DNA of 32,157 nucleotides, taken from Bacteroidota bacterium. Its GTDB lineage: Bacteria; Bacteroidota; Bacteroidia; Sphingobacteriales; Sphingobacteriaceae. The stretch spans positions 65-32,221 of the forward strand of contig JABDBW010000026.1 of NCBI GenBank assembly GCA_013288485.1, read 5' to 3'. This document shows, piece after piece, positions 1 through 32,157 of this stretch (position 1 is its first letter; each line of letters opens with the position of its first letter). A program made the translations under genes and the position numbers. The notes under the pieces are model-generated. The model made no database searches. It was not told where the DNA came from and saw only the letters and a program-made list of their open reading frames with translations.

Positions 1-1350
1 AAGCATGTTTTCAGCGAAAAAGAAACCGGCGACAAGATAAAAGTGATGCGCGCCTTCAGCGATAACGAGGAAGGAAAACTGGTTGCCGAAGCCATTATGT
101 ATGAGCGTACCACCAAAGGTTTAAAGTGGCACGATTTTGCCATACTATACCGTACCAACGCGCAATCACGGTCGATGGAAGAGGCTTTGCGCAAGTTGGG
201 TACGCCTTATAAAATATACGGGGGCCTGTCCTTTTACCAGCGTAAGGAAATTAAGGACCTGATAGCTTATTTCAGGCTCACCTTTAACCCCAATGATGAA
301 GAAGCGCTGAAACGCGTTATTAATTATCCCCGCCGGGGCATTGGTGATACATCAGTTGATAAAATTATTGTTACCGCCGATCAGCATCAAATTACCGCGT
401 GGGAAGTGATAACCAACCCTTCAAAATACCTTGACGGCCGTATATCAGCCGCTATAGGCGCGTTTGCTACCATGATACAGAGTTTCCAGGTGCTTACCAA
501 AACGCAAAGCGCCTATGAGGCCGCGCTGTATATAGCGCAGCATTCGGGGCTGCTAAAAGACCTGTACGAGGATAAATCGGTAGAGGGTCTTAACCGATAT
601 GAAAATATTCAGGAATTACTGAACGGCATAAAAGAATTCTCGGAGCGTGAGGACATTGAAGAAAAAGGGCTGGATGTGTTTATGCAAGATATTGCCTTGC
701 TTACTAACGACGACAATGATAAGGACCCGGATGCCGATACCGTTTCGTTAATGACCATACATTCATCAAAAGGGCTGGAATTTCCGCAGGTATATGTGGT
801 GGGTTTGGAGGAAAATTTATTCCCGTCGCAAATGGCGCTAAATTCCCGCAGCGACCTTGAAGAAGAACGGCGCTTATTCTATGTAGCCATTACACGTGCC
901 GAAAGCAAGTTAACCTTAAGTTATGCCACGTCGCGTTTTAAATTTGGTACGCTCATTAGTTGTGAGCCCAGCCGTTTCCTGGATGAAATTGACGCCCAAT
1001 ACCTGGAACTCGATTTTACAGCTAAGCCCGTAGTTACCGGCAGCCTTAATTATGATGATGAACGCAGCGCATGGAGCCGAACAGATAATACGTTTTCGAA
1101 ACCAAAACCGGCAACAATTAAAACAACTTCCATATTAGCTAAGGCCCATGTTCCATCGGCCGGGTTTGCTCCTTCCGATACCTCAAAACTACAGGTGGGT
1201 ATGGAAGTAGAGCATGAACGATTTGGTTTTGGTAAGGTAATAAGCCTTGAAGGTAATAAGCCTGATGTGAAAGCCACTATTTTCTTTAAAGAAATTGGAC
1301 AGAAACAATTGTTGTTAAAGTTTGCAAAACTGTGTATTTTAAACCAATAA
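1..1350 (+). CDS. pcrA: ATP-dependent DNA helicase PcrA/UvrD, C-terminal part
   Basis: Superfamily 1A 3'-5' DNA helicase acting in nucleotide excision repair and replication/transcription conflicts. The frame is open from base 1, so the N-terminal Walker A half lies upstream of the window; the ATG at 43 is internal. Visible parts are domain 1B/2A sequence (VGLEENLFPS), motif V (TIHSSKGLEF) and motif VI (EEERRLFYVAITRA, with the arginine finger region). The last 50 or so residues (GMEVEHERFGFGKVISLEG) form the Tudor-like tail typical of PcrA, known in Bacillus to contact RNA polymerase. The gene ends 161 bases before the XRE regulator. Family assignment is firm; pcrA versus uvrD naming is a convention. 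Confidence 0.93.
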   Translation, partial: KHVFSEKETGDKIKVMRAFSDNEEGKLVAEAIMYERTTKGLKWHDFAILYRTNAQSRSMEEALRKLGTPYKIYGGLSFYQRKEIKDLIAYFRLTFNPNDEEALKRVINYPRRGIGDTSVDKIIVTADQHQITAWEVITNPSKYLDGRISAAIGAFATMIQSFQVLTKTQSAYEAALYIAQHSGLLKDLYEDKSVEGLNRYENIQELLNGIKEFSEREDIEEKGLDVFMQDIALLTNDDNDKDPDADTVSLMTIHSSKGLEFPQVYVVGLEENLFPSQMALNSRSDLEEERRLFYVAITRAESKLTLSYATSRFKFGTLISCEPSRFLDEIDAQYLELDFTAKPVVTGSLNYDDERSAWSRTDNTFSKPKPATIKTTSILAKAHVPSAGFAPSDTSKLQVGMEVEHERFGFGKVISLEGNKPDVKATIFFKEIGQKQLLLKFAKLCILNQ

Positions 1351-1365
1351 TTAATTTAATTACCC

Positions 1366-1427
1366 TTTTTGTGGAACAATTTCTACACTAAACATTCGTT
1401 AATTATCAAATAATGTCGTTTTTGTGG
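1366..1427. repeat. Direct repeat TTTTTGTGG upstream of the XRE gene
   Basis: The nonamer TTTTTGTGG occurs at 1366-1374 and again at 1419-1427, 53 bases apart, in the 161-base gap before the XRE regulator. The spacing is about five helical turns, so a self-regulatory operator is conceivable, but there is no further evidence. Confidence 0.3.
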
Positions 1428-1511
1428 TAAATTAGTGGGTTATACAACCATGGCATATAATTTGGAACAGTTAATTATACCCTTTCCCCATAATTAATAA
1501 TTAACATTGAG

Positions 1512-1883
1512 ATGAACGATACTCCAAAAAAGAAAACAAACAAAACAGTAGGCAAAAACATTCGTACTTTTCGGCATCAGCACGGATGGAGCCAGGAAGA
1601 TGTGGCAAACCGTTTAGGAATATCCATTCCGGCTTTTTCAAAAATTGAAACCGGTGTTACCGATATAAACTTATCACGGTTAGAGCAGATAGCAGATGTT
1701 TACGAAATTGATGTCGTACAAATATTATCGATGGATGCTGAAGAAATTGAACAACAGCCGTCTAACTTTAGTATCATAGAAAAAAAATTGCTTGATCGTG
1801 AAACAGAGATCGCTAATTTGCAACGCAAAGTGATCTTACTTTACGAAGAGCTTCGTAATATCAAAACATCAGTTTCTATCTAA
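1512..1883 (+). CDS. XRE-family HTH transcriptional regulator
   Basis: Small cytoplasmic DNA-binding protein of 123 residues. Residues about 14-70 form a Cro/CI-type helix-turn-helix (NIRTFRHQHGWSQEDVANRL, then GISIPAFSKIETG as recognition helix and following turn). The C-terminal 40 residues are charged and heptad-like, consistent with a dimerising coiled coil. No ligand or peptidase domain is present. It is a single gene with its own upstream gap, convergent with the TPR sensor gene (109 bases between stops). The target is unknown; because it sits beside the TPR/peptide cluster it could regulate it, but such regulators are common in Sphingobacteria and the adjacency may be incidental. Confidence 0.85.
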   Translation: MNDTPKKKTNKTVGKNIRTFRHQHGWSQEDVANRLGISIPAFSKIETGVTDINLSRLEQIADVYEIDVVQILSMDAEEIEQQPSNFSIIEKKLLDRETEIANLQRKVILLYEELRNIKTSVSI

Positions 1884-1917
1884 GCAGGTAATTGTATAAG
1901 TACAACGAACTGCCTGC
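1884..1917. other. Hairpin between convergent genes
   Basis: Outer arms GCAGG (1884-1888) and CCTGC (1913-1917) enclose an inner stem TTGTA (1892-1896) / TACAA (1901-1905) with loop TAAG. It lies directly after the XRE stop codon and between two convergent genes. No T-run follows, so it is not a classical terminator, though it may act as a transcript end. Confidence 0.35.
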
Positions 1918-1992
1918 ACTATTTATGCCTTTAAGAATAAGCTAAAAGTTAAAGCGGTTGATGTTTAAAGTCAAGGTTTATATCTCGCCAAT

Positions 1993-3420
1993 TTAGTTCG
2001 GGGTATAAAAACCCGTTTTTCCGGGGTCGTGGAGCATATCGCTCATTTCAATTATCTTTTCATCAATTTCCGATACGCATTTATCCATCATTTTTATGCA
2101 TTCCTCCTTATCAACAAGTCCTTCCTTTTCCAGGTTCATTAAACCTTTAAGTGTAGCTATAGGGCCGCGTATCTGGTGTGATAAATAAGATGAGTATTCT
2201 GAAAGTTTTTTATTCTTAACCTGCAGGTCCTTCGTACGTTCGTCAATGATCTCTTCAAGGTGGTGGTTAATGCGGTCGAGGTTATCTTTTTGCCTTGATA
2301 TTTCACTATTCAATTCATGGAGCTGCGCGTTAGTGGTTGCTTTGCGCCTTACATTGTTTATTAATAATCCAATAACTGCCAATAACAGGATGGCCATTAT
2401 CATCAGCGCTCCAAATATTTTGCTGTTAAATTCTCTTCTTTGTTTGTCCACCGCGTCTTGTATGATCCGGTCAGTTTCTTTTTGTTTCAGGGTTAACTTG
2501 GTGGAAACCGTTGATTTATAAGCTGTGCTATCTGATTGATAAATTTTAATTAAAATGTTTAAAGCCTTTTCGTAATTCTTTTTCTTTAATTCTAATTCAT
2601 AAGCTATGTGATTGTAATCACTAATATCTTTATCATTTTTACTCAGGGCAGCATAGCTTTTACCCTCTTCCATGTATGTCCCGGCCTTATCAAAATTACT
2701 TTCTGCTATATAAATATCAGTAAGGTTCATGTCGATAGTGGCTATTGACGAATTCATATCCATATTTTTAGCCCGGTCATGGGCGTCTGTCAGCAACATC
2801 TTCGCAGTATCTATCTCATGTAAATTAAAGTAAATAACCCCCAGATTTTGCAGGCATTGCACCAGGATGGTAGGGTTTTTTAATTCCGTAAAAAGCCGGA
2901 AACTCTCTTTATAGGATTTCTTTGCTTCGGGGTATCTATTTTGGCGATTATAAATGTTGCCCATGTTTAAATACAGCTTCGCAATTAATTCTTTGTCTTT
3001 ATATTTTACTGCAATATCGTTTGCCAGTTTAAAATAATCTAAAGCCTTATCATAATCTATCATCTGGTAAAGGTTACCAATATTGTTGTAAACAGTACCC
3101 ATACCCCGCTCGTCATTCAGGTTTTTAAAATGATCTAAAGCCTGGAAATAAAGAGTTATCGCCGTGTCCGGGCGATTTAAATAGAATTCGCCAACACCCA
3201 TTACCCTGTAAGCTTCGGCTATACCGCTATTATATTTAAGTTTAACAGCTAATTGTAATGCTTTGTTAGCATCGGTAACGGTTTCATTAGCGTTAGTAAA
3301 CCGGGCTTTAAACCCGTTAGCATTTAATCTTTTAACCTCGGTTGTATCTGTGCCCCTACCCTGGCCGTGTGCGGTTATTGAAGTTATTATAAAAAAAAGA
3401 ATTGCGTAAATTTTCTTCAT
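1993..3420 (-). CDS. Periplasmic TPR sensor with DHp-like domain but no kinase ATPase domain
   Basis: Protein of 475 residues from the ATG at 3420; the longer frame to 3543 adds an implausible Lys/Phe-rich stretch ahead of a clear signal peptide (MKKIYAILFFIITSITAHG). Residues about 25-300 are TPR-like helical repeats (for example GMGTVYNNIGNLYQMIDYDKAL), predicted periplasmic. A membrane helix spans about 335-354, followed by a coiled coil (about 365-405) and a DHp-type H-box, YLSHQIRGPIATLKGLMNL, with His415. The protein stops about 60 residues later: there is no N, G1, F or G2 box, so no CA/ATPase domain, and the sequence after the stop does not supply one. It therefore cannot autophosphorylate alone; it may be phosphorylated in trans, act on a response regulator, or signal by conformation. 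It is divergent from the exported-peptide cluster at 3807-5133, whose products would share the compartment of its TPR domain. Confidence 0.8.
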   Translation of the reverse strand: MKKIYAILFFIITSITAHGQGRGTDTTEVKRLNANGFKARFTNANETVTDANKALQLAVKLKYNSGIAEAYRVMGVGEFYLNRPDTAITLYFQALDHFKNLNDERGMGTVYNNIGNLYQMIDYDKALDYFKLANDIAVKYKDKELIAKLYLNMGNIYNRQNRYPEAKKSYKESFRLFTELKNPTILVQCLQNLGVIYFNLHEIDTAKMLLTDAHDRAKNMDMNSSIATIDMNLTDIYIAESNFDKAGTYMEEGKSYAALSKNDKDISDYNHIAYELELKKKNYEKALNILIKIYQSDSTAYKSTVSTKLTLKQKETDRIIQDAVDKQRREFNSKIFGALMIMAILLLAVIGLLINNVRRKATTNAQLHELNSEISRQKDNLDRINHHLEEIIDERTKDLQVKNKKLSEYSSYLSHQIRGPIATLKGLMNLEKEGLVDKEECIKMMDKCVSEIDEKIIEMSDMLHDPGKTGFYTPN

Positions 3421-3806
3421 CAAAAAGTTATTACGTTTAATTATGGTGAAAGTTATAAATATTACGCTATATATTTTCTTTTCCGCAAAAAAATGATTTT
3501 TTTTAATAAAAAAACTTTTTTTGTTTTTCTTTGTAATTAACAAAACATAATTATATTTGTCTTGTATAAGTATTTGAATATCAAATGCGTATAATTACTA
3601 ATTTATAACATTAATATTTATTAAACAATTAAATTTATACCAAGAGATTAAAAAAAAACAGGCAGAAAACTATTAATTAATCAGCGAAAAAGAATGACAC
3701 CTTTATTAAGGTACAACTTAAAAGTATGTTATTATAATTAACTAATAATTAATATTTGTCAATAAAAAGATATTAAATTTATTACTAACTTAAAAAATTA
3801 AATATA
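3421..3806. other. AT-rich divergent intergenic region
   Basis: 386 bases between the TPR sensor (minus) and the first peptide gene (plus). Very AT-rich, with poly-A and poly-T runs around 3483-3530. It holds the plus-strand promoter candidate at 3530-3559 and no credible coding frame; the short frame at 3694 (MTPLLRYNLKVCYYN) lacks support. Confidence 0.6.
3530..3559 (+). promoter_or_regulatory. Bacteroidota-type promoter candidate for the peptide cluster
   Basis: TTTG at 3530-3533, an 18-base spacer and TATATTTG at 3552-3559 match the Bacteroidota -33/-7 consensus (TTTG, TAnnTTTG). Transcription would begin near 3566 and give a leader of about 240 bases before the first peptide gene. A short hairpin ACCTT-TATT-AAGGT lies in that leader at 3699-3712. 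No comparable promoter is seen between the five peptide genes, which fits one transcript. Confidence 0.5.
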
Positions 3807-3953
3807 ATGAAAAATCTAACTTTAGCAGTAATTGTCGTACTCTTTACAGTTGTACTATCATCATGCACAAAAAAGAGCAATATCCAGGCAAATTCAGCGG
3901 CCTTTACTAACAACCCGTTTTCGGCAAAAGGCACACTGGCAACTGCTGATTGA
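3807..3953 (+). CDS. Small exported lipopeptide ending in LATAD (48 aa)
   Basis: A 48-residue frame too short for usual gene callers. It begins MKNLTLAVIVVLFTVVLSSC, a lipoprotein signal with lipobox LSSC and acceptor Cys20. A short polar mature part follows and ends exactly in GTLATAD before TGA. The C-terminal TAD matches the four genes downstream, which is the main argument that it is real. It is first in the cluster after the promoter candidate at 3530-3559. The function is unknown; a peptide signal or small envelope lipoprotein are both possible. No known family was recognised. Confidence 0.7.
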   Translation: MKNLTLAVIVVLFTVVLSSCTKKSNIQANSAAFTNNPFSAKGTLATAD

Positions 3954-4034
3954 ATTATAGCGTAACTTATAATATACTAATTAATCATTACCTAATACTT
4001 TATATCTATTATCTAACATTTAAAAAATAACAAT

Positions 4035-4181
4035 ATGAAAAAGATAATCCTTACCACAGTTATTGTATTTACAGTTGGAATATTATCCATATTAAATACC
4101 ACAAACAACACTAAAACAACTTCAGTAAAAGTTGCTAAGGTTGCAGTAAATGATAGAATTGTATTAGCTACGGCTGATTAA
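4035..4181 (+). CDS. Small exported peptide ending in LATAD (48 aa)
   Basis: Another 48-residue frame, 81 bases after the previous one and of identical length. It begins MKKIILTTVIVFTVGILSIL, a basic-hydrophobic export signal or membrane anchor without a lipobox, followed by a Thr/Asn/Lys/Val-rich segment and the C-terminus IVLATAD. The last five residues are identical to those of the preceding peptide although the middle parts are unrelated, as expected if only the C-terminus is functional. No terminator is seen on either side, so co-transcription with its neighbours is likely. Unrecognised family. Confidence 0.7.
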   Translation: MKKIILTTVIVFTVGILSILNTTNNTKTTSVKVAKVAVNDRIVLATAD

Positions 4182-4258
4182 AAATAATAACAAAAAATAA
4201 ATAACATAATAATAAACAACCCTAATTAATTTAATAATACCAGAACAAATAAATAACC

Positions 4259-4579
4259 ATGAAAAAACTAATAATCGCATCAGCCATTGTATTCGCTACC
4301 AGCATCGCTTCATCTTTTGCTAAAACCAACAGTTTAGTAGTGTCTTACCAAACCATTGATAAAGACAAAGACAACCAGGGTACCGCTGACAGAAAAGGTG
4401 ATAAAGATAATTTAGGTACTGCCGACAGAAAAGGTGATAAAGATAATTTAGGTACTGCTGACAGAAAAGGTGACAAAGATAATTTAGGTACTGCCGATAG
4501 AAAAGGTGACAAAGACAACTTAGGTACTGCCGACAGAAAAGGTGATAAAGATAACTTAGGCACTGCCGACAGATTCTAA
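4259..4579 (+). CDS. Exported repeat peptide precursor, six copies of a GTADR unit
   Basis: Protein of 106 residues. Residues 1-21 (MKKLIIASAIVFATSIASSF, then A) form a Sec signal peptide with an AxA-like end. After a short linker come six units: a first imperfect one (DKDNQGTADRK) and five of 12 residues, GDKDNLGTADRK, the last ending DRF (residues 35-106). Units differ mainly at synonymous third positions (GATAAAGATAATTTA versus GACAAAGACAACTTA), showing selection on the peptide. Arg-Lys lies at each junction, so proteolysis at basic residues would release multiple LGTAD-containing peptides. The signal peptide is almost identical to that of the gene at 4631, indicating a recent duplication. 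No known family was recognised; a disordered, Asp-rich cation-binding envelope protein is an alternative. Confidence 0.85.
   Translation: MKKLIIASAIVFATSIASSFAKTNSLVVSYQTIDKDKDNQGTADRKGDKDNLGTADRKGDKDNLGTADRKGDKDNLGTADRKGDKDNLGTADRKGDKDNLGTADRF
4361..4576 (+). repeat. In-frame 36-bp tandem repeat, six units
   Basis: Six consecutive units encoding (G)DKDNLGTADRK; the period is 36 bases. Copies vary mainly at third codon positions; the first copy has Gln in place of Leu. The repeat lies wholly inside the coding frame. Confidence 0.9.
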
Positions 4580-4630
4580 TTAAAAAAGCAACAAAAACGT
4601 AAATAATAAATAAAAAACTATAAAAAAATC

Positions 4631-4933
4631 ATGAAAAAACTAATAATCGCATCAGCCATAGTGTTCGCTACCAGCATCGCTTCATCTTTCGCTACAACCA
4701 GCAGCAATTTAGCAGCCACTTACAAGATGGATAAAGACAACTTGGGTACTGCTGACAGAAAAGACAAAGACAACCTGGGTACTGCTGACAGAAAAGATAA
4801 AGACAACCTGGGTACTGCTGACAGAAAAGACAAAGACAATTTAGGTACTGCTGACAGAAAAGACAAAGATAACTTGGGTACTGCTGACAGAAAAGGCGAT
4901 AAAGATAACTTAGGTACTGCCGACAGATTCTAA
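4631..4933 (+). CDS. Exported repeat peptide precursor, second paralogue
   Basis: Protein of 100 residues, 51 bases after its paralogue. Residues 1-21 are the same signal peptide. After a linker (TTSSNLAATYKM) come five 11-residue units DKDNLGTADRK (residues 34-88) and a sixth with an extra Gly, ending DRF (89-100). The period is 33 bases instead of 36 because the Gly codon is missing in five units, so the two arrays have evolved separately while keeping LGTADR intact. Basic Arg-Lys pairs again separate the units. It has the same genomic context and the same uncertain role as the gene at 4259. Confidence 0.85.
   Translation: MKKLIIASAIVFATSIASSFATTSSNLAATYKMDKDNLGTADRKDKDNLGTADRKDKDNLGTADRKDKDNLGTADRKDKDNLGTADRKGDKDNLGTADRF
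4730..4930 (+). repeat. In-frame 33-bp tandem repeat, six units
   Basis: Five 33-base units and a final 36-base unit encoding DKDNLGTADRK/F, inside the gene at 4631-4933. Homologous to the array at 4361-4576 but with a different period. Confidence 0.9.
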
Positions 4934-4968
4934 TTAAAGAACACTCATCACATTTAAAAATTAAGAAC

Positions 4969-5133
4969 ATGAAAAAAATAGCCATAATAGCAGGAATAAT
5001 TTTAACTACAGGATTAACTGCATTGTCAGTAAGTAAAAAAGAAAACAAGACTGCTGACGTAAAAGTTAAATTTGAAAACACTAATTCAGCAAACAAAGCC
5101 GGCGCTGGTATGAATTTAGGTACTGCTGACTAA
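4969..5133 (+). CDS. Small exported peptide ending in NLGTAD (54 aa)
   Basis: A 54-residue frame starting 35 bases after the second repeat precursor. It begins MKKIAIIAGIILTTGLTALS, a signal or anchor segment, then a Lys/Asn-rich segment and the C-terminus GAGMNLGTAD before TAA. The last six residues equal the core of the repeat unit (NLGTAD) in the two preceding proteins, linking the single-copy and multi-copy genes. An internal KTAD (residues 27-30) is also present. It closes the cluster; after it there is a 374-base gap. Unrecognised family; likely the same role as the other four. Confidence 0.75.
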   Translation: MKKIAIIAGIILTTGLTALSVSKKENKTADVKVKFENTNSANKAGAGMNLGTAD

Positions 5134-5507
5134 TTACCTGGTAAGTATCAGTTTTAGTCAGTAACTATTTTGTCATTACAAGGTACTTACCTACTGATCA
5201 GGGGCATTAAAAACATTGCCTGTTACACAGGGATCACCAAATTCCCTGTACCTACCCCAAATAATATACAAATTAATCTGCACATTCTCAATTGTGTAGA
5301 TTAAGTCCGATAAGCAACCGCTTATTATCAGTTACGCGGTCAATACCGAAAAACACATCCAATTATTAATTTATACCTTCGTGGCATTAAAATGCGTATG
5401 GTTCCGGTATAAACTAAATAACGATCCTGGCCTCTGTCTGCGAAGCAATAGGAAATGAAAATTATCTTCCGTGATTTTCTTGACTATATTTGCTCAAAAT
5501 TGATAGC
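5134..5507. other. Intergenic region with hairpins after the peptide cluster
   Basis: 374 bases without a supported gene. Structures seen: inverted repeat GGTAAGTA (5140-5147) / TACTTACC (5184-5191); hairpin ACAGGGA (5227-5233) / TCCCTGT (5243-5249) with a 9-base loop; and ATAAGC-AACC-GCTTAT (5310-5325). None has a T-run, so a factor-independent terminator is not clear. The promoter candidate for the dipeptidase lies at its end. Confidence 0.45.
5485..5492 (+). promoter_or_regulatory. -7 element candidate for the dipeptidase gene
   Basis: TATATTTG matches the Bacteroidota -7 consensus TAnnTTTG and lies 15 bases before the ATG at 5508, which would give a very short leader. No clear -33 TTTG is seen upstream. 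Its overlap with the in-frame TTG at 5490 argues against that TTG as the start. Confidence 0.3.
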
Positions 5508-6881
5508 ATGCAGGAAATAAAACAATATATAGCGCAGCACAAACAACGCTTTTTAGATGAACTTTTTGAACTGTTACGGTTCCCTTCGGTTAGTGCCGAC
5601 CCAAAATACAAACCCGATGTATTAAAAACCGCGGATTATGTGGCCCAAAAGCTGCGTGAAGCAGGTGCGGATAAGGTTGAAGTTTGCCAAACCGCGGGCT
5701 ACCCTATTGTGTATGGCGAAAAGATAACCGACGCGTCAAAACCAACTGTTTTAGTTTACGGGCATTATGATGTACAGCCGGCCGACCCATTGGAACTCTG
5801 GAAAACGCCTCCATTTGAACCAACCGTGCGCGATGGTAAAATATATGCCCGCGGCGCCTGCGACGACAAGGGACAATTTTATATGCATATAAAAGCCTTT
5901 GAACTGATGATGCAACATGGCCCGTTACCCTGCAATATTAAGTTTATGATAGAGGGTGAAGAAGAAGTGGGTTCATCAAACCTTGGTATTTTCGTAAAAC
6001 AAAACAAAACCAGACTAAAAGCCGATGTAGTATTAATTTCTGATACGTCCATGATCAGCATGGAACACCCATCACTCGAAACGGGGCTGCGGGGGTTATC
6101 CTACCTGGAAGTTGAGGTAACCGGCCCTAACCGCGACCTGCATTCGGGCGTTTATGGCGGCGCGGTAGCTAATCCGGCAACAATATTGGCTAAAATGATC
6201 GCATCACTGCATGATGAAAATAACCATATCACCATTCCCGGTTTTTATGACGAGGTTATAGCCTTAACCGAAGCTGAACGCAAAGAATTGAACGCCGCGC
6301 CCTATAATGAGGATGAGTATAAAAAAGACCTGGACGTTGCCGAACTCTGGGGCGAAAAGGGCTATACCACCTTTGAGCGCACCGGAACCCGCCCTACCCT
6401 GGAGGTAAACGGTATTTGGGGCGGCTACATTGGCGAAGGTGCAAAAACGGTATTACCGTCAAAAGCCAGCGCGAAGATCTCAATGCGCCTGGTTCCGAAC
6501 CAGGTATCTGATAAAATAACCAAACTATTTACCGATCATTTTTTAAAGATCGCGCCAGCTTCGGTAAAAGTAAAAATTACCCCGCATCACGGCGGTGAAC
6601 CGGTGGTAACCCCAACGGATAGCATTGCTTACCGCGCCGCGCAAAAAGCAATAACCGAATCGTTCGGCAAAGCGCCTATACCTACACGCGGAGGAGGAAG
6701 TATACCAATCGTGGCTCTTTTCGAAGCTGAATTAGGAATTAAAACCGTATTAATGGGCTTCGGCCTGGATAGCGACGCGCTGCACTCGCCTAATGAGAAA
6801 TATAATATTTTTAATTATTATAAGGGGATTGAGACTATACCATTGTTTCATAAGTATTTTGCGGAGTTAAGTGGGAAATAG
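5508..6881 (+). CDS. M20 family dipeptidase
   Basis: Zinc metallopeptidase of 457 residues, M20A/CPG2-like cytosolic dipeptidase type; no signal peptide. Metal-site motifs are visible: YGHYDVQP (His86, Asp88), ARGACDDKGQ (bridging Asp119 or Asp120) and IEGEEEVGSS (catalytic/metal Glu at about 149-153). DLHSGVYGG falls in the dimerisation domain and DALHSPNEK near the C-terminus supplies the last metal-binding His. ATG 5508 was chosen over an in-frame TTG at 5490 that lies in a probable promoter. It is convergent with a dipeptide epimerase gene 33 bases away; together they could convert and cleave murein-derived or other dipeptides. The exact substrate cannot be read from the sequence. Confidence 0.92.
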   Translation: MQEIKQYIAQHKQRFLDELFELLRFPSVSADPKYKPDVLKTADYVAQKLREAGADKVEVCQTAGYPIVYGEKITDASKPTVLVYGHYDVQPADPLELWKTPPFEPTVRDGKIYARGACDDKGQFYMHIKAFELMMQHGPLPCNIKFMIEGEEEVGSSNLGIFVKQNKTRLKADVVLISDTSMISMEHPSLETGLRGLSYLEVEVTGPNRDLHSGVYGGAVANPATILAKMIASLHDENNHITIPGFYDEVIALTEAERKELNAAPYNEDEYKKDLDVAELWGEKGYTTFERTGTRPTLEVNGIWGGYIGEGAKTVLPSKASAKISMRLVPNQVSDKITKLFTDHFLKIAPASVKVKITPHHGGEPVVTPTDSIAYRAAQKAITESFGKAPIPTRGGGSIPIVALFEAELGIKTVLMGFGLDSDALHSPNEKYNIFNYYKGIETIPLFHKYFAELSGK

Positions 6882-6914
6882 AGATTAGTTGATTTTTGCA
6901 GATAAGCTAATTAT

Positions 6915-8012
6915 TTAAATGCTAAACTTTTCGCAGTTCTTCAAAAACCCCTCACCTGCATCCGCCCCTATGCCCGGCGCGTCATTGATAGTTAAAAAAT
7001 AACCATCATAGGTTACGCCACCTACGCATGGGTCAACCTTGTGGCCCAGCATACAGGTATCCATATCATAAAATTTAATATTGGGGCTGGCATATACAAA
7101 ATGCAGCTTGGCGCTCAGTGCTATGCGACTTTCCAGCATCCCTCCCATCATACAGGAGATACCTTTTTGGGCGGCAAGGTCGTGTATCTGCTTCGCTTCA
7201 AACATCCCGCCCGATTTTGCCAGCTTTATATTAATATAATGGCACGAGCCGCTTTCTATCTGCTTGCGGGCATCATGGTGGTTATAAATACTTTCATCGC
7301 CCATAATTTTTACCGGCGATAATTTCATCAACTTCGGTAGTTTATCATCATACCAGGTACGCATGGGTTGTTCGCAAAATTCAATATCGTATTTACCCAG
7401 GGCCTGCAGCGCGAAAACCGCGTCATCAAAGCTCCAGCCCTGGTTAGCGTCTACGCGTATCTTCATTTCATCGCCTACGGCATCGCGTATTTGTTTAATA
7501 CGTTCTATATCTTCTGCCGCGTTCTTACCTAATTTTACCTTTAATATAGCAGCGCCCAATTGTTTAAACTCCATAGCCTTTTGGGCCATTACTTCCGGCT
7601 TATCAATGCCTATAGTTATATCGGTTTCAACTTCACGTTTTTGTCCGCCTAAAAATTTATAAAGCGGCAAACCCGCGTTTTTGGCCGCGATATCGTACAG
7701 GGCCATATCAAACGCGCTTTTAATGGTGGTGTTACCTGCGGTAAAATCATGCAGTTGCTGTAAACGGGCGGGAATATCCAGCGCGTTCTTCCCCTTCCAT
7801 AGTTTAGCAAATTCGCGCGCCATTAATAAACAGGTATCCTGCGTTTCGCCTACGATCATCGGGAAGGCAGAACATTCGCCAACCCCATAAAACCCGGCAT
7901 CGGTATGTACCCGTATAAAAACATTTTGCGCATGATCCATTGTTCCGGTGGCTATGGTAAATGGTACCATAGGGATGCTGAAACGGTAGATGGCTATGTG
8001 GGTAATTAACAC
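6915..8012 (-). CDS. Dipeptide epimerase (enolase superfamily, Ala-Glu epimerase type)
   Basis: Protein of 365 residues in the muconate-lactonising subgroup of the enolase superfamily, probably epimerising L-Ala-D/L-Glu or related dipeptides. The KxK motif that holds the catalytic Lys is AAILKVKLG; metal ligands come from RVDANQGW (Asp), EFCEQPM (Glu) and MGDESIY (Asp); the second catalytic Lys is in YINIKLAKSGG. The start is a GTG at 8012, accepted because ITHIAIYRFSIPM matches the usual N-terminal strand; the next Met, about residue 15, would truncate it. It is convergent with the M20 dipeptidase, and the pair would recycle murein tripeptide-derived dipeptides to amino acids. Precise dipeptide specificity is not resolved. 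Confidence 0.88.
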   Translation of the reverse strand: MLITHIAIYRFSIPMVPFTIATGTMDHAQNVFIRVHTDAGFYGVGECSAFPMIVGETQDTCLLMAREFAKLWKGKNALDIPARLQQLHDFTAGNTTIKSAFDMALYDIAAKNAGLPLYKFLGGQKREVETDITIGIDKPEVMAQKAMEFKQLGAAILKVKLGKNAAEDIERIKQIRDAVGDEMKIRVDANQGWSFDDAVFALQALGKYDIEFCEQPMRTWYDDKLPKLMKLSPVKIMGDESIYNHHDARKQIESGSCHYINIKLAKSGGMFEAKQIHDLAAQKGISCMMGGMLESRIALSAKLHFVYASPNIKFYDMDTCMLGHKVDPCVGGVTYDGYFLTINDAPGIGADAGEGFLKNCEKFSI

Positions 8013-8030
8013 AAGGTAACTTTAATTAAA

Positions 8031-8135
8031 TAATATCGAACACAGAACATCGAATAATGAATGATGAAGTAGCGCATTTGGTTAATACAAGCCCAACTTC
8101 GGTGTTCGACATTCGATATTCATCATTCGATATTA
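8031..8135. repeat. Imperfect inverted repeat, 40-base arms
   Basis: Arms 8031-8070 and 8096-8135 pair at about 28 of 40 positions, with the first 10 bases (TAATATCGAA) perfect. Each arm is built from short echoes of ATCGAA and ATGAAT. It lies in the divergent gap between the dipeptide epimerase and DUF4290 and looks like an extragenic repeat capable of a long hairpin. Confidence 0.6.
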
Positions 8136-8175
8136 TCTAAAAATATATAAATAAAACAACTTTCTGCGTTAGTAG

Positions 8176-8206
8176 TTTGCACATTGGTACTATTGCACTA
8201 TATTTG
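8176..8206 (+). promoter_or_regulatory. Bacteroidota-type promoter for DUF4290 (and possibly murA)
   Basis: TTTG at 8176-8179, a 19-base spacer and TATATTTG at 8199-8206 fit the Bacteroidota vegetative sigma consensus exactly. Predicted transcription start is near 8213, leaving a leader of about 95 bases before the ATG at 8308. This is one of the best promoter matches in the window. Confidence 0.6.
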
Positions 8207-8307
8207 CTGTACTACAATTCAATAATATTCAATTTTAGCTGCCTGTACCCTATTTATCCGGGAAAAAGTCGCCGGCTAACTTAAAACTTTCTTTAAAAAA
8301 CAATTAC

Positions 8308-9045
8308 ATGGCTCAACAAAACACGCCTGAACAATTTGATTATAATTCAACCAGGAGCAAATTACTCCTAACTGAATATGGCCGCAACGTACAAAATATG
8401 GTAAAATATATTGTTGCTCTGCCTACCAAAGAAGAACGCAACCGCTATGCACAGGTAGTGATTGAACTGATGGGCTTTTTAAACCCTCATTTACGCGACG
8501 TTGCCGATTTTAAGCATAAGCTATGGGACCACCTGCATATCATATCTGATTACCAGTTGGATGTGGATTCACCCTACCCTAAACCCAGCCCTGATGCCAT
8601 ACATCTAAAACCCGAACCGTTGCGTTACCCGCATCAGCGCATACGGTACAAGCACTATGGCAAAACCATTGAGCTGATGATAGAAAAGGCAAAAAGCATT
8701 GAGGAGCCTGAACGCCGCCGGCACATGGTACAGGCGGTTGCCAATTTTATGAAGATGGCCTATGTGCAATGGAACAAGGATTCGGTAGCTGATGAAACTA
8801 TTTTGGCCGATCTGGTTGCGCTGTCAAAAGGCGAACTGAAGGTTGATGAAAATATTAACCTGAACAAGATCGAATACCGTCCGCAGGTACATGCACAAAG
8901 CAATAACAATAACCGCGGCGGGCGCACCAACAACCAAAACAACCGGGGCGGCGGTGGTGGCGGTGGGCGAACCAATAACAACAACCCCCGCAATAACAAC
9001 AATCAAAACAATCGTAACCGCAATACGGGCGGCAAAAAGTATTAA
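8308..9045 (+). CDS. DUF4290 family protein with Asn/Gly/Arg-rich tail
   Basis: Protein of 245 residues, no signal peptide. Residues about 5-195 match the DUF4290 family, conserved across Bacteroidota (opening with FDYNSTRSKLLLTEYGRNVQ; also ERNRYAQVVIELMGFLNPHLRD). The last 50 or so residues are low complexity: Asn runs interspersed with RGG/RGGGG and basic residues, ending GGKKY. Such RGG-like tails are often associated with RNA or nucleic-acid binding, but that is inference. The gene is followed by murA on the same strand; this neighbourhood is common in the phylum and hints at a link to envelope synthesis or growth. No biochemical function is known to me. Confidence 0.85.
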   Translation: MAQQNTPEQFDYNSTRSKLLLTEYGRNVQNMVKYIVALPTKEERNRYAQVVIELMGFLNPHLRDVADFKHKLWDHLHIISDYQLDVDSPYPKPSPDAIHLKPEPLRYPHQRIRYKHYGKTIELMIEKAKSIEEPERRRHMVQAVANFMKMAYVQWNKDSVADETILADLVALSKGELKVDENINLNKIEYRPQVHAQSNNNNRGGRTNNQNNRGGGGGGGRTNNNNPRNNNNQNNRNRNTGGKKY

Positions 9046-9047
9046 TA

Positions 9048-9171
9048 GATCATGGTTCATGGATCATAGTTAATAGGTTTGATTAACTTTAACTGTTCGT
9101 CCCAAATCATAAATTTATTTATAATCTTTGCTGTAGTTCCTGCCATGAACTATCAACCATTAACCATGAAC
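9048..9171. repeat. Imperfect inverted repeat between DUF4290 and murA
   Basis: Arms 9048-9076 and 9143-9171 pair at 23 of 29 positions; both contain CATGG/CCATG and ATAGTT/AACTAT words. The right arm ends 5 bases before the murA start codon, so a folded structure would affect the murA leader. Confidence 0.55.
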
Positions 9172-9176
9172 TCAAT

Positions 9177-10484
9177 ATGACCAACGCGTTCGAAATACAG
9201 GGAGGTAAAAAACTTAAGGGCGAAATAACCCCGCAGGGTGCAAAAAACGAAGCTTTACAGGTACTTTCGGCAGTATTGTTAACTGATGAAAAGGTAACGA
9301 TAAGCAATATCCCCGATATAAAGGACGTAAATAAGCTGATAGAGCTGTTGGGCGATATGGGCGTTAAAGTGGAGCGCCTGGCCGGGGATACCTATAGTTT
9401 TAAAGCCGGGAATATTGATCAGAATTTTTTCCAGTCGGATCTGTTTAAGGATAAGGGCGGGAGCCTGCGTGGTTCTATCATGATAGTTGGGCCCTTGCTG
9501 GCACGCTTCGGCAAGGCATCTATACCAAAACCCGGAGGCGATAAAATAGGCCGCAGGCGTTTGGATACCCACTTTTTAGGTTTTGAAAAATTAGGCGCGC
9601 AATTTAACTATAACCCAAAAGATGGCTTTTTTAACGTCGATGCCTCCAATCTCCAGGGCACTTATATTTTATTGGACGAAGCATCGGTAACCGGCACAGC
9701 CAATATTGTTATGGCTGCCGTTTTAGCAAAAGGCACTACTACCCTCTATAATGCAGCCTGCGAGCCCTACTTACAGCAATTATGCAAAATGCTTAACCGT
9801 ATGGGCGCCAAAATAAGCGGCATAGGCTCTAACCTGTTAACCATTGAGGGCGTAACCAAACTTGGGGGAACAGAACACCGCCTGCTGCCTGATATGATAG
9901 AGATCGGTTCGTTCATTGGCCTGGCCGCTATGACAGGGTCCGAGATCACCATTAAAAACGTACATTACAGCGAGTTGGGTATGATACCAGATGTATTCAG
10001 GCGTTTAGGCATACAATTAGAACTTAAGGGCGATGATATTTACATACCGGCACAGGAACATTACGAAATAGAAACCTTTATTGACGGCTCTATCATGACC
10101 ATTGCCGACGCCCCATGGCCCGGCTTTACACCCGACCTGTTAAGCATTGTACTGGTAGTTGCCATACAGGCAAAAGGCTCGGTCTTAATTCATCAGAAAA
10201 TGTTCGAGAGCCGTTTGTTCTTTGTAGATAAACTATTGGATATGGGCGCGCAAATTATTTTATGCGACCCGCACCGTGCCACGGTTATCGGCCTGGATAA
10301 CCAGGTTAAACTGCGCGGCATATCTATGACATCGCCCGATATTCGTGCCGGCGTATCCTTATTAATAGCCGCATTATCGGCACAGGGCAAATCAACTATC
10401 TACAATATAGAGCAAATTGAACGCGGCTACCAGCATATTGATACCCGGTTAAAGGCATTGGGGGCTGATATTAAGCGGATATAA
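9177..10484 (+). CDS. murA: UDP-N-acetylglucosamine 1-carboxyvinyltransferase MurA
   Basis: Cytosolic enzyme of 435 residues that transfers enolpyruvate from PEP to UDP-GlcNAc, the first committed step of murein synthesis. It has the two-lobed EPSP-synthase fold; GAKNEAL near residues 21-27 carries the conserved Lys/Asn pair, and RGSIMIVGPLLARFG precedes the active-site loop. The loop reads PKPGGDKIGRR: Asp122 stands where most MurA enzymes have Cys (E. coli Cys115). In characterised MurA enzymes this Cys-to-Asp change gives fosfomycin insensitivity while keeping activity. Length is normal for the family. It follows DUF4290 with a 131-base gap that contains an inverted repeat, and it ends at a good terminator (10493-10517). 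Confidence 0.96.
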   Translation: MTNAFEIQGGKKLKGEITPQGAKNEALQVLSAVLLTDEKVTISNIPDIKDVNKLIELLGDMGVKVERLAGDTYSFKAGNIDQNFFQSDLFKDKGGSLRGSIMIVGPLLARFGKASIPKPGGDKIGRRRLDTHFLGFEKLGAQFNYNPKDGFFNVDASNLQGTYILLDEASVTGTANIVMAAVLAKGTTTLYNAACEPYLQQLCKMLNRMGAKISGIGSNLLTIEGVTKLGGTEHRLLPDMIEIGSFIGLAAMTGSEITIKNVHYSELGMIPDVFRRLGIQLELKGDDIYIPAQEHYEIETFIDGSIMTIADAPWPGFTPDLLSIVLVVAIQAKGSVLIHQKMFESRLFFVDKLLDMGAQIILCDPHRATVIGLDNQVKLRGISMTSPDIRAGVSLLIAALSAQGKSTIYNIEQIERGYQHIDTRLKALGADIKRI

Positions 10485-10492
10485 TTTAAAAG

Positions 10493-10517
10493 AGGCACTT
10501 CAAAAGTGTCTTTTTTT
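10493..10517 (+). terminator. Rho-independent terminator after murA
   Basis: Stem AGGCACTT (10493-10500) / AAGTGTCT (10504-10511) with one G-T wobble and a CAA loop, followed by T7. It lies 9 bases after the murA stop. Confidence 0.8.
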
Positions 10518-10553
10518 ATACCTGTCAATTTTTTTGCTTAACGATTTATTACT

Positions 10554-11042
10554 ATGAAAACAAAGAAATCATCTGTCCTTTATATTTTCTTTATTTTGAT
10601 AACGGTTTCTGCCTGCCGCTTGCCCTTAAAACAAACTATTAAGCGGCCGGTTTATAAACCCGAATCAAAAGAGTTGTATGATGCCATTGTACATATGGAT
10701 AGTATTTGGGAGGATTCTTACAATCATTGCAAAATGGACATACAAGATCAGATTATTTCAGAAGACATTGAATTTTTTCATGACCAGGGCGGCGTTATCA
10801 AATCAAAAGCCCAGCTAATGGCCGCTTATAAAAATAATATCTGCGGGAAAGTTACGCGTGAACTAATGAAAGGGAGTATAGAGGTTTACCCCATAAAAGA
10901 TTATGGGGCTGTCGAGATGGGTTATCACAGGTTTCATAGTATCACCGATACAAGCCCTAATTCTAAATTTGCCCGTTTTGTTCATGTTTGGAAAAAAGAA
11001 AACGGGAACTGGAAAATTACAAGGGTAATAAGCCTACACTAA
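10554..11042 (+). CDS. NTF2-like (DUF4440/SnoaL-type) lipoprotein
   Basis: Protein of 162 residues. Residues 1-21 form a lipoprotein signal with lipobox VSAC (Cys21). The rest resembles the NTF2-like/DUF4440 fold: an opening helix (KELYDAIVHMDSIWEDSYN), a middle IEFFHDQGGVIKSKAQLMAA, and a closing strand pair FVHVWKKENGNWKITRVISL, typical of the family. Most family members carry small-molecule pockets of varied use, so no substrate can be named. It sits alone between the murA terminator and the glycosyltransferase. It is probably anchored to the outer or inner membrane facing the periplasm. Confidence 0.75.
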   Translation: MKTKKSSVLYIFFILITVSACRLPLKQTIKRPVYKPESKELYDAIVHMDSIWEDSYNHCKMDIQDQIISEDIEFFHDQGGVIKSKAQLMAAYKNNICGKVTRELMKGSIEVYPIKDYGAVEMGYHRFHSITDTSPNSKFARFVHVWKKENGNWKITRVISLH

Positions 11043-11044
11043 TT

Positions 11045-11181
11045 TCCTTTTACCTTTTATATTCGCCCTTAACTACTACTAGGACTCAGTTGAGATAAAA
11101 GGCAAATGGTGGAAAGGCAAATGGTGAAATGCAACAAACCTTTTACCTTTCACCTTTTAGCTTTCCGCCTTAATTACTACC
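11045..11181. repeat. Extragenic repeat region upstream of the glycosyltransferase
   Basis: Purine-rich words (AAAGGCAAATGGTG, twice at 11098-11126) are followed by pyrimidine-rich near-complements (11139-11168), so an imperfect hairpin can form. The segment from 11045 (CCTTTTACCTTTTA, then CTTAACTACTAC) is echoed at 11153-11180. The 21 bases at 11139-11159 recur at 13196-13216 with one mismatch. Confidence 0.55.
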
Positions 11182-11206
11182 TTTATAAAAACCGATCATA
11201 AACTGC

Positions 11207-12766
11207 ATGCCTTACCAGAACCGCAGATCAACCTACACCAGTTTTATATTGGTGTTTGTATCGCTTAAAATAATATTAAACCTTTTTGCCTTATCACATT
11301 ATGGCTTTCACCGTGATGAGCTTTTGCACCTGGCGCTGGGCGATCATTTAGACTGGGGTTTTAAAGAAGTACCACCATTTATAGCCTTGCTGGCAAAGAT
11401 AACTACCACCGTTTTTGGCAACTCGGTTTTTGCGGCCCGAATTTTCACTACGTTAGGCGCGGGCCTAATTGTTTGGCTGGTTGGCATGATAACCGTTGAA
11501 CTTGGCGGTAAAAAGTTTGCCATTACACTCGCTTGTTTAAGTTTTATTTTCGCGCCGGCATTTGTTGCCAGCGATTACCTGTTCCAGCCTGTAATATTTG
11601 ACCAATTATGGTGGGTTTTGACCGTTTGGCTCATTATCAGGTACATTAATTACCATACTGTTAAATACCTGTATTTTTTAGGCGTGGTAATTGGTTTGGG
11701 CCTGCTTACCAAATACACTATGGCCTTTTTTGCCATTGCGCTGCTAATAGGTTTATTATTTACTAAACAGCGTAAATTGTTAGGGAACAGGCATGTATTG
11801 GGCGCTATAGCCATCGCTTTTTTATTGTTTTTGCCAAATATTATCTGGCAGTTTCAGCATCATTGGCCAATTATTACGCACATGAAAACGCTGCAAAAAA
11901 ATCAGCTGAATTATATTAAACCCGGCGATTTTATAAGTCAGCAAATAGTGGTTAACGGCATTGCGTTATTTTTATGGCTCACAGGCTTTGGCTTTTTATT
12001 GTTTTCGCATAAACTGCGCAAGTTTCAGTTCATGGCATTTGCCTTTGTATTGGTCTTCATTTTTTTATTGGAGATGAGTGGTAAAAACTATTACCTGTTT
12101 GGCGCTTACCCTATGTTGTTTGCCGCCGGCGGCTATGGTTTTGAACGTTGGATAAAAAGTAAACATACGATATTACGCACTTTAGTGGTTATTGTATTTA
12201 CGCTGCCCAATTTATTGCTGTTCCCAATGCTGCTACCTGTATTACCATTGAATTCAACATTGGCCTTGTTTCGATTTATGCATGAAAAAACGAATATTTT
12301 TCGTTTTGCTGTTACCTGGGAGGACCAAAAAGTGCACCCTCTTACCCAGGATTATGCCGATATGCTGGGATGGGAAGAATTAACCCAAAAAGTAGCTAAA
12401 GTTTATTATGGCCTTACACCCGAACAAAGGAGATCAACCCAAATATTTGCTGATAACTATGGAGAGGCCGCGGCCATACACCATTTTGGCAAGCTGTATA
12501 ATTTGCCCGAGGTAATATCATTAAGCAGCAGTTTTGCTTTATGGGCCCCGGCCGATTTGAACGCGCGTTATATTATTTATGTAGATGATGATAATGGCGA
12601 TAAAATAAAAAGATTTGCACCTATTACCGATAGCTGCCGCAAGCTCAGTGAGGTTGATGATCCATTGGCGAGAGAAAAAGGAACGGCCATACTGCTGCTG
12701 GTAAACCCTAAGCCTTATTTAAACAGTGTGTATAAAAAGGAATTGGCTGTAGACAGGCTGAATTAG
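11207..12766 (+). CDS. GT39-family (PMT/ArnT-like) integral membrane glycosyltransferase
   Basis: Protein of 519 residues with about 8-10 hydrophobic helices in the first 340 residues and a soluble C-terminal part. The first external loop has YGFHRDELLHLALGDHLDWG followed by FKEVPPF: the Asp-Glu pair and Pro-rich turn are the signature of PMT_2 enzymes, which transfer a sugar from a polyprenyl-phosphate donor at the outer face of the inner membrane. The acceptor is not evident (lipid, glycan or protein). The downstream DUF486 gene starts 13 bases after its stop, suggesting a two-gene transcript. The pair is flanked by matching extragenic repeats (11139-11159 and 13196-13216). Confidence 0.88.
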   Translation: MPYQNRRSTYTSFILVFVSLKIILNLFALSHYGFHRDELLHLALGDHLDWGFKEVPPFIALLAKITTTVFGNSVFAARIFTTLGAGLIVWLVGMITVELGGKKFAITLACLSFIFAPAFVASDYLFQPVIFDQLWWVLTVWLIIRYINYHTVKYLYFLGVVIGLGLLTKYTMAFFAIALLIGLLFTKQRKLLGNRHVLGAIAIAFLLFLPNIIWQFQHHWPIITHMKTLQKNQLNYIKPGDFISQQIVVNGIALFLWLTGFGFLLFSHKLRKFQFMAFAFVLVFIFLLEMSGKNYYLFGAYPMLFAAGGYGFERWIKSKHTILRTLVVIVFTLPNLLLFPMLLPVLPLNSTLALFRFMHEKTNIFRFAVTWEDQKVHPLTQDYADMLGWEELTQKVAKVYYGLTPEQRRSTQIFADNYGEAAAIHHFGKLYNLPEVISLSSSFALWAPADLNARYIIYVDDDNGDKIKRFAPITDSCRKLSEVDDPLAREKGTAILLLVNPKPYLNSVYKKELAVDRLN

Positions 12767-12778
12767 TTAGAAAAAACA

Positions 12779-13150
12779 ATGCGCGGACTAAAAACCATCA
12801 TTTTCCTCATCATATCAAACACCTTTATGACCTTTGCCTGGTACGGGCATTTAAGGTTTAAAGATTTTTCATGGGGGAAAAACCTGGGGCTTTTCTCGGT
12901 AATATTAATTAGCTGGGGGCTGGCTTTTTTTGAGTATACGTTCCAGGTACCGGCTAACCGCGCGGGCTTTAAAGGCGATGGCGGCCCTTACAGCCTCGTT
13001 CAATTAAAAACAATACAGGAAGCTATTACGCTTACTGTATTTGTAGTTTTCACTACCCTGTTTTTCAAAACAGAAAAACTAGGTTGGAACCATTTGGTTG
13101 GTTTCGGGCTAATTGTTTTGGCGGTGTTTGTGATATTTAAGAAATGGTAG
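12779..13150 (+). CDS. DUF486 family small membrane protein (DMT-like)
   Basis: Protein of 123 residues with four hydrophobic helices (about 5-22, 35-52, 77-95 and 102-120). The motifs FAWYGHL, GLAFFEYTFQVPANR and LKTIQEAITL are characteristic of the DUF486 family, related in topology to small drug/metabolite transporters. It lies 12 bases after the GT39 gene on the same strand and is probably co-transcribed. By analogy with small flippase-like DMT proteins it could move a lipid-linked sugar for its neighbour, but this is speculation; DUF486 proteins also occur alone. Confidence 0.85.
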   Translation: MRGLKTIIFLIISNTFMTFAWYGHLRFKDFSWGKNLGLFSVILISWGLAFFEYTFQVPANRAGFKGDGGPYSLVQLKTIQEAITLTVFVVFTTLFFKTEKLGWNHLVGFGLIVLAVFVIFKKW

Positions 13151-13153
13151 ATT

Positions 13154-13219
13154 GATGTGCGGATGTGCAGATGTGCAGATAAACTATATACGTCACCTTT
13201 TACCTTTCGCCTTTTACCT
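13154..13219. repeat. Octamer tandem repeat plus CCTTTTACC-type extragenic repeat
   Basis: GATGTGCG at 13154-13161, then GATGTGCA twice (13162-13177), form three near-identical octamers. A pyrimidine-rich segment at 13194-13219 follows; its bases 13196-13216 match 11139-11159 at 20 of 21 positions. The region lies between the convergent DUF486 and cystathionine beta-synthase genes. Confidence 0.6.
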
Positions 13220-13230
13220 CAAAACCTACC

Positions 13231-14592
13231 CTACCCCGATATCGCATTAATAATATCATACTGCGTAATAATCTCGATCCTGCCGTTCTCGTCCTCAACT
13301 AAAACAGCAGCGTTATCCTTGTTTATCATGCCCGATATACGGTCAATAGATGTATTGAGGTCAACAAACGGAAAAGGGTTGGTGGTGATGTTTTTTATGG
13401 GCTGAGATTTTATCGACGGGTTTTCCAATAAAGCGTCCAGAATATCGGTTTCGGTTATTTTGCCTATTACCATGCCCTGCTGGGTAACCGGTATCTGCGA
13501 TATATTTAATGATTTTATAGTGTTTATAGCTTCCAAAACAGATTTTTCGCTGTCAATAGTAATAATTTCCTGGCTTTCTTTTTTGCTGATGATATCGCGG
13601 GCGGTTAGTTTACCATCCTTTAAGAAACCACGGTCGCGCAGCCAGTCGTCATTATACATCTTGCCTAAGTAACGCGTACCATGATCGGGGAAAACAACCA
13701 CTACCACATCGCCCGCTTTAAACTTATCCTTCATCTGCAATACGCCTGCTATGGCAGAACCAGTTGAGTTCCCGGCAAAAATGCCTTCTTTGCGGGCTAT
13801 CTCACGGGTCATTAAAGCGGCGTCTTTATCGGTCACTTTTTCAAAATGATCTATGAGGTTAAAATCAACATTGGCCGGTAAAAAATCCTCGCCTATGCCT
13901 TCAGTGATATAAGGGTATACTTCGTTCTTATCAAATACGCCTGTTTCTTTATATTTTTTAAATACCGACCCATACGTATCAATACCCAGTATTTGTATAG
14001 CCGGATTTTTCTCTTTCAGGTAACGTGCAATGCCCGAAATAGTGCCGCCTGTGCCAACACCGGCCACCAAATGCGTTATCTTTCCTTCGGTTTGCGCCCA
14101 TATTTCGGGGCCGGTCGACTCATAATGCGCCTCTGTGTTTGACAGGTTATCATACTGGTTTGGTTTCCATGAATTAGGTACCTCGCGCTCCAAACGGGAT
14201 GAAACTGAATAATACGACCGCGGATCTTCCGGGTCAACATTGGTAGGGCACACAATAACCTCGGCGCCAAAGGCACGCAGCGCGTCGAATTTCTCTTTTG
14301 ATTGTTTGTCAGTCGTCGTAAAAATACATTTGTAGCCTTTTATTACCGCCGCGATGGCCAGGCCCATACCCGTATTGCCCGAAGTTCCTTCAATTATCGT
14401 TCCGCCGGGTTTAAGCTTACCGCTTTTTTCGGCATCTTCTATCATTTTAAGGGCCATGCGGTCCTTAATAGAATTACCCGGATTAGTGGTTTCTATTTTG
14501 GCTAAAACCGTAGCAGGAATGTCTTTTGTAATCTTATTTAGTTTAACCATAGGTGTATTGCCTATGGTTTCTAATATATTATTGTACCACAT
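13231..14592 (-). CDS. cbs: Cystathionine beta-synthase (PLP enzyme with CBS domain pair)
   Basis: Protein of 453 residues. Residues 1-320 form a fold-type II PLP enzyme: Schiff-base Lys43 in NPGNSIKDR, substrate loop TSGNTG (70-75) and phosphate-binding loop GVGTGGTISG. Residues about 335-453 form two CBS motifs (SLNISQIPVTQQGMVIGKIT and DNAAVLVEDENGRIEIIT), likely a regulatory adenosyl-ligand module. It condenses serine with homocysteine to cystathionine, or acts as a cysteine synthase; the CBS pair favours the first. No N-terminal haem segment is present. The gene is separated by 49 bases from the AMP nucleosidase gene upstream on the same strand, so they may share a transcript. Confidence 0.9.
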   Translation of the reverse strand: MWYNNILETIGNTPMVKLNKITKDIPATVLAKIETTNPGNSIKDRMALKMIEDAEKSGKLKPGGTIIEGTSGNTGMGLAIAAVIKGYKCIFTTTDKQSKEKFDALRAFGAEVIVCPTNVDPEDPRSYYSVSSRLEREVPNSWKPNQYDNLSNTEAHYESTGPEIWAQTEGKITHLVAGVGTGGTISGIARYLKEKNPAIQILGIDTYGSVFKKYKETGVFDKNEVYPYITEGIGEDFLPANVDFNLIDHFEKVTDKDAALMTREIARKEGIFAGNSTGSAIAGVLQMKDKFKAGDVVVVVFPDHGTRYLGKMYNDDWLRDRGFLKDGKLTARDIISKKESQEIITIDSEKSVLEAINTIKSLNISQIPVTQQGMVIGKITETDILDALLENPSIKSQPIKNITTNPFPFVDLNTSIDRISGMINKDNAAVLVEDENGRIEIITQYDIINAISG

Positions 14593-14641
14593 GGTATTTA
14601 GTTGACAGAGTTGTAAGAGTTATAAAAATAGCTACCTGGAC

Positions 14642-15493
14642 TTAAAACCTCAAATGCTTAACCGTAAGGCCGCCATTAATTAATTGTTTTAACGATTCAA
14701 TACCTATTTTAAGGTGTGTTTCTACAAATTGTGAACTTACCTTCGAATCGCTTTCGGAGGTTTTTACACCTTCGGGTATCATGGGTTGGTCCGATACTAA
14801 CAACAACGCCCCTGTGGGTATTTTATTAGCGAAACCCGTTGTAAAAATAGTAGCGGTTTCCATATCGACCGCCATGGCGCGCAATTCTTTAAGGTAGTTT
14901 TTAAATTTCTTATCATGTTCCCAAACGCGGCGATTGGTGGTATAGCAGGTGCCTGTCCAGTAATCAAGCGAAAAATCGCGTATGGTGGTTGAAATAGCTT
15001 TCTGCAAAGCAAACGAAGGCAATGCCGGCACTTCGGGCGGTAAATAATCGTTTGATGTACCCTCGCCCCTTATTGCCGCTATGGGTAATATCAGGTCACC
15101 GACATTATTTTTACGTTTTAAACCGCCGCATTTCCCTAAAAATATAACCGCCTTGGGGTGAATAGCCGTAAGCAGGTCCATCACCGTAGCCGCTACCGAA
15201 CTGCCCATGCCAAAGTTAATAATGGTAATACCGTTAGCGGTTACGCTTTGCATAGGCTTATCAATACCCAGTATCGGGGCGTTATCATTCCATTCAGAAA
15301 AAAGTTGTATGTATTTTGAAAAATTGGTCAGAATAATATAATCGCCAAACTCCTCCAACGGCCGGCCGGTATAACGGGGCAGCCAGTTGGCTACAATACC
15401 GGCCTTTGTTTTAAGCCCTGACTTTATAGGGCCGTGCACCTCTGTTACCTTGGATGCTTCCCCATCTTTTTTTATATTTAATTGTTCATTCAT
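14642..15493 (-). CDS. amn: AMP nucleosidase, short Bacteroidota form
   Basis: Protein of 283 residues of the nucleoside phosphorylase superfamily, predicted to hydrolyse AMP to adenine and ribose 5-phosphate. The fold markers are INFGMGSSVAATVMDLL, VIFLGKCGGLKRK (substrate loop) and MAVDMETATIF, the purine/ribose-binding Met-Glu signature. It lacks the long N-terminal domain of E. coli Amn (about 480 residues), as in other Bacteroidota homologues. The ATG at 15493 gives a plausible polar N-terminus. A -7 candidate (15554-15561) and a strong hairpin (15515-15539) lie in its leader. A related phosphorylase activity cannot be excluded from sequence alone. Confidence 0.85.
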   Translation of the reverse strand: MNEQLNIKKDGEASKVTEVHGPIKSGLKTKAGIVANWLPRYTGRPLEEFGDYIILTNFSKYIQLFSEWNDNAPILGIDKPMQSVTANGITIINFGMGSSVAATVMDLLTAIHPKAVIFLGKCGGLKRKNNVGDLILPIAAIRGEGTSNDYLPPEVPALPSFALQKAISTTIRDFSLDYWTGTCYTTNRRVWEHDKKFKNYLKELRAMAVDMETATIFTTGFANKIPTGALLLVSDQPMIPEGVKTSESDSKVSSQFVETHLKIGIESLKQLINGGLTVKHLRF

Positions 15494-15514
15494 GATTTTT
15501 TCATTTTATACAGC

Positions 15515-15539
15515 AAACCCCGGCGTTACACCAGGGTTT
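15515..15539 (-). other. Hairpin between clpX and amn
   Basis: AAACCCCGG (15515-15523) and CCAGGGTTT (15531-15539) form a 9-bp stem with one wobble pair and a 7-base loop. It lies 22 bases before the amn start and 45 bases after the clpX stop. No T-run follows on either strand, so it could be a leader structure or an untailed 3' end of clpX. Confidence 0.45.
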
Positions 15540-15553
15540 ACATTATATTTAAA

Positions 15554-15561
15554 CAAATATA
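15554..15561 (-). promoter_or_regulatory. -7 element candidate for amn
   Basis: The minus strand reads TATATTTG, matching TAnnTTTG, 61 bases upstream of the amn start. No TTTG is found at the expected -33 position, so it is a weak call. Confidence 0.3.
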
Positions 15562-15583
15562 GCTATTCGCTATGTTTTTATTG

Positions 15584-16822
15584 TTAAGCCACTTTTAACT
15601 TTTTAAGGTCCGACTTTTCAAATTTCTCGTGTGCGTAATCTAAAGTAACAATTAATTTCCTGATATCTTTTTTAGATGGGAACTCGAACATGGCATCGAT
15701 CATAATGGCTTCACATATTGAACGCAGGCCACGGGCACCCAGTTTAAATTCCATCGCTTTATCAACAATAAACTCCAGTACGTCATCTTCAAAATCAAGC
15801 TTTACACCTTCGTATTCAAACAGTTTCTTGTATTGTTTTAATAATGAATTTTTGGGCTCGGTTAATATATTATGCAGGGCTTCCCTATCTAAAGGGTTTA
15901 AATAAGTAAGCACGGGCAAACGGCCTATTAATTCAGGTATCAAACCAAATGATTTCAAATCCTGCGGAGTAATGTATTTGTAAAGGTTTTTCATATCAAC
16001 CTCACCGTCATTCCCCTTCAACTTATAACCAACGGTTTGCGTACGTAAACGATTGGCTATTTTCTTTTCGATACCATCAAAAGCGCCGCCGCATATAAAC
16101 AGGATATTGCTGGTGTTAACAGTTATCATTTTCTGGTCGGGATGTTTACGGCCGCCCTGTGGTGGTACGTTAACCATAGTGCCCTCCAGTATTTTTAATA
16201 AAGCCTGTTGTACACCCTCGCCCGATACATCACGGGTGATGGAAGCATTATCGCTTTTACGGGCAATTTTATCAACTTCGTCAATATACACAATGCCTTT
16301 TTCAGCAAGCGCCACATCATAATCTGCTGATTGCAGCAGGCGGGTAAGTATACTTTCCACATCCTCGCCCACATAACCGGCTTCGGTTAATACGGTAGCA
16401 TCGCAGATACAAAACGGAACATTCAAAACTTTAGCCAATGTTTTAGCAAGCAGGGTTTTACCCGTACCGGTTTCGCCCACCATAATAATGTTCGATTTCT
16501 CTATCTCTACCTCATCCTTTTCAATACGCTGGTTTAGCCTTTTGTAGTGATTATAGGTAGCAACGGCCAATATTTTTTTAGCATCATCCTGTCCTATAAC
16601 ATATTGGTCAAGATGTGTTTTTATTTCGTAGGGCTTTAATATGGAGGGCGAAGAAGGCGAGGTTTTAACCTTGCGCACTTTTAATTCTTCGGCCAGTATT
16701 TCATTAGCCTGGTTAACGCATTTATCACAAATATGTGCATCAAGCCCCGCTATGAGCATCAGCGAATCCTGCTTGCCTGCGCCGCAGAATGAACACCTTA
16801 TCTCCTTACTGTTTTTATTCAT
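15584..16822 (-). CDS. clpX: ATP-dependent Clp protease ATP-binding subunit ClpX
   Basis: AAA+ unfoldase of 412 residues that feeds substrates to ClpP. The N-terminal zinc-binding domain has Cys10, Cys13, Cys32 and Cys35. Walker A is GETGTGKT (116-123), the pore-1 loop GYVG (149-152) and Walker [11 protein letters not shown] (177-186). The C-terminal ISVDLT-like lid region is present ([15 protein letters not shown]), with the ATP-sensing Arg in GARGLR. Length and motif spacing are normal. The gene follows clpP on the minus strand with a 110-base gap that holds both a promoter candidate and an inverted repeat, so it may be expressed both with clpP and alone. Confidence 0.97.
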
Positions 16823-16838
16823 TGTGGTTTTAGTTACA

Positions 16839-16870
16839 CAAATTTACTTAATAGAAATGATATTTACAAA
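16839..16870 (-). promoter_or_regulatory. Bacteroidota-type promoter for clpX
   Basis: On the minus strand TTTG (16870-16867), a 20-base spacer and TAAATTTG (16846-16839) match the -33/-7 consensus. The start would be about 10 bases before the clpX ATG at 16822. The -33 element touches the left end of the inverted repeat at 16871-16921. Confidence 0.45.
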
Positions 16871-16921
16871 GTCTTAAGTCCAAAGTCCGACTTCAGGCTG
16901 TAGACTTGGGACTCTTAAGAC
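16871..16921. repeat. Inverted repeat between clpP and clpX
   Basis: Arms 16871-16887 (GTCTTAAGTCCAAAGTC) and 16903-16921 pair with one mismatch and a two-base bulge. It is probably an extragenic hairpin element; it could act as a partial terminator after clpP. Confidence 0.6.
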
Positions 16922-16932
16922 TAACCTAGTAA

Positions 16933-17640
16933 TTACTTCTTTGTTTTATTTCCTTTCAAAATCTCGTCTATCATGCCAAATTCTTTGGCTTCGTCTGCTA
17001 TCATCCAATGGTCACGGTCCGAAGCGTCCCAAACCTTTTGATAAGATGTTCCGCTATGATCGGCGATGATCTGGTACAGTTCCTGTTTCAGTTTAGTGAT
17101 CTCATGGTAAGTGATCTCTATATCTGATTGCTGCCCCTGCGCGCCTCCTGATGGCTGATGTATCATCACCCTTGCGTGTGGCAGGGCCGCCCTTTTACCT
17201 TCGGTACCGGCACATAATAATACGGCTGCCATTGACGCGGCCATACCTGTACAAATAGTTGCCACATCATTTGATATAAACTGCATCGTATCATAAATAC
17301 CTAAACCCGCGTAAACAGAACCGCCCGGTGAGTTAATATATATCTGGATGTCGCGTTTCGCATCTGCCGACTGCAGGAACAGTAATTGCGCCTGTATAAT
17401 ATTAGCGATGTTCTCATAAATGGCATCGCCTAAAAATATAATACGGTCCATCATCAAACGTGAAAACACGTCCATTTGGGCCACGTTAAGCTGGCGCTCT
17501 TCAATAATATAAGGCGTCATGCCTGTAGGTAGGGTTGATCTATCGACCCCGCCAATAAATTTATCTACGTGGTGGCCACCAATTCTATGGTGCTTAACAG
17601 CGTATTTTCTAAATTCGTTTTTATCTGGTATACTGTTCAT
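16933..17640 (-). CDS. clpP: ATP-dependent Clp protease proteolytic subunit ClpP
   Basis: Serine protease of 235 residues forming the double-heptamer chamber of ClpXP. The catalytic triad is visible: Ser136 in GMAASMAAVLL, His161 in MIHQPSGG and Asp210 in SDRDHWM. INSPGGSVYAG gives the oxyanion region. The N-terminus is about 30 residues longer than E. coli ClpP (MNSIPDKNEFRKYAVKHHRI...), probably a removed propeptide or an adaptor-facing extension; the ATG at 17640 is the only good start. It sits between trigger factor and clpX in the order tig-clpP-clpX common in bacteria, but a terminator and a palindrome separate it from tig, so it probably has its own promoter. Confidence 0.97.
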   Translation of the reverse strand: MNSIPDKNEFRKYAVKHHRIGGHHVDKFIGGVDRSTLPTGMTPYIIEERQLNVAQMDVFSRLMMDRIIFLGDAIYENIANIIQAQLLFLQSADAKRDIQIYINSPGGSVYAGLGIYDTMQFISNDVATICTGMAASMAAVLLCAGTEGKRAALPHARVMIHQPSGGAQGQQSDIEITYHEITKLKQELYQIIADHSGTSYQKVWDASDRDHWMIADEAKEFGMIDEILKGNKTKK

Positions 17641-17752
17641 GGTTATGTGTTTTTTGGTTGTGATGCGGGGGTTAGCCCGCGATAAATATAGTTTTTAGTT
17701 GAATATAATTTTTAATATAAAGTTTGCGAAAAGTAAAATAATTACTCTTTAT

Positions 17753-17827
17753 GTCATTGCGAGGAGGAACGACGAAGCAATCGCGAACTTTGCATGCATG
17801 CGATTGCCGCGCTTCGCTCGCAATGAC
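17753..17827. repeat. REP-like extragenic palindrome (GTCATTGCGAG type)
   Basis: Outer arms GTCATTGCGAG (17753-17763) and CTCGCAATGAC (17817-17827) are perfect complements, and inner arms GCAATCGC (17777-17784) and GCGATTGC (17800-17807) pair as well. GTCATTGCGAGGAGGAACGA-type sequences are a repeat I recognise from intergenic regions of many Bacteroidota and other genomes. It lies between tig and clpP. Confidence 0.8.
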
Positions 17828-17837
17828 AAAGCGTTGT

Positions 17838-17873
17838 AAAAAAAAAGCATCCGTTATTAAGTGGATGCTTTTT
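17838..17873 (-). terminator. Rho-independent terminator after tig
   Basis: Stem GCATCC (17847-17852) / GGATGC (17863-17868), extended by flanking A and T runs, with a 10-base loop. On the minus strand it is followed by a long T-run, 23 bases after the tig stop codon. It would also work weakly in the other direction. Confidence 0.8.
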
Positions 17874-17895
17874 ACAAAAATATTTTAAAAGTTTA

Positions 17896-19245
17896 TTATT
17901 TCACTAATTCCTTAAAGTCATTGTAAAATATTTCCTTCTTATCCAAAGTAACCACACTCTTAATATGATCTAATGTTTTAAGGGCCTTTACTTCGTCAAA
18001 TATTTTATTAGCATTCTCTTTGTTTTGCAGGTACTGTACCGCGTATTGCGATAGCTGCTCCTCGCCTATTGGCTGTTGGCTATACATCCTGAATTGCTGG
18101 CCGAGGCTTTGTTTTGCCGCCGCGAAAACTTCCTCGTATTTAATCTCGATGTTGTTTTCTTTAATGATCTTGTTCTCTATTAATGTCCATTTAAGGTTTT
18201 GAGCAAAATCTTTATAGCCGCCTTCCAGTTCTTCTTCGCTAAGTTTTTCGTTAGTGGCTTTTAACCAGCGTTTCAAAAACTCGTCGGGTAAATTAAACTG
18301 AACTTTCTCAATACTGTAGTTATAGATGTCATTTTGCAGTTTGCGGTCAGCATCCTGGTTCATCATAGTCTCTATCTCTTCAGTGATCTTAGCCCTGAAA
18401 CCCGCTTCGTCGGTTACAGTGCCTGCCTCGAATAATTTGTCAAAGAACTCCTGGTTTAAGTCGCTTTCTTCTAAGCGGTTAACGTTTTTTACCGCTAAGC
18501 GAAACTTTGATTTTAAACCCGCTGCTGTATCTTCATCAACCCCTAATATAGCCGCGATCCTGGTCGCGTCATTATTATAAGCTTTTTGAATATCAACAAC
18601 TACTTCATCGTCCTTTTTTAAACCAATGAGTGATTTTTTAATTTTCTCATCTTGTACCTGGTCTAAACGGACTGATGTTGTATTTACAATGCCATCATCA
18701 AAAACAGAACCATCCGGAGAAAGCTGCGTTAATTGCGCATATAGTACATCATCGTCTGCCGATACGTCAGGGTTTGTCATTTTGCCATAGCTGCGGCGGA
18801 TATTTTTTATACGATCGGCCAGTGTTTTATCATCAACTTTAATGTCATATTGAACCAGTTTATCTTTCGATGAAAAATCAATACTAAATTCCGGGGCCAA
18901 TCCAATTTCGTAGTTAAACTCAAAATTATCGGCAAAATCCCAGTTATATTCCTGCTTACTATCAACCTTTGGCAGCGGCTGGCCTAAAACTTCCAGCTTT
19001 TGCTCGTTGATGTAATTGTTTAGCGTATCGCTTAGTAAATTGTTAACTTCATCAACCAATATACTTTTGCCATACATCTTTTTTATATGAGAGGGAGGCA
19101 CCATTCCGGGGCGGAAGCCCGGCATTTTTGCTTTTTTAGCGTGATCCTTTATTGCTTTTTCTACGCGGGCCTGGTAATCGGCCGGGTCAATATTAATTTT
19201 TACAACTGCATTCAGGTTATCTATCTTTTCCTGGGTAATATTCAT
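17896..19245 (-). CDS. tig: Trigger factor, ribosome-associated chaperone
   Basis: Protein of 449 residues binding nascent chains at the ribosome exit tunnel. The N-terminal ribosome-binding signature is MPGFRPGMVPPSHIKKMYG (residues about 40-58). The middle region (about 150-240) occupies the place of the FKBP-type isomerase domain but shows weak similarity to it, as is usual in Bacteroidota. The C-terminal half is long, helical and charged, as in other trigger factors. It is the first gene of the tig-clpP-clpX neighbourhood and has its own terminator. A TACCTTTG element (19304-19311) upstream may drive it. Confidence 0.93.
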   Translation of the reverse strand: MNITQEKIDNLNAVVKINIDPADYQARVEKAIKDHAKKAKMPGFRPGMVPPSHIKKMYGKSILVDEVNNLLSDTLNNYINEQKLEVLGQPLPKVDSKQEYNWDFADNFEFNYEIGLAPEFSIDFSSKDKLVQYDIKVDDKTLADRIKNIRRSYGKMTNPDVSADDDVLYAQLTQLSPDGSVFDDGIVNTTSVRLDQVQDEKIKKSLIGLKKDDEVVVDIQKAYNNDATRIAAILGVDEDTAAGLKSKFRLAVKNVNRLEESDLNQEFFDKLFEAGTVTDEAGFRAKITEEIETMMNQDADRKLQNDIYNYSIEKVQFNLPDEFLKRWLKATNEKLSEEELEGGYKDFAQNLKWTLIENKIIKENNIEIKYEEVFAAAKQSLGQQFRMYSQQPIGEEQLSQYAVQYLQNKENANKIFDEVKALKTLDHIKSVVTLDKKEIFYNDFKELVK

Positions 19246-19303
19246 CTTTTAACGGGTATTTAAATATCATTTATAAAACCAGGCGTACTGGTTTTGGAGG
19301 GGG

Positions 19304-19311
19304 CAAAGGTA
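19304..19311 (-). promoter_or_regulatory. -7 element candidate for tig
   Basis: The minus strand reads TACCTTTG, an exact TAnnTTTG match, 59 bases before the tig start. No clear -33 TTTG is present. Confidence 0.35.
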
Positions 19312-19392
19312 CTTAAAAATAATTAATTTTCAGATAGGTGCTTACCAAAAATGCCAAACATTACAACTTTAAAACATTCCAACCTTCTAACA

Positions 19393-20118
19393 TCAATTAA
19401 CTTTTGTAATTGATGAAATACCCGATTTATCGCTATTTACGCTGGTAGGGTTACCCTTATATTTTATCGATGACGCGCCACTGCTGTTTACATTTAGCTG
19501 GTGCAACACATTTATCTCGCAGTCGCTCGCGCCCGATGTTTCAATAGTATAATTGCCCACCACAAAATCAAACGCGTGAATTTTACCGCCGCCGTTAAGG
19601 TCAACACTATGCGAACTGGCTTGCCCCTTCAAGTTAATTTCTGCCGAGCCGCTGCTTTCGGTGCTTACATGGGCAGCGTCAAGCTCCATATTTACTTTGG
19701 TGATGCCTGAAAGTTTAAAACTCAGGTCGCCGGTAATCAATTTACCGGCTGATTCAACCTCGACCGCTCCAGACGATTTTATTTCCCCAAGATGATGAAT
19801 ACCAATAGTGATAAGGATTGGGCCATTAGTGCAAATATTTTTACCACGGGTTGATATGCGCAACTTATCGCCGCTTACTTCTGTATTAATATACTTCACC
19901 AGGTTATCATCAGTACTTATATTTACAGTTGACGAACTATCTTGCTTTAAGATAATTTTAAACGCACCTGATACGTCGATCTTTGTAAAACCGGCTACCT
20001 TACGCATCTCGGAAACCTGGTTGCCCGAACCATGTACGCAACCAAACCTGCATGATGGCAGCAGAATAACAGCAATAACCGCTATTGCGGCAAGTATATT
20101 TAGACGATATCTTTTCAT
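19393..20118 (-). CDS. Head-GIN (DUF2807) domain lipoprotein
   Basis: Protein of 241 residues from the ATG at 20118 (an upstream TTG at 20130 adds only four residues). A lipoprotein signal with lipobox LPSC (Cys23) is followed by a Cys-containing patch and then the GIN/DUF2807 fold (EMRKVAGFTKIDVSGAFKII). The rest is a right-handed beta-helix-like series of short Gly/Ser/Asn strands (SSGAVEVESAG, ETSGASDCEINVLHQLNVNS), typical of this family, which is abundant in Bacteroidota. Function is undefined; cell-surface adhesion or polysaccharide contact is a usual guess. It is separated from the second GIN gene by a strong terminator, so the two are independent units. Confidence 0.85.
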   Translation of the reverse strand: MKRYRLNILAAIAVIAVILLPSCRFGCVHGSGNQVSEMRKVAGFTKIDVSGAFKIILKQDSSSTVNISTDDNLVKYINTEVSGDKLRISTRGKNICTNGPILITIGIHHLGEIKSSGAVEVESAGKLITGDLSFKLSGITKVNMELDAAHVSTESSGSAEINLKGQASSHSVDLNGGGKIHAFDFVVGNYTIETSGASDCEINVLHQLNVNSSGASSIKYKGNPTSVNSDKSGISSITKVN

Positions 20119-20172
20119 GATCTTGTACAAGTGTTGGTTTATAAAACTGCAAATTACGAAATGAAGTTACAT

Positions 20173-20205
20173 AAAAAAAGCCGTCCCGATTAATCGGGAC
20201 GGCTT
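20173..20205 (-). terminator. Strong terminator after the second GIN gene
   Basis: A perfect 28-base palindrome at 20178-20205 (half-site AAGCCGTCCCGATT) is followed on the minus strand by a T7 tail (20173-20179). It lies 40 bases after the stop at 20245. Confidence 0.88.
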
Positions 20206-20244
20206 AAATAATATATAATGAACTTTTGCAAAAGTGTGCGTGTG

Positions 20245-20871
20245 TTACAAGCTTGCCATTTTATCAAGGTCAATCGCGTCTTCATCTTCAGTTGGGTTGG
20301 CAGCTTTTTTGGTAATATTATTTTTGGTGCTGTTAACTGCTACAAGCTCTGTGCTATTTATTTTTGCTGAATGGCTGTAATTTAAGTCATAGTCATTCAC
20401 AGAACCGCTCAAATCGGCTTTGGCGCCTTCGGTTACTGTTATATTAGCGGCAAATACATCTAATTTTAACTGGGCAGAGGCATTTTTATCTAGCTTCACA
20501 TCCAACTCTATAGCTGAAAATGTTACATATGATTTTATTGATGCATTATCAGTAGCGGTTATTGAACGCAGATCGGCAACAGTAACTAATACAACCAATT
20601 TATCAGCGTTGTATGATGATATGCGCAACACGCCATCTTTGTCCTGAACTAACGCGTTTTGTGCATAATAATCGCCGCAAACTTTTACCTGGTCCTTGTC
20701 GCCATTGGTAATATAAACTTCAACATTGCCTGATGCTTCTATTTTATTAATATTGTTTTCGGTTGCTACAACAGTGATCTGGTCATCGTTTGTTTTTGCA
20801 GCGGCATAGGTTAAACTTGTAATACTTAATACAGTTACTAAAGTGATAAGGGTTATTATTCTTGTTTTCAT
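20245..20871 (-). CDS. GIN-domain (DUF2807-like) exported protein
   Basis: Protein of 208 residues. Signal peptide MKTRIITLITLVTVLSITSL, then TYAAA with cleavage near residue 25, and no lipobox. A DUF2807-like core follows (INKIEASGNVEVYITNGDKD), with a shorter beta-helix (TATDNASIKSYVTFSAIELDVK) and a charged tail ending EDAIDLDKMASL. It is probably periplasmic or secreted. It resembles the GIN lipoprotein next to it but is shorter and more diverged. No enzymatic motif is visible. The promoter is unclear: a TAACCTTTG word at about 20943-20951 (minus) differs from consensus spacing by one base. Confidence 0.75.
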   Translation of the reverse strand: MKTRIITLITLVTVLSITSLTYAAAKTNDDQITVVATENNINKIEASGNVEVYITNGDKDQVKVCGDYYAQNALVQDKDGVLRISSYNADKLVVLVTVADLRSITATDNASIKSYVTFSAIELDVKLDKNASAQLKLDVFAANITVTEGAKADLSGSVNDYDLNYSHSAKINSTELVAVNSTKNNITKKAANPTEDEDAIDLDKMASL

Positions 20872-21279
20872 TTTCTTATTTTTTAATGATGATTAACTTT
20901 TTAATTTATTTTAAATACCCCCATATGACGATAATAAATGGCAAAGGTTACGTCGCCATAAGTGTAAAAACGACACAACCCCTGTTTTTCTCGGTGAACC
21001 GGGCATATGTGTCGGCGAAAAACCAATAATAATTTTGTGAGAAGCGGCACAGCGAGGCAATATTGTGCATTTCCTTGTTAAATTATCCGCTAAGGCACTG
21101 TGTTAAAGGCAAAAATGATGTTGAGAATTCAGAATAATATTTCGCTTCGTTAAACCCTTAGTGTACTTTGTGTAAATAGTAGGTGGTCTTTGTGGGAAAT
21201 TTCGCTAAGAAATATCACAAAGCGCACAAGTTCAGAATAATATTTTGCCAGTTTGCAAAAGGCCGCTTTAAGACAGGTC
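20872..21279. other. Intergenic region with inverted and direct repeats
   Basis: 408 bases without a supported gene between recQ and the GIN gene. It holds an inverted repeat CGACACA (20971-20977) / TGTGTCG (21008-21014), a 15-base exact direct repeat TTCAGAATAATATTT (21128-21142 and 21231-21245), and CTTTGTG (21188-21194) facing CACAAAG (21216-21222). The right half looks like an extragenic repeat element. Confidence 0.55.
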
Positions 21280-23172
21280 CTACAAATAATATTTTTCGCC
21301 GTTAAACTTTATCTTGCCCGCATCAAGCAGCCGGCGCACGGCATCCAGCCGTTCTTTTTCTATGCCGCTTTTTATAGAAGTTATTAAAGAGTCTAACTCT
21401 AACGGACCGATACTTAGTAATTGGGCTATCTCATTGGTGACGTCATCAAATACTTCGGTGGCATTGCGTTTGCGTTTTTCGTCGAGGCAAACATCGCAGA
21501 TATCGCATTTATCGCTATTAGGTTCATCAAAATAAGTTAACAGCAACTGGCTGCGGCATTTTTTATGGGTACAATAAGCGAATACTGCCTCCATCTTTTT
21601 TAGATAGGTGGCTTTTCGTTGTTCAATATATTGTTTATTTATATACAGGTTATTAGGTTGTTGCCGTGGTTTTAAATAAGTTACCTGCGGCTGGTCGTTT
21701 TGCGGCAGATAACTTAATATATTGTATTCCTGCAATTGCTTTAACCCTTCAATTACCTGCTGAACGCTCATGTGGGCACGGCGCGACAAGTCAAATTCCT
21801 TTAACCTTACATAATTTTCAAACGCCCCGCCGTATGATCGCAGTAAGGTTTTAATGAACGCATCCCAACCCTGGTTTTGTATCTGGAAATTATATAACTG
21901 CTCATTTAATACCTCAAACCTGAACCGCGACGGCAAAAAAACACTTTCACTGAACGACAAATATTCATTCTGCTCCAAAAACTTGAGGGCGTTTAATGTT
22001 TTTATTACATCCAATTTGTATTTGGCGCAAAAATCGCCCAGGTCAAGATCGAAACTAACACCCTCCCCGGCGCCATACGCCACCTGGTAATAATTGGAGA
22101 GTTGATGATAAACCAGTTTTATTTCATCAACCGCGGGGAAACTTAGCGCAAACATTTTCTCCTGTTTCATCCTGTCGCCATTATTATATAATAAAACAGC
22201 GTATGCTTTATGCTCATCGCGCCCCGCCCTGCCCGCTTCCTGGTAATAAGTTTCCAAACTTTCGGGCAGGTCTTTATGTATCACAAAGCGCACATCGGGC
22301 TTGTCAATACCCATCCCGAAGGCGTTGGTGGCTACCATAATGCAGGTACGGTTGTTTTTCCAGCTTTCCTGTTTTTTCGAGCGCTCGTCAGATGTAAGGC
22401 CAGCGTGGTAATAATCGGCTTTAATGCCATTATCATTATAAAATTTTGCTATTTCGGCACATTCTTTCCGGCTGCGTACATATACTATACCGCTACCTTT
22501 TACACCAACGGCAATATCAAGCATTTTGCGGGGCTTGTTCTCTTCATACTGCACCACATAACTGATATTTTTGCGTTCAAAGCTTTTTTGAAAAACCAGC
22601 GCCTTTTTAAACAATAACTTATCCTGTATATCAACCCTTACTTCTCCGGTTGCTGTAGCGGTAAGCGCCAATACAGGTACATCAGGGTGCAACTCACGCA
22701 GGTCGGCTATATGCAGGTATGACGGCCTGAAATCATACCCCCATTGTGATATACAATGCGCCTCATCAACCGCGAACAGGTTTACCTTCATGTATTTGAT
22801 GCGTTCCCGTACCAGTTCAGACAATAAACGCTCGGGCGACAGGTATAAAAACTTGATTTCTTTATAAATACAATCATCCAAAGCCAGGTCAACCTCCCGC
22901 TTATTCATCCCCGATACAATGGAAACCGCTTCAATACCTTTGGCCCTTAAATTCTCTACCTGGTCCTTCATAAGGGCAATGAGTGGCGATACTACAATAC
23001 AAATCCCATCCTTCGCCATAGCCGGAACCTGGAAACAAACCGACTTGCCTCCACCGGTTGGCAGCAGCGCCAAAGTATCATGCCCCAACAATACCGACTG
23101 GATAATATCCTCCTGCATCGGGCGGAAGGTATCGTGGTTCCAGTAAGTTTTTAGTATTTCCTGTATCGTCAT
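21280..23172 (-). CDS. RecQ-family ATP-dependent DNA helicase
   Basis: Superfamily 2 3'-5' helicase of 630 residues for recombination and fork repair. Walker A PTGGGKSV (Lys43), DEAH box AVDEAHCISQWG and the aromatic-rich loop after it, motif V ATNAFGMGIDKPDVR and motif VI QEAGRAGRD are all present. Zn-binding cysteines are at 534, 539, 556, 559 and 562, about 150 residues further from motif VI than in E. coli RecQ; the inserted part (about 360-510) has winged-helix-like stretches. No HRDC domain is evident at the C-terminus, which ends in a short helical/wing segment (DAVRRLLDAGKIKFNGEKYY). This is the layout of a Bacteroidota RecQ-like paralogue, so the recQ name itself is not assigned. Divergent from the amidohydrolase gene. 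Confidence 0.9.
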   Translation of the reverse strand: MTIQEILKTYWNHDTFRPMQEDIIQSVLLGHDTLALLPTGGGKSVCFQVPAMAKDGICIVVSPLIALMKDQVENLRAKGIEAVSIVSGMNKREVDLALDDCIYKEIKFLYLSPERLLSELVRERIKYMKVNLFAVDEAHCISQWGYDFRPSYLHIADLRELHPDVPVLALTATATGEVRVDIQDKLLFKKALVFQKSFERKNISYVVQYEENKPRKMLDIAVGVKGSGIVYVRSRKECAEIAKFYNDNGIKADYYHAGLTSDERSKKQESWKNNRTCIMVATNAFGMGIDKPDVRFVIHKDLPESLETYYQEAGRAGRDEHKAYAVLLYNNGDRMKQEKMFALSFPAVDEIKLVYHQLSNYYQVAYGAGEGVSFDLDLGDFCAKYKLDVIKTLNALKFLEQNEYLSFSESVFLPSRFRFEVLNEQLYNFQIQNQGWDAFIKTLLRSYGGAFENYVRLKEFDLSRRAHMSVQQVIEGLKQLQEYNILSYLPQNDQPQVTYLKPRQQPNNLYINKQYIEQRKATYLKKMEAVFAYCTHKKCRSQLLLTYFDEPNSDKCDICDVCLDEKRKRNATEVFDDVTNEIAQLLSIGPLELDSLITSIKSGIEKERLDAVRRLLDAGKIKFNGEKYYL

Positions 23173-23189
23173 TATTTTATGGCAGTTCC

Positions 23190-23217
23190 AAAACTATTAA
23201 AAACCATCAATAGTTTT
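23190..23217. promoter_or_regulatory. Inverted repeat in the recQ-like/amidohydrolase divergent gap
   Basis: AAAACTATT (23190-23198) and AATAGTTTT (23209-23217) are perfect complements with a 10-base spacer in a 72-base divergent gap. It could be an operator serving both genes or a hairpin in one leader. Confidence 0.4.
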
Positions 23218-23244
23218 AACTTAGCAGTTATAAACAATTAACTG

Positions 23245-26200
23245 ATGAAGCTCTTTAATATAACGTTAATATTTTTAATTGCCGCCTGCAACGTTCAGGC
23301 CCAAAAATGGAACGTAGAAACCCCGCCCGGCCCGTCTAAAAAAGTCACCATCAATACCGATGAGGGCACATGGATGAATTTAGACGTAAGCCCCGATGGT
23401 AAAACTATAGTTTTCGATTTGTTGGGCGATATTTACTCCATCCCCATTACCGGCGGTAAAGCCACCTTATTGGCTGGTGGCAAGGCCTACGAGGTGCAGC
23501 CACGTTTTAGTCCGGATGGTAAGCTGATCTCCTACACCAGCGATAAGGAAGGTGGCGATAATATATGGATAATGAACGCCGACGGAACTAATAAACATTC
23601 CATCACCAAAGAAAATTTCAGGTTGTTAAATAATGCCTCATGGACGCCCGATGGGCAATACTTAGTGGCGCGCAAGCATTTTACTGCCTCGCGTTCGCTT
23701 GGAGCAGGAGAAATGTGGCTATACCATAAAAACGGCGGCGACGGCGTACAGCTAACCAAACGCAAAAACGACCAGCAGGATGCGGGTGAACCAACTGTAT
23801 CGCCTGATGGTAAATTTGTTTACTGGAGCGAGGACGTTACGCCCGGCCCAAATTTTCAATATAGCAAGGACCCGAATGCAGGAATATATGCTATAAGAAG
23901 ATTGAACCGCGAAACGGGCGATATAGAAACCGTTACCGGCGGTGCAGGCGGTGCATGCCGTCCGCAAATATCTCCTGATGGTAAATTGCTGGCGTTTGTG
24001 AAGCGGGTAAGGCTGAAATCGGTTTTATACCTGCACAATATGGCTACCCAGGAAGAATGGCCTGTGTATGATGACCTATCGCACGACCAGCAGGAAACCT
24101 GGGCCATATTTGGCGTGTACCCTAATTTTAGCTGGACGCCTGATAGCAAGAACCTAATTTTTTATGCTAAAGGAAAAATATGGAACCTGGATATTTCAAC
24201 GCTAAATGCCGCACAGATACCTTTCGAAGTTTCCTCGCAGCAAACTATTACCGACGCACTTCATTACCCGCAAAAGGTCTTCCTGGATGAGTTTCCCGTT
24301 AAAATGATAAGGCAGTTAACCACATCGCCCGACGGAAAAAAGGTAGCTTTTAATGCCGCGGGTTATATTTATGTTAAAGAACTGCCTAAGGGTGAACCCA
24401 CGCGAATAGATACGCTTAAAGATTTTGAATACGACCCTGAATTTAGCCCTGACGGTAAGTCGCTGGTATATGTTGACTGGAGCGACGCGCTAAAAGGTTC
24501 AATTAACAGGGTTGATCTTGCTACTCACCAGGTAACAAGGATAACCAGCGAAAAGGGATTTTACTATACGCCGAAATTCAATAGTAAAGGCGATAAGATA
24601 ATTTACCGTAAAGGCGAAGGCAATGAAGACCTGGGTTTTACCTTTGGCGCCAACCCGGGTATATATATAGCAAACATTTCGGGCGATAGCACTAAATGGG
24701 TTGTTACCACCAAAATGGTAATCAATAATGGTATTAAGCCCGGTTTTTCAGCAGATGATTCTAAAATATATTACCAAAGCAGCGAGGGCAGCAAAAAAGC
24801 CTTTAAAGTAATGGATATTAGCGGCGCTAATCAAAAAACGTTGTATACTTCTACCTATACTACGCAATTTGAGCCCAGCCCTGACGGTAAATGGATGGCG
24901 TTTACCGAATTGTTTAACTGCTACATTAATCCAATGGTTAGCACAGGCAGCGCCCAAGACCTTTCAGCCACCAATAAAGCACTACCTTTAAGCAAACTCA
25001 CCCGCGACGCGGGCACCTACCTGCACTGGAGCAAGGACAGCCAGAAACTAATGTGGACGCTTGGGCCAAAATATTTTGTAAGGGATATACACAATGCCTT
25101 TTCTTTTGTGGATGGAGGTACGGATAAAACGCCGGCTATTGATACGATTGGTATTGATATTGGCCTGAAACTAAAAACAGACGTGCCTGATGGGAAGATA
25201 GTTTTTACCAATATGCGTATTATCACCATGAATGGTGATGAGGTGATAGAAAAGGGTACCATAATTATTGATCATAATAAAATAGTCGCGATAGGGAAAG
25301 TTGGCGATGTGCAAATCCCGGCTGATGCGAAGGTTTATGATGTAAGCGGAAAAACCATTATGCCCGGCATTATTGACGTTCACGCGCATTTACACCCCAG
25401 TCCCGATGGTATTTCGCCGCAGCAGGATTGGAACTATTTTGCCAACCTGTCTTACGGTGTAACCACCGCGCATGATCCGTCAACCAGTACAGAGATGGTT
25501 TTTAGCCAGTCGGAAATGTTAAAAGCCGGCCACATGGTTGGCCCGCGGGTTTACTCAACCGGCACTATTTTATACGGGGCCGACGGCGATTTTAAAGCAG
25601 TGATTAATAATTTGGACGATGCACTTTCGCATCTGCGCCGTTTAAAGGCGGTTGGCGCTTTTTCGGTAAAAAGCTATAGTCAGCCCCGCCGCGACCAGCG
25701 GCAGGAAATTATTGAGGCCGCCCGCCTGCTGCAAATGGAAGTAGTGCCCGAAGGCGGATCGACTTTTTTTACCAATATGAACATGATACTAGACGGGCAT
25801 ACCGGTATTGAACATAGTATCCCTGTTGTACCGGTTTATAAAGATGTAAAAAGCTTATGGAACGATAGTAAAACGGCATATACCCCTACCCTGATAGTAA
25901 GTTATGGCACCCAGTTTGGCGAAAATTACTGGTATGACCGCACCGAGGTATGGAAGAATGAACACCTGCTGAATTTTACGCCTCAATATATTGTCGATTC
26001 CCGCTCGCGTAGGAGAACCACTTCAGAATATGGCGAATACGGGCATATAGAAATATCAAAATACGTTAAACAAATAAACGATGGCGGTACCAAAGTTAAC
26101 CTGGGCGCGCATGGACAGTTACAGGGCCTCGGCGCCCACTGGGAGCTATGGATGTTGGCGCAGGGCGGCATGACACCGCTGCAGGCCATCCGTTGTGCTA

Positions 26201-26496
26201 CTATAAACGGGGCAGCCTATTTGGGTATGGATAAAGAAATAGGTTCGTTAGAAAAAGGTAAACTCGCCGACCTGATCGTACTCAACCAAAACCCGTTGGA
26301 TGATATCCGCAACAGCGATAACATTAAATATGTGATGGTTAATGGCAGGCTGTATGATTCGAACACGATGAACGAAGTTGGCAACCATGAAAAACTGCGC
26401 ATGCGTTTTTGGTGGCAGCTAAGCCGCGGCGACAGTGTAAACCTGCCGGTTGGCAATACAGAAACCTATTTGTTTGGCAGTGAAGATGGGGATTAG
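23245..26496 (+). CDS. Exported TolB-propeller amidohydrolase
   Basis: Protein of 1083 residues. The N-terminus MKLFNITLIFLIAACNVQAQ is an export signal; IAAC could serve as a lipobox (Cys15), or cleavage may follow VQA. Residues about 35-640 hold repeated TolB/WD40-like strands (VSPDGKTIVF, FSPDGKLISY, ISPDGKLLAF, TSPDGKKVAF), forming one or two beta-propellers. Residues about 650-1060 form an amidohydrolase domain: GKTIMPGIIDVHAHLHPSP with metal-binding His713 and His715, a SVKSYSQ strand with a candidate carbamylated Lys, IEHSIP, and NLGAHGQ near the end. Such proteins act outside the cytoplasm on unknown cyclic amides or peptides; the propeller may gate substrate. Length and architecture match a known Bacteroidota/Shewanella type. 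The substrate is not predictable. Confidence 0.88.
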   Translation: MKLFNITLIFLIAACNVQAQKWNVETPPGPSKKVTINTDEGTWMNLDVSPDGKTIVFDLLGDIYSIPITGGKATLLAGGKAYEVQPRFSPDGKLISYTSDKEGGDNIWIMNADGTNKHSITKENFRLLNNASWTPDGQYLVARKHFTASRSLGAGEMWLYHKNGGDGVQLTKRKNDQQDAGEPTVSPDGKFVYWSEDVTPGPNFQYSKDPNAGIYAIRRLNRETGDIETVTGGAGGACRPQISPDGKLLAFVKRVRLKSVLYLHNMATQEEWPVYDDLSHDQQETWAIFGVYPNFSWTPDSKNLIFYAKGKIWNLDISTLNAAQIPFEVSSQQTITDALHYPQKVFLDEFPVKMIRQLTTSPDGKKVAFNAAGYIYVKELPKGEPTRIDTLKDFEYDPEFSPDGKSLVYVDWSDALKGSINRVDLATHQVTRITSEKGFYYTPKFNSKGDKIIYRKGEGNEDLGFTFGANPGIYIANISGDSTKWVVTTKMVINNGIKPGFSADDSKIYYQSSEGSKKAFKVMDISGANQKTLYTSTYTTQFEPSPDGKWMAFTELFNCYINPMVSTGSAQDLSATNKALPLSKLTRDAGTYLHWSKDSQKLMWTLGPKYFVRDIHNAFSFVDGGTDKTPAIDTIGIDIGLKLKTDVPDGKIVFTNMRIITMNGDEVIEKGTIIIDHNKIVAIGKVGDVQIPADAKVYDVSGKTIMPGIIDVHAHLHPSPDGISPQQDWNYFANLSYGVTTAHDPSTSTEMVFSQSEMLKAGHMVGPRVYSTGTILYGADGDFKAVINNLDDALSHLRRLKAVGAFSVKSYSQPRRDQRQEIIEAARLLQMEVVPEGGSTFFTNMNMILDGHTGIEHSIPVVPVYKDVKSLWNDSKTAYTPTLIVSYGTQFGENYWYDRTEVWKNEHLLNFTPQYIVDSRSRRRTTSEYGEYGHIEISKYVKQINDGGTKVNLGAHGQLQGLGAHWELWMLAQGGMTPLQAIRCATINGAAYLGMDKEIGSLEKGKLADLIVLNQNPLDDIRNSDNIKYVMVNGRLYDSNTMNEVGNHEKLRMRFWWQLSRGDSVNLPVGNTETYLFGSEDGD

Positions 26497-26538
26497 AGAA
26501 TATCGGATTTAGAATGGGAAATTATAAAACTATAAACC

Positions 26539-26760
26539 ATGTTAAAAAAAGGAGAACACATTGAAGGTACGCCTGCCGAGTTACAGGCATTACTTGACCG
26601 GGATGCAACCGCTAATGATTTTTTTGAAAGCCTGTCAAAATCTTATAAACAAGGGTATTGTGATTGGGTAGGCTCGGCCAAACAGGAAGATACACGTAAG
26701 GTAAGGGCTGATAAAGCACTGATCATGCTGCGTAATAAGCAAAAAACGCTGAAAACTTGA
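26539..26760 (+). CDS. Small YdeI/OmdA-like protein
   Basis: Protein of 73 residues, cytoplasmic. PAELQALLDRDATANDFFES, SYKQGYCDWVGSAKQEDTR and KALIMLRNKQK match the C-terminal OmdA (bacteriocin-protection, YdeI/OmpD-associated) domain, here standing alone without the usual N-terminal DUF1905/YdeI part. It starts 42 bases after the amidohydrolase on the same strand and could be co-transcribed. The role of the domain is poorly defined. Confidence 0.75.
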   Translation: MLKKGEHIEGTPAELQALLDRDATANDFFESLSKSYKQGYCDWVGSAKQEDTRKVRADKALIMLRNKQKTLKT

Positions 26761-26778
26761 ACTATGTGGTTAAACTAA

Positions 26779-27075
26779 TCAGTTTAATTTTTCCATTACA
26801 TTAAATACAATAAAAACAAAATATAAGCCAACTGTAAGCAGCATACTAATTACGAGGAGCGGTGTTTCGTTGAATAAATATTTTTTTCTATATAGAAAAA
26901 ACAGGATGGCTATCTGTATTAAAATAAAAAACAAACAAACCAATCTCATATTGTTAACATTAAAGCCTCCTTTATTAAAAAACAGGAAGTAAATATATTT
27001 GGCCATAACCTGCATAATAAAGAACCCTATAACATTTACTAATGTCGCCAGGGTGTATTTTACTGCAGTTTCCAT
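26779..27075 (-). CDS. Small membrane protein of unknown function
   Basis: Protein of 98 residues with three predicted membrane helices (about 7-32, 42-60 and 72-92), separated by short loops with basic residues (YRKKY). ATG 27075 gives METAVKYTLATLVNVIGFFI. No conserved domain was recognised. It lies between the convergent OmdA-like gene (18 bases) and the citrate synthase terminator, on the same strand as citrate synthase but separated from it by that terminator. The call rests on length, hydrophobicity pattern and absence of a competing frame. Confidence 0.55.
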   Translation of the reverse strand: METAVKYTLATLVNVIGFFIMQVMAKYIYFLFFNKGGFNVNNMRLVCLFFILIQIAILFFLYRKKYLFNETPLLVISMLLTVGLYFVFIVFNVMEKLN

Positions 27076-27146
27076 ATTTTGGGGGTGTTATTAACTTAAA
27101 AATTAATTGGTTATTAAAGGTAAACAAAAGTTACCGCAAAAAGCAA

Positions 27147-27174
27147 AATAAAAAAACCTGCTAAATTTAACAGG
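27147..27174 (-). terminator. Rho-independent terminator after citrate synthase
   Basis: On the minus strand CCTGTTAAATTTAGCAGG (27174-27157) folds into a stem with one wobble pair, followed by T7, about 40 bases after the gltA stop. Confidence 0.7.
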
Positions 27175-27214
27175 CTCTCCTTTGGCTTTTTTTATTAATC
27201 AAATAATCATCGGT

Positions 27215-28501
27215 CTATCTTTTCTCAATCTCTACATAATCCCGGTTAACAGCGCCGTCATATATCTGGCGGGGGCGGCCTATAGGCTCTTTATGCGCTT
27301 TCATTTCTTTCCATTGCGCTATCCAGCCCGGAAGGCGGCCCAGGGCAAACAGAACGGTGAACATATCCGTTGGAAAACCTAAGGCGCGGTAAATAATGCC
27401 CGAGTAAAAATCAACATTGGGGTATAATTTACGCTCAACAAAGTAGGGGTCTTTTAAAGCCACTTCTTCTAATTTCTTGGCTATCTCCAGCACTTCATCG
27501 TCCATGCCTAATTTTTCTAAAATATCATCGCAGGCCTTTTTAATAATTTTGGCACGGGGGTCAAAATTCTTGTAAACCCGGTGGCCAAAACCCATTAACC
27601 GGAAAGGGTCATTTTTATCTTTAGCCTTGGCTATCCATTTATCAGTATCGCCGCCGTCGGCTTTTATTTTTTCGAGCATTTCAATAACAGCCTGGTTGGC
27701 GCCGCCATGCAGCGGACCCCATAAAGCCGATATACCTGCAGAAACCGAAGCGTAAATATTAGATTCGGACGAACCCACAATACGCACGGTGGATGTGGAG
27801 CAGTTTTGTTCATGATCGGCGTGCAATATCAACAACGTATTCATCGCGCTAACAACAACCGGATCTATCACAACCTCTTCGGTCAGCTGCCCAAAGGTCA
27901 TGCTTAAAAAGTTGGTTACGTAATCGTATTTATTTTGCGGGTACATAACCGGGTGGCCCAATGACTTTTTATATATCCATGATACAATAGTGGCCATTTT
28001 GCTAAGCATTTTTATAATACTTAAATTAAGCTCATCCGTAGTTTGGTTTGGTTTTAACGATTCGGGGTAAAATGCCGATAAGGAGCATACCAATGATGAT
28101 AACTGCCCCATTGGATGTGATTTTGACGGAAAACCATCAAAAAACTTCTTCATATCCTCATGCACCAATGTATGACGGCTTATTTCATATTGAAAAGCTG
28201 TAAGCTGGTCGGCAGTAGGCAAATCGCCATAGATCAATAAATAAGCCACCTCTATAAAAGTTGATTTTTCTGCCAGCTGTTCAATAGGGTAACCGCGGTA
28301 TTTAAGTATACCCAGTTCGCCATCTAAAAAAGTTATAGCACTTTGTGTGGCTCCGGTGTTTTTATAACCAATATCAAGGGTTACATAACCGCTTTGATCT
28401 CTCAATTTTGAAATATCAATAGCTTTTTCCCCTTCTGTACCCTCTATTATGGGAAGGTCGTACGTTTTATCGCCTATTTTTAATTGTGCTGAACCTGACA
28501 T
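27215..28501 (-). CDS. gltA: Type II citrate synthase
   Basis: Protein of 428 residues condensing acetyl-CoA and oxaloacetate to citrate, the entry step of the TCA cycle. Active-site residues match E. coli GltA: His265 in GPLHGGANQ, His307 in GFGHRVYKN and Asp364 in NVDFYSG. The N-terminal beta-rich segment (LKIGDKTYDLPIIEGTEG) is that of the hexameric, NADH-sensitive type. HADHEQNCSTSTVRIVGSS is the conserved substrate-binding stretch. Single gene with its own terminator; a TATATTTG element (28525-28532, minus) lies 24 bases upstream of the start. It is divergent from the hybrid kinase gene. Confidence 0.97.
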   Translation of the reverse strand: MSGSAQLKIGDKTYDLPIIEGTEGEKAIDISKLRDQSGYVTLDIGYKNTGATQSAITFLDGELGILKYRGYPIEQLAEKSTFIEVAYLLIYGDLPTADQLTAFQYEISRHTLVHEDMKKFFDGFPSKSHPMGQLSSLVCSLSAFYPESLKPNQTTDELNLSIIKMLSKMATIVSWIYKKSLGHPVMYPQNKYDYVTNFLSMTFGQLTEEVVIDPVVVSAMNTLLILHADHEQNCSTSTVRIVGSSESNIYASVSAGISALWGPLHGGANQAVIEMLEKIKADGGDTDKWIAKAKDKNDPFRLMGFGHRVYKNFDPRAKIIKKACDDILEKLGMDDEVLEIAKKLEEVALKDPYFVERKLYPNVDFYSGIIYRALGFPTDMFTVLFALGRLPGWIAQWKEMKAHKEPIGRPRQIYDGAVNRDYVEIEKR

Positions 28502-28524
28502 GAAAAGATATTTTGTATATGCAA

Positions 28525-28532
28525 CAAATATA
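28525..28532 (-). promoter_or_regulatory. -7 element candidate for gltA
   Basis: The minus strand reads TATATTTG, an exact TAnnTTTG match placed 24 bases before the gltA ATG. A -33 TTTG at the expected distance is not seen. Confidence 0.35.
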
Positions 28533-28587
28533 TGTAAATCTGCGTATTATTTGGCTGTAAGAAAGATGAAGCAATTGTAAAAATATT

Positions 28588-28617
28588 GCCTCATATTTTT
28601 TATTTTGCCTCAAATTC
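28588..28617. repeat. Direct repeat GCCTCA-ATT upstream of the hybrid kinase
   Basis: GCCTCATATT (28588-28597) and GCCTCAAATT (28607-28616) are spaced 19 bases apart within the 164-base divergent gap between gltA and the hybrid kinase. Possible operator half-sites; weak. Confidence 0.25.
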
Positions 28618-28665
28618 CCAATGATGGTACATGATTATAAAATATATCTTCAAAAAACATTATAA

Positions 28666-31488
28666 ATGGCATTAAATGGCGGTCTATTTATATTAGTTCA
28701 AACTTATTATAGTATATTCCTTGCATTAGTCATAATTGCGGTTATTGCTTTTTTTATGGGCATAGCTTACAAGCGGTGCATCAGGAAAGCAGTTGAAGAT
28801 TATACAGCCAAGCTGCCCAATAGCCCACAGCAGCTTAATTCGCTCATCAGTTCGCTGAACGATATTATTTTTGAGTTTAATGAAGACAAAGTTTGCTTAA
28901 ATGTATGGTTCAATGAGTTGACGGAACGGGTGATTGACCCAAAGGAAGCCGTAGGAAAAAGACTGGAAGACCTGCTCGGTTATGAGAAAGCACTTAAATT
29001 TAATACCGCGCTTGATTATGTTATAAAAAACAGGAAGCCAACCGCTATCGAATATATTTCCGACTTCGGCACAGGCGCCTGGCTTATTGCAAAAATGACG
29101 CCTGTTTTTGACCGGGACGGGAATTATACTTCGCGCATTTCGGCATCAGTTACGGATATATCCGAACAAAAAAAATATGCCGACGCATTAAAAGAAAATG
29201 AGGCTTTGCTTATCGAAGCGCAGGCATTTGCTAAAATTGGCAATTGGTGGTATGACCATATTAATAAGGAGAGTTATTGGTCGGAAAGTTTATATGCTGT
29301 TTTAGAAACTGAAAGTTTGCCCGATGGCCTTACCAAATTTGAGTATTATTTAAGCCTTGTCCATCCGGATGACCGTGCAAAGTATCGCGAATTCCATTTA
29401 AGCTTGTACACAAGCGACCTAAAGCAGTTTGAACACCGCTTAATTACGCCCAGGGGAAATTTAAAATATATAAAAGTTATAAAAGGCGATCTTACAAACG
29501 ATGCTGACGGTAAGTTAAAACGGATATTTGGCATTATACAGGATGTAACCGAAAGTAAGCTGTCAGAAAAAGCTATAAAAAAGGGGCGTTCCGAATTAAT
29601 TGAGGCACAAACTATTGCAAAGATCGGAAACTGGAGCTGGAATACCGTGTCGGATAAAGTTAAATGGTCTGAGGAGATATGCAATATTTTTGAGGTTGAT
29701 GCACATATAATGGCCCGTTTAAGTACCAGGCGTTTTCTTTTAACCTATGCCTATAAAAATGATAAATTTATTTTACAGCATCTATTTAAAAACGCCGCTG
29801 ATAGTCCTGGTTATACTTGTGTTTTCCGCATCGTTACGCCCAATGGCACTATAAAATATGTAAGTATAATTGTGGGCGGCCTGCTTAAAAATGAAGATGG
29901 GAGCCTGCATAAGATAATAGGCACCTTACAGGATGTTACCGACAGAAAACAGATAGAAATAGATTATAAAAGAACCGAAAACAAGTATAAGCTGGTATTA
30001 GAAACCATTAAACTTGCCGCGGTATCACTTGATGGGCAAGGCAATATTATTTTCTGCAACCAATACCTGGCGAATTTGCTGGGTTATGGCCAGAAAGAAA
30101 TACTGGGCATGAAATGGGTGGATAAATTTTTACCCCGGGGTACAAAAGAGCTCCTCGGCAACTGGCTTGCAAACAGTTCTATACCAACGCAATACACTAA
30201 CCCTGTTGTATGCCGAAATGGAGACGAGCGTATTATCAGCTGGCAAAATACGATAAGCTATGATGAAAATGGCCTGGTTAAAGAAATCACCAGCATTGGC
30301 GAAGATATAACCGATCAGCAAAAAGCAACCCAGGAGTTGATATCAGCAAAAGAGCTGGCTGAAAAGTCGTCGAAATTCAAATCTGATTTCCTGTCAATAA
30401 TGAGCCATGAAATAAGAACGCCGATGAACGCGGTTATTGGCACTACCAATTTATTGTTAAGTGACGAACCCAGGCCCGAACAAATAGAATATTTAAATAT
30501 TCTAAAATTTTCGGGGGAAAACCTCCTGTCCATTATCAATGATATTTTAGACTATAATAAAATAGAAGCGGGTAAATTGGAGCTTAATGAATTAAAATTC
30601 GATCTGCGTTACCTTGCCCAAAAAATAAAACAATCCTTCCTTTCAAAAACGGTAGAGAAGAAATTAACTATTGAATTAATTATCGATGAGGCTATTCCTG
30701 AGTATTTAACAGGCGACCAGGCACGGCTGAGCCAGATATTGAACAACCTGGTAGGCAACGCGGTTAAATTCACTGATAAAGGAACAATAACCATCAGGCT
30801 GCAAACCGAACAGGTAGACAGCAAGCAGGCCACTATTAAATTCACGATAGCTGATACCGGGATAGGCATTGCACCCGAAAACCTGGATATCATTTTTGAT
30901 CCTTTTACGCAGGAACCGATGTTTAACAACAATCATGGGGGCACAGGCCTGGGGCTTGCCATTACAAAACGCCTGGTAAAGCTTCATAAAAGTGAGATTT
31001 CGGTTATAAGCGAACCTGGAAAAGGCACCGAATTCACGTTTACTATCTCATTTAAGCAGCTAAAAAAAGAGTCTGACGGGCCACTGGCTGAACTGAACAG
31101 CAGCCCTATGCTTAATTTATACGGAATGAATGTGCTGATAGTTGATGACAATAAAATGAACCTGCTTATAGCATCAAGATTCCTTAAAAAGTGGCAGGCA
31201 AATGTTGATGAAGCGTTAAACGGACAGTTAGCTATTGATATGGTGCGCAATAAAGTTTACGACCTGATCATCATGGACCTGCAAATGCCGGTGATGGATG
31301 GCTTTGAGGCTACTATTGCCATCAAAAAAACCAACCCTGAAGTACCCATTATAGCGCTTACCGCCGACGCTATGCCCGAAACTTACAACAAGGCATTGGA
31401 AGCAGGCATGAGTGATTATTTAACAAAACCATTTGTACCCGCTATGTTTTTTGAAAAAGTATCTAAGCATTACCAGCCGGTAGTGTAG
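28666..31488 (+). CDS. Multi-PAS hybrid sensor histidine kinase
   Basis: Protein of 940 residues. One N-terminal membrane helix (about 5-32) is followed by four PAS-type sensor domains (about 45-165, 180-300, 310-430 and 435-555; the second and third of the PAS_3 type with NWWYDHINKESYW and NWSWNTVSDKVKW). Then come HisKA with phospho-acceptor His581 (SIMSHEIRTPMNAVIG), HATPase_c (N box ILNNLVGNAVKFT, DTGIGI, GGTGLGLAI) and a receiver domain with acidic pair Asp827/828, phospho-acceptor Asp871 (IIMDLQMPVMDG) and Lys921. There is no HPt or output domain, so the phosphate must pass to a separate partner. With only one membrane helix and no periplasmic loop it probably senses a cytosolic signal (redox, light or ligand). 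No response regulator lies beside it. Confidence 0.93.
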   Translation: MALNGGLFILVQTYYSIFLALVIIAVIAFFMGIAYKRCIRKAVEDYTAKLPNSPQQLNSLISSLNDIIFEFNEDKVCLNVWFNELTERVIDPKEAVGKRLEDLLGYEKALKFNTALDYVIKNRKPTAIEYISDFGTGAWLIAKMTPVFDRDGNYTSRISASVTDISEQKKYADALKENEALLIEAQAFAKIGNWWYDHINKESYWSESLYAVLETESLPDGLTKFEYYLSLVHPDDRAKYREFHLSLYTSDLKQFEHRLITPRGNLKYIKVIKGDLTNDADGKLKRIFGIIQDVTESKLSEKAIKKGRSELIEAQTIAKIGNWSWNTVSDKVKWSEEICNIFEVDAHIMARLSTRRFLLTYAYKNDKFILQHLFKNAADSPGYTCVFRIVTPNGTIKYVSIIVGGLLKNEDGSLHKIIGTLQDVTDRKQIEIDYKRTENKYKLVLETIKLAAVSLDGQGNIIFCNQYLANLLGYGQKEILGMKWVDKFLPRGTKELLGNWLANSSIPTQYTNPVVCRNGDERIISWQNTISYDENGLVKEITSIGEDITDQQKATQELISAKELAEKSSKFKSDFLSIMSHEIRTPMNAVIGTTNLLLSDEPRPEQIEYLNILKFSGENLLSIINDILDYNKIEAGKLELNELKFDLRYLAQKIKQSFLSKTVEKKLTIELIIDEAIPEYLTGDQARLSQILNNLVGNAVKFTDKGTITIRLQTEQVDSKQATIKFTIADTGIGIAPENLDIIFDPFTQEPMFNNNHGGTGLGLAITKRLVKLHKSEISVISEPGKGTEFTFTISFKQLKKESDGPLAELNSSPMLNLYGMNVLIVDDNKMNLLIASRFLKKWQANVDEALNGQLAIDMVRNKVYDLIIMDLQMPVMDGFEATIAIKKTNPEVPIIALTADAMPETYNKALEAGMSDYLTKPFVPAMFFEKVSKHYQPVV

Positions 31489-31495
31489 CTCTTTT

Positions 31496-31566
31496 AGTTG
31501 TGAGTGTTGAGTTATATCAGTTATGAGTTTTTCTCCTTACTCAGAACTCACTACTCAAAACTCAAT
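31496..31566. repeat. Inverted repeat of TGAGT/ACTCA words between convergent genes
   Basis: TGAGTGTTGAGTT and ATGAGTTTTT (left half) face TTACTCAGAACTCA and CTACTCAAAACTCA (right half), allowing a long imperfect hairpin. The right end runs into the stop codon of the permease gene at 31562. No other terminator is seen, so it may serve both convergent genes. Confidence 0.55.
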
Positions 31567-32157
31567 TAGACCGTATTGCTTCAACCGGGTCAAGCTTTGA
31601 GGCGAAATATGCCGGGACGATGCCCGAAATTATACCGATACCAACAGAGGTGCCTATCCCTATTATTATATTTTTAAGATAAAGCACAATGGTCATATCC
31701 GCTATCCATTTTACTATAAATGTGCCGCCATATACCATTAAAAGCCCAATTATCCCCCCCATTAAACAAAGAATAATAGCCTCGATAAGAAATTGCAATA
31801 AAATAAAATAGTTTTTTGCCCCCAATGATTTTTGAATGCCTATAATATTTGTACGCTCTTTTACAGAAACAAACATAATATTAGCTATACCAAACCCGCC
31901 TACCAATATAGAGAACAGCCCGATAATAAAACCGGCCACGTTGATTACCTTGAATACAATATCTAACTGATCTGAAAGCATAGTGCTTTCATTTAAAGCA
32001 AAGTTGTCTTCCTGATTCGGCCTTAAGCTGCGTATAGAACGCATTAAACCCCGCAACTCGCCCTGAACCTCCTGCATAGGGATACCCTCCTTACCTCTTA
32101 CAATAATTGAGGGGCGGTATTTCTCATTCTGTACATCAATTAAATTGTGGGCGAAAT
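31562..32157 (-). CDS. ABC transporter permease, FtsX/MacB type, C-terminal part
   Basis: The frame is open to the window edge, so the N-terminus lies beyond 32157; about 198 residues are visible. The end of the periplasmic MacB_PCD-like domain (QNEKYRPSIIVRGKEGIPMQ, then RGLMRSIRSLRPNQEDNF) is followed by three membrane helices of the FtsX domain, with the signature VSVKERTNIIGIQKSLGAKN between the first and second and the C-terminal AYFASKLDPVEAIRSN. Such permeases work with a MacB-like ATPase and a periplasmic adaptor in export or mechanotransmission. It is convergent with the hybrid kinase. The substrate cannot be stated. Confidence 0.9.
   Translation of the reverse strand, partial: FAHNLIDVQNEKYRPSIIVRGKEGIPMQEVQGELRGLMRSIRSLRPNQEDNFALNESTMLSDQLDIVFKVINVAGFIIGLFSILVGGFGIANIMFVSVKERTNIIGIQKSLGAKNYFILLQFLIEAIILCLMGGIIGLLMVYGGTFIVKWIADMTIVLYLKNIIIGIGTSVGIGIISGIVPAYFASKLDPVEAIRSN

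Follow-up and report, generated by a model that had tools for sequence, protein, structure and literature searches.

A candidate peptide signalling system of small secreted genes and an adjoining TPR receptor in Sphingobacteriaceae

Are small exported proteins that share a C-terminal motif the ligands of the TPR protein encoded next to them? The question is raised by a locus in a stretch of 32,157 nt from a Bacteroidota bacterium of the family Sphingobacteriaceae (contig JABDBW010000026.1), called the window below. A sequence-only reading had proposed that TAD peptides derived from five consecutive small genes are bound by a divergently encoded sensor in the cell envelope.

The small genes and their divergent neighbour

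All five small genes were found on the plus strand (Table 1), and each product begins with a basic n-region followed by hydrophobic residues, i.e. the features of an export signal as read from sequence. The exact ends described for three of them were recovered (GTLATAD, IVLATAD, and MNLGTAD), as were the six-fold repeats of the other two, in which xGTAD units are separated by RK(G)DK and both proteins end with RF. The first unit of precursor 3 is QGTAD, and its other five are DNLGTAD. Compared with each other, the 12 units of these two genes have a pS (synonymous) of 0.54 and a pN (protein) of only 0.02. Precursor 1 contains the lipobox LSSC (by sequence). Precursor 5 is the last gene of the array, and the equivalent last gene of several relatives ends with PKSDIATAD or similar. 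An AlphaFold model of one repeat precursor alone consists of a single helix with low confidence.

A spacer of 386 bp separates precursor 1 from the divergent receptor gene. Bacteroidota-type promoters have the consensus TTTG ... TAnnTTTG, and the pattern TTTG-N16-23-TAnnTTTG was found in 22 of 89 array spacers, compared with 2 of 89 in a reversed control and 2 of 89 on the other strand. Rfam yielded zero matches within the window.

Table 1. Positions of the receptor, its parts, and the peptide array in the window
Feature	Position	Strand	Description	Basis
Receptor	1993..3420	-	475 aa; signal peptide, TPR ectodomain, TM helix, coiled coil, DHp without ATPase	
DHp hairpin	2029..2208	-	residues ~405-464	
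Transmembrane segment	2350..2418	-	residues ~335-357, then RRK (positive inside)	read from sequence
TPR ectodomain	2521..3348	-	residues 25-300, seven A/B helix pairs	model and alignment
Bacteroidota-type promoter-like site	3530..3559	+	TTTG-N18-TATATTTG, 5′ of the peptide array	
Precursor 1	3807..3953	+	48 aa, lipoprotein-type signal, end GTLATAD	ORF
Precursor 2	4035..4181	+	48 aa, end IVLATAD	ORF
Precursor 3	4259..4579	+	106 aa, six units, end RF	ORF
Precursor 4	4631..4933	+	100 aa, six DNLGTAD units, end RF	ORF
Precursor 5	4969..5133	+	54 aa, non-lipoprotein type, end NLGTAD	ORF

ORF, Pfam, and AlphaFold2 analyses agreed with the architecture that had been described for the divergent neighbour, i.e. 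a signal peptide, TPRs, one TM helix, and a DHp segment without an ATPase domain. The ATG at 3420 (MKKIYAILFF...) was preferred as start over a TTG at 3543. The longer ORF matched TPR_12 (9e-22) and, with 20.8 bits and thus under the cut-off of 26.9, HisKA (4e-4); none of the four profiled family receptors, that of the window included, matched HATPase. In the AlphaFold2 model (mean pLDDT 88.4) the transmembrane segment sits within a long helix (residues 283-416).

The phospho-acceptor-type His415 (2176-2178, SHQIRGP) is invariant in 88 of 88 orthologues. It is followed at +1 by Q in 79 and by E/D in 9 of them, and at +4 by G, S or A in all 88. In the HisKA motif H-E/D-x-x-T/N, the acid is described as serving the kinase and T/N the phosphatase activity (PMC3510030). 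The kinase and phosphatase residues of HisKA are thus mostly missing from these receptors. The distance from the His to the C-terminus is 54-77 residues in the 105 orthologues with a matched H-box. The invariant His in a DHp without ATPase, and mostly without the acidic +1 residue, suggests that phosphoryl transfer with partners, or regulation of a partner kinase, is the most likely function.

The ectodomain model resembles peptide-bound structures (RapF-PhrF, Z 26.0; Rap-pheromone, 24.6; RapJ-CSF, 24.5; NprR-NprX, 23.4), and it also matches peptide-binding TPR proteins more broadly (APPBP2, LGN), as well as APC/C subunits. In a sequence search of solved structures, many other TPR proteins matched at least as well as Rap and NprR. 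The A helices, which line the concave face, are more conserved than the B helices (0.625 vs 0.551, one-sided p 0.006). R72 (3205-3207) is invariant, and Asn residues occupy positions 113, 152, and 192; these residues are also present in paralogues without arrays.

Distribution of the pairing and conservation of the tail

Close receptor orthologues are present in 58 of 61 Mucilaginibacter genomes, and the receptor was also found in 10 further genera of the same family. Among the 56 Mucilaginibacter loci with ≥700 bp of upstream sequence, an array was detected in 52 by pattern and in 54 by eye. In the other 10 genera, a small secreted or lipoprotein gene was present at 37 of 42 loci by pattern and at all 42 by eye. 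The values for named records, which overlap with the first locus set, are 72 and 75 of 75, respectively. Three loci (L041, L088, and L129) entered the array counts by eye, and L134 matched the tail pattern internally only, its actual tail being GGGWGG. The sequence comparison thus indicates that the module is nearly universal in Mucilaginibacter. The order-level sample says little on a wider spread, because the listed genomes all belong to the same family.

For comparison, 26 related TPR sensors (6 paralogues and 20 loci) were inspected by eye, and no adjoining array was seen; three of these loci have <900 bp of upstream flank (L143, L159, and L170). No array was in view at five TPR-DHp-like proteins of ~500 aa from two other families (L155-L159) or at one of 565 aa (L171).

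The converse was addressed with profile and pattern searches. Among the lipopeptide-profile matches listed, down to an E value of ~4e-9, those over all 46 positions were all in receptor-bearing genomes, either near the receptor or, in five genomes, on another contig. The pattern D-x-[GA]-x-A-D-stop yielded 117 matches in 33 of 61 Mucilaginibacter genomes (reversed control: 7), which were placed by eye near the TPR receptor gene (104), on contig ends (6), or elsewhere (7). The three of these seven that were inspected all lie within unrelated genes; for this reason, the off-locus DIATAD matches (L149-L151) were rejected as extra peptide genes. The source genome has no match to this pattern, because its tags read NLGTAD and LATAD. 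A wide occurrence of TAD-ending small genes without a TPR gene, which would have spoken against the proposal, was not seen in either search.

Secreted small ORFs with the tail pattern numbered 316 on the expected strand of the 304 kb upstream of the receptor, 15 on the opposite strand, and 36 in other parts of the fetched loci (1,338 kb of strand). When small secreted ORFs were picked blind to their tails, a tag was present anywhere within the last 20 residues in 186 of 191 cases in Mucilaginibacter and in 83 of 98 in the other genera. In 200 pairs of such tail-blind precursors, drawn from the same locus and with dissimilar middles, the identity was 0.68 for the last five residues and 0.12 for the middle. 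Shuffling tails between loci, which does not keep relatedness, gave 0.34, with a maximum of 0.40 over 500 shuffles, and the tail identity was above every shuffle also for Mucilaginibacter alone and for the other genera alone. A tail identity of 0.84, obtained in pairs with dissimilar middles from precursors pre-chosen by tail, is inflated by this choice, so that we rely on 0.68. The tail codons of tail-selected precursors have a pS of 0.68 and a pN of 0.14.

The shared C-terminus therefore stood as a conserved unit, while TAD itself turned out to be the Mucilaginibacter dialect (GTAD, GSAD, GQAD or GSGD). A universal TAD tag is ruled out by the WD, YD, FD or GD of other genera, where the tags are GTWD, GGWD, QWD, GSYD or GSFD and Asp usually comes last, preceded by an aromatic or small residue. 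Among the few exceptions are four loci of genus g18 (L135-L137, L140) with TYEE, TYGE or TYDE. Lipoprotein and non-lipoprotein precursors share the local aromatic residue at L095 and L097 (GSFD/ASFD and GSYD/ASYD). The tags of a single locus do not agree in every case, since G and A occur together at L087, L046, and L047, and M or Y is found alongside W at L121 and L125.

The order UvrD - receptor - peptides - M20 peptidase forms a syntenic block through the family, and linkage alone is therefore weaker evidence than the counts suggest. M20 was found in 36 of 47 Mucilaginibacter and 38 of 39 other-genus loci. As a peptidase of an ordinary type that went undetected in the fetched flank of 11 of the 47, it has no support as a dedicated processing enzyme. 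The XRE regulator (1512-1883) and a 97-aa ORF are present in 54 and 48 of 59 Mucilaginibacter loci, respectively; neither had a match in 48 other-genus loci, among which L117 offers a flank of just 1 kb there, and the XRE regulator was rejected as a core part.

The conserved UvrD and M20 flanks could mean that the small genes encode envelope proteins of unrelated function, which merely reside in a conserved chromosomal block beside the TPR gene. Two loci with enough flank have no array and fit such hitchhiking: L091, a receptor copy with no M20 nearby, and L152, which has receptor and M20. The tests for receptor-tag coevolution point in the same direction. In partial Mantel tests with 85 loci, the tag was not correlated with the ectodomain (r 0.07, p 0.14), helix A (0.09, p 0.10), or helix B (0.03, p 0.29) given the cytoplasmic part, nor with helix A given helix B (0.07, p 0.16); the values were 0.49 (p 0.0005) for the cytoplasmic part given the ectodomain and 0.18 (p 0.001) for helix B given helix A. 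A column co-change test, with only 13 tag changes on the tree, many labels set by hand, and the mixed-tag loci L046, L047, L121, and L125 dropped, showed no clear helix-A excess. Coevolution beyond phylogeny thus had no support in two tests. Nevertheless, receptor and array are both retained at ten Mucilaginibacter loci whose fetched flank contains no M20 (L048, L058, L059, L062, L069-L072, L075, and L077), and no full-length peptide match occurred in a receptor-less genome among the matches listed. We regard hitchhiking as improbable. These comparisons give strong support both to the pairing of the small genes with the TPR receptor and to the tail as their conserved unit.

Precursor types and possible functions

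A lipobox was recognised by pattern in 122 of 315 precursors, 96 of which continue with C-X-K-(D/E), resembling the Bacteroidetes surface-export signal, given as C-X-K-(D/E)2-X (PMC5080379); the strict C-X-K-(D/E)2 is present in only 30. Most listed precursors of the other genera are lipoproteins of ~45 aa. These properties would suit small proteins that stay uncut, whether lipidated or periplasmic, and insert their tails into the TPR groove to signal the state of the envelope or of lipoprotein export instead of cell density. Many arrays also contain non-lipidated and tandem-repeat precursors, and 80 of 315 have at least three motif copies, which is more like multi-copy peptide precursors, so that tethered co-regulators seem rather unlikely. 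Repeats occur in structural proteins too.

Small, exported, amplified products with species-specific cores might also be antagonistic (bacteriocin-like) or post-translationally modified peptides, with the TPR protein as self-sensor or immunity factor, and TPR-like genes are noted in predicted Bacteroidales RiPP clusters (PMC10352776). The listed recurrent neighbours, few of which were profiled, included no recognisable modification enzyme, exporter, or immunity gene, and PADLOC gave a generic TPR match only. We regard this reading as highly improbable.

The original proposal of TAD peptides as partners of the TPR sensor holds for the pairing (adjacency and reciprocal search) and agrees with a fold resembling, among others, peptide-bound RRNPP receptors. 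Array and receptor look like an undescribed peptide signalling system, and we consider it fairly likely that the tag peptides are ligands of the periplasmic receptor in a cell-envelope module. The functional unit would be the tag, either C-terminal or repeated, which reads (K)DNLGTAD or LATAD in the window. The precursors, with their signal features, would be exported by Sec or lipidated, and trimming would probably follow in the periplasm or on the cell surface. The tag, including the Asp at its end, might then bind the concave groove of the TPR domain, and binding might rearrange the TM/coiled-coil dimer and thereby the cytoplasmic DHp hairpin. Instead of phosphorylating itself, the hairpin would most likely pass phosphoryl groups to or from partners or regulate a partner kinase. 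Gene amplification and tandem repeats may serve to raise the peptide dose.

Comparison with known systems

TPR-receptor peptide signalling has so far been catalogued in Firmicutes; among bacteria, the RRNPP survey describes the analysis of complete Firmicutes genomes only (PMC10075063). Among the periplasmic TPR sensors of Bacteroidota, FimS is described as having an unknown signal (PMC11053733). As species-variable candidate ligands lie beside the receptor in ~100 genomes, binding, dialect specificity, and output are directly testable with synthetic peptides. More tentatively, with a chance a little short of even, the module may represent Sphingobacteriaceae-wide envelope signalling, in which Sec-exported amplified pheromones with species-specific tags act through the membrane-anchored TPR receptor on a catalytically stripped DHp phosphotransfer relay. 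In that case, the TPR sensor kinases of Bacteroidota, FimS included, might more generally be receptors for peptides.

The receptor has its best NCBIfam match in FimS of Porphyromonas gingivalis (4.9e-24, 84.6 bits vs a cut-off of 600), in which a TPR sensor in the periplasm is likewise joined to a membrane-bound histidine-kinase framework. In contrast to FimS, the receptor has no ATPase domain and is accompanied by a dedicated peptide array. The TPR-LytS-type paralogues of genus g21 belong to the same ectodomain clade and share its signature (R72 in 6 of 6). However, they are full kinases (His_kinase and HATPase in both profiled kinases, LytTR in both profiled regulators) with another DHp type, and no adjoining array was seen.

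For predicted Bacteroidales RiPP clusters, it has been suggested that TPR proteins encoded next to the peptide genes might regulate after pheromone binding; unlike the loci studied here, these clusters contain modification enzymes and transporters, and a tagged Sec-type array or TPR-DHp receptor is not among the features described for them (PMC10352776). The concave TPR surface of kinesin light chain reads a Trp-acidic cargo tag (PMC6224480), reminiscent of GTWD, a common tag in other genera; this is an analogy only, as that protein is eukaryotic, cytosolic, and of unrelated function.

The closest parallels in logic are the RRNPP systems, with small exported precursors whose C-terminus is the conserved unit and an adjoining TPR receptor of <500 aa. 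Measured against the features used in PMC10075063, four precursors are within 10-100 aa (48, 48, 100, and 54 aa; one has 106 aa), their Sec-type features (n-region/h-region, lipobox) are recognised by pattern only, the receptor (475 aa, TPR_12) is within 250-500 aa, and the genes are direct divergent neighbours. The predicted ectodomain aligns with peptide-bound RapF, RapJ, Rap3T, and NprR (Z 23-26). In contrast to the cytoplasmic RRNPP receptors, with C-terminal TPRs and an HTH or Rap three-helix effector, the receptor described here carries a signal peptide and N-terminal TPRs that lie outside the membrane, followed by a TM helix and a DHp, and has neither effector; the host is Gram-negative. 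Further differences are up to 11 precursor genes per locus and repeat precursors of up to 490 aa, a single precursor containing as many as 38 motif copies. The module is therefore best read as RRNPP-like in logic and not as a member of the RRNPP family.

The receptor gene and the adjoining precursor genes

The window comprises most of contig C26, and its source genome, whose genus-mates belong to Mucilaginibacter (family Sphingobacteriaceae), is incomplete (62% complete). A spacer of 386 bp separates the receptor gene from five small genes. The sequence-only reading had described these as exported, with a common (L/G)(A/G)TAD motif at the C-terminus of three and repeated in the other two, and this description was borne out by the ORFs. 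From its N-terminal signal, the receptor runs through seven TPR-like helix pairs and a single transmembrane helix, after which RRK follows, and into a DHp hairpin that contains SHQIRGP; an ATPase is absent.

Features of the receptor locus (window positions)
Feature	Position	Strand	Remark
XRE-type regulator	1512-1883		with coiled coil
Receptor gene	1993-3420	minus	ORF, divergent from the precursor genes
Conserved block	3431-3460		just upstream of the receptor start
Five small precursor genes	3807-5133	plus	ORFs, divergent from the receptor gene

The conserved block, ACGTTTAATTATGGTGAAAGTTATAAATA, is kept in the eight Mucilaginibacter spacers listed and may be a leader or a regulatory element in the receptor mRNA. 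The XRE-type regulator is found near the receptor in 54 of 59 genus loci, and a 97-aa ORF, none of which was seen in the window, in 48 of 59.

For genus loci with at least 700 bp upstream of the receptor, an array was found in 52 of 56 by pattern and in 54 of 56 by eye, the exceptions being L091 and L152. In other genera, the pattern detected arrays at 37 of 42 loci, and a small secreted or lipoprotein gene was present upstream at all 42 by eye, with variant tails at L134-L137 and L140. A set of 80 named loci, which overlaps the genus set, yielded arrays in 72 (by pattern) or 75 (by eye) of the 75 loci with enough flank. By pattern, loci have up to 11 small secreted genes (median 3 where found), with a median gap of 53 bp between consecutive genes; some arrays are one huge precursor, e.g. 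490 aa with 38 motif copies at L057. A Bacteroidota-type promoter-like site occurs in 22 of 89 spacers, and its reversed pattern in 2 of 89.

All but three of the 61 genus genomes (58) have a close receptor orthologue (E below 1e-90), and those three are 58-71% complete. At E 1e-60, 105 of 251 family genomes (11 of 25 genera) have matches, including three (G148, G159, G201) matched only via a full-length kinase paralogue, the LytS-kinase-fused form. In an order-level sample, the genomes listed all belonged to Sphingobacteriaceae, and in a class-wide sample, matches outside the family were distant and mostly longer TPR sensors. Genome G003 (L090, L091) carries the receptor gene in triplicate, with two of the copies in tandem; L091, the copy whose flank was long enough, showed no array. 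In other families, too, there are short TPR-DHp proteins that lack an ATPase (L155-L159, L171; H-boxes e.g. NAHxLRAP, SHKVRGP), with no adjoining array in view, and DHp-only TPR sensors may be more widespread.

Conservation of the precursor tails

The genus tag is mostly [KR]xD[LIV][GA][TSQN]AD, with a GD ending in some species; other genera mostly have WD, and some YD, FD, MD or GD. All 26 lipopeptides used for a profile end in Asp, a residue that their selection favoured. When small secreted ORFs were chosen by the N-terminus alone (tail-blind), the tag was present in 186 of 191 in the genus and 83 of 98 in other genera, where L129 copies with the ending TYGWD account for 8 of the 15 misses. 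For 200 tail-blind precursor pairs with dissimilar middles, identity was 0.68 in the last five residues (0.64 without the final one) versus 0.12 in the middle, and 0.34 when tails were shuffled between loci (maximum 0.40 in 500 shuffles). Observed and shuffled tail identities were 0.71 versus 0.43 (maximum 0.51) for the genus and 0.51 versus 0.31 (maximum 0.47) for other genera. An earlier tail-selected test had given 0.84 versus 0.58 and was not significant for other genera. The window repeat units have a pS of 0.54 and a pN of 0.02. Tags are not concerted within the locus at L046, L047, L087, L121 and L125. The tail-blind test strengthens the reading of the tags as candidate ligands, and such exceptions weaken it. 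Further dialects, with TGSSD and GTVGGAD repeats, were seen at L209, L251 and L192.

In the reciprocal search against the same 251 genomes, the lipopeptide profile (46 positions) picked up generic lipoprotein N-termini in nearly all; among the matches listed, all full-length ones were in receptor-bearing genomes, in five of them (G061, G080, G114, G142, G233) off the receptor's contig. The pattern D-x-[GA]-x-AD-stop had 117 matches, placed by eye as 104 near a receptor, 6 at contig ends and 7 elsewhere; the reversed control had 7. No array was seen beside related TPR sensors at 26 loci. Two points count against the reading that tag peptides bind the receptor: no coevolution of receptor and tag was detected over and above phylogeny, and UvrD and the M20 peptidase are syntenic with the module throughout the family.

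A candidate peptide-binding groove and its output

The receptor model (mean pLDDT 88.4; matches also run with Foldseek) aligns over about residues 17-311 with degron-bound APPBP2 (Z 28.1), RapF-PhrF (26.0), Phi3T Rap with pheromone (24.6), RapJ-CSF (24.5), NprR-NprX (23.4) and LGN complexes (about 23), and over residues 62-272 with PlcR-PapR (19.8). APC/C subunits also align (Z up to 23.5), and a fold in common with peptide-bound TPRs would by itself be no proof of function. TPR A-helix columns are conserved more than B columns. R72 is present in 88 of 88 receptors, in 6 of 6 kinase paralogues of group g21 and in 4 of 4 receptors that have no array in view; the six short outgroup proteins have Thr or Asn instead. 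Nearly all groups compared keep N113 and N152. In RapF, the backbone of the bound peptide is held by an Asn of the TPR groove (PMC3601957).

His415 occurs in all 88 receptors, followed at +1 by an acid in 9 and by Q in 79, and none has T/N at +4. For HisKA, one study states that an acid at +1 is needed for kinase and T/N at +4 for phosphatase activity (PMC3510030). Self-phosphorylation would not be expected because the ATPase domain is absent, and canonical phosphatase activity of the DHp hairpin is unlikely. In the genus-level group g21, a paralogous ectodomain is fused to a LytS-type histidine kinase (L143-L148), with a response-regulator gene nearby at four of these six loci by reading (L144, L145, L146, L148); two kinases profiled as His_kinase/HATPase and two regulators as Response_reg/LytTR. 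A receptor-type ectodomain can therefore form part of a two-component system.

Comparison with known systems

Among listings of open-licence PubMed Central papers, we found no Bacteroidota system that pairs a TPR receptor with an array of tagged peptides, which does not prove absence. For Bacteroidales RiPP clusters, a pheromone-binding role of TPR-like genes has been suggested in one paper (PMC10352776). The receptor and its precursors agree with RRNPP systems in size, TPR domain and gene neighbourhood; however, the system is not filed as an RRNPP member because its architecture differs from theirs.
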